Shown here in pieces: positions 1-64,000 of a DNA stretch of 64,000 nt (position 1 is its first letter; each line of letters starts with the position of its first letter). A program made the position numbers and the translations under genes. Source of the DNA: Deferribacter autotrophicus (GTDB taxonomy: Bacteria; Chrysiogenota; Deferribacteres; Deferribacterales; Deferribacteraceae); the NCBI RefSeq assembly GCF_008362905.1, contig NZ_VFJB01000010.1, positions 62,001 through 126,000 of the forward strand, given 5' to 3'. The notes beneath the pieces were generated by a model. It had not been told where the DNA came from. It was given only the letters and a program-made list of their open reading frames with translations, and did no database searches.

Positions 1-60
1 TTTATTCGGACACCCGTATCGCTATCATTCGGACACTTTAGACACTAATTTTAAGACCCC
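1..60. repeat. Probable right-end repeats of an IS21-type element
   Basis: The 10-mer ATTCGGACAC occurs at 4-13 and again at 27-36, just outside the 3' end of the istB remnant. IS21-family elements carry several short repeats at their ends and istB is their last gene, so this is where the right end is expected. The outer boundary may lie before the window, so the terminus itself cannot be fixed. Confidence 0.5.
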
Positions 61-99
61 TTCTATGCAAAACTAACCTCACGGTATTTTTTAGTATCA

Positions 100-420
100 C
101 TAAACTATATTCTCCTCTGATTTCAGTTTTCTAACACTTTCTCCGCTAAGTTTTATCTTATGACTGCTATGTACCAATCTGTCAAGTATTGCATCTGCCA
201 CAGTGGCATTCTTTAGACAATCATACCAGTTATCAATTGGTAATTGAGAAGTAACTATTGTTGAATTCACGCCAACTCTATCCTCTATTACTTCTAATAA
301 ATCATTAGCTTCATCAGCCTCAAACGCACTGATACCAAAATCATCTAAAATGAGAAGATTAAACCTTGCAAGACGGGAAAGCATTTTTATATAACCCAAG
401 TTTGACAGTTGATTTTGCAA
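100..420 (-). pseudogene. istB: IS21-family IstB helper ATPase, 3' remnant
   Basis: The product matches the C-terminal half of IstB, the AAA+ helper that stimulates the IstA transposase of IS21 elements. A Walker B strand (LLILDDFG) is followed by the family features ADEANDLLE, STIVTSQLP, ADAILDRLVHSSHKI and SGES. About 106 residues remain of a usual 240-260. The N-terminal domain and the Walker A P-loop are missing, and no istA is in view. The only in-frame start codon is a TTG at 418-420. The open frame continues upstream into the flank of the neighbouring IS1634-type element, consistent with truncation by that insertion. It should be inactive. Confidence 0.8.
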
Positions 421-2200
421 ATGATATTGTTTATTAATAAGATAGCGAAAACAAAAAGTGAAATTATTTACTACAAATGTCTCAACTTAGGTATAGGACA
501 ACCCAGAGCCTTAAATATCTTCTTTTGCCTATCAGTTACACGAGTAAGCGATATACCCCTTATCCCAGAATTCGTAAGATAACTCACTGTCTTCAATTTC
601 CTCAGCTCAAATAATGCCTTCTCCCAGCTCAAATCTACACCAGCATCTTTCAATCTCTTCTCCATTATACTCGTTACCAACATTGATAGAAAACATAAGA
701 ATATATGACCCCTTATCCGATTCTCGCTAAAATGATACATCGGACGAACTTCAAGTGAATGCTTTAACTCCCTAAATCCATGCTCCACTCTCCATAACTT
801 CTTGTAACTCTCTATTATCTCTTCCTTACTATAGTCAAGCTTACTTAAATTACTTACAACCATAAACCAGCCAAAACCAGATTCCAAACGATTAAGTACT
901 TCCATATTAGGCTCTACATCAATCTTTCCATCTGATAATGAAAGTTTATACCACCTGCTCATGCCTTGCGACTTTAAAAAAGATTTCAACAGATGATACT
1001 TATCCGTAACACTTATCCGCTTCTTATTTATCTCTTGAAATTTGTTCTCAAAAAGAGATAACTTCTCACGATAACGCTTCATATTCAACCTGTAAGTCTC
1101 AGGATTAAACGATAATACATACCTCAATTTTGCCAATTTACCATTAGAGGTCTCATAATCCAATTCCTTCTCAAAAATAAATTCCTCTTCCTTATTTCTC
1201 TGATTCAAGTTTGCTTCTGATAAAATTTCTCTGCTAATCTTCTTATTCTTATCCTCTCCTATAATAAATGTCTGATCTCCTTCTATAAGCTTATCCAAAT
1301 TTGAAGAACTTATCATTCCCTTATCTGTCACTATCGATACCTCTATAAGCTCTCCAAATCTCAACTTAATATCCTCAATAACTGATATTAACGTTGTCTT
1401 ATCTACTCTATTACCTTCAAAAACATAATGACATAATGGAATACCTTCTTCTGTCATTACAACTCCTATCGTTACCTGTACCCTGTCAGGACGATTATCC
1501 CTAGAATATCCATACCTCCTAATATCCGATGAATCTAACTCTGATGAAGTCTCAAAATAGCTCGACGTTATATCATAAAAACACATCTTCAAATTCAAAT
1601 CAAACATAGTCAACACTCTTTTAGCCAACTTATTCTCAATCTCTTTCTTATGTTTTATCAAAAAATCCATCGTACGTAGTAAATTCTCATAACTTATATC
1701 TTTTCTCTTCAATCCTGGAATATATACCGTCTCAAGCCAAGAAAGTAACTTTAGTTTACTCGATGGCTCCGATATCCTATTCGTCAATAATGCTTTAAAA
1801 TGTGATACCACATCAAACTGTATCTTACTCTCCTTATCCTGCTTCTTTTTCAATTCTTGAAATAATTTCAGCTCCTTCAATATCGATAAAACCACAAATA
1901 TATCACCAAAATCTTTGCTCTCACCAAATTCCTTTATGCTTTCGTAAAAAACTTCACCTTTTAATTTCATTATACTATCTACAAATTTATCTGCATCAGT
2001 TTCGAGAAATTTATCTAATGGACCGAAATGATATAATATTCTTGTTCTTGGTTTACCTTCTTCATTACGGTAAGATTCTACTAACTGTACAGCTTGGTGA
2101 ATTTTACCTGAAGAGCTTTTTGATTTTACGACTCTCAAAAACATACATATAGATACCATAATAAAAACATTAAGTCAAGAAATATGAGACATACAAGAAC
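421..2200 (-). mobile_element. IS1634-family (IS4 superfamily) insertion sequence, approximate extent
   Basis: The element is defined by its single transposase gene, lying directly behind the broken istB. The ends are uncertain. The only clear short inverted match I see is TGTCTCA near 478-484 against TGAGACA near 2185-2191, and the left copy sits within the end of the coding frame. Treat the boundaries as approximate and the terminal repeats as unproven. Confidence 0.5.
471..2144 (-). CDS. IS1634-family DDE transposase
   Basis: This transposase of about 557 residues catalyses cut-and-paste movement of its own element. Recognisable parts are an N-terminal segment typical of the family (VQLVESYRNEEGKPRTRILYHFGPL), the FYDITSSYFE stretch with the first acidic catalytic residue, the GYSRDNRPDRVQVTIG motif, VTDKGM with the second Asp, and a C-terminal YREK signature (YKKLWRVEHGFRELK) supplying the catalytic Glu. 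The length is normal and the frame is unbroken, so it may be active. I prefer the ATG at 2142-2144 (reading MFLRVVKSK) over one five codons upstream, because it matches the family's usual N-terminus; no ribosome site decides it. Confidence 0.85.
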   Translation of the reverse strand: MFLRVVKSKSSSGKIHQAVQLVESYRNEEGKPRTRILYHFGPLDKFLETDADKFVDSIMKLKGEVFYESIKEFGESKDFGDIFVVLSILKELKLFQELKKKQDKESKIQFDVVSHFKALLTNRISEPSSKLKLLSWLETVYIPGLKRKDISYENLLRTMDFLIKHKKEIENKLAKRVLTMFDLNLKMCFYDITSSYFETSSELDSSDIRRYGYSRDNRPDRVQVTIGVVMTEEGIPLCHYVFEGNRVDKTTLISVIEDIKLRFGELIEVSIVTDKGMISSSNLDKLIEGDQTFIIGEDKNKKISREILSEANLNQRNKEEEFIFEKELDYETSNGKLAKLRYVLSFNPETYRLNMKRYREKLSLFENKFQEINKKRISVTDKYHLLKSFLKSQGMSRWYKLSLSDGKIDVEPNMEVLNRLESGFGWFMVVSNLSKLDYSKEEIIESYKKLWRVEHGFRELKHSLEVRPMYHFSENRIRGHIFLCFLSMLVTSIMEKRLKDAGVDLSWEKALFELRKLKTVSYLTNSGIRGISLTRVTDRQKKIFKALGCPIPKLRHL

Positions 2201-2354
2201 AATATACGTACTACATCACACATTTTTTTTCAAGTTTTTTCAACACAAAAATCCTTTATTTAAAGCATTCCTGACAACGAGTATCTTGAAATACCCTCAG
2301 ATTCTGTCAAACTTGGGTTATTACGAAAAAAATGGGGGGTGAAAGTTATACTAT

Positions 2355-2490
2355 TACCTTATTTCGGGGGTTTTAAAGGGGGTTTACCCCCTTTAAATTT
2401 TCGTTAGAAAACTAATTTCCAAAGGATTCATACTGTTTTTATCCAATTTTCGGGGGATTTAAAGGGGGGTACCCCCTTTAAGTTATACTT
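2355..2490. repeat. Two tandem G-run/C-run hairpins
   Basis: The otherwise gene-free stretch 2200-2561 contains two similar hairpins. One pairs TTTAAAGGGGG (2372-2382) with CCCCCTTTAAA (2387-2397). The other pairs TTAAAGGGGG (2459-2468) with CCCCCTTTAA (2472-2481). Each is preceded by TTTCGGGGG(A/T)TT, so the units are duplicates of one another. They could end jetD transcription or be copies of a small palindromic repeat. I see no gene in the rest of the stretch. Confidence 0.6.
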
Positions 2491-2561
2491 ACAAATGTTC
2501 CTAAAAAAGTATTTGCTTAATTATTAATAAGATATACTTTTTCAGCAGAAACTACTTATGT

Positions 2562-3536
2562 TTATTTCATAGAACACCAATCTGGTGTTCTTAGTTTATT
2601 TTGCAGTATAAAGGCAGTAATCAGTTCCTGTTCAATCCTGTAATTCCCTAAGTTTCTCATATATTCAGAGATTTCTTTTAAGATGCTGGAGTTTAATGTA
2701 CTTGCATTATACTCTTTTTCTGCAGGCAGAAGATTTTCTATCATAATACTGACTGATTTTATTGTATCTAAGTCTGGATAGAAAACTGCTGCTTGGTTGT
2801 TGAATAGTAAGATATCGGCTATCATCAAACCTGATGGATCAACATCTCCAAAATGAATTATTTGTTTATCATTAAAAGGTTGCAATGCTCTACTTACCTC
2901 AGAAATATTCTGAAAACCACCAGCGTAAATGAAAAGGCTATTTTTAGGAGTGAGTTTGAAAAAAGGGGATAAATTTTCAAATATTACTATATATTTTGCA
3001 TCTGTTACAATTTTACTCAACTTGTTGCTAAAACAGGAGAAAAAATTGTTTTTGGCCATAATATTTGTAATATCTTCATTATCAAAATACACTTTGTTGT
3101 CGCTTCGCAGATGAATAATGTTGAAATAATTTTCAGCTTTTTTATTAGATTTCTTGATATATTTATCAACTATTTTTCTTAATAAAGAGGATTGCTGTAT
3201 GGTTTTTGAATTTCCAAAAACAACGGTGGAAATATGCCTTAGATCCCGATTTTCAGGCTCATGTTTTTCCAGATACTTGTAGAGTTTATATGCCTTTTCT
3301 AATGATTCAATATCTTTTGGATGTATATTTTCAGATTTTAGAAAATTATATTTTTCAACTATATCTTTGCAATGTTTGTTAAAAAATTTTTTTAAATAAT
3401 CAACATCACCAACAACGATTTTTCTGTTTTTTCTTATAACAATCCCGGCATTGATAAATTCATCAACGCACTTTGAATAACTGCATTCACCTGTTTCTAA
3501 AAGTTTTAATAAAAGAAGACACCTTTTAAGCATCAT
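2562..3536 (-). CDS. jetD: Wadjet JetD: Toprim-domain nuclease subunit (MksG-like)
   Basis: JetD is the nuclease of the Wadjet complex, which the JetABC SMC motor directs against circular plasmid DNA. The 324-residue protein has a winged-helix-like N-terminal half, then the family segment ISTVVFGNSK (102-111), then a C-terminal Toprim fold (DUF2220). The metal-binding residues appear intact: Glu187 in IVIFEN, and Asp231 and Asp233 in FGDVDPSG. It is somewhat shorter than many JetD proteins. It is the last gene of the operon, but lies about 208 bp behind jetC with a palindromic repeat between them and a possible promoter of its own. The start ATG has no strong Shine-Dalgarno. The assignment rests on motifs and gene order. 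Confidence 0.85.
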   Translation of the reverse strand: MMLKRCLLLLKLLETGECSYSKCVDEFINAGIVIRKNRKIVVGDVDYLKKFFNKHCKDIVEKYNFLKSENIHPKDIESLEKAYKLYKYLEKHEPENRDLRHISTVVFGNSKTIQQSSLLRKIVDKYIKKSNKKAENYFNIIHLRSDNKVYFDNEDITNIMAKNNFFSCFSNKLSKIVTDAKYIVIFENLSPFFKLTPKNSLFIYAGGFQNISEVSRALQPFNDKQIIHFGDVDPSGLMIADILLFNNQAAVFYPDLDTIKSVSIMIENLLPAEKEYNASTLNSSILKEISEYMRNLGNYRIEQELITAFILQNKLRTPDWCSMK

Positions 3537-3567
3537 TTAATTTTCACTGAAAAAGCATTTTTAGTAG

Positions 3568-3597
3568 AAATTAGTTTATCATAGCTGCTTGTGTCAA
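3568..3597 (-). promoter_or_regulatory. Candidate sigma-70 promoter for jetD
   Basis: On the minus strand, TTGACA (3592-3597) is separated by 18 bases from TAATTT (3568-3573), about 30 bases before the jetD start. The -35 box is a perfect consensus and the -10 is weaker. If used, it would let the nuclease be transcribed independently of jetABC. Unproven. Confidence 0.35.
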
Positions 3598-3634
3598 TGT
3601 AAATTTTCGGTTTTGTTTGTTATTGATATACTTT

Positions 3635-3709
3635 GAGATTGCTTCGCTATCGCTCGCAATGACGACTTCATTACCGTCATCGCGAGGAGCAAAGCGACGA
3701 AGCGATCTC
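3635..3709. repeat. REP-like palindromic repeat inside the Wadjet operon
   Basis: GAGATTGCTTCG at the left end is mirrored by CGAAGCGATCTC at the right end. The interior contains the mirrored words CGCAATGACG and CGTCATCGCG. This resembles a dispersed palindrome found in many bacterial genomes (the form with CGTCATTGCGAGGAG). It is more GC-rich than its surroundings. A related but shorter palindrome lies at 51862-51891. Placed between jetC and jetD, it may attenuate or process the message. Confidence 0.7.
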
Positions 3710-3720
3710 TTTTAATTAAC

Positions 3721-3743
3721 GCTGAAAAACTTTGTTTTTCAGC
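3721..3743 (-). terminator. Hairpin directly after jetC
   Basis: GCTGAAAAAC (3721-3730) pairs perfectly with GTTTTTCAGC (3734-3743) around a three-base loop, two bases beyond the jetC stop. Only a mixed A/T tract follows on the minus strand, so it is at best a weak intrinsic terminator or an mRNA 3'-end stabiliser. It could lower jetD expression relative to jetABC. Confidence 0.4.
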
Positions 3744-3744
3744 A

Positions 3745-6700
3745 TTAATTATTTAATTCGAATCTGACATGCGGCATGACAACACCGTTTTCACCGGATA
3801 TCAGATGATAATGCATCCCTTTGTTGAAGTTTGGAAGATTTGGAAGTGCTACAATTAATTGCAGCCCCCAGTTTTTGGCTATTTCATAAAGGGTATTCAA
3901 AGAATCTGCATCAAGGCGATCTGCTTCATCCAGCACAATGGGAAGCATTTTATTTTTGAGACTCTCATCTGATAATCGTGTAAGCATACTTAAAACTATA
4001 ACAATGTTAGTGCCAAGATTTTCACCGTTTGAAAGTCCTCTGTTTCGCAGGTTGCCAAATTCGTCAAAAAGTTCAATTTCAATATCAAAGTAATTTTTGT
4101 AATCCAAGACATCATTTTCTGTTACCTGTGCTCTATTATATCCCAGGTTTTTTCCTAATTCTTTTATAAATTCTTCAAAATCTACGTTATCTGATTCTAA
4201 TAAACTCATTATGGAACCTGATTGATGAATTTTCTGTAGTTTATGATATGCAGACCTTTCTTCCACTCTAAGTCTGATCTGTCTTATTTTACCAAAACGC
4301 ACTGATTTTAAATCGTTATTTAATTTTCTGAGTGTGCTTTTTATTTTGTAAATATTCTCTTCAATACCTGTTTTAAAGTTACCGATTACTGCTTTAATAT
4401 CCTCTTCAATCTGTAAAAGTTGCACATTGAGTTTTTCAAGATCTTCCTGTAGCTTTGATAATGACTGAAAGTTTGGAAATACCTTAACTACTGCATCATT
4501 AAATTGTTCTAAAATCCCAGAGGATTCTGGGTAATTTTTCTCATGTTTTTTCAAAAAGTTTTCAAGCTCCTTTTCAAATACACCTTTGCTTTTGTAAAAT
4601 TCACTTTCTGTAATGTTAAACTGCTTTGGTGAAATATCCTCTTTGATCAAAGAGTTTGCTTCTTCATTGATTTTATGCAGTTTTTCTTCGTATATTTGAA
4701 TATTTTCTTTTAATCTCTTTATTTCCTCCACCAATTTTTCTTGCCTGTATTCAATTTTTCGCCTTTTATCTTTGAGTTCATCTATTTCATTTTGCAGTTT
4801 TTCTTTAACATTTTTCAATTTTTCCTTTTCTCTGTGTAAAACTTCTATTTCTGTAAAATCAATTTCACCTTTTAAAATTTCCATTGGGTATTCATTTTCA
4901 AGTTGTTTTTTGGTGGCTTCAAGTTCATACTTACGTCGTTCTACATCCTGAATATCTTTTTCTGCTTTTGTGTATTGAACTTCTGCAGCCTGTAATTCTT
5001 TTTCAATTTTTTTCACTTCTTCCTGAATGATAATAAATTCTTCTTTTATTTTCTCAAGTTTGTCTGAAGCTTTAAGGTATTCCTGTTTATAATCATCTCT
5101 GGCGTAATAAGATTTAAGCCTTTGGATGATAGTGAAATCATTTTTTATCTTTTTATAAATGAAACTTTTTTCTTCAATTAATTCAATCTGTTTCTGTTTT
5201 TCCTGAACCTCATTCTCCAAATGAGCCATATCCAAATATTCGAAAATGTATATTAAATTGTTTATATCATTCAGTATGTTTGAGTTACTAAGAATTTTCT
5301 GTTCAATTTCATCTATTTCTTTTTCTAATACTTTGATTTCATTTAAAAGGGCATCTGCTTTCTGTTTTCTCGATTTTTCACCTATTATTGGATATTTTGG
5401 CTTAGGCTCAAATCTGATTATATTTGGTGAGTTTTTATCTGTCACTAAATAACCATCATTTACACTTTCTGCAATAAAATCATCAATATTGATATCCTTT
5501 TTATTTATGAAATAAAGGCGCCTGTTTCCTTTTGCGTAACTGTATATTTCATCAGGATGTTCTAATATCGCTGCATATTTCAGTTCACCAAGGATCGATT
5601 CAAGTTTTTCACTTTCTTCGAGAGAAACATTATCGAACATTTTGTATAAAAATTTACCTTTAAAATTTTTTAAAGTATCAGGTAACACAATTTTACCTTT
5701 TAAAAGTTCGTTTACTTCTCTGTTTTTCTCTATGATTTCTTCTTTATAGGCTTCTTTCTGCTTCTTTAAGTTGAAAATCTCAGATTCTTTAGCTTTAGCT
5801 ATTTTTTGCAGTTCTTCTTTTGATGTAAATGTTATGCCGATACTTTTTAACTTGTTTTTTAAAGTAGAAGCTTTTCTATGGTATTCGAGTTTTTCCAACA
5901 ATGCATCATATTCTTTTTTAAAAAAGTGTAAATTTTCAATATCTTTTGATACCTGTTCCCAGTAGTTTAAAACCCGCTCAAAATCAGTTAGATTATCTAC
6001 TTTCTCTTTTGTTATCTCCAACATTTTTTGGAAATGTTTTTGAAATTCTAAATAATTTTTGTAGTGATAAGATAAAGCCTTTAGCTCACCTTCTATTTTT
6101 GCTTTTTCTATTTCCAGAGTATGTTTTTTTGATTTTAGTTCTGCAATCAATTCCTGTTTTTTGGTAAGCTCATCGTATAGCTTTTTATAAACCTTCTGGA
6201 TTTCTATCAATTCGCTTTGAATCTTTTTCAATTCATTTGAAATGGATGAATATTGCTCATATGCTCGAAAATTTCTTTCTAAATCCGAAATATTTAACAA
6301 CAATTTTTCCAACTGTTCCTCATTAAATTTCAGTTCTTTGCTTTTTTTATCCAATATTTTGTTTATCTTTTCAATTTCTACATTTTGTTTTTTTATAATG
6401 GTTTCTTTATCGATTATTTCTGTTTTAGCATTTTCTAATTTTGAAGTATAAACGTTTAATTGATTACTAAAATATTTGATTGCTTTATCGTAATACTCTT
6501 TTGCCGCCTCTTCCAGATTGGAAATTTCTTCTTTAATCATTTTTATTTGTGATATTTTTCTGACAATGATGCCACGTTGTTTGATACTTTTGGTCAGAGA
6601 GTAAATTAGCTTTCGTGGACTTGAATCACCTGTGGATAGCATATCTTTTATCATTTTTTTACCTTGCCTGAGTATTCCGGTTGAGATGGATCTGTATAAT

Positions 6701-7278
6701 GTTGAGAACTCAGATATCCTGGATGAAATATTGATCGCCAGAATCCCTTTTTCGTATAAATAATTGTGATATTCAGTTATTGTTTGAAAGTTTTGAAACC
6801 TCATTTCAGGATATTTATTTAATAGATGTTTTGTTAATATCTGAAAATTATCTAAAAGCAAATTTCCGTCAAAAAAATCATCAGGAATAACTTTAACATT
6901 TTCTATTGCAAACGGCTTTATATCCACTTTCATGTCAGGATTTTTTAGCAGTCTGATGCCAAAAGATATTTTATGATTTATATGAGCGGTATTTTCGGCA
7001 GAGTTTATATTGAAAACAATATATCCTGCAGAGCCATACATATAATCGCCAAGTGAGCGGTCATCTTTTTGTGTGGTTATATTAAATTTTGTATAATGCT
7101 GATTGGCAATGAGGCCTATCTGGATAGCATCAAGTAGCGTTGTTTTGCCGACACCATTTTTACCAAACAATGAAGTAAAAGTTTTATCAAAATAAATCAT
7201 GCACTTTGGGTATAGTTTGAAACCGATAACAATGAGTGATTCAAGATAAATTCTATCTCTTTTCAAAATAACGGACAT
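3745..7278 (-). CDS. jetC: Wadjet JetC: SMC-like ATPase (MukB/MksB-type)
   Basis: This 1177-residue SMC-family motor should dimerise and extrude DNA loops with the kleisin JetA and JetB, presenting plasmids to JetD. The N-terminal P-loop reads FGKNGVGKTT (Lys45, Thr46). Long charged heptad-rich coiled coils run from about 235 to 470 and 640 to 980, with a globular hinge-like segment between them. The C-terminal head carries the ABC signature LSNGE and a Walker B IVLDEADRLD near 1110-1140. It ends two bases before the jetC/jetD hairpin and starts two bases after the jetB stop. A chromosomal MukB or SbcC identity is disfavoured because jetA, jetB and jetD surround it. Confidence 0.88.
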   Translation of the reverse strand: MSVILKRDRIYLESLIVIGFKLYPKCMIYFDKTFTSLFGKNGVGKTTLLDAIQIGLIANQHYTKFNITTQKDDRSLGDYMYGSAGYIVFNINSAENTAHINHKISFGIRLLKNPDMKVDIKPFAIENVKVIPDDFFDGNLLLDNFQILTKHLLNKYPEMRFQNFQTITEYHNYLYEKGILAINISSRISEFSTLYRSISTGILRQGKKMIKDMLSTGDSSPRKLIYSLTKSIKQRGIIVRKISQIKMIKEEISNLEEAAKEYYDKAIKYFSNQLNVYTSKLENAKTEIIDKETIIKKQNVEIEKINKILDKKSKELKFNEEQLEKLLLNISDLERNFRAYEQYSSISNELKKIQSELIEIQKVYKKLYDELTKKQELIAELKSKKHTLEIEKAKIEGELKALSYHYKNYLEFQKHFQKMLEITKEKVDNLTDFERVLNYWEQVSKDIENLHFFKKEYDALLEKLEYHRKASTLKNKLKSIGITFTSKEELQKIAKAKESEIFNLKKQKEAYKEEIIEKNREVNELLKGKIVLPDTLKNFKGKFLYKMFDNVSLEESEKLESILGELKYAAILEHPDEIYSYAKGNRRLYFINKKDINIDDFIAESVNDGYLVTDKNSPNIIRFEPKPKYPIIGEKSRKQKADALLNEIKVLEKEIDEIEQKILSNSNILNDINNLIYIFEYLDMAHLENEVQEKQKQIELIEEKSFIYKKIKNDFTIIQRLKSYYARDDYKQEYLKASDKLEKIKEEFIIIQEEVKKIEKELQAAEVQYTKAEKDIQDVERRKYELEATKKQLENEYPMEILKGEIDFTEIEVLHREKEKLKNVKEKLQNEIDELKDKRRKIEYRQEKLVEEIKRLKENIQIYEEKLHKINEEANSLIKEDISPKQFNITESEFYKSKGVFEKELENFLKKHEKNYPESSGILEQFNDAVVKVFPNFQSLSKLQEDLEKLNVQLLQIEEDIKAVIGNFKTGIEENIYKIKSTLRKLNNDLKSVRFGKIRQIRLRVEERSAYHKLQKIHQSGSIMSLLESDNVDFEEFIKELGKNLGYNRAQVTENDVLDYKNYFDIEIELFDEFGNLRNRGLSNGENLGTNIVIVLSMLTRLSDESLKNKMLPIVLDEADRLDADSLNTLYEIAKNWGLQLIVALPNLPNFNKGMHYHLISGENGVVMPHVRFELNN

Positions 7279-7280
7279 TT

Positions 7281-7955
7281 TTAATCTTCCTCTACAATAT
7301 CAAAATCTGTCTCATTGATGAAAATATTTAGAAGCTCACCAATATCCATATCTTCGTTGTTCTGTTTATCATAAAGTTCAAGTGCAAGATCAAAAAATCT
7401 CTTAATGCTACCTTTTATTTCGATTTTAGAGTTTGCAATGTTAGCAGGAGTGCCATCTACAATATCTATAAAATTATATTTGTTAAGCTGTCGCAATGTC
7501 TTTGCATAGTTATCCTTCACTGTTTCAAGACGCTTGTCGGATTCATAAAAATTCTGCATTTTTTTAACAAATATCTCATACAGATGTTCTAACGCAAATA
7601 TAGAGTTTAACTCTTCAAACAACTCATTTGCATTAAATGTAGGATCTTCCATATTTTGGAAAAACTTTAAACTTAGATACATCCCAAGAAATGTTTCAGA
7701 TTTGCTGAAATATTCAAATGAAGTATATCTGTCCTTTTTAAGAACTGAAAGATAAAAGTTGCTATCGTAATTTTGTAATTTATATCCTAAAAATTCATAA
7801 TATTCAGACAAAATTTCAATATTTTCCTCTATAAAGGCATATTCGGAAGGCATATTACTTGCAGAAATGTTAACACCATCCAAAAGTAAATAATTAACTT
7901 TTCTAAAGATAGAATTATTTTCCCTGATGAGTTTCTCTAAACTGTTCTCTGTCAT
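7281..7955 (-). CDS. jetB: Wadjet JetB: MukE/MksE-like kleisin partner
   Basis: A 224-residue protein encoded between the kleisin and the SMC genes. In Wadjet (DUF4194) and Muk systems this position encodes the small tandem winged-helix subunit that binds the middle of the kleisin. The sequence is acidic and helical with no enzymatic motif, as expected. It overlaps the end of jetA by 41 bases and stops two bases before jetC, indicating translational coupling. The ATG at 7953-7955 follows an AAAGG ribosome site. Identification relies mostly on size and position, because the family diverges strongly. Confidence 0.78.
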   Translation of the reverse strand: MTENSLEKLIRENNSIFRKVNYLLLDGVNISASNMPSEYAFIEENIEILSEYYEFLGYKLQNYDSNFYLSVLKKDRYTSFEYFSKSETFLGMYLSLKFFQNMEDPTFNANELFEELNSIFALEHLYEIFVKKMQNFYESDKRLETVKDNYAKTLRQLNKYNFIDIVDGTPANIANSKIEIKGSIKRFFDLALELYDKQNNEDMDIGELLNIFINETDFDIVEED

Positions 7956-9216
7956 TTATACCTTTTTTTTGCTTTAATATAATGTTTGATAAGTAACAAT
8001 TTTCATATTTGAATTCTGTACTGTCCAATATTACAGACACTTTTTCTGAAATTTCAAAAAGTATTTTGTTATAATATTTAGGCAAATTACTTTCCACCAG
8101 AGGGAATTTTATAATCTCGGAGATATAGTCTATTTCCCCTTCTTTTTCAAGTTTCATTAATAAATGCTCTATTATTTTTTCAATTTCTTTTTTCTCAAAT
8201 GTATCTATCTCTTCATGTGTAATAATATTTTCTGTGTATATATAAACTGGTTTTCTCGGCCTTGTTTTCCATTTGTATTTAAAATCTTTAACTCTGAGAC
8301 GACTTGGTTTTCTAAGTAAAACCTTCTTTTTAGTAAAAAACAAAAGCAGTTTTTTTTGAAATTGCAAAATATTATCCAATGAACTGATGCTTATTTGTGA
8401 AGTGATAAGACTGACATGTCTGTTTATAAATTCTGTGACATCGGTTAATGTATTTTCAAGTTCATTTTTGATACTGAATAATTTTCGATAAGCTTTGTGG
8501 ATACTGTCGATTGTATCGCCATCATTTTGACATTTTTTCTCAAGAATATTCATAAAATAAAGGATTTGATTATAAGCAGAATATTTTGATAAAGAGGTGG
8601 CAATTTCTTTTAGCAAGTTGCGAATTTTTTCCAGATATTCTAAAAAATGAGTAAAAGATTCTTCATTACCACTCCTGATGGATGCTTTTATTTCTGCTTT
8701 TATATCCAATATCTCTTCTTTAATCTGCATAATTTTTTTATCTATTTTAAATATTAGATCAAAAAAAGTGTGTTTGAAAAATCCATAGATTTCATTAATA
8801 GAAGCATTTTCAAGGTTTTTTAGAGCTATATAAATGGTATTTAGATTGCTTTCCACATCTGAAATGGTTTCCAGATCTTTTGAAAATAATCCGTTTAAAA
8901 TACTTGAACTTATTTCTGATAAGTAGTAAGCGTTTTTCTCAGTGGCAGAATACAATAAAAACCCTTTTTTTAAAAGGTTTTCCATTACAGTATCAGTTTT
9001 TATTGGGATATTACAGTTAAACTGACTCAAGTATCCCATACTTCTTTGTATCGCTATATTTACGATTTCTTTGTCTATAAAATCGTTTTCATCTGATTCT
9101 TCTTTATGGATATGCAAAAGATAAAGTGTTACAATTTCTACAGGTGAAAGCGTAATACCATCTGGAAATTTTGTAAGTAAGTTTTTTATTTTTTCTATAA
9201 TTTCCGCTTCAGTCAT
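7915..9216 (-). CDS. jetA: Wadjet JetA: kleisin subunit (MukF/MksF-like)
   Basis: First gene of the operon, 433 residues. It should be the kleisin (DUF3375-like) that bridges the two JetC heads and binds JetB. The N-terminal 100 residues look like a winged helix (SPVEIVTLYLLHIHKE, then DTVMENLLKKGFLLYS). A long helical middle at 130-290 follows, then a basic patch around 296-320 (KKKVLLRKPSRLRVKDFKYKWKTR region) that could contact DNA, and a C-terminal winged-helix-like part. No catalytic motif is present. Its start lies 124 bases from the divergent gene at 9341, so both promoters must lie in that gap. Confidence 0.78.
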   Translation of the reverse strand: MTEAEIIEKIKNLLTKFPDGITLSPVEIVTLYLLHIHKEESDENDFIDKEIVNIAIQRSMGYLSQFNCNIPIKTDTVMENLLKKGFLLYSATEKNAYYLSEISSSILNGLFSKDLETISDVESNLNTIYIALKNLENASINEIYGFFKHTFFDLIFKIDKKIMQIKEEILDIKAEIKASIRSGNEESFTHFLEYLEKIRNLLKEIATSLSKYSAYNQILYFMNILEKKCQNDGDTIDSIHKAYRKLFSIKNELENTLTDVTEFINRHVSLITSQISISSLDNILQFQKKLLLFFTKKKVLLRKPSRLRVKDFKYKWKTRPRKPVYIYTENIITHEEIDTFEKKEIEKIIEHLLMKLEKEGEIDYISEIIKFPLVESNLPKYYNKILFEISEKVSVILDSTEFKYENCYLSNIILKQKKGINDREQFRETHQGK

Positions 9217-9340
9217 AAACTGATTTTATAACATAAATTATTATTCGTTGCAAAAACTTTGTAGAAAAACCAATTTAAGGATCAACTTTTGATTGATTTT
9301 ATACAAAATTTTATTACTATACATCAACCGTGAGATACGT

Positions 9341-10969
9341 ATGAAGAAAAAGAAAAAAATTGAAAAAATTTATATTAAAACATGGCTTGATATTAAACCT
9401 TATACAAAACAGACTTCCTCGGATAATTATTACCTGGAAGTTGCAAATAAAGTCAAAAACATTCTTCTTTCAAGCAAATATAAGAATGAGTTAATTGAAA
9501 CTTTAGATGATGATTTTATAGATTTATTATCTGTTTTTCTGACATCATATTTAGAAGATATTGTTTCTGAACTAAATATCTGGAGCACTTTTATACACCT
9601 ACATAATAAGCTATATAATAAGCTGTTACCCTTTTACAAACCAAGTGAATACAAAAGAAATGATTTAAATTATGAGGATATCTGTTTCTTGCTCTGGTAT
9701 TATATGAGTTTAACGGAAGATGATCCCCTACTGGAACCTGATCATGAAATAGTAATAAACCTGGCAGAAGAGATTTTCAATCTCTTTCTTAAAACTAAAG
9801 ATAAATTGCCTAAAAACAAATTTTTAAAACAATTTTACTATATTGATGGAAATGAAGAAAATTTTTATAAAATTCGAGATATTATTCAGAACATATTATT
9901 TTCCACCTATTTATTTTTTCCAGATACAGGAATTGATTACATATATAAACTTGAAAATTTCATGATTAAACTTCCTGAAAAAATAAATATGCCAGAAGAT
10001 ATTATAAAAATGAAAAATATATTCAAAAATGATTTCACCTGGAAAGCAAGAACTAAGTTGTTAAGCTTAAAAGGGAATGAATGGTTAGCTGAAATGCTTG
10101 GAGATAATCATCCCCTTTATGATGCTATCAAGAAAATTTCACCAAAAGTAACATCTCACTTTTTATTCGAGTCAGAAGATGAAAACTATGTCTATTTAAA
10201 ACATATCGCCACAGACAAGATCTTAAATGTAACAAAAAAGTCAATGCTTGATGTACCTTTTGATATATTAAAAAAAGACATACTTTTAATTGATCTTATA
10301 AAGTTTAAAGAGGACTGGTGGTTTTCAGGTGGAATTTATTTTATAGATTACGATGAAGATTTAATAGTTGAAGAAAAACAGTCCCTTAGCAGTAAGACAG
10401 CATTTAGCTTTCTATCACCGAAAAGGGAAGTAAAAGAAGTATTAAATTGGCATTGCGACTATTTTAAGGAATTTAACAAAGGTTCATTGGTTGCATTTAT
10501 GCCTTTAAATGAAGTTAATAGCTTTTTAAAAAATTTTTTGGAATATATAAATGAATCAATCGCCAAAAAGTATGGCCTTTCAGATAAACCTACAATATTA
10601 ATGCAAAATAACCTTTTTGATGAATTTGAAGATGGCTCTATGCCCGTAGTAGTCTTTTTTAATCCTGAGAGTGGGATTGAAATTTATTATGACATAATAA
10701 GTGCTTTTCCAGCGGAAAACAACCCCTATTTTGATGAAGAAGATTTTGATTGGGATTTCGAAGATCTGTTGACATCAGATGATTACCCTGCTACTTTAGC
10801 AAAATATTGTATTGAAAATTTTAGAGATAAAATTGATTTTTTTAATGATGAAACAGAATACATTATTGAAAATTTAGATTTTCTTTTAAGGTTCTGGAAA
10901 GTTCATTCATATTATTCTAATGTAAATTCTTATGTTTTTGTAGATACAATGCACAACGAACAGATATAA
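9341..10969 (+). CDS. Unknown protein divergent from the Wadjet operon (possibly DUF3843-like)
   Basis: A hypothetical protein of 542 residues. The beginning (IEKIYIKTWLDIKPYTKQTSSDNYYLEVANKV) reminds me of the DUF3843 family, whose function is unknown; this is recall, not a search result. There is no signal peptide, membrane segment or nucleotide-binding motif. The protein is rich in aromatic and acidic residues, with a very acidic patch near residues 455-475 (FDEEDFDWDFEDLL region). I chose the ATG at 9341 (MKKKKK) over an upstream in-frame TTG at 9293, because the extra residues are low-complexity and lack a ribosome site. Its head-to-head position with jetA suggests an accessory of the defence locus, but this is inference. 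Confidence 0.6.
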   Translation: MKKKKKIEKIYIKTWLDIKPYTKQTSSDNYYLEVANKVKNILLSSKYKNELIETLDDDFIDLLSVFLTSYLEDIVSELNIWSTFIHLHNKLYNKLLPFYKPSEYKRNDLNYEDICFLLWYYMSLTEDDPLLEPDHEIVINLAEEIFNLFLKTKDKLPKNKFLKQFYYIDGNEENFYKIRDIIQNILFSTYLFFPDTGIDYIYKLENFMIKLPEKINMPEDIIKMKNIFKNDFTWKARTKLLSLKGNEWLAEMLGDNHPLYDAIKKISPKVTSHFLFESEDENYVYLKHIATDKILNVTKKSMLDVPFDILKKDILLIDLIKFKEDWWFSGGIYFIDYDEDLIVEEKQSLSSKTAFSFLSPKREVKEVLNWHCDYFKEFNKGSLVAFMPLNEVNSFLKNFLEYINESIAKKYGLSDKPTILMQNNLFDEFEDGSMPVVVFFNPESGIEIYYDIISAFPAENNPYFDEEDFDWDFEDLLTSDDYPATLAKYCIENFRDKIDFFNDETEYIIENLDFLLRFWKVHSYYSNVNSYVFVDTMHNEQI

Positions 10970-11106
10970 TTTTTGCAAGGAAAATCAGGTTTACAGTATC
11001 ACAGGTACAATAATTCCACAGTAAATGGTGCCTAAGATTCTTCACCTAAAAAAATATTTCAAAATATTGAGACTGCTTCGTCCCGAGCATCAAAATTAGT
11101 TCAAGG

Positions 11107-11210
11107 TTCAACACGTGTAATAATACCGTACGCATTGTAATTTCCGAATAATAAAACTTGAGTTGTGCGCAGTCAATATACTATACAAATGCTTTATTAC
11201 ACGCGTTCGA
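11107..11210. repeat. Mini-element A, copy 1 (MITE-like inverted repeat)
   Basis: A 104-bp unit bounded by TTCAACACGTGTAATAA and TTATTACACGCGTTCGA, which are near-perfect inverted repeats. A second copy lies at 33607-33710, with about six differences over roughly 110 aligned bases by eye. It contains no gene. Small size and terminal inverted repeats resemble a MITE, but no parent transposase with such ends is visible here. Confidence 0.7.
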
Positions 11211-11216
11211 TGTTCA

Positions 11217-11310
11217 ACCACCGCCTATAAAGGTTATATGTTGCTATCAATACTATTCCAACATCAAGCAAATTATATCATTAGCCTTAATAAACACATA
11301 TAGGCGGGGT
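11217..11310. repeat. Mini-element C inserted between elements A and B
   Basis: ACCACCGCCTATA at 11217 is mirrored by TATAGGCGGGGT ending at 11310, giving a 94-bp inverted-repeat unit. At the second locus (33.7 kb) elements A and B are separated only by a short linker without this unit, so C looks like a later insertion. It contains no gene. Confidence 0.55.
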
Positions 11311-11315
11311 AAAGG

Positions 11316-11422
11316 TTCAACCCGTGAAATACTAAATAGCAAATTTTAGCTTACAAGTAATGAACCTTATACTTATGTCTCAAAAAAAAAACATGTGTAA
11401 AAACTTTATTCCACGGGTTTAA
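11316..11422. repeat. Mini-element B, copy 1
   Basis: A unit of about 107 bp bounded by TTCAACCCGTGAAATA and TATTCCACGGGTTTAA (14 of 16 positions mirrored). The interior includes AATTTTAGCTTACAAGTAAT and ATGAACCTTATACTTAT, shared with the second copy at 33727-33830. It contains no gene. Confidence 0.65.
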
Positions 11423-11666
11423 GGTTAAATGTGAAATAGATGTTTGTAATTATTTGTAGTAATTTGTGGTTATTTATAGATATTTGTAGTTATTTGTACC
11501 AATTTACCTACTCACCTATTAACCGATTTACCTATTCACCCATCTACCCATCCGCTCATCTACACCTCCACTATACTACTCACTACTACACCTGTCGATG
11601 AAATTATTTTGATTGTTTTATACCATATTCAGTAAATTTGCGGAGTTACGGTTTAATTTATACATT
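11423..11666. repeat. Degenerate short-period repeat tract between mini-elements and FNOR gene
   Basis: From about 11444 to 11505 the words ATTTGTAGTT and ATTTGTAGTA recur with small changes. From about 11506 to 11590 a C/T/A-rich tract repeats CCTACTCACCTATT-like words. No protein is encoded. It may be decayed satellite or the flank of the mini-element cluster. Nothing else is recognisable up to the FNOR stop codon. Confidence 0.5.
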
Positions 11667-12887
11667 TTAAGTGTTAAATCCCATCATTCTGCGATAATAA
11701 CAATCTCCTTTATTATCAGAAAGAATTTCTTTAATTATACCTTCAACTCTTGTTTGTGATCGATAAAGATTGTAAATATAGCCAGAAATACGTGTATCAC
11801 CAATAAGTTGATAACCATTGATTTTTCCGTTTTTTAAATACACACGGCGAAATAAATCATTGTTTTGCCACGTAATTGCTTCACCTTCAAAAGCTCCTGC
11901 GGAGATAATAGGAAAATTGATATGTTTTTTTAAAACATTTGTATTAATCGACCCCTCATATTTTGTTTTTCCATAAATAATGTTTCGAACTGCAGTACGA
12001 GCTTGCATCATTGCATTAGGATAAGTTGCATAAATTCCCGACTTACCGGTTATGGCATGGGGAGTAACTGCAACATCACCTGCTACATAGATATTTGAAT
12101 CAGCTTTTAAGTTTTCGTCTACTTTTACACCGCTATCATCACCCGTTAAAGGTTCTGAATTTGGTGAAACACCAATAGCAACTATCATCAATTTTGTATC
12201 AACAGATTCTCCATTGCTTAATTTTACGCTCTTTAATTGTCCTGCTTCTTCGATAATATCAGAAACTACTGTTTGCAAACGAATATCAATACCTGTAATT
12301 TCTATTAATTTTTTAGTTGCAAATGCTCCTCCTTCTTGATCTGTCATTTGTGAGAGAACACGAGTATTTCTATGAACAAGAGTAACCTTCAAACCTCGAT
12401 GCCACAAAGAAAGGGCGGCATCAACTCCAATAAACCCGCCACCAAATACAACAACTCTATCTATATTATTTTCACGAATATAACTATCTATTGCAAGCAT
12501 GTCGGTAAGCGTTTTAAACCCAAATACTCCATGGATCTCAAGCCATTCTGGACGTGGATACCAACTTTTTCCTCCTGTTGCAAAAAAAAGCATATCATAA
12601 GTTTCTGTCATCCCGTTGTCGAGATATATCCGTCGACTTTCAGTATCCACTTTAACAACAGCATGTCCCAAACGAGTAGTAACGTTATAGCGTTTATAAA
12701 AATCTTGACCTTTCCAATAAACTGTTTCCAATGGCTCCCCTGCTAAAAAAAATGGCAAAACACAAGGTGAATAAGGAGGAAATTCCTCATTACCAATCAT
12801 AACAATTTCATCTCTATAACCATTATGACGAAGCTTTTCAACAAATTCAGATGCAGCCATTCCGGTTCCAATTGTAACTATCTTCAT
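11667..12887 (-). CDS. CODH-associated FAD/NAD(P) oxidoreductase (FNOR)
   Basis: A 406-residue pyridine nucleotide-disulfide-type flavoprotein. An FAD-binding GTGMAASE motif lies at residues 7-14. A second Rossmann motif, FGGGFIGVD near 148, should bind NAD(P)H. The conserved IYVAGDVA that contacts the flavin lies near 268. Such FNOR genes accompany cooS and cooF in several CO-oxidising anaerobes, where the enzyme is thought to take electrons from the CooF ferredoxin and reduce NAD(P)+. The ATGA overlap with cooF (12884-12887) shows tight coupling. It is the last gene of the coo operon. A rubredoxin or NADH-oxidase role is possible but less likely in this context. Confidence 0.85.
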   Translation of the reverse strand: MKIVTIGTGMAASEFVEKLRHNGYRDEIVMIGNEEFPPYSPCVLPFFLAGEPLETVYWKGQDFYKRYNVTTRLGHAVVKVDTESRRIYLDNGMTETYDMLFFATGGKSWYPRPEWLEIHGVFGFKTLTDMLAIDSYIRENNIDRVVVFGGGFIGVDAALSLWHRGLKVTLVHRNTRVLSQMTDQEGGAFATKKLIEITGIDIRLQTVVSDIIEEAGQLKSVKLSNGESVDTKLMIVAIGVSPNSEPLTGDDSGVKVDENLKADSNIYVAGDVAVTPHAITGKSGIYATYPNAMMQARTAVRNIIYGKTKYEGSINTNVLKKHINFPIISAGAFEGEAITWQNNDLFRRVYLKNGKINGYQLIGDTRISGYIYNLYRSQTRVEGIIKEILSDNKGDCYYRRMMGFNT

Positions 12888-13480
12888 GATTTTTCACCTC
12901 GACGGGCAGCAAATTCTTTTTTACGTAATTCTCTAAACAGTTCAATGTGCTTTGGCATATCCTCTTTATTCATTAAATACACTTTCAAACTTTTGACTGC
13001 TTTTTCATTACGTAATGGTTCAAATTCTTCAAAAGTAAGTGCATTACTATGACAGGCCTCCACACAAGCAGGAATTTTATTGTTTTTTAATCGTTCATTA
13101 CAAAGGTCACATTTATATGCAACATCTCTGCCATATTTTGCTCTATGAGTCTCTTTAAAAGATATAGCATCAAAAGGACAAACCATCGCGCACATAGCAC
13201 AAGCTTTGCAAAGGTCTGGATTAAGAATTACTGCTCCTGTCTCATTATCACGGGTAATTGCCCCTGAGGGACAAGCATCCATACACCAAGCTGGATCGCA
13301 ATGACGGCAGGAAACAGGAAATGCTTCGTGTTCAACAGCAAGAACTCTAACATTAACTTGAGTTTTTTTATCTCCAAGCAAACCAAAAAGACTATGAGAA
13401 GGATGGTGTTCTATTGCACAAGCAATTTCACAAGCTTTACAGGCAACACACTTTTTGTAATCCACAAATATTTTTTTCAT
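12884..13480 (-). CDS. cooF: CooF-like polyferredoxin, electron carrier of CO dehydrogenase
   Basis: A 198-residue iron-sulfur protein with four groups of cysteines: CVACKACEIAC, CRHCDPAWCMDAC, CKACAMCAMVC and CDLCNERLKNNKIPACVEAC. This is the pattern of the four-cluster ferredoxins that include CooF and the electron-transfer subunits of many oxidoreductases. It lacks a signal peptide, so it is cytoplasmic. Lying between cooC and FNOR, it should pass electrons from CooS to the flavoprotein. It is two bases from cooC and overlaps FNOR by four bases. Confidence 0.9.
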   Translation of the reverse strand: MKKIFVDYKKCVACKACEIACAIEHHPSHSLFGLLGDKKTQVNVRVLAVEHEAFPVSCRHCDPAWCMDACPSGAITRDNETGAVILNPDLCKACAMCAMVCPFDAISFKETHRAKYGRDVAYKCDLCNERLKNNKIPACVEACHSNALTFEEFEPLRNEKAVKSLKVYLMNKEDMPKHIELFRELRKKEFAARRGEKS

Positions 13481-13481
13481 T

Positions 13482-14333
13482 TTAACTCTCCTGCAGAGTC
13501 TTTTGTTTATGATACTTTTGAAACGTCAATAAGCTTTCCACTAATTTTGAAATTTCTACAATATAAAGGCTATTTTCATAAAAAATACGAGTAACATCTG
13601 GCTCTAATGCTTCGAAACGTGGTTCTGAAGGCAAATAGAAAACACTATCGAATAAATTTGAAAAATCAGACTGGGTCATTGTTTCAAATCGAGTCAATTG
13701 TTTTTCATTATTATTTTTTACTTTATTAATAATCAAATGAACGTAGGGAATGCCAATTTGTCTAGCTAATTCAGCTGAATGTTTGGCTACAGATAGGGCA
13801 TTAAAAGTACTGTCAGAGATTACTAGACATTGCGAAAAGCCTTTTGACAAAGCACGTCCGAAGTGTTCAACTCCAGCTTGAGTATCAAGTATAATTACCT
13901 CATTATCGCGTAGCGCCAAATGTTTAATTACCGAATCCAGCAATACATTTTCAGCGCACAAACAGCCAGCAGCAGCCTGAACAACCGTTCCCATAACTAA
14001 TAAATTTAAATTATCATCAACTTTTATCCCAAATCGTTGAACCACGTCTTCTACTCTTGGGTTAAGTCGAAATAAAGAGCCCCAGGATTTACCAGGACGA
14101 ACACCTGTTTTTTCTTCAATATAATCAAGATTTTTATTTAACGGTACAATTTTGGAAGCTTCTTCAATTGGCAAGCCTAATGCATATGGAAGATTCATTT
14201 GTGGATCCTCATCCACGGCAAGAACATTCATACCTCGCATTGCTAATAATTTAGCAATACATGAGGTTAGTGTTGTTTTACCAACCCCACCTTTCCCTGT
14301 TATAACAATTTTAAAGTCTTTATTATCATACAT
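13482..14333 (-). CDS. cooC: CooC, nickel-insertion ATPase for CO dehydrogenase
   Basis: A MinD/NifH-type P-loop ATPase that matures the Ni-Fe-S C-cluster of CooS. The P-loop is the deviant form ITGKGGVGKTT near the N-terminus, followed by DEDPQMNLPYALG. A CxC pair (GCLCAENVLL) matches the cysteines through which CooC dimers bind metal. I chose the ATG at 14333, which follows GGGGAAAG, rather than an in-frame TTG four codons upstream. The protein is then 283 residues, close to the family norm of about 250-270. The gene lies directly behind cooS, as in other CO-oxidising organisms. Confidence 0.9.
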   Translation of the reverse strand: MYDNKDFKIVITGKGGVGKTTLTSCIAKLLAMRGMNVLAVDEDPQMNLPYALGLPIEEASKIVPLNKNLDYIEEKTGVRPGKSWGSLFRLNPRVEDVVQRFGIKVDDNLNLLVMGTVVQAAAGCLCAENVLLDSVIKHLALRDNEVIILDTQAGVEHFGRALSKGFSQCLVISDSTFNALSVAKHSAELARQIGIPYVHLIINKVKNNNEKQLTRFETMTQSDFSNLFDSVFYLPSEPRFEALEPDVTRIFYENSLYIVEISKLVESLLTFQKYHKQKTLQES

Positions 14334-14346
14334 GACTTTCCCCAAC

Positions 14347-16260
14347 CTAAATTCCTAATGCTGTACGTTTTTCTAAAATGATTTCTTCCATACGTTTTGC
14401 TGTAGCTTCTGGTCCTTCTTCAATAAAGAAATAACCGCCGAGCAATTCTTTTGCACCTTCTGTAAGAATTTTTGTTACCTCTGGACCACCAAGTATAGGA
14501 GGAGCTGGCCAAAGGTGAACTGGAACTCCTGAACCAACAAAATAGGTACCTATTGCTACAGCTTTTTCAGTCATCCATTCTGGAGCAGAACCAACTAATG
14601 GTAAATCTGAAATGTCCACATCAAGATGTTCTGCTAATGCACCGGCCAACACCAACATTCTTGAACAATCAACACAAGACCCCATATGCAATACAGGTGG
14701 AATGTCAAGTGCTTTACAGACTGCCTTTAATCCTTCCCCAGCAAGTCCTTGAGCACTAATATCCATTAAACCTGCCTTAGCTGCTCCAATCGCCCAACAA
14801 CCTGTACCAATAACAAGGATATCACGTTTAATTAATTCCTTAGTTAATTCTTGGTGATATAAATCCTGTTTCACTTTAACATTATTACATCCAACTATAC
14901 CTGCCACTCCTTTTATAGAGCCTTTTGCAATAGCATCTACCAACGGTGCAACTGAACCACCAAGAATTTTAAGAATTTCTTCAACACTAAATCCTACAAT
15001 TGCATTTGAAATATTAGACGGAATATAAACTTTACTTTTATCTCTATTTGGGAATGCATCGATACCTGCTTGCACAATCTTACGAGCGATATCATTTGCT
15101 TTTTCTTCATCAAATTGAATATGAATGGCACCTGGTATTGCTGCTTGTTCATTTGTAGTAATAAATTGAGTGTGGAAACAATTTGATAACTTAGCAAGTG
15201 ACGGATAAATACACTGAACATCAACAACCATTGCTTCAACAGCACCAGTCATTATAGCTAATTCACTATGTAATTCATTACCTGCAATACCAACGCCTTG
15301 ACGCATTAATAATTCATTACCAGTACAACACAATCCTGCCACATTTACTCCTTTTGCTCCAACTTTGCGAGCAGCTTCTTGCATTTCTTCGGAAAGAGCT
15401 ATCTCAACCACTTTTTCTGAAAGTATTGGTTCATGACCGTGAATAATAATGTTCACATACTCAGCATCTAATACACCGAGATTAGCTTTTACGGTTTTTA
15501 TAGTTGGAGTTCCAAACAAAATATCTTGTATTTCAGTAGCTATCAAAGAACCTGCCCAACCATCGGAAAGAGCACAGCGAACAGTTTGCATCATAAGTGA
15601 GAGTGGATCAGCATCACAACCGAAGTGGGTACGGTGTAATATATCCACAGCTTCACGATCAATACCACGAGGTAGCAGGCCCATTTTTTTCCCAGTTTTT
15701 TCAAATAACATTGTTTCTATTTCCTTTAACCGCTCAATTCGTTTTTTAGGCATATACTTTTGTAAGAAAATAATGGGCTCCTCATCTTGTTTTCCAAAAC
15801 AGTTGATTGCTACATCAGCTACATCACTGGCAATTTCAAGATATGAGCGACCTGCAGTATTAATACCAAGACGAGTTGCAACTGCTTTCAATTTCTCAAC
15901 ATCAGTAATTCGATAATCTTTATTCTTACCTATCGCAACTTCTTTTAGTAAGAGTGCGGCTCCTCGACCATGGTCAGAATGTGAAGATGAACCAACAGCA
16001 GCCATACGAGCTAAATTGCGAGCTACGATTGTATCTGCAGTAGCTCCACAAACACCATGGGTTGGTTCCTCACCAAAAGGATTGATACGACATGGGCCCA
16101 TTGTACATAAACGACAACAAGTTCCCAATTGTCCATAACCACATTGTGGTTGCTGTTTTTCTAATCTATCCCAAATTGTTTCATATTGCTTTCTCTCGGC
16201 TAAATTCAACATTTCTATAGCAGCAGGGTCTGCACTTCTCTTGCGTGATAATTCGCTCAT
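14347..16260 (-). CDS. cooS: Anaerobic Ni-Fe CO dehydrogenase catalytic subunit CooS
   Basis: CooS oxidises CO with water to CO2, releasing two electrons and two protons. The 637-residue protein has full family length. Cys40 and Cys48 fit the D-cluster, and Cys49, Cys52, Cys57 and Cys71 the B-cluster. C-cluster ligands are recognisable in IIHGHEP (His), GLCCTG, VQCIYPS, GCNN, GTGCW and MGSCVDCSR. The proton-relay region SHSDHGR is present. There is no acetyl-CoA synthase gene nearby, so this is a monofunctional CODH. ATG follows GGAGGTTTATC, a strong ribosome site. Gene order cooS-cooC-cooF-FNOR points to CO oxidation for NAD(P)H supply or CO detoxification. Confidence 0.95.
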   Translation of the reverse strand: MSELSRKRSADPAAIEMLNLAERKQYETIWDRLEKQQPQCGYGQLGTCCRLCTMGPCRINPFGEEPTHGVCGATADTIVARNLARMAAVGSSSHSDHGRGAALLLKEVAIGKNKDYRITDVEKLKAVATRLGINTAGRSYLEIASDVADVAINCFGKQDEEPIIFLQKYMPKKRIERLKEIETMLFEKTGKKMGLLPRGIDREAVDILHRTHFGCDADPLSLMMQTVRCALSDGWAGSLIATEIQDILFGTPTIKTVKANLGVLDAEYVNIIIHGHEPILSEKVVEIALSEEMQEAARKVGAKGVNVAGLCCTGNELLMRQGVGIAGNELHSELAIMTGAVEAMVVDVQCIYPSLAKLSNCFHTQFITTNEQAAIPGAIHIQFDEEKANDIARKIVQAGIDAFPNRDKSKVYIPSNISNAIVGFSVEEILKILGGSVAPLVDAIAKGSIKGVAGIVGCNNVKVKQDLYHQELTKELIKRDILVIGTGCWAIGAAKAGLMDISAQGLAGEGLKAVCKALDIPPVLHMGSCVDCSRMLVLAGALAEHLDVDISDLPLVGSAPEWMTEKAVAIGTYFVGSGVPVHLWPAPPILGGPEVTKILTEGAKELLGGYFFIEEGPEATAKRMEEIILEKRTALGI

Positions 16261-16291
16261 GATAAACCTCCCTATAATATTTGATCATAGT

Positions 16292-16325
16292 TTTATATAT
16301 TTTTATTTGAACATAACAACGTTAT
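16292..16325 (-). promoter_or_regulatory. Candidate coo operon promoter and overlapping dyad
   Basis: Reading leftwards, TTGTTA (16314-16319) and TATAAA (16292-16297) with a 16-base spacer form a plausible promoter ahead of cooS. The -35 lies inside the dyad ATAAC-AAC-GTTAT (16313-16325), a natural place for a regulator to bind. LytTR regulators favour GTT-containing direct repeats, and AACGTTGTTATGTT here has GTT words, so the PAS-LytTR protein at 16390-17097 is a candidate. Unproven. Confidence 0.35.
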
Positions 16326-16389
16326 AATAGTGAATTGCATAATAAATTGGTTAATGGTATTAAAATGGAAGTGAAAGAAATAGGACAGA

Positions 16390-17097
16390 TTATTTTAAAC
16401 CTATTTTTTTTGAAAAATCGGCTACTTTGCTTCGGCTAATTGGCAATGAAACATCACAACCCTGAAGTTGCAATAAATATGATTGACCATCTTTTATTAC
16501 CTTTTCAATTTTAGTAAGATTAATTATATAGCTACGGTGAATCCTATAAAAATATTCAGTTGGTAATCGTTCTTCAAGAAATAATAGTGAAAAATCACAA
16601 AGATACTCCCCATCGATGGTATAAATTTTAGAATAAACATTTTCTGCTTTTATGTATAATATTTCAACAGGATCTATTAAATATATTTCCTTGCCTAAAG
16701 TTACAGGTATTTTGATGAAAGTTTGCTCCTGATTAGTGATATATGGAGTAATATCATAAACAAGCATACAATTTAAGTTTTCATCGTTATTATTACTCAA
16801 TAAAGGAATTAATTTAATGAACAAATAATGATCTTTATTGTGAGCACTAATTCTTTTAAATGAAAAAGGAACAGGTCTACTGGAATCCTTCATTAGCCGC
16901 AACATAGCTTTTATTTTATTTTGCGCTTTAACATCATGTAGCCCCATGATATCACTCGTAAACAGTTCTTCTTTACTAAATTCCGAAAATGTTAATAGTA
17001 TAACTCTATTTATGTATTTGACGGATAAATTGTCATCAAATAAGATAATACCTGGATCTAATTTTTCGAGTATCTTTAGTAGCCTTCTACCTTCCAT
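16390..17097 (-). CDS. PAS-LytTR transcription regulator, RcoM-like candidate CO sensor
   Basis: A 235-residue one-component regulator placed directly upstream of cooS on the same strand. Residues 1-115 form a PAS domain (GIILFDDNLSVKYINRV, ending LVYDITPYI). Residues 130-235 form a LytTR DNA-binding domain (EILYIKAENVYSKIYTIDG, YFYRIHRSYIINLTKIEKV, LPISRSKV). This architecture is that of RcoM, a haem-PAS sensor activating coo/cox genes when CO binds. His54 in IMGLHDVKAQ is in a good place for the proximal haem ligand. I see no clear counterpart to the distal Met of RcoM; nearby candidates are His86 and His90. Haem binding is an inference from context. Confidence 0.75.
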   Translation of the reverse strand: MEGRRLLKILEKLDPGIILFDDNLSVKYINRVILLTFSEFSKEELFTSDIMGLHDVKAQNKIKAMLRLMKDSSRPVPFSFKRISAHNKDHYLFIKLIPLLSNNNDENLNCMLVYDITPYITNQEQTFIKIPVTLGKEIYLIDPVEILYIKAENVYSKIYTIDGEYLCDFSLLFLEERLPTEYFYRIHRSYIINLTKIEKVIKDGQSYLLQLQGCDVSLPISRSKVADFSKKIGLK

Positions 17098-17222
17098 ATT
17101 ATATCACATTATAAAAGTTCAAACTTATTATAGCCTTTATCATTAAAGAATTTCCACTTAATTCTGAAACCAAGTTTTAATCTAATTTATATTAAAAGCA
17201 CTCCCTTTTATGGGATTACAAA

Positions 17223-17273
17223 CCACCTTAACTTGTTGTTACAAAATAATAACATATTACACTAATAAGGTGG
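17223..17273. other. Inverted repeat in the gap before the CO regulator gene
   Basis: CCACCTTA (17223-17230) is mirrored by TAAGGTGG (17266-17273) with a 35-base interval. The mirror extends weakly outward (ACAAACC against GGCTTGC). It lies downstream of tRNA-Gly and upstream of the regulator gene. It could be part of the tRNA 3' region or an operator. No U-tract supports a terminator. Confidence 0.35.
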
Positions 17274-17385
17274 CTTGCAATAAATAGATTATCTTTAAAA
17301 ACTGAGGAATGCAACGAAAAAATTATTGTAGATTTTCATAACTTATTCTTAGACTATTCTTTATTTAGGAAGACAAAAAAGAAAA

Positions 17386-17457
17386 GCGGGCGACGGGGCT
17401 CGAACCCGCTACCTCAAGCTTGGGAAGCTTGCGCTCTACCAGGTGAGCTACGCCCGC
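17386..17457 (-). tRNA. tRNA-Gly (anticodon CCC)
   Basis: A 72-base cloverleaf: acceptor GCGGGCG pairs with CGCCCGC, the anticodon stem is CAAGC/GCTTG around the loop TTCCCAA, and the T loop is TTCGAGC. The anticodon CCC reads GGG glycine codons. No CCA is encoded. Confidence 0.95.
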
Positions 17458-17494
17458 ATCAGAATTAATTATTTATAAAATTATTAGTGCGTTG

Positions 17495-18349
17495 TCAATA
17501 TAATTCATCCACAATAGCAGCAAAATCTTTATCACCCTTACCATTTATACTAAGTTCTCTATACAACTCCTTAACCATTGATGACAAAACTGAAGGGAAA
17601 CCTACATCCCTTGCAAGGTCATAATAACACTCAAGATCTTTTATTAATGTATTCACATCGAAATGGGGATCATAATTTTTCTCAAGGATCTTTAATTTTT
17701 TACCTCTTAAAACAAGGCTATCACCTGCCCCATTCTCTAATAATTCAATAGCAAGTTTCCTATCCATACCTATAAGCTCACATACACGTACAGCCTCTTT
17801 CAACACTGCCATAAAATTCCCAAGCACCATATTATTTACAAGCTTAAATCTTGTAGCCACGCCAATTTTTTCAAAATGAAATACCTTGTTTCCAAAAAGG
17901 GACAAAATATGCTCCACTTTATCAAAAATCACTTTTTTACATCCAGCCAGAACTGTAAGCGAACCACTCTTTGCTGGAACAACACTACCAATAACAGGAG
18001 CCTCCACATAAAAATTTTTATTAGATTCTACTTTCTCAGCAATCTCTTCCACATCCTTAAAATGATTAGTAGTTGTGTCAATCACAATTTTACCTTCAAC
18101 ATTTTTAGAAAAAAGTCCCGTATCACCAAACAATACCTCTTTCACACTTTGACTATCGTAAAGGTTTAAGATGACTATATCTATTCCCTCATCCCATATC
18201 TGATAAGGCATATCCTTTTTTATAATATCATATTTTTCCATTTTCTCTTTTGTTCTGTTCCACCCCACTATTTCCACTTTGTGGTTTAACAGATTTTCCA
18301 CCATTGCAGAACCAAGCTTACCAAACCCAATAAAACCAACCTTTATCAT
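17495..18349 (-). CDS. Beta-hydroxyacid dehydrogenase family protein (HIBADH-like)
   Basis: A 284-residue NAD(P)-dependent oxidoreductase of the 3-hydroxyisobutyrate/tartronate semialdehyde family. The N-terminal Rossmann motif [17 protein letters not shown] (5-21) binds the nucleotide. The substrate loop appears as [21 protein letters not shown]. The catalytic lysine is in [11 protein letters not shown] near 170. A helical C-terminal dimerisation domain follows. The precise substrate cannot be read; glyoxylate/succinic semialdehyde reductases belong to the same group. It overlaps ridA by four bases, suggesting a joint role in handling reactive carbonyl or imine metabolites. Confidence 0.8.
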
Positions 18350-18732
18350 CCCCTAATCTCCTTTACACACACAGCCTCTATTTCAACATTCACATCTTTA
18401 GGTAATCTTGAAACCTCAACTACCGCTCTTGCAGGTCTGTGATTATCAAAAACTTTTGCATAAACCTCATTTATCTTAGCAAAATTGTCCATATCCTTGA
18501 GATAAATCGTTACTTTTGCTATGTCATACAAGGAAAAACCTGCATCCTCCACAATTTTCAAAAGATTGTTCAATACTAAACTCACTTCAGATTCAATATC
18601 TGATTTTAAAATTTCGTTGGTTGAAGGATCTATTGGTATCTGTCCTGAAATAAAAAGCATATTGCCAACTTTAACTGCCTGAGAATAAGGGCCAATTGCT
18701 TTTGGTGCTCTTGGAGTATTAATATATTCCAT
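18346..18732 (-). CDS. ridA: RidA family enamine/imine deaminase
   Basis: A 128-residue member of the YjgF/YER057c/UK114 family, which hydrolyses reactive enamine/imine intermediates released by PLP enzymes such as threonine dehydratase. Family features are [28 protein letters not shown] near the start, the conserved Arg in [13 protein letters not shown], and VEIEAVCVK at the end. I chose the ATG at 18732 because GGAGGTTGTG directly precedes it; an in-frame GTG lies five codons upstream. It is cotranscribed with the dehydrogenase that follows. Confidence 0.9.
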
Positions 18733-18746
18733 CACAACCTCCAACA

Positions 18747-19430
18747 CTAAATTTTCATACCGGTAATTACTTTCCAGACAAAATAAAATTCTGTATCAAT
18801 CCTATCAAGAAGCTTGAAAAATTTTGTAAATTCGTTATCGCTTTTAAATAAAAAAGGTTTAAAATTTTTTAGTGCAAAAAACTTTTTAAGCTCATCCATG
18901 CTGATATCCTGAATAAGCTCGTCTTCCTTCAAATTTATAAAAATATTGTTTAAACCATTCTTTAAAGAAGAATACCATCTCTTTAGTTTTTCATAAACAG
19001 GTATTTCACTACCAGCACTTAAAATTTCAAGAGCATTCTTACCATTTTTCCCATACACCTGAGGATATACTACAAAAAGGAATTTACCACCTACATTCAT
19101 GCTCAAATTAATAGCATAAATAACATCGTATAAAGGCTGAAAATTGAATGTACCGCATAAAGACATAAGATAATCCACTCTCACTTTTGAAAGTGTATAG
19201 GCAAGGTTTACTTCATATCTCACAGGGATAGTGTTTTTATAATTTTGCATCTTATCCTTACTGACCACATAAATCCTTTTAAAGCTTTTTTTATCAGCAA
19301 GATGTTTTGCCGTAATATAATCATTAAACGATATATCACACGCTGTTAAACCATATCCTGCTTCTATATCAAGTCCATCAAAAAGCTTTAAAAAAGTAAG
19401 ATAATCCTCTTCTATTTGTGTAAAATTCAT
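18747..19430 (-). CDS. Unknown protein, possibly a degenerate methyltransferase-fold protein
   Basis: A 227-residue cytoplasmic protein I do not recognise. The order of short strands ([51 protein letters not shown]) recalls a class I SAM-dependent methyltransferase, but a proper glycine-rich motif I is not evident. The ATG at 19430 with AAGGTG upstream is preferred over a GTG three codons earlier. It is first in a leftward group with ridA and the dehydrogenase, and divergent from the polyprenyl synthase gene. Confidence 0.55.
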
Positions 19431-19572
19431 CACAGTCACCTTTTTAGATTATTAACAGTTAAATTTTAATTTACTGTTACGCATTTTTAAGATATATAAT
19501 TTGAACAAACATTTCAATAAGATAATCTTACTCGTTTTTACGAGTAACTAAAAGTTTATAAAGAGGGTTGAA

Positions 19573-20547
19573 ATGACATTAAATGAAGTTATGGAACTTG
19601 TTAAAGATGACGTAAAAAAAGTAGAAGAAGAATTACTTAAAAACCTAGATTCAGAAGTTCAAATGGTAAACGAAGTTGCATCCTACGTTTTTAAAAGTGG
19701 AGGGAAAAGACTTCGTCCAATTTTTTTAATCCTCTCTTCCAAAATAGCAGGGTATGAAGGTGAACGTGCTATCGTCTTAAGCGGAGTTGTTGAGTATATT
19801 CATACTGCTACTTTACTTCATGATGACGTTATTGATGGCGCAAAATATAGAAGAGGTAGAAAATCAGCTAATAACGTATTTGGAAACGATATAACAGTAT
19901 TATGTGGAGATTTCCTCTACTCAAGAGCTTTCGTCAATCTTGTTAAAGATGGCGACAGTGATGTACAGATGATTCTTGCCAATGCCGCCAAAACCATGAG
20001 CGAAGGTGAAGTATTTCAATTAGTAAAAACGGCAAATTTCGATTTAACCATGGAAGATTATTTAAAAATCATATACTGCAAAACAGCTGTTCTTTTCTCA
20101 AGCTGTTGTGAAATAGGAGCAGTACTTGCTAAAGCATCTTTAGAAGAAAGGGAAAACTTAAAAGAATTTGGCAGGCTTGTAGGGATTGCCTTCCAGATGA
20201 GTGATGATATACTGGATTATCTTGGCGATGAAAAAAAGACTGGGAAAAAGCCTGGCACCGATTTAAAAGAAGGTAAAATGACCCTTCCACTTCTGCTTTT
20301 AAGAGACATTGCCACAAAAGAGGAGAAAAAGAGACTTCATGAAATTATTCTTGATGAAAATCATAATGATGAAAATCTAAACTACATAATAGATCTTTTA
20401 CATAAATATGATATTAAGCAAAAAGCAGAAGATTTTGTGGACAATTTCATCAATGATGCTAAAATTAAATTAGATATATTTCCTGATTCTAAATATAAAG
20501 AGGCACTCCTATTTTTGAGTGAATACGTAATTAAGAGAGATCGATGA
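19573..20547 (+). CDS. ispB: Polyprenyl (all-trans) diphosphate synthase
   Basis: A 324-residue prenyltransferase that chains isopentenyl units into the side chain of a respiratory quinone. Both aspartate-rich metal sites are present: LLHDDVIDGAKYRRG near 84 and FQMSDDILDYLGDEKKTGKKPGTDL near 205. The N-terminal GGKRLRP is also present. Chain length cannot be read with confidence. A GAGGG ribosome site precedes the ATG. The gene overlaps the radical SAM gene by four bases and heads a long rightward operon. Confidence 0.9.
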   Translation: MTLNEVMELVKDDVKKVEEELLKNLDSEVQMVNEVASYVFKSGGKRLRPIFLILSSKIAGYEGERAIVLSGVVEYIHTATLLHDDVIDGAKYRRGRKSANNVFGNDITVLCGDFLYSRAFVNLVKDGDSDVQMILANAAKTMSEGEVFQLVKTANFDLTMEDYLKIIYCKTAVLFSSCCEIGAVLAKASLEERENLKEFGRLVGIAFQMSDDILDYLGDEKKTGKKPGTDLKEGKMTLPLLLLRDIATKEEKKRLHEIILDENHNDENLNYIIDLLHKYDIKQKAEDFVDNFINDAKIKLDIFPDSKYKEALLFLSEYVIKRDR

Positions 20548-21527
20548 ACGTAGAAGCAAAATATTATGACAAACTATCCGATGATAAAGTACAATGTAAA
20601 CTTTGCCCCCATAACTGCGTAATCAAAGATGGTAAAACTGGACTTTGTTTAATAAGAAAAAACGAAAACGGTACACTTTATCAAACTTCATACAATGAAG
20701 TTAGCTCCCTAGCACTTGATCCCATTGAAAAAAAACCCCTATACCATTTTTACCCTTCATCAAACATTTTATCAATAGGTACAAACGGGTGTAATCTTAA
20801 ATGTCCATTCTGCCAAAATTGGCAAATAGTCACAACAATAACACATAGAGAAAAAATAAATCCTGATATCTTGAAGGAAATCGCTACCATGAACCACTCA
20901 ATAGGTATTGCCTATACTTACAACGAACCGTTTATCTGGTACGAATTTATACTTGATTGTGCAAAAGTTTTTAAAAATGCAGGACTTAAAAATGTTTTTG
21001 TTACAAACGGACAGATAAATCGTGAACCTTTGATGGAATTAGCTCCATATATTGATGCAGCTAATATTGACCTCAAAGGGTTTACAAATGATTTTTACAA
21101 ATGGATTAACGGCGATTTAACCACTACTCTCAATACTATTGAATACCTGTTTAAAAATGGTAGCCATATAGAATTAACAAATCTTGTAGTGACAAATAAA
21201 AATGATAATTCAGACACTTTTGATGATATGTGCAGGTGGATTGCAAGCATAAGTAGTGACATACCGTTACATATTTCAAGATATTTCCCAAATTACAAGC
21301 TCAATGAACCGCCCACACCACTAGAAACATTGAAAAACTTTTATGAAATTGCCAAAAAATATTTAAAATATGTCTATATAGGTAATGTACAAATAGAAGA
21401 TGCAACAGATACCCTTTGCCCAAAGTGCAATCATCTTTTAGTGAAGCGTGATTTTTATTTAACAAAATGTCACATAAAAGAACCTGTATGTCCAGAGTGC
21501 TCAGAAAAGCTTTATTTTGTTTTATAA
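20544..21527 (+). CDS. amrS: AmmeMemoRadiSam-type radical SAM protein (AmrS-like)
   Basis: A 327-residue radical SAM enzyme whose precise reaction is unknown; it belongs to the AmmeMemoRadiSam group. The N-terminal CKLCPHNCVIKDGKTGLC zinc/iron-site-like segment is family-typical. The radical SAM cluster is bound by CNLKCPFC near residue 92. YTYNEPFIWYEF and NIDLKGF follow, and two CxxC pairs (CPKCNH, CPECSE) close the protein. The partner AMMECR1 and Memo genes are not in this window. It is translationally coupled to ispB and overlaps the apbE start. Confidence 0.88.
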   Translation: MNVEAKYYDKLSDDKVQCKLCPHNCVIKDGKTGLCLIRKNENGTLYQTSYNEVSSLALDPIEKKPLYHFYPSSNILSIGTNGCNLKCPFCQNWQIVTTITHREKINPDILKEIATMNHSIGIAYTYNEPFIWYEFILDCAKVFKNAGLKNVFVTNGQINREPLMELAPYIDAANIDLKGFTNDFYKWINGDLTTTLNTIEYLFKNGSHIELTNLVVTNKNDNSDTFDDMCRWIASISSDIPLHISRYFPNYKLNEPPTPLETLKNFYEIAKKYLKYVYIGNVQIEDATDTLCPKCNHLLVKRDFYLTKCHIKEPVCPECSEKLYFVL

Positions 21528-22444
21528 TTTTTACACTTATCTCTTGCTCAAGCCAAAATAGTTATGAAACCAATAGCTACTATGCACTTGGAACAATTTT
21601 AAATATTACACTACCTAAGTCAAAAAGCGAATTTTTCGAAAAAACATATAAACTTATAAAAAAAAAAGAAGATAAGATAAAAAGTTTCTATGATAATTTT
21701 AATTCATCCCCTACCCACTCTAAAATTGTAATTGATGATGAAATTTACAAACTTTTTAAAAAGGCTCAATTTTTTTACAATCTTTCAGAACATAAGTTTG
21801 ATATTACCATTTACACTCTTACTTCTCTGTACGGTTTTCCCGAAGGACCTTTCAAAGTACCTACAAATAAAGAATTAAACACTGCCAAGAAAAAACTTGG
21901 TTTCAAGAATATACAATTTGATAAAAATTATGTAATCAAACAAACAGACCTCAAAATCGATATGGGAGCCTATGCAAAAGGGTATATCGTAGATAAAGCA
22001 ATCGAGTTATTGAAAAAAAACGGTACTGAAAGTGCCATTGTGGACGCCGGAGGAGATCTTTTTGCACTCGGCTTAAAAAATGGAAAAAAGTGGCGTATAG
22101 CTATAAAACATCCTGATATTGAAAACAGATTTTTGAGTATTGTAAACGTTTCGAATAAAGCTGTGGTTACCAGTGGAAATTACGAACGTTTTTTCATCAC
22201 TAAAAACGGGGAAAAAATCATTCATATATTTGACGCCACAACAGGTAAAACCGCTAATAATTACAAAAGCATATCCGTCATAGCAGATACTACTGAAATG
22301 GCCGATGGCCTCAGTACTCTCTTTTTTTTACTATCTCTAGAAAAAATAGAAGATTTATGTAAAAAATATAACGCCCCTACCCTTGTATACACTATTGATA
22401 ACAAACTTATCAAATTATGCTCCTGGGAATCTTATGAAAATTAA
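21488..22444 (+). CDS. apbE: ApbE family FAD:protein FMN transferase lipoprotein
   Basis: ApbE covalently attaches FMN to Thr/Ser residues of exported redox proteins such as RnfG/NqrC-type subunits. From the ATG at 21488 the product begins with a short basic stretch and a hydrophobic helix ending in the lipobox LISC, so it is a membrane-anchored periplasmic lipoprotein of 318 residues. Family motifs are YYALGTILNITL, DMGAYAKGYIVDKAIELL, VDAGGDLFALG and TSGNYERF. An upstream in-frame ATG at 21467 would lengthen the signal by seven residues. The reading frame overlaps the end of amrS. Confidence 0.87.
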   Translation: MSRVLRKALFCFIIFTLISCSSQNSYETNSYYALGTILNITLPKSKSEFFEKTYKLIKKKEDKIKSFYDNFNSSPTHSKIVIDDEIYKLFKKAQFFYNLSEHKFDITIYTLTSLYGFPEGPFKVPTNKELNTAKKKLGFKNIQFDKNYVIKQTDLKIDMGAYAKGYIVDKAIELLKKNGTESAIVDAGGDLFALGLKNGKKWRIAIKHPDIENRFLSIVNVSNKAVVTSGNYERFFITKNGEKIIHIFDATTGKTANNYKSISVIADTTEMADGLSTLFFLLSLEKIEDLCKKYNAPTLVYTIDNKLIKLCSWESYEN

Positions 22445-22787
22445 ACCTCTTGATATTATCATGGTTACTTTGCTTGTTATTATATCTATCTACCCACTTT
22501 TTCAAAAAAATAGCGGGAAAAAACATCTTTATCTCCTTGTGGACGATAAAAAAATAGAACTCTCATTTAAAAAGAAAATCATCGATTTAAAAGCCAGCTT
22601 TAATAAAAACATAATAATTGAAATTGATGAAAAAAAAGCCCGTATTTTAAAATCTAATTGCCCCCTACAAATTTGTGTCAAAACAGGCTGGATATCTAAT
22701 TGTAACGATGCTACTGTTTGTATTCCAAACAGAGTGGCATTGATAATAGAATGCGAAGAAAGTGAGTACGATGCTATCTCAAAATAA
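22434..22787 (+). CDS. NusG domain II-containing small membrane protein
   Basis: A 117-residue protein with one N-terminal membrane helix (LDIIMVTLLVIISIYPLF) and an exported beta-rich domain. It ends in the conserved pattern KSNCPLQICVKTGWISNCNDATVCIPNRV seen in NusG domain II-like proteins encoded beside ApbE and Gx transporters. It overlaps apbE by 11 bases and the Gx gene by about 17. An upstream ATG at 22383 in the same frame lies inside apbE and would ruin the signal anchor, so I start at 22434. Function is unproven; the context points to flavin-linked redox at the membrane. Confidence 0.78.
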   Translation: MKIKPLDIIMVTLLVIISIYPLFQKNSGKKHLYLLVDDKKIELSFKKKIIDLKASFNKNIIIEIDEKKARILKSNCPLQICVKTGWISNCNDATVCIPNRVALIIECEESEYDAISK

Positions 22788-23271
22788 AAAGTTAGCTCTT
22801 TTATCCATTTTCTCAGCCATAACAGTAATTCTTGGCTACCTTGAAAACTTTATACCATTGCCTTTACCGGGAGTAAAACTTGGCTTGAGTAATATCGGAG
22901 TAATGCTATCCATTTATACACTCGGTTTCAGTTATTCCCTTGCCATTGTCACATTAAAGTCATTAATTGTCCCCATCTTCACAGGAAACTTTATAGTTAA
23001 AATTGCGCTTGGTTTACCAGCCTCTTTAATCTCATTTTTAATCATGTATGTTTACTTTTTTTTAACAAAAAATTATTCAACACCTTTATCTACAGGAGCT
23101 TTAGGGGCTTATTTTCATATACTAATACAATTTTTTGTAGCTAAACAGCTTTTTATAAAAAATCTTGCAATTTTTAAAATTTTCCCTTATTTCTCTTTGT
23201 TATCCGTGCTAACAGGTATATTAACAGGAATAATAACATATAAGATTTTAAAGATTTTAAATAATTATTGA
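22771..23271 (+). CDS. Gx transporter family protein (formerly HepS-like component I)
   Basis: A 166-residue integral membrane protein with about five hydrophobic segments. The start FSAITVILGYLENFIPLPLPGVKLGLSNIGVML is typical of the Gx transporter family, once mislabelled heptaprenyl diphosphate synthase component I and related to ECF-type substrate-binding proteins. The apbE/NusG-II/Gx grouping recurs in anaerobes and is suspected to supply or use flavin at the membrane. The start is either the GTG at 22762 or the ATG at 22771. Confidence 0.82.
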   Translation: MLSQNKKLALLSIFSAITVILGYLENFIPLPLPGVKLGLSNIGVMLSIYTLGFSYSLAIVTLKSLIVPIFTGNFIVKIALGLPASLISFLIMYVYFFLTKNYSTPLSTGALGAYFHILIQFFVAKQLFIKNLAIFKIFPYFSLLSVLTGILTGIITYKILKILNNY

Positions 23272-23279
23272 GGCATAAA

Positions 23280-23867
23280 ATGTATCAAAAGATTATATTA
23301 GCAAGTGGTTCACCTAGACGTAGAGCTTTGCTTTCAAGGCTTGGAATAAATTTTCAGTATGTTACTTCCACCATAGAAGAAAAACTTAACCCAGATAAAG
23401 ATATTGTGGATGAAGTAATAAGACTTGCCACAATGAAGGCTTACGATGTTGCAAGAATTTATGATGAAGCTTTTATAATTGGAGCAGATACTGTTGTAGT
23501 ATGTGAAGGTAAAGTGCTTGGTAAACCTCTTACAAAAGAAAATGCTGTGAAAATGTTAAAATTCTTAAGTGGAAAAAAACATCAGGTCATTACTGGTGTA
23601 GCTGTAATCAATAAAAACGCTAAGTTTATAAAGCAGTTTCATGACATCACTGATGTTTATTTTAAAAATTTAAATGATGATTTGATAGAATGGTATATAG
23701 AAAATGATGAACCTTTTGACAAAGCAGGAGCCTACGGAATTCAGGGTATGGGATGCTTACTCGTAGAAAAGATTGAAGGTAGCTACGAAAATGTGGTAGG
23801 TTTGCCTGTTTCAAAACTTTTTGATGTTTTTAAAGAAATAGGAATAAGTCCATATAGGGGGTTATAG
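23280..23867 (+). CDS. maf: Maf family nucleoside triphosphate pyrophosphatase
   Basis: A 195-residue house-cleaning pyrophosphatase that hydrolyses non-canonical or modified nucleotides such as dTTP/UTP analogues. Signature regions are ILASGSPRRRALLSRLG at the start, IGADTVVVCEGKVLGKP with the catalytic Asp, and DKAGAYGIQGMG, the YhdE-like form. I chose the ATG at 23280 because GAGG precedes it; the upstream TTG at 23268 is unlikely. The last base is the first base of the next gene's GTG start, so the two are coupled. Confidence 0.92.
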   Translation: MYQKIILASGSPRRRALLSRLGINFQYVTSTIEEKLNPDKDIVDEVIRLATMKAYDVARIYDEAFIIGADTVVVCEGKVLGKPLTKENAVKMLKFLSGKKHQVITGVAVINKNAKFIKQFHDITDVYFKNLNDDLIEWYIENDEPFDKAGAYGIQGMGCLLVEKIEGSYENVVGLPVSKLFDVFKEIGISPYRGL

Positions 23868-25420
23868 TGGAATTTAAAAATCTTGCTGATATGCTAACAA
23901 AAAATGCTAAAAGGTATAAAAACAAAAAATACATCTTTTTTGAAGATCAAAAATACACATTTAACCAAGTAAATAAAATAACAAATAAACTTGCCAATGC
24001 TTTACTTCGTCTTGGTCTGAAAAAAGGTGACAGAGTAGCTATCCTCCTTGATAATTCTCCAGAGTTCATATTTTCATTTTTTGGAATTACAAAATGTGGT
24101 GCTGTGGCTGTACCTATAAATAATTTTTTGAAAGAAGAAGAAATTACATATATTCTGAATGATTGTGAAGTAAAATTTTTAATTTCATCAGAGAATTATA
24201 AAGACTTTTTCCCGTACTTAAAAAGTAACACAAATTCTTTAGAGGAAATTTTGACCTACGATTTTTCCTCTTCTTACTCAGTAAATTTAAATGAATTAAT
24301 GGCAAATGAATCAGACGAGAATTTGCCATGCGATTATGACATGGAAGAGTTAGCTGTTCTCATATATACATCGGGAACAACCGGTAATCCAAAAGGCGCA
24401 ATGTTAACCCATAAAAACCTTCTTTCAAATTGCCATAGTACAACTCAAGCTTTTAAAGTCAAAAAAAGAGACAGATTTTTACTGTTCCTTCCTATGTTCC
24501 ATTCCTACGCATTCACCACCTGTGTGCTACTTCCTACTTTTTTAGGTTGCTCAATCATTATTTTGCGCTCAGTATTGGAATTAAGAAGTAAAAAATTTAA
24601 AAATATACTCTTATTTAAAAGACCTACCTTTTTCTTAGGTGTTCCTCAGGTTTATTCAGCCCTTGCAAAAGCAAAATTACCAAATTGGTTTATTAAGTTT
24701 CTTTATCCTGTAAGAATACATGCAAGTGGCGGTGCACCTTTACCTGAAGAGATTTTAAATGTTTTTAAAGAGAGATTTAAAAAACCTATTATTGAAGGAT
24801 ATGGACTTTCTGAAGCGTCCCCCGTTGTTTCTGTTAATAGATTAGAATGGCAAAAGCCTTATTCTGTGGGACTCCCTCTGCCAGGTGTTGAAGTGAAGGT
24901 GGTCAATGACGATGAAGAAGAGCTACCTGTTGGTGAGATAGGTGAGTTGATAGTAAAAGGCCCAAATATTATGAAAGGCTATTGGAATTTACCAGAAGCC
25001 ACTACACAAGCAATCAGAAACGGATGGTTATTTACCGGAGATATGGCAAGATTGGATGAAGATGGTTTTATTTATATCGTTGATAGAAAAAAAGACTTGA
25101 TAATTGTAAAAGGGATAAATGTATACCCAAGGGAAATAGAAGAGCTCCTTTATCAGTACCCAGGGGTTGAAGCAGCTGCAGTAATAGGAATACCAGATGA
25201 AGCAAGCGGAGAAGTTCCTGTTGCATATGTAATGCCAGCTGATGGTGCAGAACTAAAAGAAAAGGATATAAAAAACTATCTTAAAGAACACCTTGCAAAT
25301 TATAAATTACCAAGGAAAATAATTTTCACTAAAGAATTACCTATGACAGCTACTGGAAAAGTGTTAAAGAGAAAACTAAAAGAACTAGTTTTAAAAGACT
25401 ATCAAAATAAAAAAAGTTGA
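23867..25420 (+). CDS. Long-chain fatty acid-CoA ligase (FadD-like)
   Basis: A 517-residue adenylate-forming enzyme activating a fatty acid to acyl-CoA with ATP. The AMP-binding signature LIYTSGTTGNPKGAMLTHKNL lies near 165. Other conserved blocks are GYGLSEASPV, GDMARLDEDGFIYIVDRKKDLIIVKGINVYPREIEELL and the catalytic lysine region TATGKVLKRKL near the C-terminus. The start is GTG, after AGGGGGTT. It is the last gene of the operon starting at ispB and ends before a strong terminator. Chain-length preference is not readable. Confidence 0.9.
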   Translation: MEFKNLADMLTKNAKRYKNKKYIFFEDQKYTFNQVNKITNKLANALLRLGLKKGDRVAILLDNSPEFIFSFFGITKCGAVAVPINNFLKEEEITYILNDCEVKFLISSENYKDFFPYLKSNTNSLEEILTYDFSSSYSVNLNELMANESDENLPCDYDMEELAVLIYTSGTTGNPKGAMLTHKNLLSNCHSTTQAFKVKKRDRFLLFLPMFHSYAFTTCVLLPTFLGCSIIILRSVLELRSKKFKNILLFKRPTFFLGVPQVYSALAKAKLPNWFIKFLYPVRIHASGGAPLPEEILNVFKERFKKPIIEGYGLSEASPVVSVNRLEWQKPYSVGLPLPGVEVKVVNDDEEELPVGEIGELIVKGPNIMKGYWNLPEATTQAIRNGWLFTGDMARLDEDGFIYIVDRKKDLIIVKGINVYPREIEELLYQYPGVEAAAVIGIPDEASGEVPVAYVMPADGAELKEKDIKNYLKEHLANYKLPRKIIFTKELPMTATGKVLKRKLKELVLKDYQNKKS

Positions 25421-25497
25421 AAAATTCAGAATACCAAAGGAAATAAGTGCAAGTAGCTGTTGTTGCAAATTTAACAGACGATAAATTTAAATTCAAT

Positions 25498-25536
25498 AAA
25501 AAAATGGGGGAGCGAAATGCTCCCCCATTTTTTTAA
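25498..25536. terminator. Bidirectional intrinsic terminator
   Basis: AAAAAATGGGGGAGC and GCTCCCCCATTTTTT form a perfect stem around GAAAT, with A- and T-runs on either side. It serves both the rightward acyl-CoA ligase operon and the leftward cytochrome remnant. Confidence 0.92.
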
Positions 25537-25546
25537 TTAGAAGATT

Positions 25547-26470
25547 TTACTTTAATTTACTAGGTTTAACCCCATTCTTACCAAGGTATTCAATTATCTG
25601 ATTCATCATCTCAAGATGCTGTTTTACATCCAATTGGCCATCTGTACTAACTTTCTTCCAGAGCTGCTCTTTACTCATGTTCTGATGGCAACCCATACAT
25701 GTACCTGTTTTTAGTATAGTATCAATTTCTTTTTTATTAAAAGGTCTACTGAGTGGCCAGTGTGTACCTACAGTGGCAAGCTGTTTTCCATCTCTGGTTA
25801 CAATCTGTGACCAGTCAAACTTAAGTTGTGGAATACCAGGTATTTGAACTTGGTATTTCTTTGGTATAGGCTTAAATGTTTTTGCATCAATTAAATCTTC
25901 CACTATATCCTCATCATATTTACCAAATAGACCACCACCTATACCTAAACCAACAGTTTTTGGATTTGTATGACAGCTCTCACAAGTTCTTGCTTTTCTT
26001 TGGGCTGTATGAGGTTGAACAGGTGCCATATCAATCGCTAACGGTGGCTCTTTCTGCCCTCGTTCTTTAGCTTCATCATAGCTGTATTCAATTCGATTAT
26101 TTATTAACACCTTACCATCAGGTCCAATAACAGTATAAGTTACCTGACATCCTGGCATAAGTGGAGTTACACGATTCTCACCATTATAACCAAGTACAGG
26201 ATCTTCCCATCTCAAATATGATCTTGATTCCATAGCTTTACCTGGTGATTTGATTCCCGGTTTTCCTAATGGAGCATCCGCAGTTAAACCATTTTTATAT
26301 CTTTCTGGTACATTACCGGATGCAACCCAGTCTATATTTGTTTTACCATTAGATAAATCCACCTTCACGTGGCAGCCATAACATTGAGGTACCCATGAAG
26401 AATGACATGCATAACATTCCATCTTATCCATGTGTTTTTGAACAGATTTCATTGCCACTTTACCTTCATA
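25547..26470 (-). pseudogene. Multiheme cytochrome c, 5'-truncated remnant with four haem sites
   Basis: The readable frame carries four CxxCH haem sites: CYACH, CYGCH, CESCH and CMGCH. It also has several further His residues that could be axial ligands. The C-terminal 300 residues look like the end of a larger periplasmic multiheme cytochrome. No signal peptide precedes the first haem, although a cytochrome c must be exported. The frame runs on to a TTG at 26599, but that extension reads through two perfect palindromes and is unlikely to be native protein. I infer loss of the 5' end. A short cytosolic product from the internal ATGs near 26450 would not be matured. Confidence 0.65.
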
Positions 26471-26499
26471 GTTACCATAAGGTTCCTTATGGTAACTAT
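26468..26499. repeat. Perfect 15+2+15 palindrome
   Basis: ATAGTTACCATAAGG (26468-26482) and its exact complement CCTTATGGTAACTAT (26485-26499) are separated by TT. The structure interrupts the N-terminal part of the cytochrome frame. It lies 23 bases from a second palindrome. It has no flanking T-run and so is not a standard terminator. Confidence 0.9.
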
Positions 26500-26522
26500 C
26501 TTCAAAAATATTTTTAAACTTG

Positions 26523-26556
26523 GTGTAAAATTTACACAATTGTGTAAATTTTACAC
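26523..26556. repeat. Perfect 34-bp palindrome made of two GTGTAAA-N-TTTACAC sites
   Basis: Two 15-bp symmetric boxes, GTGTAAA-A-TTTACAC and GTGTAAA-T-TTTACAC, flank AATT, and the whole 34 bp is self-complementary. The boxes look like dimer-binding operators. They lie about 130 bases before the gene at 26685, so they could regulate that divergent gene. Alternatively they are a scar of the event that truncated the cytochrome. Confidence 0.9.
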
Positions 26557-26684
26557 AGCTTCCAAGTAACGCTATTCTAGCTATTCCCTTAAATATCAAT
26601 CAGTTATCAACTTTTGGCATTCTGGCATCCTTTATGCTCTAAATATAAATGTAAACGTTGAAAAAAACATTAGGAGGTGCAGTT

Positions 26685-27128
26685 ATGAAAAAACTGTTAA
26701 TTTTAGCAACAATAGTAGTTTTTGGAGCAACTTTAGCTTTTGCTCAAGGACCAGGATTCGGTAGAGGTTTTGGTTATGGATACGGAATGGGACCTGGAAT
26801 GATGGGTCGTGGTATGATGGGACCAGGTTACAATCAAGGTTATGCCCCAGGTGCTGGCTATGGTCCAGGCTATTGCATGGGCTACGGTTACGGCGCAGGT
26901 TTTCAAGGCCCTGTAAAACAGATCACAGAAGAAGATGCAAAAAAAGCAGTGGAAAAAGTTTTGAAAGAAAATTTTAAAGGCTACACAATAAAAGAAGTTG
27001 AGAAATTCAGAGTGCCAATGGGAACAATGTATGAAGTTGATGTTGTAGATTCTGCAGGTAACAAATTTGAATTTCATGTAAACCCTTGGGGTTTTGTCAG
27101 AGGGCCTTTTCCTGACTACAATAATTAA
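26685..27128 (+). CDS. Secreted Gly/Tyr/Met-rich protein with PepSY-like C-terminus
   Basis: A 147-residue exported protein. The ATG at 26685 follows GGAGGTGCAGTT and starts a clean signal peptide of about 20 residues ending at LAFA. A low-complexity stretch of about 45 residues follows, rich in Gly, Tyr and Met (GRGFGYGYGMGPGMMGRG and similar). The C-terminal 60 residues (EEDAKKAVEKVLKENFKGYTI, then YEVDVVD and FEFHVNPW) resemble a PepSY domain. Met-rich repeats in periplasmic proteins can bind copper, but that is only a suggestion. An upstream in-frame TTG lacks a ribosome site. Confidence 0.75.
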   Translation: MKKLLILATIVVFGATLAFAQGPGFGRGFGYGYGMGPGMMGRGMMGPGYNQGYAPGAGYGPGYCMGYGYGAGFQGPVKQITEEDAKKAVEKVLKENFKGYTIKEVEKFRVPMGTMYEVDVVDSAGNKFEFHVNPWGFVRGPFPDYNN

Positions 27129-27156
27129 AAGAGGGGCAACCTCCCCTCTTTTTTTA
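27129..27156 (+). terminator. Intrinsic terminator after the Gly-rich protein gene
   Basis: AAGAGGGG (27129-27136) pairs with CCCCTCTT (27143-27150) and is followed by a run of T. The next gene's ribosome site begins about ten bases later, so read-through into it remains possible. Confidence 0.85.
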
Positions 27157-27171
27157 ACAAGGAGGTAAGCA

Positions 27172-27417
27172 ATGATTCACGGATTTGGTGGTGGATACGG
27201 ATTTGGTTTTATGGGCATATTTAATATGATTATCTGGCTTGTTATATTAATTGCTATCATTTATGCATTAATTTATCTGATAAAAGGTTTTACATCACAC
27301 TCAAATATCAAAGAGTCGAGCTCACATGAGGCTTTAAAAATATTAAATCAACGCTATGCAAAGGGTGAAATAACAAAAGAAGAATATATCGATATGAAAA
27401 GAGACATAGAAGATTAA
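27172..27417 (+). CDS. Small SHOCT-domain membrane protein
   Basis: An 81-residue protein with a glycine-rich N-terminus, one membrane helix (NMIIWLVILIAIIYALIYLI) and a C-terminal SHOCT motif (ALKILNQRYAKGEITKEEYIDMKRDI). The SHOCT module is a short helical pair of unknown function found at the ends of many small membrane proteins. AAGGAGGTAAGC precedes the ATG. It lies between the secreted protein and the iron locus. Confidence 0.85.
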   Translation: MIHGFGGGYGFGFMGIFNMIIWLVILIAIIYALIYLIKGFTSHSNIKESSSHEALKILNQRYAKGEITKEEYIDMKRDIED

Positions 27418-27487
27418 AAATTATTTTATTGATTACAGTTTAACCATAGAAAATGGCCTTAAAAGTTTTATTAATCTAACTTTTTTA

Positions 27488-27516
27488 TTGACATATAACA
27501 TTATTGCTTATATATA
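27488..27516 (+). promoter_or_regulatory. Sigma-70 promoter for the FTR1 iron locus
   Basis: TTGACA (27488-27493), a 17-base spacer and TATATA (27511-27516) form a near-consensus promoter 26 bases before the FTR1 start. The spacer (TATAACATTATTGCTTA) is AT-rich and could hide a Fur-type operator, but I see no convincing match to the 19-bp Fur box. Confidence 0.7.
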
Positions 27517-27541
27517 ACCTCAAAATTCATAGGAGGTTGGT

Positions 27542-28351
27542 ATGATAAGTTTTGTTATAACTTTTAGGGAAACTTTAGAAGCAGCGCTTATTGTTGGTAT
27601 AATCTGTGCTTATCTAACAAAAACAAAAAATCAGCATTACAAAAAACATGTAAATATTGGAATAATATCTGGAATTTTTCTGAGCATTATTGGAGCTATA
27701 ATTTTCAATGCAATAGCTGGTGGATTTGAAGGTAAAGCTGAAGAAATTTTTGAAGGCATAACAATGATTATTGGGGCACTTTTAATTGCTACAGTAATTT
27801 CATGGATGTCCACAAAGAAAAACATTACGCAGGAAATAACCAATAAAGTAGATCATGCATTAAAAACAGGTACTGCCTTGGGAATACTATTTCTTGTAAC
27901 CATATCAATACTTAGAGAAGGGATTGAAACTGTTATATTTTTAAACGCAGCAATGACAAATTTAGATTTCAATCAAATAATCTTTGCTCTTTTAGGAATT
28001 ATAATTGGGGCTTTTACTGGGTTTGTGGTATATAAAGGATTGTACAAAGTTAATCTGAAAACACTTTTTAATATTTCCTCTGTTCTGTTAATTTTATTTT
28101 CTGCAGGACTTTTTGCTCATGGTATACATGAGCTTCAAGAAGCTGGAGTTATCCCTGTTATTATAGAACATGTATGGGATATAAATCCAGCAGACAAAAC
28201 ACATCCATTTCACGAAAACGGCTTAATTGGCAGTTTTCTAAAAACTCTTTTTGGATACAACGGTAACCCATCTTTGTTGGAAGTGCTTAGTTATATTTTT
28301 ATGCTTCTTTCCACTATTTTTATATGGAAAAGAAAAAATCTCAGAAGTTGA
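27542..28351 (+). CDS. FTR1 family high-affinity iron permease
   Basis: A 269-residue membrane protein with about seven hydrophobic segments. Two glutamate motifs typical of the oxidase-dependent iron transporter family are present: FRETLEAALIVG at the N-terminus and ILREGIETVIFL near 121-132. These carry iron across the membrane. Start ATG follows AGGAGGTTGGT. With the DUF2318 lipoprotein and the ABC genes behind it, the locus resembles the FTR1/P19-type iron uptake loci of epsilonproteobacteria, although no P19 gene is present in this window. Confidence 0.88.
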   Translation: MISFVITFRETLEAALIVGIICAYLTKTKNQHYKKHVNIGIISGIFLSIIGAIIFNAIAGGFEGKAEEIFEGITMIIGALLIATVISWMSTKKNITQEITNKVDHALKTGTALGILFLVTISILREGIETVIFLNAAMTNLDFNQIIFALLGIIIGAFTGFVVYKGLYKVNLKTLFNISSVLLILFSAGLFAHGIHELQEAGVIPVIIEHVWDINPADKTHPFHENGLIGSFLKTLFGYNGNPSLLEVLSYIFMLLSTIFIWKRKNLRS

Positions 28352-28422
28352 ACTCTTATAAAATAACTGAACTTTTAAAAATAATTCATATCAAACCAAT
28401 ATGATATAAAAGGAGGATAAAA

Positions 28423-28857
28423 ATGCTAAAAATTAGAAATCTTGTTTTAAGCCTTTTAGTACTGTTTATATTAATTTCATGTGGTGGCGGTAAATACAAA
28501 AATGTCACCGCTGAAAATGGTATTGTAAAAATCCCTGTTAATGAAGTTAATGATGGGAAAATTCATTATTATGTTTACAAAACGCCTAATAAAGAAATAA
28601 AATTTTTTATTCTTGCAGACAACCATGGTACAATCAGGGCAGCTTTTGACGCATGCGATGTTTGTTATCCAGAAAAAAAAGGATACCGTCAGGAAGGTGA
28701 TTTTGTAATATGTAATAATTGTGGTCAACGATTTCATGAATCTAAAATAAATGAAGTGAAAGGCGGTTGCAATCCAGCTCCATTAAAAAGAAACTATGAC
28801 AAAAATTTTATTTACATAAAAGTTAACGACATCTTGCAAGGTTCATTTTATTTTTAA
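28423..28857 (+). CDS. DUF2318 iron-sulfur-like lipoprotein
   Basis: A 144-residue lipoprotein with a hydrophobic leader ending in the lipobox ISCG. The DUF2318 domain shows AFDACDVCYPEKKGYRQEGDFVICNNCGQRFHESKINEVKGGCNPAPL, with five conserved cysteines that could hold a metal centre. In FTR1-type loci this protein is predicted to act in electron or metal transfer at the outer face of the membrane. AAAGGAGG precedes the ATG. The ABC permease gene follows 32 bases later. Confidence 0.85.
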   Translation: MLKIRNLVLSLLVLFILISCGGGKYKNVTAENGIVKIPVNEVNDGKIHYYVYKTPNKEIKFFILADNHGTIRAAFDACDVCYPEKKGYRQEGDFVICNNCGQRFHESKINEVKGGCNPAPLKRNYDKNFIYIKVNDILQGSFYF

Positions 28858-28889
28858 TCAATTTTGATTTAAAGCTAAGAGTTTGAACA

Positions 28890-30053
28890 ATGAATTTGTT
28901 AACAATACCATTACGCAATCTGAAAAGAAAATTATTAAGAACGATATTATTAATTACCGTATTTACTTTTGGAATAACATCAATTGTTACATTAAACAAT
29001 ATTTCAAAAGTAGTAGGAAAAAGTTTAGAAAAAAAATTAAATGAGTTTGGTGCAAATATTATTATTTATCCCAAAACAGAAAAATTAAAAATTTCTTATG
29101 GAGGATTTGATCTGGGAAACCTTTCTTACACTGTAAAATATTTACCAGTGAAAGAAAGTGTTGAAAAAATTAAAAATATCGAATTGAACCGAAACATTAG
29201 CTCTATTGCACCAAAACTTATTACCCTTTATAAAATAAATGATAAACATGTAGGAGTAATAGGTATAAAATGGTCTGAAGAAAAAAAAATTAAAAGTTAC
29301 TGGAGTATTAATGGAAAATTTCCTGAAAACAAAAATGAAATTCTTATAGGCAAAAACGTCGCAAAAACCTTAAATTTAACGCTTGGCAGCATAGTCGAAT
29401 TAAAAAATACCAAATACAAAATATCGGGTATCCTGAATAATACTGGGACAGATGATGATAATGTTATTTTTATGGATATCGATGAACTTCAGAAAATCTC
29501 TGGATTAGAAAATTTAGCAAACTTTATTGAAGTCTCAGCTCTTTGCTCAGGTTGTCCCATTGATGATATAGTAAAACAAATATCTGAAAAACTTCCTAAT
29601 ACTGATATTAAAGCACTTCAAAGCATAGTAAAACAACGTATGTCAGCGATCAAATTTGTAGAAAAATTAGCATATTCTGTCAGCGTAGTGATTTTGGTTA
29701 TTGCTTGTTTTATGATTGCAATGTTTATGTTTGCATCTGTAAATGAAAGAAAAAAAGAAGTTGGATTATTAAGATCACTAGGTTATTCGAAATTTAATAT
29801 TTTCAACATTTTTAGCTTTGAAGCGATGCTGATGGGATCAATTTCAGGTATTTGCGGATATATATTAGGCTATTTATTCACCTTTTATGGATTATCTATA
29901 CTAAAAATTAACAACGTTGCTCCTGAAAAATTCAATTTTGTCGAATTTCTATTAGTAGTAATTGGTGTTATTATCATTTCTACGGTATCTGCTTCTTTTC
30001 CAGCACTTAAAGCCTCTAAAATTGAACCATCAGAAGCTCTGATACAATTATAA
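28890..30053 (+). CDS. ABC transporter permease, FtsX/MacB family
   Basis: A 387-residue permease with an N-terminal helix (TILLITVFTFGITSIVTL), a large external domain of about 230 residues, and three C-terminal helices typical of the FtsX fold (SVSVVILVIACFMIAMFMF, AMLMGSISGICGYILGYLF, FLLVVIGVIIISTVSAS). ASFPALKASKIEPSEAL is the family's usual end. Such MacB-type permeases work mechanically and do not carry a substrate through the membrane. Its position suggests service to the FTR1/DUF2318 iron locus. ATPase partner is 15 bases downstream. Confidence 0.88.
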   Translation: MNLLTIPLRNLKRKLLRTILLITVFTFGITSIVTLNNISKVVGKSLEKKLNEFGANIIIYPKTEKLKISYGGFDLGNLSYTVKYLPVKESVEKIKNIELNRNISSIAPKLITLYKINDKHVGVIGIKWSEEKKIKSYWSINGKFPENKNEILIGKNVAKTLNLTLGSIVELKNTKYKISGILNNTGTDDDNVIFMDIDELQKISGLENLANFIEVSALCSGCPIDDIVKQISEKLPNTDIKALQSIVKQRMSAIKFVEKLAYSVSVVILVIACFMIAMFMFASVNERKKEVGLLRSLGYSKFNIFNIFSFEAMLMGSISGICGYILGYLFTFYGLSILKINNVAPEKFNFVEFLLVVIGVIIISTVSASFPALKASKIEPSEALIQL

Positions 30054-30068
30054 AGTAGGAGTAGTAAA

Positions 30069-30740
30069 ATGTTAGTTGCAAAAAATATATATAAATCATA
30101 CAGTTCTAACGGTATTAAAAATTTAGTTTTAAAAAACATATCCATAGAAATAAATAGCAGTGATTTTGTATGTATTGTTGGTAGATCTGGATCAGGTAAA
30201 AGTACTTTGATTAACGTTTTATCAACTCTTCTAAAACCAGACGAGGGTACTATTTTATACAACAACATTGATATCACTTCACTTTCAGAAAAAGAGTTAA
30301 ACAATCTAAGACTTAAAGATTTTTCAATAGTATTCCAATTCCATCATTTAATGCCTTATCTCACTGCCATCGAGAATGTGTTGTTACCTTTTATGAGCAA
30401 TTTTAAACCTGTCACTAAAAAACAATATGAAAAAGCAAAAGAAGCACTTGCTAAAGTAGGCTTAGCGGGAAAAGAAAACAGATTACCTGGGCAACTCTCT
30501 GGAGGTGAGCAACAAAGAGTTGCAATTGCAAGAGCTATTGTAAAATCACCTAAAGTTCTGTTTGCTGATGAACCTACTGGAAGTCTCGATAAAGCCAATG
30601 GTGATGAAGTCATAAAAATTTTACATAACTTAAATGATGAAGGAATCGCTGTAGTTATGGTAACCCATGAAATTAATTACGCAAAAAACTGTTCAAAAGT
30701 AATCGAAATGGAAGATGGGATTATCAAATCTATAAATTAG
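30069..30740 (+). CDS. ABC transporter ATPase, LolD/MacB family
   Basis: A 223-residue ATPase driving the adjacent FtsX-like permease. Walker A is GRSGSGKST near 42, the Q-loop is in FQFHHLMPYLT, the signature is LSGGEQQRVAIARA near 138, Walker B is VLFADEPTGSLD and the switch His is in VTHE. AGGAGTAGTAAA precedes the ATG. Last gene of the iron locus, closed by a clear terminator. LolD itself works on lipoprotein release; the setting here favours the iron-locus role. Confidence 0.9.
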   Translation: MLVAKNIYKSYSSNGIKNLVLKNISIEINSSDFVCIVGRSGSGKSTLINVLSTLLKPDEGTILYNNIDITSLSEKELNNLRLKDFSIVFQFHHLMPYLTAIENVLLPFMSNFKPVTKKQYEKAKEALAKVGLAGKENRLPGQLSGGEQQRVAIARAIVKSPKVLFADEPTGSLDKANGDEVIKILHNLNDEGIAVVMVTHEINYAKNCSKVIEMEDGIIKSIN

Positions 30741-30754
30741 TTAAACTTTACTTA

Positions 30755-30786
30755 AATAACCTGGACTAGATGTCCAGGTTATTTTT
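30755..30786 (+). terminator. Intrinsic terminator of the iron locus
   Basis: AATAACCTGGAC pairs with GTCCAGGTTATT around the loop TAGAT, followed by TTT. It sits 15 bases beyond the ATPase stop. Confidence 0.85.
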
Positions 30787-31171
30787 CAAACAATTATCCT
30801 TTTAAGTGCAAACAAATCAAGTGCTATAAATCTAGCTTACCCCTATTTCATTAATATTTTCAAAGACCATTACATCGTAATTGATGCTAACTTTTTGATA
30901 TTACAAAAAAACTCAGTTCTTGTTATTATGACATTCTGAACTCATTTCAGAATCTACTTATTTAACAGACAGTTAGATCCTAAAAACTAGTTCAGGTTAA
31001 TTTGCCATACTGAAATTTTTCAAAAAAATAAAAAAATTCTGAAAAGATAATAAAAATATGTTATAATTTTTTATCAAGGCAATCTTAATAAAGGAATAAT
31101 CATACAATCTTTAAGGTATAATTATTCCGTTAGCTAAAAATAATGTAAGATATCATTAAAAGGAGAACAAT
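30787..31171. other. Gene-free AT-rich gap
   Basis: I see no credible gene or RNA between the iron-locus terminator and the broken secreted-protein gene. AAAGGAGAACAAT at the right edge is the ribosome site of the next gene. The rest is AT-rich with no strong palindromes. Confidence 0.5.
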
Positions 31172-31728
31172 ATGAAAAAAATATTTATATTTGTTACTTT
31201 GCTTATCATACTAAGTTACAATGTTTATCCATTAGACGAAATGGCAGCTGCATCTGCTGATCAATTAAAAGTTATAGACAATATTATAAATGCTTTGGAG
31301 GTCACACCAAAATACAAATCTAAAGCAAAAGAAAATATAATATAACTAAAACCTCTTTCACAAATGATTGGTTTGCTAAGTGGATTACAAACAAAACTCC
31401 TGCTAAAAGTAAATTTGCCAATGATGAAACAAGGATTATAAATTTAATTATTGTAAATAACAAAAGAACCGTTAATTATCATCTTATTTACTTTAAAAAA
31501 GCAGAACAAATCTTTTTATTTATGAGCGATATTATAGAAGGTTCATCTTCAGAAATCATCAATATTTACAAAAAAAGAAAAGAAAATAATAAATATGAAA
31601 TACTTTCAGAAGGTAACAATTATGCCTTCATAGGAGAAAAAGGCTTTATGTCATACCAAATTATCCATATAACTCCTCCAGTTGGATTGATCGATTATAT
31701 AGATGCTATGGTGTTAGATCTAAAATAA
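31172..31728 (+). pseudogene. Frameshifted gene for a secreted protein of unknown function
   Basis: An ATG at 31172 behind AGGAGAACAAT opens a signal-peptide-like start (basic KK, then FIFVTLLIILSYN) and reads 57 residues before a TAA at 31343. The next frame then continues without a stop from about 31345 to 31728 (TSFTNDWFAKWITNK onwards to IDYIDAMVLDLK). Joining the two gives about 185 residues, so one indel near the A/T-rich 31331-31350 is likely. The product is not recognised. It is either a true pseudogene or a sequencing error in a short homopolymer region. Confidence 0.65.
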
Positions 31729-31872
31729 AAAATAACTTTTTATCAGCTCTATAACTTGTTTAAACATACAGCAAATTTAACTACTTACTAAAAGAGATTT
31801 GCATCAAGTTGTCCCTACAAATAAAATTCTAGATAATTTCTGATGAATTATAAATAAGATATAGATGCTTTT

Positions 31873-32219
31873 TGGTGGAGGCGGCGGGATTCGAACCCGC
31901 GTCCGAGGAAACTTCAGCTTAAGGCACTACATGCTTAGCCTGTGTTTTGAAGTCCTGCTGATGTGCCCACAGGCAGGCCCAATCAGCAGCAAGCCTCTAA
32001 ATTCTCGTCCAAAGCTTAGAGGCGTCACTTTGGACCAGCCTGCTAAGTTGGCGCCCATCACAGAGCCGCAGGCAAACCCTGTGTGGACGTCGCTGCATTA
32101 ATTAAGCAGCGAGTGCAAGTTCGTCGTTTGCAACTATTTTTGTCTGGCTGTTTTACGAGGTGCCAGACCTCGGCATGCGCCTTAAACCTACATTTTCCCC
32201 GTCGAAACCTTACGCCCCC
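31873..32219 (-). ncRNA. ssrA: tmRNA (ssrA)
   Basis: Transfer-messenger RNA that rescues stalled ribosomes. The 5' end GGGGGCG pairs with CGCCTCC at the 3' end, which is followed by an encoded ACCA; the T arm reads GGTTCGAATCC-like on the minus strand. The tag frame lies at 32102-32131, with resume codon GCA and the reading ANDELALAA then TAA. Its upstream context TAGTT-GCA matches the usual tmRNA resume site. The smpB gene lies 46 bases upstream on the same strand. Confidence 0.95.
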
Positions 32220-32265
32220 TCGACATATTAAAATTTATACCAAATTTACTACTTTTCAAGTTATT

Positions 32266-32721
32266 TTATTTTATTTTGTATTTATTTTTCAAAGTGCGTG
32301 AAATTTCTCTTTCTAAATCTTTTTTCTTGATTGTTTCACGCTTATCATACAACTTTTTACCTTTAGCAAGTGCTATTTCTATTTTCACTAAGTTATTTTT
32401 CAAATACACTTTAAGGGGAACAAGTGTTAATCCCTTTTCCTGCACTTTACCAGCTAAACGCTCAATTTCTCTTTTATGTAAAAGCAGTTTCCTTGTTCTT
32501 GTAGGGTCATGATTCATAATATTCCCTTGCTCATACGGGGATATATGACAATTCAATAAAAAAGCTTCACCATCCTTTATCCTGATAAATGAATCACGTA
32601 AATTAATTCGCCCATTCTTAGCAGACTTTACTTCTGTCCCCTTTAAAACTATCCCTGCTTCATATTTTTCAATAATTTCATAATCATGAAATGCTTTTTT
32701 ATTTGTAGCCAAAACTTTCAT
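32266..32721 (-). CDS. smpB: SsrA-binding protein SmpB
   Basis: A 151-residue protein that binds tmRNA and places its tRNA-like part in the stalled ribosome's A site. Family features: [42 protein letters not shown], the HISPYEQGN segment, [18 protein letters not shown], and a basic C-terminal tail ([22 protein letters not shown]). Length is normal. Located directly upstream of ssrA on the same strand, so both parts of the rescue system may be made together. Confidence 0.95.
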
Positions 32722-32760
32722 AAAACCAATATACCTCTAGGAACAAGTTTTGTAAATAAA

Positions 32761-32792
32761 AAAAGCCATCTCGTTTTTACCGAGATGGCTTT
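32761..32792 (-). terminator. Intrinsic terminator of the tRNA operon
   Basis: AAGCCATCTCG (32763-32773) and CGAGATGGCTT (32781-32791) form an 11-bp stem. On the minus strand it is followed by T-rich sequence and lies just after tRNA-Asp, so it ends the tRNA transcript. Confidence 0.88.
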
Positions 32793-32797
32793 CCCAA

Positions 32798-32872
32798 CGG
32801 GGACGACGAGACTCGAACTCGCGACCTCCGGCTCGACAGGCCGGCGTTCTAACCAAACTGAACTACGCCCCC
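32798..32872 (-). tRNA. tRNA-Asp (anticodon GTC)
   Basis: Acceptor GGGGGCG pairs with CGTCCCC (one G-T pair). The anticodon stem CCGGC/GCCGG encloses CTGTCGA, giving anticodon GTC, and the T loop is TTCGAGT. Last of four tRNAs in one operon; no CCA is encoded. Confidence 0.95.
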
Positions 32873-32880
32873 ATAAAAAA

Positions 32881-32953
32881 TGGGCGGTGCAGGGATTGAA
32901 CCTACGACCCCCGGCTTGTAAGGCCGGTGCTCTCCCAGCTGAGCTAACCGCCC
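32881..32953 (-). tRNA. tRNA-Val (anticodon TAC)
   Basis: Acceptor GGGCGGT pairs with ACCGCCC. The anticodon stem CCGGC/GCCGG encloses CTTACAA, giving anticodon TAC, and the T loop is TTCAATC. Third in the Lys-Glu-Val-Asp operon; no CCA is encoded. Confidence 0.95.
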
Positions 32954-32961
32954 ATGATTTA

Positions 32962-33036
32962 CGTCCCCAGGGGGATTTGAACCCCCGTTACCGGCTCGAA
33001 AGGCCGGTGTCCTAGGCCAGGCTAGACGATGGGGAC
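32962..33036 (-). tRNA. tRNA-Glu (anticodon TTC)
   Basis: Acceptor GTCCCCA pairs with TGGGGAC. The anticodon stem CCGGC/GCCGG encloses CTTTCGA, giving anticodon TTC, and the T loop is TTCAAAT. Second in the operon; no CCA is encoded. Confidence 0.95.
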
Positions 33037-33040
33037 TTAA

Positions 33041-33116
33041 TGGTGAGCCGTGCAGGCTTCGAACCTGCGACCCACTGCTTAAAAGGCAGTTGCTCTACCT
33101 ACTGAGCTAACGGCTC
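33041..33116 (-). tRNA. tRNA-Lys (anticodon TTT)
   Basis: Acceptor GAGCCGT pairs with ACGGCTC, and the 3' CCA is encoded. The anticodon stem ACTGC/GCAGT encloses CTTTTAA, giving anticodon TTT, and the T loop is TTCGAAG. First tRNA of the operon. Confidence 0.95.
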
Positions 33117-33159
33117 ACTCTCTTTTTTCCGTCTGGCCTCATCGCCCGACGGGATTGAA

Positions 33160-33188
33160 CATATAACAAAACAAATGAATAAAGTCAA
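33160..33188 (-). promoter_or_regulatory. Promoter of the Lys-Glu-Val-Asp tRNA operon
   Basis: On the minus strand TTGACT (33183-33188), a 17-base spacer and TATATG (33160-33165) make a strong promoter about 44 bases before tRNA-Lys. The leader after it is GC-rich (CCCGTCGGGCGATGAGG), which can form a small hairpin. Confidence 0.75.
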
Positions 33189-33606
33189 CTAGTTTTTTCA
33201 AAATTTTTAATTTTTTTTACATATTTTTTTTCTTTTGATTACAAACCCTTTAAAATCAACATCCAACAACATTTTTTTCATAGGGAGAACTCACAAAAAG
33301 CATTGCCCAACCTGGTAGCAGCTATCCAAATTAATGTTGGAAACAAACTAAAAATATCTCCTTGGAAGTTTCCAGGTAGTTATTTGGTAAATAGCCGTGA
33401 ATGTATGTAAAGCACTTACTAAGACATTATAGAATCTATTCTCTGATACTCGCTCTTATAACTATCTCATTACACATTTTTTTCAGTTTAATTTTAACCC
33501 AGCTTTGCCAAAAAATATGAAGATATTTTCAAAAGTAATAGGGGTTATAATGGTTGTGAGAGAAAGAGGGAAGATAGGGAAATGGTAAGAGAGGAAAAGT
33601 TCAAAG
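33189..33606. other. Gene-free gap ahead of the tRNA operon
   Basis: No protein or RNA gene is recognisable. The left edge is T-rich sequence upstream of the tRNA promoter; the right edge leads into mini-element A. Confidence 0.45.
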
Positions 33607-33710
33607 TTCAACACGTGTAATAATACCGTACGCATTGTAATTTCCGAACAATAAAACTTGAGTTGTGCGTAGCCAATATACTATACAAATGCTTTATTAC
33701 ACGTGTTCAA
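33607..33710. repeat. Mini-element A, copy 2
   Basis: Bounded by TTCAACACGTGTAATAA and TTATTACACGTGTTCAA, which mirror at 16 of 17 positions, better than copy 1 at 11107-11210. The interior ACCGTACGCATTGTAATTTC is shared with copy 1. It contains no gene. Confidence 0.7.
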
Positions 33711-33726
33711 GGTTCAATGTTCAAGG

Positions 33727-33830
33727 TTCAACCCTTGGAATACTAAATTGCAAATTTTAGCTTACAAGTAATGAACCTTATACTTATATCTCAAAAAAAC
33801 ATATGCAAAAACCTTATTCCACGAGTTCAA
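33727..33830. repeat. Mini-element B, copy 2
   Basis: Bounded by TTCAACCCTTGGAATA and TATTCCACGAGTTCAA. It shares its interior with copy 1 at 11316-11422. It follows element A after a 16-base linker of TTCAAGG-type words, whereas copy 1 has element C in that place. The rest of the stretch to tRNA-Leu (33831-33977) holds nothing recognisable. Confidence 0.65.
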
Positions 33831-33977
33831 AATTCATCATTTATCATTTTTCTATCCCCTTAATCTAAACCTAAGCCTTAACCTGAATTTTCAATAAGTT
33901 ACATTAAAAGATGGAAAACTTGGATTAAAACAATAAAGTTTAAAATGAATCTACAAGTTGATAACTAAAAGGAATTA

Positions 33978-34066
33978 TGGTGCCCAAGGGGGGACTCGAA
34001 CCCCCACGGGATATTACTCCCACAGGATCCTGAATCCTGCGTGTCTACCAATTCCACCACTTGGGC
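33978..34066 (-). tRNA. tRNA-Leu (anticodon CAG)
   Basis: An 89-base class II tRNA with a long variable arm. Acceptor GCCCAAG pairs with CTTGGGC, and ACCA ends the molecule. The anticodon stem CAGGA/TCCTG encloses TTCAGGA, giving anticodon CAG. Confidence 0.95.
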
Positions 34067-34307
34067 AATAGAACTATTTTACTAATACAGAAAGAGGTTT
34101 AAGCTTTTTGCCAAATTTTGTCAAGTGCAAAAAAGTAGATAGATACAAAGATTTATCAAGAAAAAATTAATTAAAGTGGTAAACATCTATCTACTATTTA
34201 CCGTAATTAAAATATACTTCAAACGATAAAAAACAATTAAAAGGATTTAACAAAGAAATTTTATTTGAATAGCAAAATTATATGCTATAATAGTTTATAT
34301 AATAATT

Positions 34308-37295
34308 ATGTTATATTTATTGAATAACTGTTTAAAAAATAAGATTATTTTCATTGTAATTTTATTTTTTGCATTTAGTATCTTAGCGTTTGCAGAACAT
34401 AAAAATATTTTGATTTTACATTCATATCATCCGGAATACACATGGACATCTACAATTGATTCAAAGATAAAAGAGGTATTATCAAAATATAATGATATTG
34501 AATATTTTACAGAATATTTAGACACAAAAAGGTTTAACTCTCCACAATATCTTAAATTAATTAAAAACAATCTGATTTTTAAATATCAAAACAAAAAAAT
34601 TGATTTGATAATTGTAGCAGATAATACTGCTCTAAATATTATCGTGGATTTAAAAGATAAAATTTTCAAAAATATACCTGTAATCTTTTGCGGAATTAAT
34701 CATTTTAAAAAATCCTTATTGAGAAATTACAGGGATATCACCGGTGTTAGAGAAGATCTCAGTGTGGATGAAACAATTAATATTATTAATAAACTTCATC
34801 CAGAAATTAAAAAAATCCTGTTTTTAGGAGATACTCACTTTTTGGTTTATAAATATTACAATAAAGGTGTTGTTCAGGATTACATAAAAAACTCAACTCA
34901 AAAAGAATTAAAATTAGAAATCGTTGAAAATAAATTTTTAGATGATTTAGTTAAAGAATATAAAAATGTTAAAAATGTTGCTTTTATTGTTATTTCTGGT
35001 CTGCGTTTAAAGAATGGTGAATTTCTTTTAATTAATAAAGCATCAAAATATTTGGCTGATAAAATTCCTGCTCCATTTTATACGCTATGGGATATTGTAG
35101 TTTATAGTGATGGTGCAGTAGGAGGAAAAGTTGTAAATGCAAGTGAACAAGGAAGGTTAGCTGCTCAATATGCAATTAAGATATTAAAAGATAATATCTC
35201 ACCTGAAAATTTGGATATTATTACATCAACAAAAGCAAATCGCTGGTTATTTAATTATAAATATCTGGAAAAATTTGGCATTAAACTTACATCACTGCCA
35301 GAAAATAGCATAATCATTAACAAGCCGAATAACTTTATAAAAATACCAAAGAAGAATATTTATATCATAATTTCACTATTATTAACCATTACCGCTGTCT
35401 TGACAACAATAACTCTCTATAAAATAAGGACTGAGACCATTTTACAAAGGTATAAAATAATTACTGATAATACCTTTGATATAATAATCGAAACCGATGA
35501 GAAAGGTAACATTCATAATATAAATGGTAAGTTTAAAGAAATTTTAGGTTTTGATAAAGATGAACTTTTACAATTGAATATAAAATTCTTTTATGATGAC
35601 GAAAAAGAAAGAGATAAGTTTATCAATGACATTTTACTAAACAGACAAATAAATAATTATCTTAGAGTTCTAAAAAATAGAAATAATGAGAAAAGATATT
35701 TTTTACTATCCGCCACACTATTTAAAAAAGGTCGAAATTTTAGAATCTTGAGCGTTTTAAAAGATATAACTAATGAGTTTATTCATAAAGAGGAATTATC
35801 TTTTTTTGAATATATAATTGAAAACTCTCCTTTGATTATTGTTATTACTGATATGCAAGGTAAAATTTTAAAAGTTAACAAATTTGCTGCTGACAAAATG
35901 GGATTTAAAAAAGATGAACTAATAGGCAAAGATATTAGGGAGTTTAGAAGCAAAGAACATAATGAAGAATTTTATAATGATTTATGGAATTCTTTGAAAG
36001 AAAAAGGATTCTGGCAGGGAGAGTTTATAAACAAAAGAAAAGATGGAACAATCTTTTATGAAAATGCGGTTATAACAAAAATGAAGTATAAAAATCAAGA
36101 TATTGTAATTAAATTTGGTACAGATATTACCGAGTTGAAAAAGTATGAAAAACAGATGATGGCGAATCAGAAATTTGAATTATTAGGGAAGTTTTCCAGT
36201 AGTATCGCTCACGATTTTAATAATATTTTAGCTGTAAATTCAAATTACACCCAATACTTAAAAATGAAACTAACTGATGAAAAAGACCAAATAATATTAA
36301 AAAAGATACTTGATAGTATCAACAGAGGTTCTCAGTTTATCTCCCAACTACTAGCATTTAGTAGACAAAGTGAAAGTAAAACTATTCAGTTAAATATTTC
36401 TAGATATGTGGAAGATGAAAAAGATACATTTAGGAGAATCATAAACGACTCAATTGATTTATCAGTAGAGGTAAAACAGAAAAAATTGTTTATTAATACC
36501 GATCTCATTCTTTTAGAACAAATGTTTTTAAATTTATTAAAAAACGCAGAGTATGCTTTGCTTAACGACAATAAAAAGGAAAAAAAATTAAAGCTTACTT
36601 TAGATAAAAAATGTTTTAGTGAAAATGTCAAAATTGAAGATTTTACAATAAAAAAAGGTTGTTATGTTGAAATAACCATAGAAGACAATGGAATAGGAAT
36701 AAAAGAAAAAGATAAAAGTAAAATTTTTGAACCATTTTTCACTACAAAGCCATCTGGGGAAGGAACAGGACTTGGATTATCATCGGTTTATGGTTTTATA
36801 AAAAGATTTAATGGATACATTATTGTTAAAAGTGAATATAAAAAGTATACTAAATTCATAATTTATTTACCTCTGCTTAATGATGCTTCTGAAGATAATT
36901 ATGAACAATCAAAAGAAAACAATAAAATAAGTGGTAACAATATTAAAAAGATAGTATTTATCGATGATAATATAGATATCCTTGAAGGTGTCAAAATAAG
37001 CTGCGAAGCTCTTAATATAGACGTTGTACCATTTTCAGATGGTAATGAAGCTGTAAAATATATTGTAAACCATAAAGATAAAATTGATTTAGTAGCCACA
37101 GATATAAGCATGCCAGGTTTTTCAGGTAATGATGTTGTTAGAATTTTATTAAGTAAAGGTTTTAATAAACCTATTATTATGATTTCAGGTTACGGAATTA
37201 ATGCAGCAGATAGCGATTTATTAAATTACGATAATGTAAAATTTTACAGAAAACCATTCAAGCTGATTGACATATTAGAAACTCTAAATAATTAA
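34308..37295 (+). CDS. Hybrid sensor histidine kinase with periplasmic ABC-type ligand domain
   Basis: A 995-residue membrane sensor. Residues 10-30 form a signal/anchor helix. Residues 32-335 form a periplasmic domain of the ABC substrate-binding type (NILILHSYHPEYTWT; IPVIFCGINHF; VFYTLWD-like end). A second membrane helix lies near 350-372, then two PAS domains at about 378-490 and 500-620. The kinase core follows, with His in SSIAHDFNNILA near 634 and the ATP site EDNGIGI and GEGTGLGLSSVYG. A C-terminal receiver domain has its phospho-accepting Asp in VATDISMP near 931. No partner output regulator is adjacent. A TATAAT at 34286-34291 would give a very short leader before the ATG. Confidence 0.88.
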   Translation: MLYLLNNCLKNKIIFIVILFFAFSILAFAEHKNILILHSYHPEYTWTSTIDSKIKEVLSKYNDIEYFTEYLDTKRFNSPQYLKLIKNNLIFKYQNKKIDLIIVADNTALNIIVDLKDKIFKNIPVIFCGINHFKKSLLRNYRDITGVREDLSVDETINIINKLHPEIKKILFLGDTHFLVYKYYNKGVVQDYIKNSTQKELKLEIVENKFLDDLVKEYKNVKNVAFIVISGLRLKNGEFLLINKASKYLADKIPAPFYTLWDIVVYSDGAVGGKVVNASEQGRLAAQYAIKILKDNISPENLDIITSTKANRWLFNYKYLEKFGIKLTSLPENSIIINKPNNFIKIPKKNIYIIISLLLTITAVLTTITLYKIRTETILQRYKIITDNTFDIIIETDEKGNIHNINGKFKEILGFDKDELLQLNIKFFYDDEKERDKFINDILLNRQINNYLRVLKNRNNEKRYFLLSATLFKKGRNFRILSVLKDITNEFIHKEELSFFEYIIENSPLIIVITDMQGKILKVNKFAADKMGFKKDELIGKDIREFRSKEHNEEFYNDLWNSLKEKGFWQGEFINKRKDGTIFYENAVITKMKYKNQDIVIKFGTDITELKKYEKQMMANQKFELLGKFSSSIAHDFNNILAVNSNYTQYLKMKLTDEKDQIILKKILDSINRGSQFISQLLAFSRQSESKTIQLNISRYVEDEKDTFRRIINDSIDLSVEVKQKKLFINTDLILLEQMFLNLLKNAEYALLNDNKKEKKLKLTLDKKCFSENVKIEDFTIKKGCYVEITIEDNGIGIKEKDKSKIFEPFFTTKPSGEGTGLGLSSVYGFIKRFNGYIIVKSEYKKYTKFIIYLPLLNDASEDNYEQSKENNKISGNNIKKIVFIDDNIDILEGVKISCEALNIDVVPFSDGNEAVKYIVNHKDKIDLVATDISMPGFSGNDVVRILLSKGFNKPIIMISGYGINAADSDLLNYDNVKFYRKPFKLIDILETLNN

Positions 37296-37298
37296 ACA

Positions 37299-37317
37299 GG
37301 TGGTATATAATACCACC
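37299..37317. terminator. Hairpin between convergent genes
   Basis: GGTGGTAT and ATACCACC pair around ATA, in the 36-base gap between the sensor kinase and the CoA-transferase, which converge. There is no clear T-run on either side, so termination strength is uncertain. Confidence 0.55.
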
Positions 37318-37331
37318 CTTAAAATGTTAAA

Positions 37332-38696
37332 TTAATTTGTCTTCAAATTATCAGAAACCTTGAATTCGCAACCGGTATATTTTCTAATATCAGTCAAATT
37401 AGAAAATGGAGAAATCTCTATTAATGTTAGTCCACCTTTATCTATGGTAAATACCCCTTTATCAGTAACAAGCATATCCACAACTTCTTTGCCTGTAATA
37501 GGCAAACTACATTCCTCTAAAATTTTCGGAGATCCATTCTTGGTCACATGCTCCATCATTACAATAACCTTTTTAACACCATTAACAAGATCCATAGCAC
37601 CACCAGGCCCTTTGACCATCTTTCCAGGTATCATCCAGTTTGCAAGATCCCCTTTTTTGCTCACCTGCATACCACCAAGAACAGTCAAATCTATATGACC
37701 ACCTCTCACCATGGCAAAAGATTCTGAAGAATCAAAGAAACATGCACCTTTTTTATATGTAATGGTCTGTTTCCCGGCATTAATTAAATCTGCATCTGCC
37801 TCGGCCGCAGTCTCCGGAAATGGTCCTATTCCAAGTAAACCGTTTTCCGAATGCAAAGTTATATCCATATCATCCGTAATAAAGTTTGCTACCAAAGTAG
37901 GCATACCAATACCAAGGTTTACATACATCCCCTTTCTAAGTTCCTGGGCAACCCTTTTTGCCATCCACTCCCTTTTCTCATTAAATTTGGCTTCTTTCAT
38001 ATTTTCCAAAGTTGTAAGCTGTTCAATTCTCTTTTCGTACTGCTCACCCACAACTAATCTATCCACATAAATACTTGGCAGATGAATATAATGAGGATCA
38101 AGCTCACCAGTTTCTACTATCTCTTCCACCTCAACCACTGTAAATTTTGCCGCCTTTGCACACACTGCATTAAAGTTATTTGCCGTATATCTGAAAACCA
38201 CATTCCCTTTTTTATCTGCCTTCCACCCCTTTACAATGGCCAAATCTACCACAATACTCTTCTCTAAAACATATTCTTTACCATTAAAAATCTTTATTTC
38301 TTTACCCTTTGTTAAAATTGTACCATATCCTGTTCTGACATAAAAAGCAGGTATGCCTGCTCCTCCAGCTCTCAGTCTTTCAGCCAATGTACCTTGGGGA
38401 ACAAGCTCTAACTCAAGTTCTCCATTTAAATACAGTTGTTCAAAAATTTTGTTCTCACCCACATATGAGGAAATCATCTTCTTTATTTGTCTTGTTTGAA
38501 GCAGTAACCCCAGACCAAAATCATCAACTCCTGCATTATTACTTACAAAGGTCAAATTTTTGACACCAGACTCTTTAATGGCGTTAATTAAATTTTCCGG
38601 GATACCACACAAGCCGAACCCACCTGCAGCAATCACCATTCCATCTTTTAGAACATCTCTTAAAGCTTCTTTTACCGAATTGCAAATCTCAGCCAT
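37332..38696 (-). CDS. 3-oxoacid CoA-transferase, A and B subunits fused
   Basis: A 454-residue fusion of the two subunits that are separate proteins in most bacteria (ScoA/AtoD and ScoB/AtoA). The A half (1 to about 220) has [19 protein letters not shown] and the [29 protein letters not shown] block. The B half (about 235 onward) has [17 protein letters not shown] and SENGLLGIG, whose Glu forms the CoA thioester. The enzyme moves CoA between succinyl- or acetyl-CoA and a 3-oxo or other short-chain acid. It begins 11 bases after the aldehyde oxidoreductase stop, so the two are cotranscribed, perhaps linking acids, acyl-CoAs and aldehydes. Confidence 0.88.
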
Positions 38697-38707
38697 TGTT
38701 TCCTCCT

Positions 38708-40471
38708 TTAATCTTTTGGTACCCCGTCTTTATCCCACCCTCTCAATGCATAGTAATCCTGCAATAATCTATTAAACTCATCTTCTTTTAAAACTTTGCC
38801 ACTTTCCAAAGGCTCTTCAAAAAGCCTCTTTGGTAGTTTATCAAGAGAAAAAATCTTGTCAGGATTTTCCCTTATATTAAACTTTTTTGCTAATGAAATA
38901 ATTTTATTTGCACGCTGTTTTAACTCTTCTTTTGTTACGCTATTATCTCCATACAACATTTGCCAGAGTTTCAAAGTCTCATCCCATAAGTAAGTATCTC
39001 TGAAAAACCTACACAAAATAAACGTATCGAAAATACAAAACCTATCTTCCCAATCAACAAGCAATTCGGCCTTACCCTCAAGCACATCAGGATCTATTAC
39101 GCCACTCAACTCCGCTTTGTAAAATCCGCTTCTCAAATGGCAGGCACCTCTGCAAGATACGGCATAACCAAGAGCAGTCCCTTTCAAAGCCCTCGGATCA
39201 TATCCTGCCGGCTCAAGCCCTTTGTTATGGATAGCAAGATCTTCTGCATCAAAATATCTAGCCGCATACTCTATTCCGTGGCTCAATATCTCTCCCACAC
39301 CATCCCCATAAACAATCTTTTCAATCAGTTCAATGACATGATTTACATTTCCATATTCATATCTCTCTTTTATTTTACCTATAGCTGATAGTTCCATAGC
39401 AAAAGCAACAATGTTTCCTGCTGTAATTGTATCAATTCCTAATCTGTCACATTTATCATTAATATAAATAATATCTTCTATGTCTCTAATACAGCAAAGA
39501 CCTCCAAAAGCATAAAGAGTTTCGTATTCGGGACCTTCCAAAATAATGCCAGGATATTTACTGTCAGGTCTTGTTTTTGTAAGATTTCCACAAGAAATAA
39601 AACATGCTGGACAAGCTTTAGGTACAACATCACAAATCTCTTTCTGCCTTTCAATGGTAATATTTTCAAAACCATCCAATTTCCCTTTATGCCAATATCT
39701 GGTAGGAAACGCTCCCACTTCATTTAATAAAGACACCCCCATGGCAGTACCAAATTCTTTATATTTCAATGAGATAGGATCATTTTTACCTTTTTCACCA
39801 ATCAACTTAAAAAACTCTTCCAGCTCATCCGGAAAACCTATCTCTCTTTTTGCATTACCATGAAAAACTATCCCTTTTATCTTCTTACTTCCAAAAACGG
39901 CACCAATACCACCTCTACCAATACTTCTCCAATAATCATTCTCCACCAAAGCAAACTTAACAAGATTTTCTCCGGCAGGCCCAATCACTATGGCACCAGC
40001 CCCTTTTACCCCCACTCTTCTCTTCAGTTCATCTTCCGTATAATAGGTATCTTTACCCCACAAATCAGAGGCATCATGAAACTTCACTTCTTTATCGGAA
40101 ATCTCAAGAAAAATAGGAGCGTTGCTTTTTCCTCTTATCACAATGGCATCATAACCTGTCCTGGAAATCGGTTTTGCAAGTTTACCACCTGCAGTACTAT
40201 CCACATAACAGTTGGTAAGAGGACTTTTTGTGTAAACACCAAAACGATAGCTCCCCCAAACCTTCTGATCAGCAGCCGGTCCCACATTTATTATCAGATG
40301 ATTATCTTCCGAGAAAGGATCCACACCTTCCGGATTCAATTCATAAAGAAGATACGTACCTATCCCTTTGCCCCCACCATAACTATCCAATACATCATCA
40401 GACAAATCTCTAACTTCATAACTTTTAGAATTTAAATCGATAAAGAGATATTTTTTGTAAAATGGTAACAT
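38708..40471 (-). CDS. aor: Tungsten aldehyde:ferredoxin oxidoreductase
   Basis: A 587-residue member of the AOR family, which oxidises aldehydes to acids with a tungsten (or molybdenum) bis-pterin cofactor and ferredoxin; the reverse acid reduction is possible. Family landmarks are [13 protein letters not shown] at the start, [32 protein letters not shown] and [20 protein letters not shown]. Three iron-sulfur ligands occur in CPACFISC near 290-298, with a fourth Cys expected in FILCRF near 490. GGGAGGTGGAAG precedes the ATG. It heads a two-gene operon with the fused CoA-transferase. Substrate range is unknown. Confidence 0.9.
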
Positions 40472-40643
40472 CTTCCACCTCCCAGTTAAATTATAACATT
40501 ATTTCATCTTTAAATTCAACAAAGGATCTGAAAATGTTTAATGATGGATGTATCTTATAAAGTATAAAGATTTAGGCAGATTTAAAAATTGACTTTTATA
40601 TGACTTTACAAAAATATATCATTAAAATTACTAGGGGGATGAA

Positions 40644-42368
40644 ATGATCACATCAGATTTAATAAAATTTTTAAAACGTATTAATCATAAAGGCTATTTA
40701 AATTACCAGATGTTAAAAAATTACCCACTAATATCAGATAATTACTCTCTACATTTTCTCAAAATTCAAAAAGATCCATTTGCCTCTCCATCTCTGTTGG
40801 AGCTAACTATAAATTTAGATTTTCTAGGGTATCCATCTTTCTTCTTTGAAAATGACCATAGAAAAATTGCATTTCAGGATTATCTTTTGAGAATACTAAA
40901 AACAACAGCTGACAAATTTAGAGGTTTTATTAAAGGATCAGGCAAAAGTGGCGTGATTTTTGTAAACTCAGGTGGACAAAAAATTATTGAGCGTTCTAGT
41001 TTGAAATTCACAGATAACCAACTCAAATTTTTGTTCAACATTGGGCTTCCTGCATCTGGTCGCTCCATCCTATCAGATGAATGTGCTAAAATATTCAATA
41101 AAATCACACCATCATTTATAGAGACAATCCTATGGAAAAACCTAAATAAAGAAGCATGTTATTTACATGTAAAAACATACGAAAACTTTTTTTATATAAG
41201 AAATCAGCTTGATAAACTCGGTCTAATTGCATTTATAAAAAACGGCTCCATACTTCCAAGAGAATCTTCAATCAGTGATAAACCCAAAAAAAATGCTTTG
41301 AAATTTCAATCCCCTAATACTTTAGAGATTAAAGTAAAACTACTTCATCCCATTATTGAAGATAATATAGAAAAAAATGAAATCACAGGTATGGGGATAA
41401 AAAAAGGGATTACAGTAATCGTTGGTGGTGGATATCATGGTAAATCAACCTTGTTAAATGCTTTAAGTCATGCTGTTTATCCACATATTCCTGGCGACGG
41501 TAGAGAATATGTTGTAGTAAAAGAGTCAACAATGAAAATCAGAGCAGAAGATGGAAGATTTGTTGAAAAAACAGACATAACCCCTTTTATTAACAACTTA
41601 CCTGATAAAAACAATACAAAGGAATTTTCCACACTAAATGCAAGTGGCAGCACATCCCAAGCAGCAAACATCATAGAAGCTATTGAAATGGGTGGTGAAG
41701 TTTTTCTCATAGATGAAGATACATCAGCCACCAACTTTATGATAAGAGATTACAAAATGCAAAAACTTATTCCAAAAGAAATCGAACCCATAACACCATT
41801 CATTGACAGAGTAAAACAATTAAAAAATGAATACAACATTTCCACTATCCTTGTCACTGGCGGAAATGGCGATTATTTAGATGTGGCGGATACTGTAATT
41901 CTCATGAAAAATTATACACCTTACGATTTCACAGAGAAAGCAAAAGAAATTATAAAGCAATTTGATAGTAAAAGATTAAATGAATCCTCACCCCATTTTG
42001 ATGTCACCTTCCAAAGAACAGTCCAATCCTCTACCTTTAACTTTATTTATAAAAGCAAACGATTGAAAATAAAAACATTAAAAAAAGATCGTCTTTATAT
42101 TTGCAGAGAAGAAATTGATTTAAAAATGATTGAACAAATTGCAGAAGAGTTGCAGGCTGAAACTATCGGCTATTACATCAACTACATTGCAAATAATTTC
42201 ACAGGCCTAACCATTGAAGAAATAACCTCAAGACTTAAAAAAGAACTTGCTTCTTATGGCTTTAAACACCTTGAAAATAAGAATAATAGGTTAGTAAAAC
42301 CCAGAGTTTACGAAATTATTTCCGCATTAAACAGATTGAGAACCTTAAAAATCAAAAAAGGGGGCTAA
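40644..42368 (+). CDS. ABC-class predicted ATPase (COG3044 type)
   Basis: A 574-residue soluble protein of the predicted ABC-class ATPase family, biochemically uncharacterised as far as I recall. The P-loop is VGGGYHGKSTLL near 258. Other family blocks are GDGREYVVV, a LNASGSTSQAANIIEAIEMGG signature-like region, and a Walker B FLIDEDTSATNFMIRD. No membrane segment is present and no permease is nearby, so it is unlikely to be a transporter. AGGGGGATGAA precedes the ATG. It is divergent from aor and convergent with gdh. Confidence 0.82.
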   Translation: MITSDLIKFLKRINHKGYLNYQMLKNYPLISDNYSLHFLKIQKDPFASPSLLELTINLDFLGYPSFFFENDHRKIAFQDYLLRILKTTADKFRGFIKGSGKSGVIFVNSGGQKIIERSSLKFTDNQLKFLFNIGLPASGRSILSDECAKIFNKITPSFIETILWKNLNKEACYLHVKTYENFFYIRNQLDKLGLIAFIKNGSILPRESSISDKPKKNALKFQSPNTLEIKVKLLHPIIEDNIEKNEITGMGIKKGITVIVGGGYHGKSTLLNALSHAVYPHIPGDGREYVVVKESTMKIRAEDGRFVEKTDITPFINNLPDKNNTKEFSTLNASGSTSQAANIIEAIEMGGEVFLIDEDTSATNFMIRDYKMQKLIPKEIEPITPFIDRVKQLKNEYNISTILVTGGNGDYLDVADTVILMKNYTPYDFTEKAKEIIKQFDSKRLNESSPHFDVTFQRTVQSSTFNFIYKSKRLKIKTLKKDRLYICREEIDLKMIEQIAEELQAETIGYYINYIANNFTGLTIEEITSRLKKELASYGFKHLENKNNRLVKPRVYEIISALNRLRTLKIKKGG

Positions 42369-42380
42369 CGGCCCCCTTAT
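42356..42380. terminator. Shared terminator of convergent genes
   Basis: AAGGGGGC (42358-42365) pairs with GCCCCCTT (42371-42378), preceded by A-run and followed by TATTGTT. It overlaps the end of the ABC-class ATPase gene and sits just beyond the stop of the glutamate dehydrogenase. Confidence 0.8.
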
Positions 42381-42382
42381 TG

Positions 42383-45300
42383 TTAATGTAGTAAATTATA
42401 AAACATTTCCAAAATAACATTAAACGGTACAAGGGTTGTAACCTTGTTCTCCATAATATCATCAAGGAAATTCTTGTAATTTTCAAAGAATGTTTCTTCT
42501 TTTGTATGTAGTGACTTGATATAAAATTTATCCATACAACTTTTTTCAGTAAGTAATTTTTGAAGTAATTTTAAGCGATTAAGTAGATTTTCTCTATTAA
42601 TTCTATCCCACTCACTTGTAATGACAATCTCTTTAATAGCATTTTTAATTTCTAAGAATTTAAAAGTTTCACCCACTTTGAAATAGCTGTTAATTGCAAC
42701 ATCTATATCATAACCCTTGCTTACAATTAATTCAAATATATCAAAAGCAGGCTTAGAATATTTTATTCCAGCTATCTGCTTCGCTAAACCACCTGGAATT
42801 CCACCATCCTTTAAAGAATCTCCAAACTGCTTCATCATATCTTTTACTTTGCCTGTAACTTTTGCAGGTATTCTTTCCATAATTTTCAAAAATAATTCTT
42901 TATTATCTATAAGCGCTTTAAAATTATCCTTATTAATAAGCCATTGTACTCCCACTTTTAATGTTTTTTCCAGTTCAATTAAAGCATTGTATTGAGCTTC
43001 CGCAGTTGCTTTATTATCCAGAGCAAAAATTCTTTCTCTAACATTATTTATGTCCAATAATTCTTCTATAAACATATAATTACTAATCAAAGTTGAAAAA
43101 TCCTGATTAGTATTTTTAAATAATTCTATAAAAAATGTTATCCCGGTCTGGTTCACCACTTTGTTAACAATAACCGTAGCTGCAATCTCCTTTGCTAGTT
43201 TGTGTTCAAACAAGTGTTCTCCAAATCTTTTCTTCATATAATCTGGATAATAACTCATATAATTCTTTCTAACTAAAGGATCATTCATATCAATATTTTT
43301 CTCTATTTCGTTATATAAAAAGATTTTCACATAAGAAAGAAGAACAGCAAGCTCGGGTCTTGTCACATTCCTTTTTTCTTTTATGAAGCTTATATTTTCA
43401 AGTTTAAAATCAAGTAACCCCACTTCTTTTAAAAACTTAGCAGTCTCTTCAAAAAGAATCTGATTTGTCTTAGATCTTATCAAATCACAACTTACAGCAA
43501 GAGATTGCATATAATTATCTTTTAAAACAAGCTTTTCAACCTCTTTGGTTAAGTCTAAAATAAGTTTATTTCTCTCTTTTATATCTTTCACAAGTTTTTT
43601 CTTAATAAACTGGTCAAGTATAATCTTAAGGTTAACCTCGTGGTCAGAAATATCTACACCACCGGAGTTATCCAAAGCATCAGTATTTATCTTACCGCCT
43701 AAAAGCGCATACTTTATACGTGCTTTTTGAGTTAAACCAAGATTACCACCTTCACCAACTACCTTAACCTTCAAATCTTCTGCATTAATCCTTACGTTAT
43801 CATTAGCATGATCACCTACATCAGCATTAGTTTCTGATGAATCCTTTACATATGTTCCAATTCCACCATTCCATAAAAGCTCAGCATCAAGCTGCAATAT
43901 CATTCTGATTAGCTCTTCACCTGACACTTCATCTTTTGTAGTTTTGAATAACTCTTTCATCTGCTTGGTCAACTTGATACTTTTTGCAGACCTGTCAAAA
44001 ACACCACCACCTTCTGAAATTACCTTGTCGCTATAATCTTTCCAGGTAGATCTTGGCAATTTAAAAAGTCTCATTCTTTCAATATAACTTACATCTGCAT
44101 CTGGATTTGGATCCACAAAGATATGCATATGGTTAAAAGCTGCAAGTAGTCTCGTCTTCCCAGACAAAAGCATACCATTTCCAAAGACATCACCTGACAT
44201 ATCTCCAATACCAACCGCAGTAAATTCCTCTTTTTGAATATCTTTTCCAAGCTCTCTGAAATGCCTTTTAACACATTCCCATGCCCCTTTAGCAGTAATA
44301 CCAATCTTTTTATGGTCATAACCTGTTTTACCACCTGAAGCAAAAGCATCACCTAGCCAAAAACCGTATTCCATGGAAATTTCATTTGCAATATCACTAA
44401 ATGTGGCAGTCCCTTTATCAGCAGCAACTACAAGATATGGATCCTTTTCATCATAGACAACCACATTGTCTGGATGAACAATCTTTCTGCCATGATAATT
44501 ATCAGTAATATCAAGAAGCCCTCTAATAAATGTTTTGTACTGATCTATTACATGCTGCAGATCTTTCTGTTTATCAGAGAAACGTTTTTTTACAATAAAT
44601 CCGCCTTTAGAACCCACAGGAACAATTACCGCATTCTTCACCATCTGTGTTTTCATAAGCCCAAGTATCTCTGTCCTAAAGTCATCAGGTCTATCACTAA
44701 ACCTCAATCCACCCCTTGCAACTTTTCCGCCTCTCAAGTGAACCCCTTCCATCTGAGGGCTATGGACATATATTTCATACAGTGGTTTTGGATCAGGGAT
44801 AAAATCCAGATTTCTACTTGAAATTTTTATTGAGATATAATTTCTTTCTGGCACTTTATAAAAATTCGTTCTTACAATAGCATCAATAAGTTTTAAAATT
44901 TTTCTAAAAACTGAGTCTTCCACAAGTGTCTGAACCTTATCAAGGTTTTCCCAAACATCTCTTTTTATTTCTTCGTAAGCCTTAACCTCTTTTGAAATAT
45001 TAAATTTTTCTTCAAACAATTTTACTATTTTCTTTGTAATATCAGGATATTTGAGCAATGTCTGACTTATTGTAGCCCTGCCCAATCCAGTATCTACCTG
45101 CGCAATATAATTTCTCAAAGTTCTTAAAATTTCCACTTCTCTGTAATTGAGTTGCTCCTTTAGCAATAAACTGTTTAACTTATCATTTTCACACTTTTCT
45201 TTAACAACTGCTACCACCATTTCAGGTAATATTTTACCAAAAGTGTTTACAAACTTTTCACATTCACCTACATCATCCAGTAAAATACTGCTTAAGTATA

Positions 45301-47071
45301 GAGAATCTTTACCTGTTTTTACTTCATAAATTTCATCTTCAATAACTTTCAATCCCATATTATCAATTACAGGCATGATATCAGTAAGTAGTATCCTTGC
45401 TTTAGAATAAATTTTTAAATACACTTTATTATTGTAAGTAGAGAGTCTTGCATAAATATCTTTCAAATCATATAAAATTTTCACATCTACTGCTGCTTCT
45501 GACGGCGGGGTTTTAGACTTATAACTTTCACTCAAATTATTAGCAAAAATATTATAAAGATCATCAGCAATACGTCCTGTATATTTATATGATAACACAT
45601 CATGAAGTAAATCATTCCAATCCTTGATTTCATTTATCACAATATCTTTAAGACCTGTTTCATCTTTTTGTTCTATTACTTTTACCTCTTTTGCAAGTAC
45701 ATGAAGGTGTAAAAATACATAACCATGCTCATCATGCCTTACAGAGATATCCAAAGTTTTACCACCATAATATTCAGCTACTTTTTCGCTTATACTGTTA
45801 ACCACTTCTGTAGAATAACGGTCAGATGGAAATACAATAAGAGCATAAAGATGCTTACTGGGTAGAAAATGTTTTGTGTAAATCCTTATCTGATTTTTCC
45901 CCTGGATTGTTAGTAAGAGTCTAATAACCTCAACCAATGAATCTTTATCCAGATTAAATATTTCTGTTTTCGGATAATTATTTAATGTATCTTGCACCCA
46001 CTTAAAATCATGTGAGCCTTTAACAAATTTAAAATAATTAAACAGGTTATCAATCTTCTTTCTCAAAAGAGAAATTTTATGAGGAGGAGTGGCAATACCA
46101 ATTTTACCAAAAACTCCTAAGATTGTTACAGCTCTACACTTCCCATTATCATATTCCACAAACATTATACGATCATAATTTTTTCTTTTTTTAATTTTCG
46201 ATTTATATAATGCTTTATCTATAATTACTGGATACCCTTCCACAAACTTTAATCTTTTTTCTCTTATTGCATCCACAAGCTTTGGGATAATATTTGTAGT
46301 CCTATTAAGCTTATACACTCCTAGTTGATCAGCTTTAAACTCTCCTTTTTGAAGATCCGTAACATCTAAAATTCTTATTCCCTGCAGTATAAAAGCCCCA
46401 TCAATAAGCCAATCTATAAAATCTGCCACCTCAGGATTCTTGTTTCTATAATCCTCAGATAAATTGGATAAAACGGTTTTCATTTTTGGATAATCATCTA
46501 CGGCAAGTATAATTTCATCATAAATTTGTTCTATTTCACTTGAAATCTCATGGAGCTTTTCTTCATCAATCTCTTCTAGAAATATAATTACAAAAGATTC
46601 ATTGTTAAAACCAAGATCAGGATCACCTATCTCAACAATATTCCCCCTCTTATCTCTTTTTACATTAAAAATGGGGTGCAATAAAAACTGCTGATTGTAT
46701 TTTATCTCATAAAAATACTCTCTTATGCTATCCACTATAAAAGGTCTATCATCTGTTACGACAGAAAGAATGGAAAAATTACCTATAAAAAACTTTGATT
46801 CTAAAGCATGTATTTTATCCATATAATATTTTTTTCTTTTTCTGTTATTTAGCACATCGTAAAGATAGTTTAAAAAACTTAACAAATCATTATCACTCAA
46901 GATTTCAATTAAATTTTGAGGTAAATGAGAAAAAATAAGCTTTGCAAAACTAAATTTTGGACTACTTTCACCGTATTCCTTTGTTATCAATTTTAAAAAC
47001 TTCTTAAAATTCTCCTCTTGCTTAAAATCTTTTAAGATTTCTTTGCCTGTTAAACATGAGATGTTGAGCAT
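42383..47071 (-). CDS. gdhB: Large NAD-dependent glutamate dehydrogenase
   Basis: A 1562-residue enzyme of the 180-kDa class, which deaminates glutamate to 2-oxoglutarate with NAD+. The N-terminal 700 residues form the ACT-like and regulatory parts typical of the family. The catalytic core follows ([52 protein letters not shown] region, about 790-860, with substrate Lys residues). The NAD domain includes [17 protein letters not shown], and [10 protein letters not shown]-type [19 protein letters not shown] is intact. TAGGAGTGGGTC precedes the ATG. It stands alone with its own promoter region. Role is amino acid catabolism or nitrogen balance. Confidence 0.93.
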   Translation of the reverse strand: [1562 protein letters not shown]

Positions 47072-47252
47072 GACCCACTCCTAAAGGTTTATTTTATCTG
47101 GTTATAAATATTATAACTTTTTTAATAATACAAGTATTTTCACAAATAATTAAAAAATTATTTTTTGCCCTACTAAATTTGTAAATTATAATTTTTATAC
47201 ACTGTTTTAGTTTTTTTTATTACACATTTGTTAAGAAACTTCTTACTTTCAA

Positions 47253-47834
47253 TTAGATTAAACATTTTTTAATGATATTTAAAAACTTAAAAACAATTCT
47301 CCCAGTTAGCCCCCAGATAATCAAATCTTCAAACTTATAAAAATAAACTATTCTCTTCTCTCCATCTTTCACCCAATTTTCAGTCCAAAACACTGATTCA
47401 TCAAAAAAATATCTAACAGGAACAGCAAAAACCCTCTCCACTTCTATATCATCACAATTAAAAGATATATCATTCAAATTTTTTACAATAAACCCCACAT
47501 AGGGTGTCACTTTATACCCTGTTATGGAATATTCATCATCAAGTTTTCCAAGGATTTTTATATACTCGGGAGGTATACCTATTTCCTCTGAGGTCTCACG
47601 TAATGCCGTAATTCTTAAGGTATCATCAGAGTTTTCACAGCTGCCACCAGGAAAAGATACTTCACCACTATGATTATTCAATCGTTTATGTCTTTTGGTA
47701 AAAATGATTTTTAAAATATTTTCTTCATATATTAGAGGAACAAGAACAGCAGCAGTCTTGCCTACAGGCTTTTTTTTCTCTCTAAGATATCCTTTTAGTA
47801 CATATGAAATACAATCAAGTTCATTACTTGTCAG
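47253..47834 (-). CDS. Nudix hydrolase, CoA pyrophosphatase-like (NudL), apparent CTG start
   Basis: The Nudix box reads GGSCENSDDTLRITALRETSEEIGI, with the REtsEE core and the UPF0035-like neighbour HSGEVSFPGG, as in enzymes that split coenzyme A and related dinucleotides. The first conventional start in frame is a TTG at 47681, which would cut into the fold. The frame stays open upstream to 47834 and encodes the missing beta strands (KTAAVLVPLIYEENILKIIF then TKRHKRL). No ATG, GTG or TTG lies there. A CTG at 47832-47834 follows GGAG with a nine-base spacing, giving 193 residues, the normal family length. I therefore extend the gene to that codon. Confidence 0.75.
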   Translation of the reverse strand: MTSNELDCISYVLKGYLREKKKPVGKTAAVLVPLIYEENILKIIFTKRHKRLNNHSGEVSFPGGSCENSDDTLRITALRETSEEIGIPPEYIKILGKLDDEYSITGYKVTPYVGFIVKNLNDISFNCDDIEVERVFAVPVRYFFDESVFWTENWVKDGEKRIVYFYKFEDLIIWGLTGRIVFKFLNIIKKCLI

Positions 47835-47849
47835 ACTTTATTTCTCCTC

Positions 47850-48146
47850 TTACAAAGATTCTATTTTAGCTTCTAATTCAGCTAACTTTGCTTCCAATTT
47901 TTTCAAATCATCTTTGCTTACCAAATTCATTTTATCTAATACAGTTTTTATCATTTTTTCCATAAAGTCTTCAAGTTCTTTTGTATTACTTTCAAGCCCT
48001 TCGATAATATCCTTCACAAGCTTATAATCTTTAGCAGAATCTTCTCCTTTTTTTATAAGTGATTCATAAAACTCTTTCGCTTTCTCTTCTGTGAGACTTG
48101 CAAGACCTATACCTGCAAAAATCAGCTTCTTTGCCAGTTCATTCAT
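47850..48146 (-). CDS. Phasin-like coiled-coil protein
   Basis: A 98-residue all-helical protein. An amphipathic N-terminal third (LAKKLIFAGIGLASLTEEKAKEFYESLIKKGE) is followed by a coiled coil ending in repeated KLEAKLAELEAKIESL. This matches small phasin/PhaF-like proteins, which coat polyhydroxyalkanoate granules in some bacteria but have unknown roles in others. No PHA synthase is in this window. TAGGAGGGAATA precedes the ATG. It lies nine bases behind the sigma factor gene and ahead of the Nudix gene on the same strand. Confidence 0.72.
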   Translation of the reverse strand: MNELAKKLIFAGIGLASLTEEKAKEFYESLIKKGEDSAKDYKLVKDIIEGLESNTKELEDFMEKMIKTVLDKMNLVSKDDLKKLEAKLAELEAKIESL

Positions 48147-48155
48147 TATTCCCTC

Positions 48156-49055
48156 CTAATTCAAGAAATCGTTTAATTTTCTTTTTAAAGCTTTTTTACG
48201 CAACTTTCCTAATGCTCTTGCCTCTATCTGACGAACCCTCTCCCTACTAATATTCAGAATTTCTCCTATCTCCTCAAGGGTTTTTGGAGCCCCACCATCA
48301 AGTCCAAATCTCCATTTAATAATCTGTGCTTCTCTATCATTTAATTCCGAAACTATCTCTTCTATATTGTTTTTCAGTGTATTTAAGAAAATCTCTTCTT
48401 CAACACTTTTCCCGCCAGATTCTAGTAAGTCGATAAAAGATTTATCCTCACCCTCCTTTATCGGAGCTTCAAGGGAAAGATAGTTTCTTGAGACTCTCAA
48501 AACATTTTCCACATCCTTCTCATCCATATTCAAATAAAGGGCAATTTCATCAGGTGTAGGCTCACGCCCAAGCTCTTTACTTAAAGTTTCAATGGCTTCA
48601 TTGATTTTATAAAGGATGCTTGCCTGTTTTAAAGGAAGTTTTACAGTTCCCGACTGCTCGGCCAAAGCCTGAATGATAGCTTGTCTTATCCACCAAACAG
48701 CATAAGAGATAAATTTTACACCTCGTTCAGGATCAAAACGTTTTGCTGCTTCAAGTAATCCAAGATTACCCTGATTTATTATATCAGCAAGTGGCAAACC
48801 TGTATTTTTATACCTGTTAGCAATGGAAACTACAAATTTGAGATTTGATAAAACAAGCTTCTCCAGTGCTTTCATATCACCTTGCTGAATTTTTTTACCA
48901 AGCTCATATTCTTCTTCTTTACTTAGAGGTTTAAACTGAGAAATCCTGTTAAGATAATTCTTTAGTCCATCTTCAGAAATATCATCAATCAAAGGTATCT
49001 CTAAAAATTCTTCTTCTTTTTTTTCTATATCAGCTTTCTCCATAACCCCTTCCAT
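48156..49055 (-). CDS. Sigma-70 family RNA polymerase sigma factor (group 2-like)
   Basis: A 299-residue sigma factor with regions 1.2 to 4. Region 2 reads SNLKFVVSIANRYKNTGLPLADIINQGNLGLLEAAKRFDPERGVKFISYAVWWIRQAI. Region 3 starts at SGTVKLPL. Region 4 has TLEEIGEILNISRERVRQIEARALGKLRK. It lacks the long N-terminal region of a primary RpoD and resembles RpoS or other non-essential group 2 factors. Being next to clpB on the same strand suggests a stress role. The start is either this ATG or another four codons in (49043); ribosome sites do not decide. Confidence 0.87.
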   Translation of the reverse strand: MEGVMEKADIEKKEEEFLEIPLIDDISEDGLKNYLNRISQFKPLSKEEEYELGKKIQQGDMKALEKLVLSNLKFVVSIANRYKNTGLPLADIINQGNLGLLEAAKRFDPERGVKFISYAVWWIRQAIIQALAEQSGTVKLPLKQASILYKINEAIETLSKELGREPTPDEIALYLNMDEKDVENVLRVSRNYLSLEAPIKEGEDKSFIDLLESGGKSVEEEIFLNTLKNNIEEIVSELNDREAQIIKWRFGLDGGAPKTLEEIGEILNISRERVRQIEARALGKLRKKALKRKLNDFLN

Positions 49056-49149
49056 ATTATCCCTTGATTAATATGATATATATCCTCTCCACTTGTTCAA
49101 TTATTATAACATAAATTTTATCTTTTGCATAATCAGAAATTAAAAATAA

Positions 49150-49174
49150 AAAAAGGGGGAAACTCCCCCTTTAA
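49150..49174 (-). terminator. Intrinsic terminator after clpB
   Basis: AAAGGGGGA and TCCCCCTTT form a nine-base stem around AAC, with A/T-runs on both flanks, four bases beyond the clpB stop. It separates clpB from the sigma factor gene, which should therefore have its own promoter in 49056-49149. Confidence 0.88.
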
Positions 49175-49177
49175 ATT

Positions 49178-51781
49178 TTAATTTTTCTCAATTACCAATT
49201 CTTCATTCTGAAACTTAATCTTAACCTTATCTCCAGATTTAATATTTCCTTTAATTATTTCTTCAGCAATCTTGTTTTCTATCAACCTCTGGATAGCCCT
49301 CTTCATTGGTCTCGCACCAAATTTTGGATCATATCCAGCTTTAACCACCATATCTACCGCACTCTCATCAAATTCAATTTCAATATTATTCTCTTTCAAT
49401 CTCCTAGCAAAATTATTCAACAAGAGTCTAGCAACCTCTCTCAAGTGTTCATCACCCAATGGATGGAACACTATTATATCATCTACTCTGTTAAGAAACT
49501 CAGGTTTAAAGTAATTGTTCAACTGTTGAAACACAAGCGACTGAATTCTTTCATAATTTTCTTCCCAATTACCACCTTTTTGAAACTCTTCCTGTATCAA
49601 ACTGCTACCAATATTAGAAGTCATTATGATTACTGTATTTCTAAAATTAACTGTCCTACCTTTAGAATCTGTTAATCGTCCGTCATCTAAAATCTGAAGC
49701 AACAGGTTAAACACGTCTGGATGAGCCTTTTCAATTTCATCAAGCAATATTACACTATAAGGTCTTCTCCTTACTCTTTCTGTAAGCTGACCACCTTCTT
49801 CATATCCCACATATCCTGGAGGAGCACCTATCAATTTTGCCACAGCATGCTTTTCCATATATTCACTCATATCAATCCTTATCATCGCATCTTCCGAATC
49901 AAAGAGAAACTCAGCCAAAGCTTTTGCAAGCTCAGTCTTACCAACACCTGTAGGCCCTAAGAAAATAAATGAGCCTATAGGTCTATTAGGATCATTAAGT
50001 CCTGCACGACTTCTTCTAATCGCTTCACTTACCGCTTTAATTGCTCTATCTTGACCTATAACACGCTTGTGGAGATACTCTTCCATTTTGATAAGTTTAT
50101 CAGCTTCTTCCTCCAGCAATTTATTCACAGGAATACCGGTCCATTTTGATACAATAGCAGCAATATCTTCTTCATCTACTTCTTCTTTAAGCATCTTTTT
50201 ATTCTTTTGAACCTCTTTCAATTTATTATTTACTTCTTCAAGTTTTTGCTGCAATTCGATTAATTTGCCATATTTAATCTGAGACGCAAGCTCAAGATTA
50301 CCTTCCCTTTCTGCTCTCTGCATCTCTATTTTCGCTTGCTCAATCTCTTCTTTAATTTTCCTTGATTCCATAATCAGGTTCTTTTCATTTTGCCAATGTG
50401 TTCTCAATTCATGTATCTTTTCCTGCAAATTACTAATCTCCTCTTCAAGCTTCTGCAATCTTGTTTTACTTGCCTCATCTTTTTCTCGTCTTAATGCCTG
50501 TCTTTCTATCTCAAGCTGTCTCAATTTCCTTTCAAGTTCATCCAATTCACTTGGCAGACTATCAATCTCCATTCTCAATTTTGCTGCAGCCTCATCAATC
50601 AGGTCAATTGCTTTGTCAGGCATCTGTCTATCACTAATATATTTATTTGCAAGATACGCAGCAGCAACAATAGCTGAGTCTTTAATCTTAACCCCATGAT
50701 GCACTTCATACCTTTCCTTCAATCCTCGTAATATGGAAATGGTATCTTCCACTGAAGGTTCATCAACAAACACAGGTTGAAACCTTCTTTCAAGAGCTGC
50801 ATCTTTTTCTATATATTTTTTATACTCGTCTAAAGTTGTGGCTCCTATACAATGCAACTCTCCTCTTGCAAGTGCTGGCTTTAAAATGTTCGCTGCATCC
50901 ATCGCCCCTTCAGCAGCACCGGCACCAACCAGAGTATGAAGTTCATCGATAAATAGAATTATTTCACCTTCACTTTCCCTTATCTCTTTTAAAATAGCTT
51001 TTAACCTTTCTTCAAATTCTCCACGAAACTTTGTCCCTGCTATCAATGCCCCCATATCAAGGGCAAGAACTTTTTTATTCTTCAAAGAATCAGGCACATC
51101 ACCATTTGCAATTCTTTGTGCTAAACCTTCTACAATGGCAGTTTTACCAACCCCAGGCTCACCTATCAATACAGGGTTGTTCTTGGTCCTTCTTGAAAGA
51201 ACATGTATAACCCTTCTAATTTCTTCATCTCTACCAATTACGGGATCTAATTTTCCATTTCTTGCCGCTTCAGTCAGATCTATTGTATATTTTTCCAAAA
51301 CGTTCATCTTCTCTTCTGGATTCTGGTCAGTTACTCTACTAGAACCTCTAATCTCCTTAATTGCTTTTTCTACAACTTTTCTATCAAGGCCATATTTTGT
51401 TATTATCTGTCTAAGACCATACCCAGCATTCTCTATTACACCCAAAAGCAAATGCTCTGTGGAAACATACTCGTCCTTAAACTCCTTTATCACTTCAAAT
51501 GCAAAATCGATTGCCTTCTTTGCATCTGATGACATATAAACCTGTTCAGAACCACTAACTTTGGGCAAGCCATCAATAGCTTTTTCCACTTCCTCTTTCA
51601 GTGCAGCCACATTAACACCGATTTTTTGCAGTAAAGGAACTATTAATCCATCTTCCTGAGTGATCAATGCATATAAGATATGATCCGGCAACAGCTGTTG
51701 TTGTTGTTTATCTTCTACAAGCTTTATTGCATTTTGCAATGCATCACTTGCTTTTATTGTAAGTTTGTTCCAATTTATCAT
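49178..51781 (-). CDS. clpB: ClpB protein disaggregase
   Basis: An 867-residue Hsp100 chaperone that pulls proteins out of aggregates together with DnaK/DnaJ. It has a Clp N-domain (1-145) and a first AAA+ ring domain with Walker [14 protein letters not shown] near 204 and Walker [17 protein letters not shown] coiled M-domain at about 405-530 is rich in Glu, Lys and Gln. The second AAA+ domain has [13 protein letters not shown] near 605, and the C-terminal domain is normal. TAGGAGGTAACT precedes the ATG. It lies downstream of hsp20-dnaJ-hspR, with a palindrome and terminator between. Confidence 0.96.
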
Positions 51782-51861
51782 AGTTACCTCCTAATTTATA
51801 AATTTTATTTCAAACTATTATGTTTTTCCGCCTTTGCCCGTTCATGAGCGGTTGAGGCGGA

Positions 51862-51891
51862 TCGCAATGACAATTTTTTGCGTCATTGCGA
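51862..51891. repeat. Palindrome related to the REP-like element
   Basis: TCGCAATGAC (51862-51871) and GTCATTGCGA (51882-51891) are perfect inverted repeats around a T-rich loop. The words are shared with the longer repeat at 3635-3709. It lies between hspR and clpB. Confidence 0.6.
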
Positions 51892-51923
51892 AAAAATGAG
51901 CACCCAATGTGTTAGATGCTCCC
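51891..51923 (-). terminator. Terminator after hspR
   Basis: On the minus strand GAGCA (51917-51921) and TGCTC (51898-51902) can pair, followed directly by a run of six T (51891-51896). It lies about 30 bases beyond the hspR stop and may partly separate clpB from the hsp20-dnaJ-hspR transcript. Confidence 0.6.
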
Positions 51924-51949
51924 TTCTAAAATTACATATAATTCATACT

Positions 51950-52333
51950 TCACTCTTCTTTCTCTATTTTCACTTTAATAATATTCGTTTGATTTGAGGG
52001 AACAATGGCCCCCTCTTTCATACTTTTTTCAAACTCTTCACCAAGCCTGCTTTTTATAAAATTAAGCAAGAAATTCATCTGAGATTGCAACTCTTCTATC
52101 TGCTTTCGCATATTCAAAATTACTTCAACCCCTGCCAGATTTACCCCTAAATCTTTAGTCAAAGTTATTATAAACTTTAACCTTTCAATATCTTCATCAG
52201 AGTAAAGCCTTGTATTACCCTCCGTCCTTGTAGGTTTGACAAATCCCAATCTCTCATACTGTCTTAAAGTTTGAGGGTGAATATTTAACATTTCCGACAC
52301 AATGCTTATTACATACAAAGGTTTCTTCCTCAT
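51950..52333 (-). CDS. hspR: HspR, MerR-family heat-shock repressor
   Basis: A 127-residue regulator. The N-terminal winged helix reads YVISIVSEMLNIHPQTLRQYERLGFVKPTRTEGNTRLYSDEDIERL, closely matching HspR. A helical C-terminal part probably dimerises. HspR represses chaperone operons by binding HAIR inverted repeats, with DnaK acting as co-repressor in actinobacteria. Here it is the third gene of hsp20-dnaJ-hspR, starting 11 bases after dnaJ, so it likely controls its own transcription through the HAIR-like site at 53991-54011. AGAGGTGGATT precedes the ATG. Confidence 0.9.
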   Translation of the reverse strand: MRKKPLYVISIVSEMLNIHPQTLRQYERLGFVKPTRTEGNTRLYSDEDIERLKFIITLTKDLGVNLAGVEVILNMRKQIEELQSQMNFLLNFIKSRLGEEFEKSMKEGAIVPSNQTNIIKVKIEKEE

Positions 52334-52344
52334 AATCCACCTCT

Positions 52345-53460
52345 TTATAATCTACCCTTTGCAAGCAATTTCTCTCTATCAGTTATATGATACCGCTTTT
52401 TCATCTCTTTCAGTACATTTCTATCAGATTCAATCGCCACAGCAGGGATTTTAACATTTATCACAATATAAAGATCACCATTTCCCCCACCTTTTAAGTG
52501 AGGCACTCCTTTTCCTCTTATCCTAAATTTTTGCCCAGGCTGTGTACCTGCTGGGATATTTATATTAACAGCACCGTATGGTGTTGGCACTGTAATTTTC
52601 TCACCCAAAGCAGCTTCAAACATATCAATATCAACGTTTACATACAGGTTATCCCCTTCACGTTTATATACCTCATGTGGGATAACCTTAGTGACAATAT
52701 AAAGGTCTCCACTTGGGCCACCATTTATGCCATCATTACCTTTTCCTGGTACTCTAATCTTTGAGTTGTTATCCACACCCGCAGGAATCTTAACCTTAAT
52801 ACGCTCACTTACGTAAAATCTACCTTTACCACCGCACTTTTCACAAGGTTTGTAAACTATCTCTCCTTCACCTTTACACTGAGGACACGTTGTAGATATT
52901 GAGAAAAATCCAGAACCTTGCCTTACAGTCCCTTTACCACCACACACTCCACAAACAGACCTCTCTCCACCTTTTCCTTTGCACACATCACAATTTTTCA
53001 ACCTGTTGACAGATAGTTCTATTGTATTACCAAAAATAACATCTCTAAAAGGTATTTGAACTGTATAATACAAATCCTCCCCTTTTTGAGCGTAAGAAGA
53101 GGTAGTTCTTCTTTTACCATTGGTTGAAGCTCTACCAAAAAGATCTTCAAATATATCTTTGAAAATATCAAAATCTTCAAAAGTTGTTCTAAAGTTTTCA
53201 AAATTCATATTTGAGAAGTCATAACCCTGTCCACTTGATGTAAACGCATCATGACCCAACGTATCATACTGTTTTCTTTTTTCAGGATCTGATAATACTG
53301 CATAAGCCTCGGATATTTTCTTAAACTTTTCTTCAGCCTCTTTATTCCCAGGGTTCAAATCCGGATGGTATTTTCTGGCCAGTTTTCTGTATGCTTTTTT
53401 AATCTCTTCCTGAGTTGCGTTCCTGCTTACGCCCAATATATCATAATATGTCTCTGCCAT
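52345..53460 (-). CDS. dnaJ: DnaJ (Hsp40) co-chaperone
   Basis: A 371-residue type I DnaJ that delivers substrates to DnaK and stimulates its ATPase. The J domain (1-70) contains the HPD motif in [10 protein letters not shown]. The Gly/Phe linker is short. A zinc domain has four repeats ([32 protein letters not shown]) near 138-210. The C-terminal substrate domains follow. It sits between hsp20 and hspR, as in other HspR-regulated operons. dnaK and grpE are not in the window. Confidence 0.95.
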
Positions 53461-53514
53461 ATCATTCCCTCTTAATTCGATATTTTAATCAAAGAGGGGC
53501 ATAAATCTGCCCCA

Positions 53515-53952
53515 TTAATCTTCTTTTACCACCTCAATTACCTTTGGTTTTGATTTTTCAATCTTCTCAAGTATAATTTTTAAAATACCGTCTTTCAAAT
53601 TGGCTTTAACCTTATTCACATCAATATTTTCTGGTAATTGAAAAGATCTGGAAAATTTACCATATGGTCTTTCAAGCCTGTAATAACTTTCTTTATTAAC
53701 ATCAGGTAGTTTTCTTTCCCCTTTAATTGTGAGGATGTTGTCAGATATCTGAATATCTATATCACCTTCTTTTAAACCAGGAACCTCCACTATCAATAAA
53801 ACTTCTTTATCTGTCTCCAACACATCAACGGGAGGTATCCAGTCATTTTGAATCCCACCTTTCCTAGAGGACAAAGTGTCGTCAAATAATCTGTTAATTC
53901 TTTCCTGGATAGTCATCAAATCTTTTAATGGATCCCATCTAACTATTGCCAT
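53515..53952 (-). CDS. hsp20: Small heat-shock protein Hsp20
   Basis: A 145-residue alpha-crystallin-type chaperone that holds unfolding proteins. The core domain runs from about 40 to 130 (IPPVDVLETDKEVLLIVEVPGLKEGDIDIQI; YYRLERPYGKFSRSFQLPENIDVNKVKANLKDGILKI), with a C-terminal anchoring motif KPKVIEV. AAGGAGGTTGAA precedes the ATG. It is the first gene of the heat-shock operon and lies directly behind the HAIR-like operator. Confidence 0.94.
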   Translation of the reverse strand: MAIVRWDPLKDLMTIQERINRLFDDTLSSRKGGIQNDWIPPVDVLETDKEVLLIVEVPGLKEGDIDIQISDNILTIKGERKLPDVNKESYYRLERPYGKFSRSFQLPENIDVNKVKANLKDGILKIILEKIEKSKPKVIEVVKED

Positions 53953-53990
53953 TTCAACCTCCTTTTATTTTAGTCGATTATTAAAATATA

Positions 53991-54011
53991 TTTGAGTCGA
54001 TTTATGTCAAG
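53991..54011 (-). promoter_or_regulatory. HAIR-like HspR operator over the hsp20 promoter
   Basis: TTTGAGT-N7-TGTCAAG resembles the HAIR consensus CTTGAGT-N7-ACTCAAG at 11 of 14 positions. Read leftwards, CTTGACA inside it provides a perfect -35 (TTGACA), with an AT-rich -10 region about 16-17 bases on. Binding there would block RNA polymerase, fitting HspR self-repression. Confidence 0.6.
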
Positions 54012-54156
54012 TCCTTTTATTAAATTTCACTCACATTTTTTAAAAATTATTCTATACCTTAATTATCAATAGGTTAAAAATTATAACTTAAAACAATATC
54101 AAGCTCTTTCATAAAAATTTTAGGGATTTAATAGCAAATTGGAGGCAGTTACTAAG

Positions 54157-55590
54157 CTATCTCTTTCTGAATTTTTTCAGTATACCAAAACCTTTCTGTT
54201 TTGCTTTAGCATAAAGTATTCCATCATCCCCCTTAAAAACATCAAGACTCATCCCAATCTTAGGGGATTTTTTGTCCACGTATCTTGCCAAAAACTTTTT
54301 CTGCTTTCTCTTTACCATAATAAGATCTAATGGTGCTTCAACACCTTCTGGAGTTACGTACAATCTTGTAAATGAGTGAATTCTAGGTGTCTTACTTAAC
54401 CTTTCTTTTTTAACCCGATTATTTTTTGACAAATTGTATTGAGATTTTACAGTTTTACTTCTTCTTTTCAAGATTATTACAAAGTTATTAGTGGCAATTC
54501 CTCCTATACTTTGAGTCAATGCCACATCACATCTAGATGGGGTTATTTCATCAGAATAATCACCCATCATTATCCTAAAAACTTCTACTACTTGTGCTAA
54601 TCCTGAAGCACCCACCGGATGCCCTCTCGATTTTAAACCTCCAGAAATATTGACTGGCAATAATCCGTTGTGATACCCCTGTTTCTCATCATAAAACTTT
54701 AATATCTTATCCCTTGGAACCAATCCGATGTCTACAAGTCCGGTAATTTCAAACGGAGTAAAGGCATCATGAATCTCAGCAAATTCAATATCTTTAGGAG
54801 ATATATCAGACATTTTAAAAGCCTGATTTGCCGCAACTTTTGTAGATTCAAATGAAGTAATTATACTCCTCTCACTAAGTGCTTGTCTATCTGTTCCCTG
54901 ACCAACACCTAATACTTCCACTTCCCCCTTTTCACTGGAAAGGTAAATGACAGCAGCCCCATCACTTATCGGCGCACAATCATATAGACATAATGGAGAA
55001 GAAATCATTTTGCTGTTACTGTATGTTTCAAAATCAATCTCCTTTTTAAAATGTGCAAAAACATTAAATTTGCCGTAAAAATGATTCTTCTCTGCCACAG
55101 CAAAAAGCAGCTTTTTCAAATCTTCCTTTTTCAATTTATTTTCATAGGCAAACCTGGTTGTCACAAGAGCTGCAAGAGCAGGCATAGAAGCCCCTGTTTT
55201 CCTTTCAAGGGGATGAATTACTTCCGATAATATTTTTGTAACTTTAGATGTAGGCATATCAGTCATCTTTTCAGCAGCAATAACAAGTACATTTTTATAA
55301 ATACCTGATTTTATAGCCGAGTACGCATAATACAAAACAGCAGCTCCTGTGGAAGATGCTGTCTCAATCCTTACTGCAGGTATTTTATAAAGTCCGAGTT
55401 TATCTGTTATATAAGAAGCAATATTTCCTACACCTGTAAACTCTTCAGGATTCATAAGACCTATAAAAAGGGCATCCACATCTGTTACATCCACATTCAA
55501 ATTGTAAACAGCTTCTTTAATTAGATTTATGATATTTTTTTTAGAGTTACCAAAATGACTTAATGCCGCTTTATAAATATAGACTGACAT
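54157..55590 (-). CDS. SCP2/thiolase-like protein lacking the nucleophilic cysteine
   Basis: A 477-residue thiolase-fold protein. The N-terminal part resembles SCP-x-type acyl-CoA thiolases (IPAVRIETASSTGAAVLYYAYSAIKSG), but the position normally held by the reactive Cys in the ENACASG-type motif is Ser79. The GHPVGASG His motif and a FAEIHDAFTPFE block are intact. An extra C-terminal segment of about 90 residues (after residue 385) is basic and ends in a beta-rich part that may be OB-fold-like. The ATG at 55590 follows GGGGGAG; the upstream TTG is less likely. It may bind acyl-CoA without standard thiolysis. No partner gene is adjacent. Confidence 0.72.
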   Translation of the reverse strand: MSVYIYKAALSHFGNSKKNIINLIKEAVYNLNVDVTDVDALFIGLMNPEEFTGVGNIASYITDKLGLYKIPAVRIETASSTGAAVLYYAYSAIKSGIYKNVLVIAAEKMTDMPTSKVTKILSEVIHPLERKTGASMPALAALVTTRFAYENKLKKEDLKKLLFAVAEKNHFYGKFNVFAHFKKEIDFETYSNSKMISSPLCLYDCAPISDGAAVIYLSSEKGEVEVLGVGQGTDRQALSERSIITSFESTKVAANQAFKMSDISPKDIEFAEIHDAFTPFEITGLVDIGLVPRDKILKFYDEKQGYHNGLLPVNISGGLKSRGHPVGASGLAQVVEVFRIMMGDYSDEITPSRCDVALTQSIGGIATNNFVIILKRRSKTVKSQYNLSKNNRVKKERLSKTPRIHSFTRLYVTPEGVEAPLDLIMVKRKQKKFLARYVDKKSPKIGMSLDVFKGDDGILYAKAKQKGFGILKKFRKR

Positions 55591-55747
55591 ATGACAACTC
55601 CCCCACCAAAAAACCTTAAAAACTTTATATATCAAATTGTTAAAAATTTCTACATATTAGTTATTGAGTATTTATCAATTTTAACTTATAAAGACTCCCG
55701 TATGTATGTAAACATATTGTCTAAAAAACTCTACTTCGAGGGGTAAA

Positions 55748-57403
55748 ATGCATCAGCTTAATGTAGTAGTATTAATCTCCGGTTTAGTAGGTGGCCTCGG
55801 AATGTTTTTGTTTGGTATGAAAATGATGTCCGAAGGCCTCCAAAAAACTGCTGGCAACAGTTTAAGAAAAATCCTGGAAAAGCTTACTTCAAACAGAGTC
55901 ATTGGTACACTTGTGGGGCTTGTGGTCACAGCTATTATTCAGAGTAGCTCTGCCACCACAGTTATGGTAGTAGGATTTGTAAATGCAGGTCTGATGAACC
56001 TTATGCAGGCACTCAGTATTGTTCTCGGTGCAAATATTGGAACAACCGTCACTGCCCAGCTGATCGCCTTTAAAATTAGCAAATTCGCCTTGCCTGCAAT
56101 AGGTATTGGTGCATTCATGCGACTTTTTTCAAAGAAAAAGAAAAGGCAATATTTAGGTGAGATTTTGATAGGTTTTGGCCTTCTCTTTTTAGGATTAGAT
56201 ACAATGAAACATGCCTTTGTTCCATTAAGAGAATTGGAACAGTTTAAAAACGCTTTTATTGTTTTTTCTAAAAATCCTGTATTAGGTGTAATGGCTGGTG
56301 CTCTTCTTACTATGATCGTTCAAAGTAGCTCAGCTACTATAGGTATTACAATAGCCCTTGCCACCACCGGTTTAATAGATTTTTACGGAGCCGCATCATT
56401 GATTCTTGGTGAAAACATAGGTACCACCATCACTGCAAATCTTGCGGCTATTGGTACAAATTCTACGGCAAAAAAAGCAGCTCTTGGTCATTTGCTCTTT
56501 AATATTTTCGGTGTTTTATACATGCTAATTTTCTTAAAATATTTTGTTCATTTTATCGATATCATAACTCCAGGAAATCCGGACTTTATTGCTGCTGATG
56601 GTTCTAAACCATACATAGCAAGACATATGGCTAATATTCATACAATGTTCAATATTATCAATACCATAATATTTCTACCTTTTCTTCATATTCTTGCAAA
56701 AATATGCGATAAATTAATAAAATCGGATGACGCCGAAGAAGCTTATAAACTGGTTTATATTGATGATAGATTAATAGAAACTCCACCTATCGCAGTTGCT
56801 CAAGCTCGTAAAGAAACTGAAAGGATGAGCCAAATTGCCCTTGATATGTTAAAGCTCTCCAAAGAAGCTTTTAATAAACGAGATTTAAAAATAATTAATG
56901 AAATTTATAAAATGGAAGAAAAGGTTGATTTGTTGGAAAGGGACATTTCACAATTCCTTGTAAAACTTTTCCAAAAACCGATCAGTGAAGCAAATTCTCA
57001 GGTTATAAACAACATCTTACATGTTTTACATGATATTGAAAAAATTGCAGATCACGCAGAAAATATCGGCAAATTTATGGAAAGATGCATTGAGCAAAAC
57101 ATAACATTTTCTAAACAGGCAATGGATGAAGCTAATCAACTCTTTGATGTGGTTATAAGATTCTGTTCTTACGTTTTTGAAGAATACAACAGTGGTGATC
57201 TACCAAAACAGATTGATACCGAAGATGAAAACCTTATAGATCAGCTTAGAAAAGAATTTAAAAATAACCATATGCAAAGACTTAACGAAGGTGCATGTAG
57301 TGTAAAAGCAGGTATTATGTACGTAGATATTTTAAACAATCTGGAAAAAGCAGGAGACCATGCTTTTAATATTGCACAAGTTATTATGGGTATCACTAAA
57401 TGA
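55748..57403 (+). CDS. Na/phosphate cotransporter family protein with PhoU-like tail
   Basis: A 551-residue NptA/YjbB-type transporter. Two inverted copies of the QSSSATT motif lie in the membrane part (IIQSSSATTVMVVG near 58; IVQSSSATIGITIA near 195), with about eight helices over residues 1-315. The C-terminal 220 residues are helical and PhoU-like (MSQIALDMLKLSKEAF; LHDIEKIADHAENIGKFMER; LNNLEKAGDHAFNIAQ). It probably exports or imports phosphate with sodium under PhoU-type control. CGAGGGGTAAA precedes the ATG. It overlaps the Ppx/GppA gene by four bases. Confidence 0.88.
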   Translation: MHQLNVVVLISGLVGGLGMFLFGMKMMSEGLQKTAGNSLRKILEKLTSNRVIGTLVGLVVTAIIQSSSATTVMVVGFVNAGLMNLMQALSIVLGANIGTTVTAQLIAFKISKFALPAIGIGAFMRLFSKKKKRQYLGEILIGFGLLFLGLDTMKHAFVPLRELEQFKNAFIVFSKNPVLGVMAGALLTMIVQSSSATIGITIALATTGLIDFYGAASLILGENIGTTITANLAAIGTNSTAKKAALGHLLFNIFGVLYMLIFLKYFVHFIDIITPGNPDFIAADGSKPYIARHMANIHTMFNIINTIIFLPFLHILAKICDKLIKSDDAEEAYKLVYIDDRLIETPPIAVAQARKETERMSQIALDMLKLSKEAFNKRDLKIINEIYKMEEKVDLLERDISQFLVKLFQKPISEANSQVINNILHVLHDIEKIADHAENIGKFMERCIEQNITFSKQAMDEANQLFDVVIRFCSYVFEEYNSGDLPKQIDTEDENLIDQLRKEFKNNHMQRLNEGACSVKAGIMYVDILNNLEKAGDHAFNIAQVIMGITK

Positions 57404-58308
57404 GAGCAGCCGGTATTGATATTGGCACAAATACTATTAGGCTTATTATTGCTGATATAAAAGACAGCAAAATCGACAGAATAATTTACCAAGATAGAAA
57501 AATAACAAGACTTGGGGAAGGTATTATCCATACTAACGAACTGGATGAACAAGCCATTTTAAGAACTATTTTAGCATTAAAAACATTCAAAGAGACAATA
57601 GACCATTTTTTTATAAACAAATATTATGCAGTAGCAACAAGCGCTGTAAGAGAAGCAAAAAACGGTAACAAATTTATAAAGCTTTGCAATGAAATTGGCT
57701 TAAATGTCGATATAATAGATGGTAACGAAGAAGCAAAACTTATTTATTTGGGAGTTACGTCATCTTTAGATATCGATAATAAAAACCCTTTAATTTTTGA
57801 TATAGGAGGAGGTTCCACAGAGTTTATCCTCAATAAAGACGACAAAATAAATTACAAAAGTATTAAACTCGGTGTAGTAAAACTTGCTGATGAGATAAAC
57901 TTCTTTGATATAATAACAGATGAGGTTATTGAAAAAACAAATTCAATTATTGAAAATAAATTGAATGAGATCCCTTTCTTGAAAGAAGCCGACACTCTTA
58001 TAGCAACAGCCGGCACTCCAACCACTTTAGCAGCAATCGATTTGGAGCTTGAAGATTATGATTACAGAAAAGTCCATGGTTATGAGTTAACCAAAGAAGA
58101 GATTCTGAATATTTTCGAAAAATTAAGATCTATGACCTCCAAAGAGAGAAAAGAAATCAAAGGGCTTGAAGAAGGCAGAGAAGACCTTATTATCCCTGGC
58201 ACCCTTATAATACTCAAAATAATGGAACTTACAGGTTGTGAAAAGTTAATTGTAAGTGATTTTGGGTTGAGGGAAGGTATAGTAATCCATGCAGCAACAG
58301 TTAATTAG
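57400..58308 (+). CDS. Ppx/GppA family phosphatase
   Basis: A 302-residue member of the exopolyphosphatase/guanosine pentaphosphatase family, with the ASKHA fold: AAGIDIGTNTIRLIIADI at the start, ATSAVREAKNG, IFDIGGGSTEFIL and TAGTPTTLAAIDL. It is of the short type (no C-terminal HD domain). Substrate is either inorganic polyphosphate or pppGpp; the neighbouring phosphate transporter favours a phosphate-balance role. The start ATGA overlaps the transporter stop, and the DUF445 gene overlaps its 3' end by 20 bases. Confidence 0.88.
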   Translation: MRAAGIDIGTNTIRLIIADIKDSKIDRIIYQDRKITRLGEGIIHTNELDEQAILRTILALKTFKETIDHFFINKYYAVATSAVREAKNGNKFIKLCNEIGLNVDIIDGNEEAKLIYLGVTSSLDIDNKNPLIFDIGGGSTEFILNKDDKINYKSIKLGVVKLADEINFFDIITDEVIEKTNSIIENKLNEIPFLKEADTLIATAGTPTTLAAIDLELEDYDYRKVHGYELTKEEILNIFEKLRSMTSKERKEIKGLEEGREDLIIPGTLIILKIMELTGCEKLIVSDFGLREGIVIHAATVN

Positions 58309-59800
58309 CCTCTTCACTACCCCACTTCTTACAGGATTTGTTGGTTATTTTACAAACTATCTTGCCATAAAAATGCTCTTTAGACCCTATAAAAAAAGAT
58401 GGTATTCTTTTGGTTGGCAAGGCGTTATTCCCAAAAATAGGAAAAAATTAGCCTCTGAAATAGGTAAACTTGTAGGTGAAGAATTAATCACGGAAGAAGA
58501 ACTACAAAAGGCCATTGAATCAGAAAGATTTCAATATGTCTTAGAACACACTGTAAACAATGAAATTAAAAACTTCTTAAAAAAAGATTTTGGCACATTA
58601 GCCGATATAATAGACCGTTTCGGCCTTGATACTGAAAAACTTTTAAAAAGGATTTTTCACTCGGAAAAAACAAAAGAAACTATAAACAAATTGTTAAATA
58701 ACCTTATTAACGGCTTAATCGAAAACCTATCAAATAAAAAAATCAAAGATATAGATACATTAAAACCATTATTACTTAATACAATTAATAATTTGTTTGA
58801 AAACAAAAAAATTAAAGATTACCTGGCCAATGAATTTATCTCACTTATCAATAACTTCATACTTTCAGGTAAAAGTATATCAGATTTGCTCACCACAAAA
58901 CAAAAAGATACCATTATAGAAAAAGGGAAAGAATTTTCGGAAAAATTTCTCAACTTTATTGATAACCTTTTGAAAGATGAAAAAATCAAAAAAAATATTG
59001 CTAAAAGAATTATTGAAATAAAAAATCAGTATTTTGGTGAAGGCTTTTTTGATCAGTTAAAATTGGGTGTTTTGAATATTTTTCTCAACGAAGATACGAT
59101 AAATGAACTTGTATCAAATGAGTTGCCAAAAATAATATATTCAATCAAAAATGATAAAGAGATAAAAGAAAAAATTGACAATATCATCGAAGAAAAGATA
59201 GAGCAGTTTTTATCAACACCTATTTACAAACATGCTGAAAAAATAGGTATAGAAAACCTATACGCCACTTACACAAAGTTCATCGATTGGTTTAAAGAGA
59301 GTTTTTTCTCTCATACTTTAAAAAACAAAGTGCATGATAAAGTAGAAGTATTTTTTGAGCAAAATTCAGAATATACTCTCAAAGGAGTTCTAGACTCTTT
59401 TGGATTTAAAATAGAAAATCTGAGCCACATATTTAACAGAACAGATCATTCAGTGGAAAATATAATACACTATATCATAAAAGGTTTTCAAGAAACCTTG
59501 CAAGGTATTAAAATTGATAATCTGTATGATAAAATACCAGAAACCACTTTTGAAAATGTAAAAACTACAATAATAAACAGTATCAACAGTATTTTAAAAT
59601 CAAACATCGACAAAATCGTCTATTCGCTAAACATTGACAAACTTGTTGAAGAAAAAATAAATTCTTTGGACCTTTATAAGCTAGAAAATCTAATTTTCTC
59701 ATTTATGAAAGATCAGTTTAAGTGGATCAACATCTTAGGTTTTGTTTTAGGATTCATTTTCGGTTTTATCCAATCGATAGTCTTATTACTTATTTCATAA
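58289..59800 (+). CDS. DUF445 family membrane protein
   Basis: A 503-residue protein with an N-terminal helix (LFTTPLLTGFVGYFTNYLAIKMLFRPY) and a C-terminal helix (WINILGFVLGFIFGFIQSIVLLLI), typical of the DUF445/YheB family. About 430 residues of helical, Lys/Asn/Ile-rich sequence lie between. The family function is unknown; similar proteins are widespread envelope proteins. It overlaps the Ppx/GppA gene and ends before a terminator, so it is the last gene of a three-gene operon. Confidence 0.85.
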   Translation: MQQQLISLFTTPLLTGFVGYFTNYLAIKMLFRPYKKRWYSFGWQGVIPKNRKKLASEIGKLVGEELITEEELQKAIESERFQYVLEHTVNNEIKNFLKKDFGTLADIIDRFGLDTEKLLKRIFHSEKTKETINKLLNNLINGLIENLSNKKIKDIDTLKPLLLNTINNLFENKKIKDYLANEFISLINNFILSGKSISDLLTTKQKDTIIEKGKEFSEKFLNFIDNLLKDEKIKKNIAKRIIEIKNQYFGEGFFDQLKLGVLNIFLNEDTINELVSNELPKIIYSIKNDKEIKEKIDNIIEEKIEQFLSTPIYKHAEKIGIENLYATYTKFIDWFKESFFSHTLKNKVHDKVEVFFEQNSEYTLKGVLDSFGFKIENLSHIFNRTDHSVENIIHYIIKGFQETLQGIKIDNLYDKIPETTFENVKTTIINSINSILKSNIDKIVYSLNIDKLVEEKINSLDLYKLENLIFSFMKDQFKWINILGFVLGFIFGFIQSIVLLLIS

Positions 59801-59804
59801 AAAA

Positions 59805-59824
59805 AAGGCGGCCTAAGCCGCCTT
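59805..59824. terminator. Shared terminator of convergent operons
   Basis: AAGGCGGC and GCCGCCTT pair around CTAA, with an A-run before and T-rich sequence after. It separates the DUF445 operon from the converging TRAP transporter operon. Confidence 0.88.
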
Positions 59825-59827
59825 ATC

Positions 59828-61108
59828 TTATCTATATATCAGATTTGGTAAAAACAGTGAGATCTGTGGCACGTAGGTAATAATTATCAAACCGATTAGC
59901 AGAGCAAAAAACCACGGCATGGAAGCTCGAATCACTTCCTGAAGATTCATCCCTGATACACCACTTGCCACAAACAGGTTTAACCCTACCGGTGGAGTAA
60001 GCATACCGATTTCCATATTTACTGTAATAATCACACCAAGATGAATCGGATCGATCCCCAATTTAACTGCAGCAGGAAATATAAGTGGTGCCACAATCAT
60101 AATAAGGCTAGATGGCTCCATGAAATTACCACCAATGAGCAACAAAATATTTACGAATATCAAAAATACAACCTTATTAAAATTCATATCGATAATCCAT
60201 TGAGCAAGTGCTTGAGGAATTTGCTGAATAGTTAAGAAATAAGCAAACAACATAGCATTAGCAATAATAAACAGAATCATTGCAGAAGTGGCAGCAGAAG
60301 TCATTATAACCCTAGGAATCATAGACCATTTCAAATCTTTGTATATGAATTTAACCACGAAGAAACCGTAAACAGCAGAAACAGCAGCAGCCTCTGTAGG
60401 AGTAAAAATACCACCATAAATACCACCAATTACGATAACTATTACAAATAATCCCCAGGACGCCTCTTTGAAAGATGACCAAATCTCTTTAAAAGGTGCT
60501 CTTTTTTCTTTCTTAAACCCTGCTCTTCTTGCTGCAATATATGTCACAATCATAAGCATTGTACCCAAAAATACACCAGGAACAAAACCGGCCATAAAAA
60601 GCTTACCAATGGATTGATCTACTGTAACACCGTATACTATCAATACTATAGATGGAGGAATCAAAATACCAAGGGAACCAGCACAAACAATGGAACCCAC
60701 AGAAAATTTTGGAGAATACCCTGCCTGTTGAATTGCTCCAATCATAATAGAACCGATAGCAGCCACAGTTGCAGGAGAAGAACCACTAACAGCAGCAAAA
60801 ATGATACAGGCAAAAATGGCACTCATAGGAAGTCCGCCTGGTAAATGACCAACCACTGCTTTGGCAAATTTAATAATTCTCTCTGCTGCACCACCTTGAG
60901 AAAGAAAATTACCGGCAAGTACAAATAGAGGAATAGCCATCAATGCAAACTTATCTATAGATGTAAACATTTTTTGAGCAATAACCAATGTCGGCTGATC
61001 TGTAAAAATTAACATAGAAATTGTAGTGGAAAGCCCCAGGGAAACGGCTATAGGGATCCCCATTATCAAAAATAGAAATAATAGTCCAAATAATGTAATC
61101 GTAACCAT
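59828..61108 (-). CDS. dctM: TRAP transporter large membrane subunit DctM
   Basis: A 426-residue permease with about 12 helices. It forms the sodium-coupled channel of a tripartite ATP-independent periplasmic transporter. Family blocks are GIPIAVSLGLSTTISML, KFALMAIPLFVLAGNFL, AAVSGSSPATVAAIGSIMI and GSLGILIPPSIVLIVYG. The ATG overlaps the dctQ stop by one base (TGATG), so the subunits are made together. Its substrate is set by DctP, likely a carboxylate. Confidence 0.93.
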   Translation of the reverse strand: MVTITLFGLLFLFLIMGIPIAVSLGLSTTISMLIFTDQPTLVIAQKMFTSIDKFALMAIPLFVLAGNFLSQGGAAERIIKFAKAVVGHLPGGLPMSAIFACIIFAAVSGSSPATVAAIGSIMIGAIQQAGYSPKFSVGSIVCAGSLGILIPPSIVLIVYGVTVDQSIGKLFMAGFVPGVFLGTMLMIVTYIAARRAGFKKEKRAPFKEIWSSFKEASWGLFVIVIVIGGIYGGIFTPTEAAAVSAVYGFFVVKFIYKDLKWSMIPRVIMTSAATSAMILFIIANAMLFAYFLTIQQIPQALAQWIIDMNFNKVVFLIFVNILLLIGGNFMEPSSLIMIVAPLIFPAAVKLGIDPIHLGVIITVNMEIGMLTPPVGLNLFVASGVSGMNLQEVIRASMPWFFALLIGLIIITYVPQISLFLPNLIYR

Positions 61109-61632
61109 CAGTGCTGCTCCTTCATAATCATGTCATAACTAAATTTATCGGAAGGTATTCTAATTGTCGCAATTATCTTTAATAAAACCTGATAAGCCGC
61201 AATAGACATAGTAATTGGTACACAAAGATAAATTATCCAAAAAGGCATATGTAAGTCTATGGATACTTGCTCTAATTCATAATTAAACAGAACAAAATCA
61301 TATCCCCATTTAACTAAGCAACATAGATATATGAAAATTATAACCAATGATATGGTTAAAACAACTTTTGCAACCTTTGGCCTCAATGCCTGAATAACCG
61401 CCGTCACACCTATATGCAAACCTATCTTAAAACCGTATGCTGCACCGAAAAGAGCCGACCATATGAACAGATATGAAGTAAGCTCACCAGCCCAAACCAT
61501 TGATGTATTAAAAATATATCTTAATACCACATTGATAAAAGCTACTAACGTAGCTGCAGCCATCATTACGGTCATTACTGTCATATTCAAATAATCTAAC
61601 CATTTATCCAACAATTTAAAAAGCTTCTTCAT
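61108..61632 (-). CDS. dctQ: TRAP transporter small membrane subunit DctQ
   Basis: A 174-residue membrane protein with four helices. It joins DctP to DctM. Recognisable parts are NVVLRYIFNTSMVWAGELTSYLFIWSALFGAAYGFKIGLHIGV. It follows dctP after 71 bases that include a hairpin, and is coupled to dctM. Confidence 0.9.
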   Translation of the reverse strand: MKKLFKLLDKWLDYLNMTVMTVMMAAATLVAFINVVLRYIFNTSMVWAGELTSYLFIWSALFGAAYGFKIGLHIGVTAVIQALRPKVAKVVLTISLVIIFIYLCCLVKWGYDFVLFNYELEQVSIDLHMPFWIIYLCVPITMSIAAYQVLLKIIATIRIPSDKFSYDMIMKEQH

Positions 61633-61649
61633 ACTTTGCTCTCCCCATA

Positions 61650-61682
61650 AAAATAACCCGGCTTTTAAAAAGCCGGGTTTAC
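61650..61682 (-). terminator. Hairpin between dctP and dctQ
   Basis: AACCCGGCTTTT and AAAAGCCGGGTT form a near-perfect stem. On the minus strand it is followed by TTATTTTTAT. It probably ends part of the transcripts after dctP, giving more binding protein than permease, a common arrangement in transport operons. Confidence 0.82.
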
Positions 61683-61703
61683 TGGTTTAAAAATTTATCT
61701 TCT

Positions 61704-62693
61704 CTATTTTGTATTCAATGCTGCCTCAATGAATTCTTTACCGATTACATCATAGAATTTTGGATAAATTGTCATCATAGTTTTTTTCCAGATAGCTCTT
61801 TCTTCAGGTGTCAACACATGGATTTGAATTCTACCGTACTCTTTAACCTTGTTGTAGTAATATTCATCAAGTTCTTTAGCAAGTTTTCTTTCATACTCGG
61901 TAGCTTCTTTAACTGCATCCATGAACACTTTATCTAAGCCAGCTTTTTTCAATTTTTTCATGAATATTTTATTACTTACAAGCATATAACCAAGATATCC
62001 ATGATAACTTACTGTCAAATATTTTTGCACTTCATAAAACTTCTTTGTATAAAAGTTAGACCATGGGTTTTCAGCACCATCCACTACACCTTGCTGAAGA
62101 GCTGAGTATACTTCAGAGAATGGTAAAACGTGAGGAATAGCACCTATAACCTTAAACTGCTCTTCAAGCACCTTAGAAGACATAATTCTAAACTTGATAC
62201 CTTTTGCGTCTTCAGGCTTGATTATTGGTCTTATACTGTTTGATAATACTTTAAATCCGTTGTCCCAGTAAGCAAGACCTACAAGACCTCTTTTCTCAAC
62301 AAGTTTTAAAATCTTTTCACCATATTCGCTATCCATAAATTTGTGAAGATGTTCTACAGAATCGAAAAGGAATGGAAGGTCAAAAAGCTGTAACTGAGGC
62401 ACAAACCCTGTAAATTTAGAGAAACTTGGACATGCAAGCTGAATAGCATTCATTTTCAATGCTTCAACAGCCTCTCTGTCACCATAAAGAGAAGCATTAG
62501 GATAAACTTCTACTTTAATTTTACCATTTGTTCTTTCTTCAAGAATCTTCTTTAAGTATTCAGCTGCTTTCCCCTTAGGTGTTTCCACAGCAACCACGTG
62601 ACTAAATTTAACCTTAATAGGCTTTGCAAAAACAGGTGTTACTAAAAGACTAACCATAACCAAGATAAAAAAGATGTTTCTTAAAGACTTCAT
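61704..62693 (-). CDS. dctP: TRAP transporter periplasmic solute-binding protein DctP
   Basis: A 329-residue periplasmic protein with a signal peptide of about 23 residues ending at VFA. Family blocks are KVKFSHVVAVETPKGKAAEYLKKILEERTNGKIKVEVYPNASLYGDREAVEALKMNAIQLACPS, LAYWDNGFKVLSN and the ligand-binding Arg in GIKFRIMSS near 170, which clamps a carboxylate. ALQQGVVDGAENPWSNFYTKKFYEVQKY is typical of C4-dicarboxylate and related binders. The exact ligand is not readable. It is the first gene of the operon. Confidence 0.92.
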   Translation of the reverse strand: MKSLRNIFFILVMVSLLVTPVFAKPIKVKFSHVVAVETPKGKAAEYLKKILEERTNGKIKVEVYPNASLYGDREAVEALKMNAIQLACPSFSKFTGFVPQLQLFDLPFLFDSVEHLHKFMDSEYGEKILKLVEKRGLVGLAYWDNGFKVLSNSIRPIIKPEDAKGIKFRIMSSKVLEEQFKVIGAIPHVLPFSEVYSALQQGVVDGAENPWSNFYTKKFYEVQKYLTVSYHGYLGYMLVSNKIFMKKLKKAGLDKVFMDAVKEATEYERKLAKELDEYYYNKVKEYGRIQIHVLTPEERAIWKKTMMTIYPKFYDVIGKEFIEAALNTK

Positions 62694-63038
62694 ACACTAC
62701 CTCCACTTTTTATTGCATTTAAACGCATACTTATAAAAGCAATAATAATGCCAAAACCACAATGTTTAAGCATTGCAGTTTTTATAACGATTTTATGAAA
62801 TAACCCACCTCTTGTTTTTGCAATTTTGCAATATTCATTTTATCATTTTTTAGCACTTAAACTCAAATTATAGACATTTTATCTTTATTATTATATAGTT
62901 ATCTACACATCCAAACGAATTGCATTTTTGCAATATATCTGCAAAAAGTTTTCATTTTTATCTCGCTAAACATTTTTTGATTTGACTTTACCCAAAATTT
63001 CCAGTAAATAAATTATAAAATATTTTAAGAGGTGATGA
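62694..63038. promoter_or_regulatory. Divergent control region of dctP and leuB with TTGCAA words
   Basis: No gene is present. TTGCAATTTTGCAA (near 62818-62831) and ATTGC-ATTTTT-GCAAT (near 62920-62935) are partly symmetric sites that share the TTGCAA half-word. They could be operators of an unknown regulator. AAGAGGTGATGA at the right edge is the leuB ribosome site. Confidence 0.4.

Positions 63039-64000
<962 letters not shown>

Follow-up and report, generated by a model that had tools for sequence, protein, structure and literature searches.

The window analysed here, 64,000 nucleotides of the Deferribacter autotrophicus genome, carries a gene for an RcoM-like one-component regulator beside genes for anaerobic CO oxidation, and raises the question of which residues would hold the haem iron if this protein senses CO. 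The open reading frame begins with ATG, occupies positions 16390..17097 of the minus strand and gives a product of 235 amino acids. A LytTR domain was clearly recognized in the protein itself (PF04397, E = 2.1e-24, residues 137-232). No PAS domain was detected when the protein was searched against Pfam, and the NCBIfam sensory_box model gave an E value of only 0.024, under its cut-off. In the ortholog P0007, PAS_9 scored above its cut-off (32.9 bits versus 27), and PAS_4 and PAS_9 each matched 13 of 23 N-terminal domains of the family at E ≤ 0.01. By this family evidence, the N-terminal half (about residues 1-122) is assigned as a PAS domain. LytTR was the only domain found in the protein by Pfam, with no trace of the CRP/FNR fold and helix-turn-helix of CooA.

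The cooS gene (14347..16260, minus strand), encoding the catalytic subunit of an anaerobic Ni-CO dehydrogenase, was identified by TIGR01702 (742 bits versus a cut-off of 478) and begins 129 bp downstream of the regulator gene on the same strand. Genes for a cooC-like ATPase for Ni insertion (13482..14345), a cooF-like 4Fe-4S protein (12884..13480) and an FAD-NAD(P) oxidoreductase, FNOR (11667..12887), also lie on the minus strand. Their matches were all under cut-off (MinD-like proteins only, Fe-S subunits and pyridine nucleotide-disulfide oxidoreductases, respectively), and the names are those of the cluster order in PMC6896113. That paper describes an rcoM-cooS-cooC-cooF-FNOR cluster in D. 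autotrophicus, FHQ18_12140 to 12160, in which FHQ18_12160 is RcoM; the gene studied here is very probably FHQ18_12160, already annotated as RcoM. The RcoM-type architecture and gene position claimed in a preliminary description of this locus were borne out by LytTR in the protein, PAS through its orthologs and the adjoining cooS. The same source reports growth of D. autotrophicus on CO with nitrate, as well as a second CO dehydrogenase cluster and a separate CooA homolog in its genome, so that cooS may have another CO regulator. A second cooS on the same contig (38845-40695 of the complete contig, 59% identical) matches the CODH-II cluster of PMC6896113. A search of this genome revealed no second full-length rcoM.

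RcoM-1 and RcoM-2 of Paraburkholderia xenovorans resemble the present system in combining PAS and LytTR, in the aligned His, in having CO-oxidation genes as neighbours and in a three-repeat type of binding site, of which the window has a candidate. The nearest sequence to them that was used, from P. aromaticivorans (L028), is 27.7% identical to the window protein. Burkholderia-type RcoM is encoded beside aerobic cox genes, whereas the window gene stands beside anaerobic coo genes. For the RcoM of Geobacter sulfurreducens (GSU2099), whose host belongs to a different phylum, PMC4703632 reports the order rcoM-cooS-cooC-cooF-FNOR and 27% identity to B. xenovorans RcoM. Three geobacterial-type homologs (L031, L032 and L036) are 44-46% identical to the window protein.

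Relatives were sought in several sets of genomes. At E ≤ 1e-20 the family was matched in 4 out of 50 genomes from the same phylum, with D. autotrophicus itself among the 4, and in 43 of 277 genomes from the class to which a geobacterial-type locus belongs; the sister species in the genus had no match at this threshold. It was also found in 14 of 297 sampled genomes from the phylum of a Thermodesulfatator locus and had no match in 195 genomes of another phylum. A marker search for close proteobacterial genomes returned none, one of its thresholds being too strict, and the aerobic RcoM type is represented by two Burkholderiaceae proteins only (L028 and L029). In total, 67 proteins were aligned, leaving out duplicate places (L041-L044, L048 and L092-L094), the truncated L023, the LytTR-only L002 and a further 20 rows that lacked a match over the full length. 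On the examined stretch, cooS was present for 44 of the 67, always on the same strand, following the regulator gene in 40 cases and preceding it in 4. The flanks examined were mostly 1,500 bases, and some of the other 23 proteins may be cooS-linked too. The window protein is 26-52% identical to its cooS-linked homologs. Among the Deferribacterales, rcoM also adjoins cooS in three further genomes (L003, L004 and L005, in G005, G012 and G024); according to PMC6896113, by contrast, cooS was missing from all other members of the phylum with a genome sequence by 2019. The gap between rcoM and cooS exceeds 900 bases in all four of L100-L103, whose CooS proteins are 46-54% identical, and in L100 a cooF-like gene, read by eye, lies between rcoM and the more distant cooS. 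In one Deferribacterales genome (G012), a second PAS-LytTR paralog (L020, 84-818), near a contig end and partly masked, carries Gln where the proximal His would be.

In RcoM, the haem ligands are numbered His74, Cys94 and Met104, of which Met104 is the distal one when the iron is ferrous; the number Met104 appears in the title of a paper. In the Burkholderia homolog L028 the corresponding residues are His75, Cys95 and Met105, that is, His, His+20 and His+30; each is one higher than in RcoM, which fits His74/Cys94/Met104. His54 of the window protein (codon 16936..16938, minus strand) aligned with the proximal His74 and was His in all 44 cooS-linked homologs. Among 18 representatives sharing less than 70% identity, G16, H54 and D115 were the only invariant columns of the PAS domain. 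His54, like His86 and His90, was located where the preliminary description had put it, and its proposal as proximal ligand agrees with the alignment. Since His is also common at this position in other PAS domains, the conservation of His54 alone is no proof of haem.

The distal side is different. The RcoM Met104 column is occupied in the window protein by Phe80 (codon 16858..16860, minus strand) in both a MAFFT alignment and an hhalign profile-profile comparison of 49 CooS-type proteins with 16 others (Burkholderia RcoM and a Met-type family), which gave the same register. No Met occurs within residues 70-110; the nearest are Met65 and Met69, on the helix after His54, and Met111, on the last strand. 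The earlier remark that the expected distal Met is not apparent therefore withstood two alignments, either of which could have placed a Met there. Cys94, which serves RcoM as a ligand when the iron is ferric, belongs to a stretch of four residues that is absent from the CooS-linked group; the window protein thus lacks both the Cys and the Met that Burkholderia-type RcoM has at His+20 and His+30. An alternative register with a three-residue gap before Met104 was tried and rejected: column 83 is Ile in the window protein, and Met in only 8 of the 44 cooS-linked homologs.

Nor is the missing Met peculiar to the window protein. Among the 44 cooS-linked homologs the Met104 column holds Leu in 23, Ile in 16, Phe in 4 and Met in 1, so that 43 have no Met there. 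By these alignments, the absence characterizes the anaerobic CooS-linked lineage as a whole. A second PAS-LytTR family in the geobacterial-type class (L077-L090), with no adjoining cooS in the examined stretches, keeps the proximal His and has Met in the Met104 column in 12 of 14 rows (not in L078 and L090), but lacks Cys94 like the CooS-type rows. One of its members, L083, has a porin-like and a rhodanese-type protein as neighbours (read by eye). Because the Met104 and Cys94 features are missing, the window protein is classed on its sequence as an RcoM-like, CooS-linked variant, not as RcoM in the strict sense. A literature search with the primary RcoM papers outside its scope yielded no paper on the missing Met104 in Geobacter-type RcoM; one may be in print. 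The haem with which the protein and nearly all of its operon-linked relatives would sense CO is probably open, or capped in a different way.

It had been suggested that His86 or His90 might take the place of the distal Met and give a bis-His haem. Both residues are present (codons 16840..16842 and 16828..16830, minus strand) and lie close in sequence to the aligned Met104 place; some relatives (8 of 44) have a His at position 85, and PMC13060918 describes a haem-PAS transcription factor with bis-His ligation. However, neither residue is conserved, with His in 1 of the 44 cooS-linked homologs at position 86 and in 2 at position 90. In RcoM numbering they align with Asn107 and Arg111. In a low-confidence model with predicted strands at 78-85, 88-99 and 108-115, they flank the G-H turn at residues 86-87, His90 lying at the start of strand H. 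Because the two residues are unconserved and sit at this turn, bis-His ligation is unlikely, and we give His86 or His90 very little chance of being the distal ligand. A five-coordinate haem, the other option raised in the preliminary description, would fit better.

A sixth ligand might instead have been relocated to the last PAS strand, where Met111 or Cys110 (codons 16765..16770, minus strand) would cap the haem and be displaced by CO, leaving the chemistry RcoM-like. The Burkholderia RcoM homolog has a Cys-Met pair like Cys110-Met111, position 110 is Cys in 33 of the 44 cooS-linked homologs, and residue 111 presumably faces inward, going by FixL numbering. Met111 is shared with the nearest rows in the tree (L095-L097). 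Column 111 is, however, Met in only 4 of the 44 and Ala in 24, and hence not a ligand for most of the group; we consider this relocation unlikely. A combined form, in which the CooS-linked lineage would sense CO without the Met/Cys switch of aerobic RcoM and with an evolutionarily loose sixth ligand, mostly absent but regained on a different strand in some members, the window protein included, at Met111 or Cys110/Cys111, is more doubtful still. On balance, the reduced haem of the window protein is probably five-coordinate or has no more than a weakly bound sixth ligand.

A full-length structure model had good structural matches for LytTR and poor ones for PAS, and a PAS-only model (pLDDT 61.6) had no VIA-align match at Z ≥ 5. 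The best non-LytTR chain against the full-length, low-confidence model was Aer2 (4hi4), a weak match (E = 0.011, and 0.44 in another comparison). A sequence search of the PDB at E up to 0.01 found no RcoM structure. The haem-PAS proteins FixL and Aer2 differ from the window protein in their output domains, and PMC10468136 places the proximal His on the E-alpha/E-eta segment in Aer2 and on F-alpha in FixL.

Direct repeats were found between rcoM and cooS. PMC11347149 describes RcoM sites as three repeats of 8 bp (TTCNNGCA) separated by 12-13 bp, and reports that LytTR regulators mostly act as activators, binding upstream of -35. A pattern, TTYACMAG, was chosen by eye from the promoters, and every spacing between 10 and 33 was scored for pairs in 36 rcoM-cooS gaps, those of the 40 loci with cooS following except four gaps of more than 900 bases. 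A score of 14 or higher, out of 16, was reached by pairs in 11 gaps at spacing 20 and in 12 at spacing 21, and in at most 3 at any other spacing. Equal stretches of cooS, the rcoM 3' end and the other strand gave no pairs at spacings 14-27. Among 13 diverged representatives, 5 had pairs at spacing 20, 2 at spacing 21 and at most 1 elsewhere. The loci share ancestry and the pattern had been drawn up on these very sequences, so the counts support the spacing and are not an independent test of the motif. In relatives, the 8-base direct repeats upstream of cooS are spaced by exactly 20-21 bases, which is the layout of the reported RcoM sites; none were seen at two distant loci (L106 and L107). In the window, the candidate operator TTCACTTC-21-TTAACCAA-20-TTCACTAT (16327..16375, minus strand) ends 66 bases upstream of cooS. 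This triplet (p = 0.056 in comparison with shuffled sequences; p = 0.23 for its pair) is weaker than the repeats of the relatives.

From the sequence comparisons we infer haem binding, a CO response, the coordination number and activation, and favour, with a probability of slightly over one half, an RcoM-type one-component haem-PAS CO sensor that switches on the adjoining CO dehydrogenase operon. Haem b would be held by His54, the only conserved ligand, and in the reducing anaerobic cell its iron would be ferrous. The distal side would be lined by hydrophobic residues such as Phe80 and offer no strong protein ligand, leaving the iron five-coordinate or with a weak sixth ligand. CO would bind the haem iron directly and change the shape of the PAS dimer, and the LytTR domains would then turn on cooS-cooC-cooF-FNOR by binding the three direct repeats of 8 bases that lie upstream of cooS. 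The PAS domain might instead sense something other than CO, or hold no haem, the cooS linkage then reflecting regulation by redox or a metabolite. The silence of Pfam on a PAS domain in the protein itself would agree with this, but the invariant His aligned with that of RcoM, the tight linkage to cooS and the RcoM-like repeat spacing make it highly improbable. In RcoM, CO takes the place of the Met ligand and is bound very tightly thereafter (PMC9670170), and RcoM is in development as a CO scavenger (PMC11160397). Paper titles indicate that the redox change of aerobic RcoM goes along with a Cys/Met switch; anaerobes that keep the haem ferrous may need no such switch.

A tree of 66 rows (L012 omitted) was built. 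A split with support of 99/97 separated Burkholderia RcoM and the Met-type family from 50 CooS-type rows; the tree program warned that long branches meet at this split, and the tree, having no outgroup, favours neither ligand state as ancestral. The window protein joined rows of the class search and of the G102-phylum search in a set of 16 rows (96/91); as it sits on a long end branch (0.39), its exact place is unsure. The set does not include the three other cooS-linked proteins from Deferribacterales, which suggests that the window gene was horizontally transferred. A tRNA-Gly(CCC) gene lies at 17385-17457 (minus strand), 287 bases upstream of the rcoM start, and the G+C content of the coo genes (11667-17097) is 0.37-0.38 versus about 0.26-0.35 in the flanks. 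Together with the tree, these features hint that the coo genes are an island acquired next to the tRNA gene.

A natural lineage that guards its CO dehydrogenase without Met104 and Cys94 would show if CO sensing depends on the ligand switch, or if the switch is rather an adaptation to oxygen. Such a lineage would also caution against transferring the coordination chemistry of RcoM to Geobacter-type homologs on the basis of annotation. If the sixth ligand is indeed loose, open-site and capped CO sensors would exist within one family.
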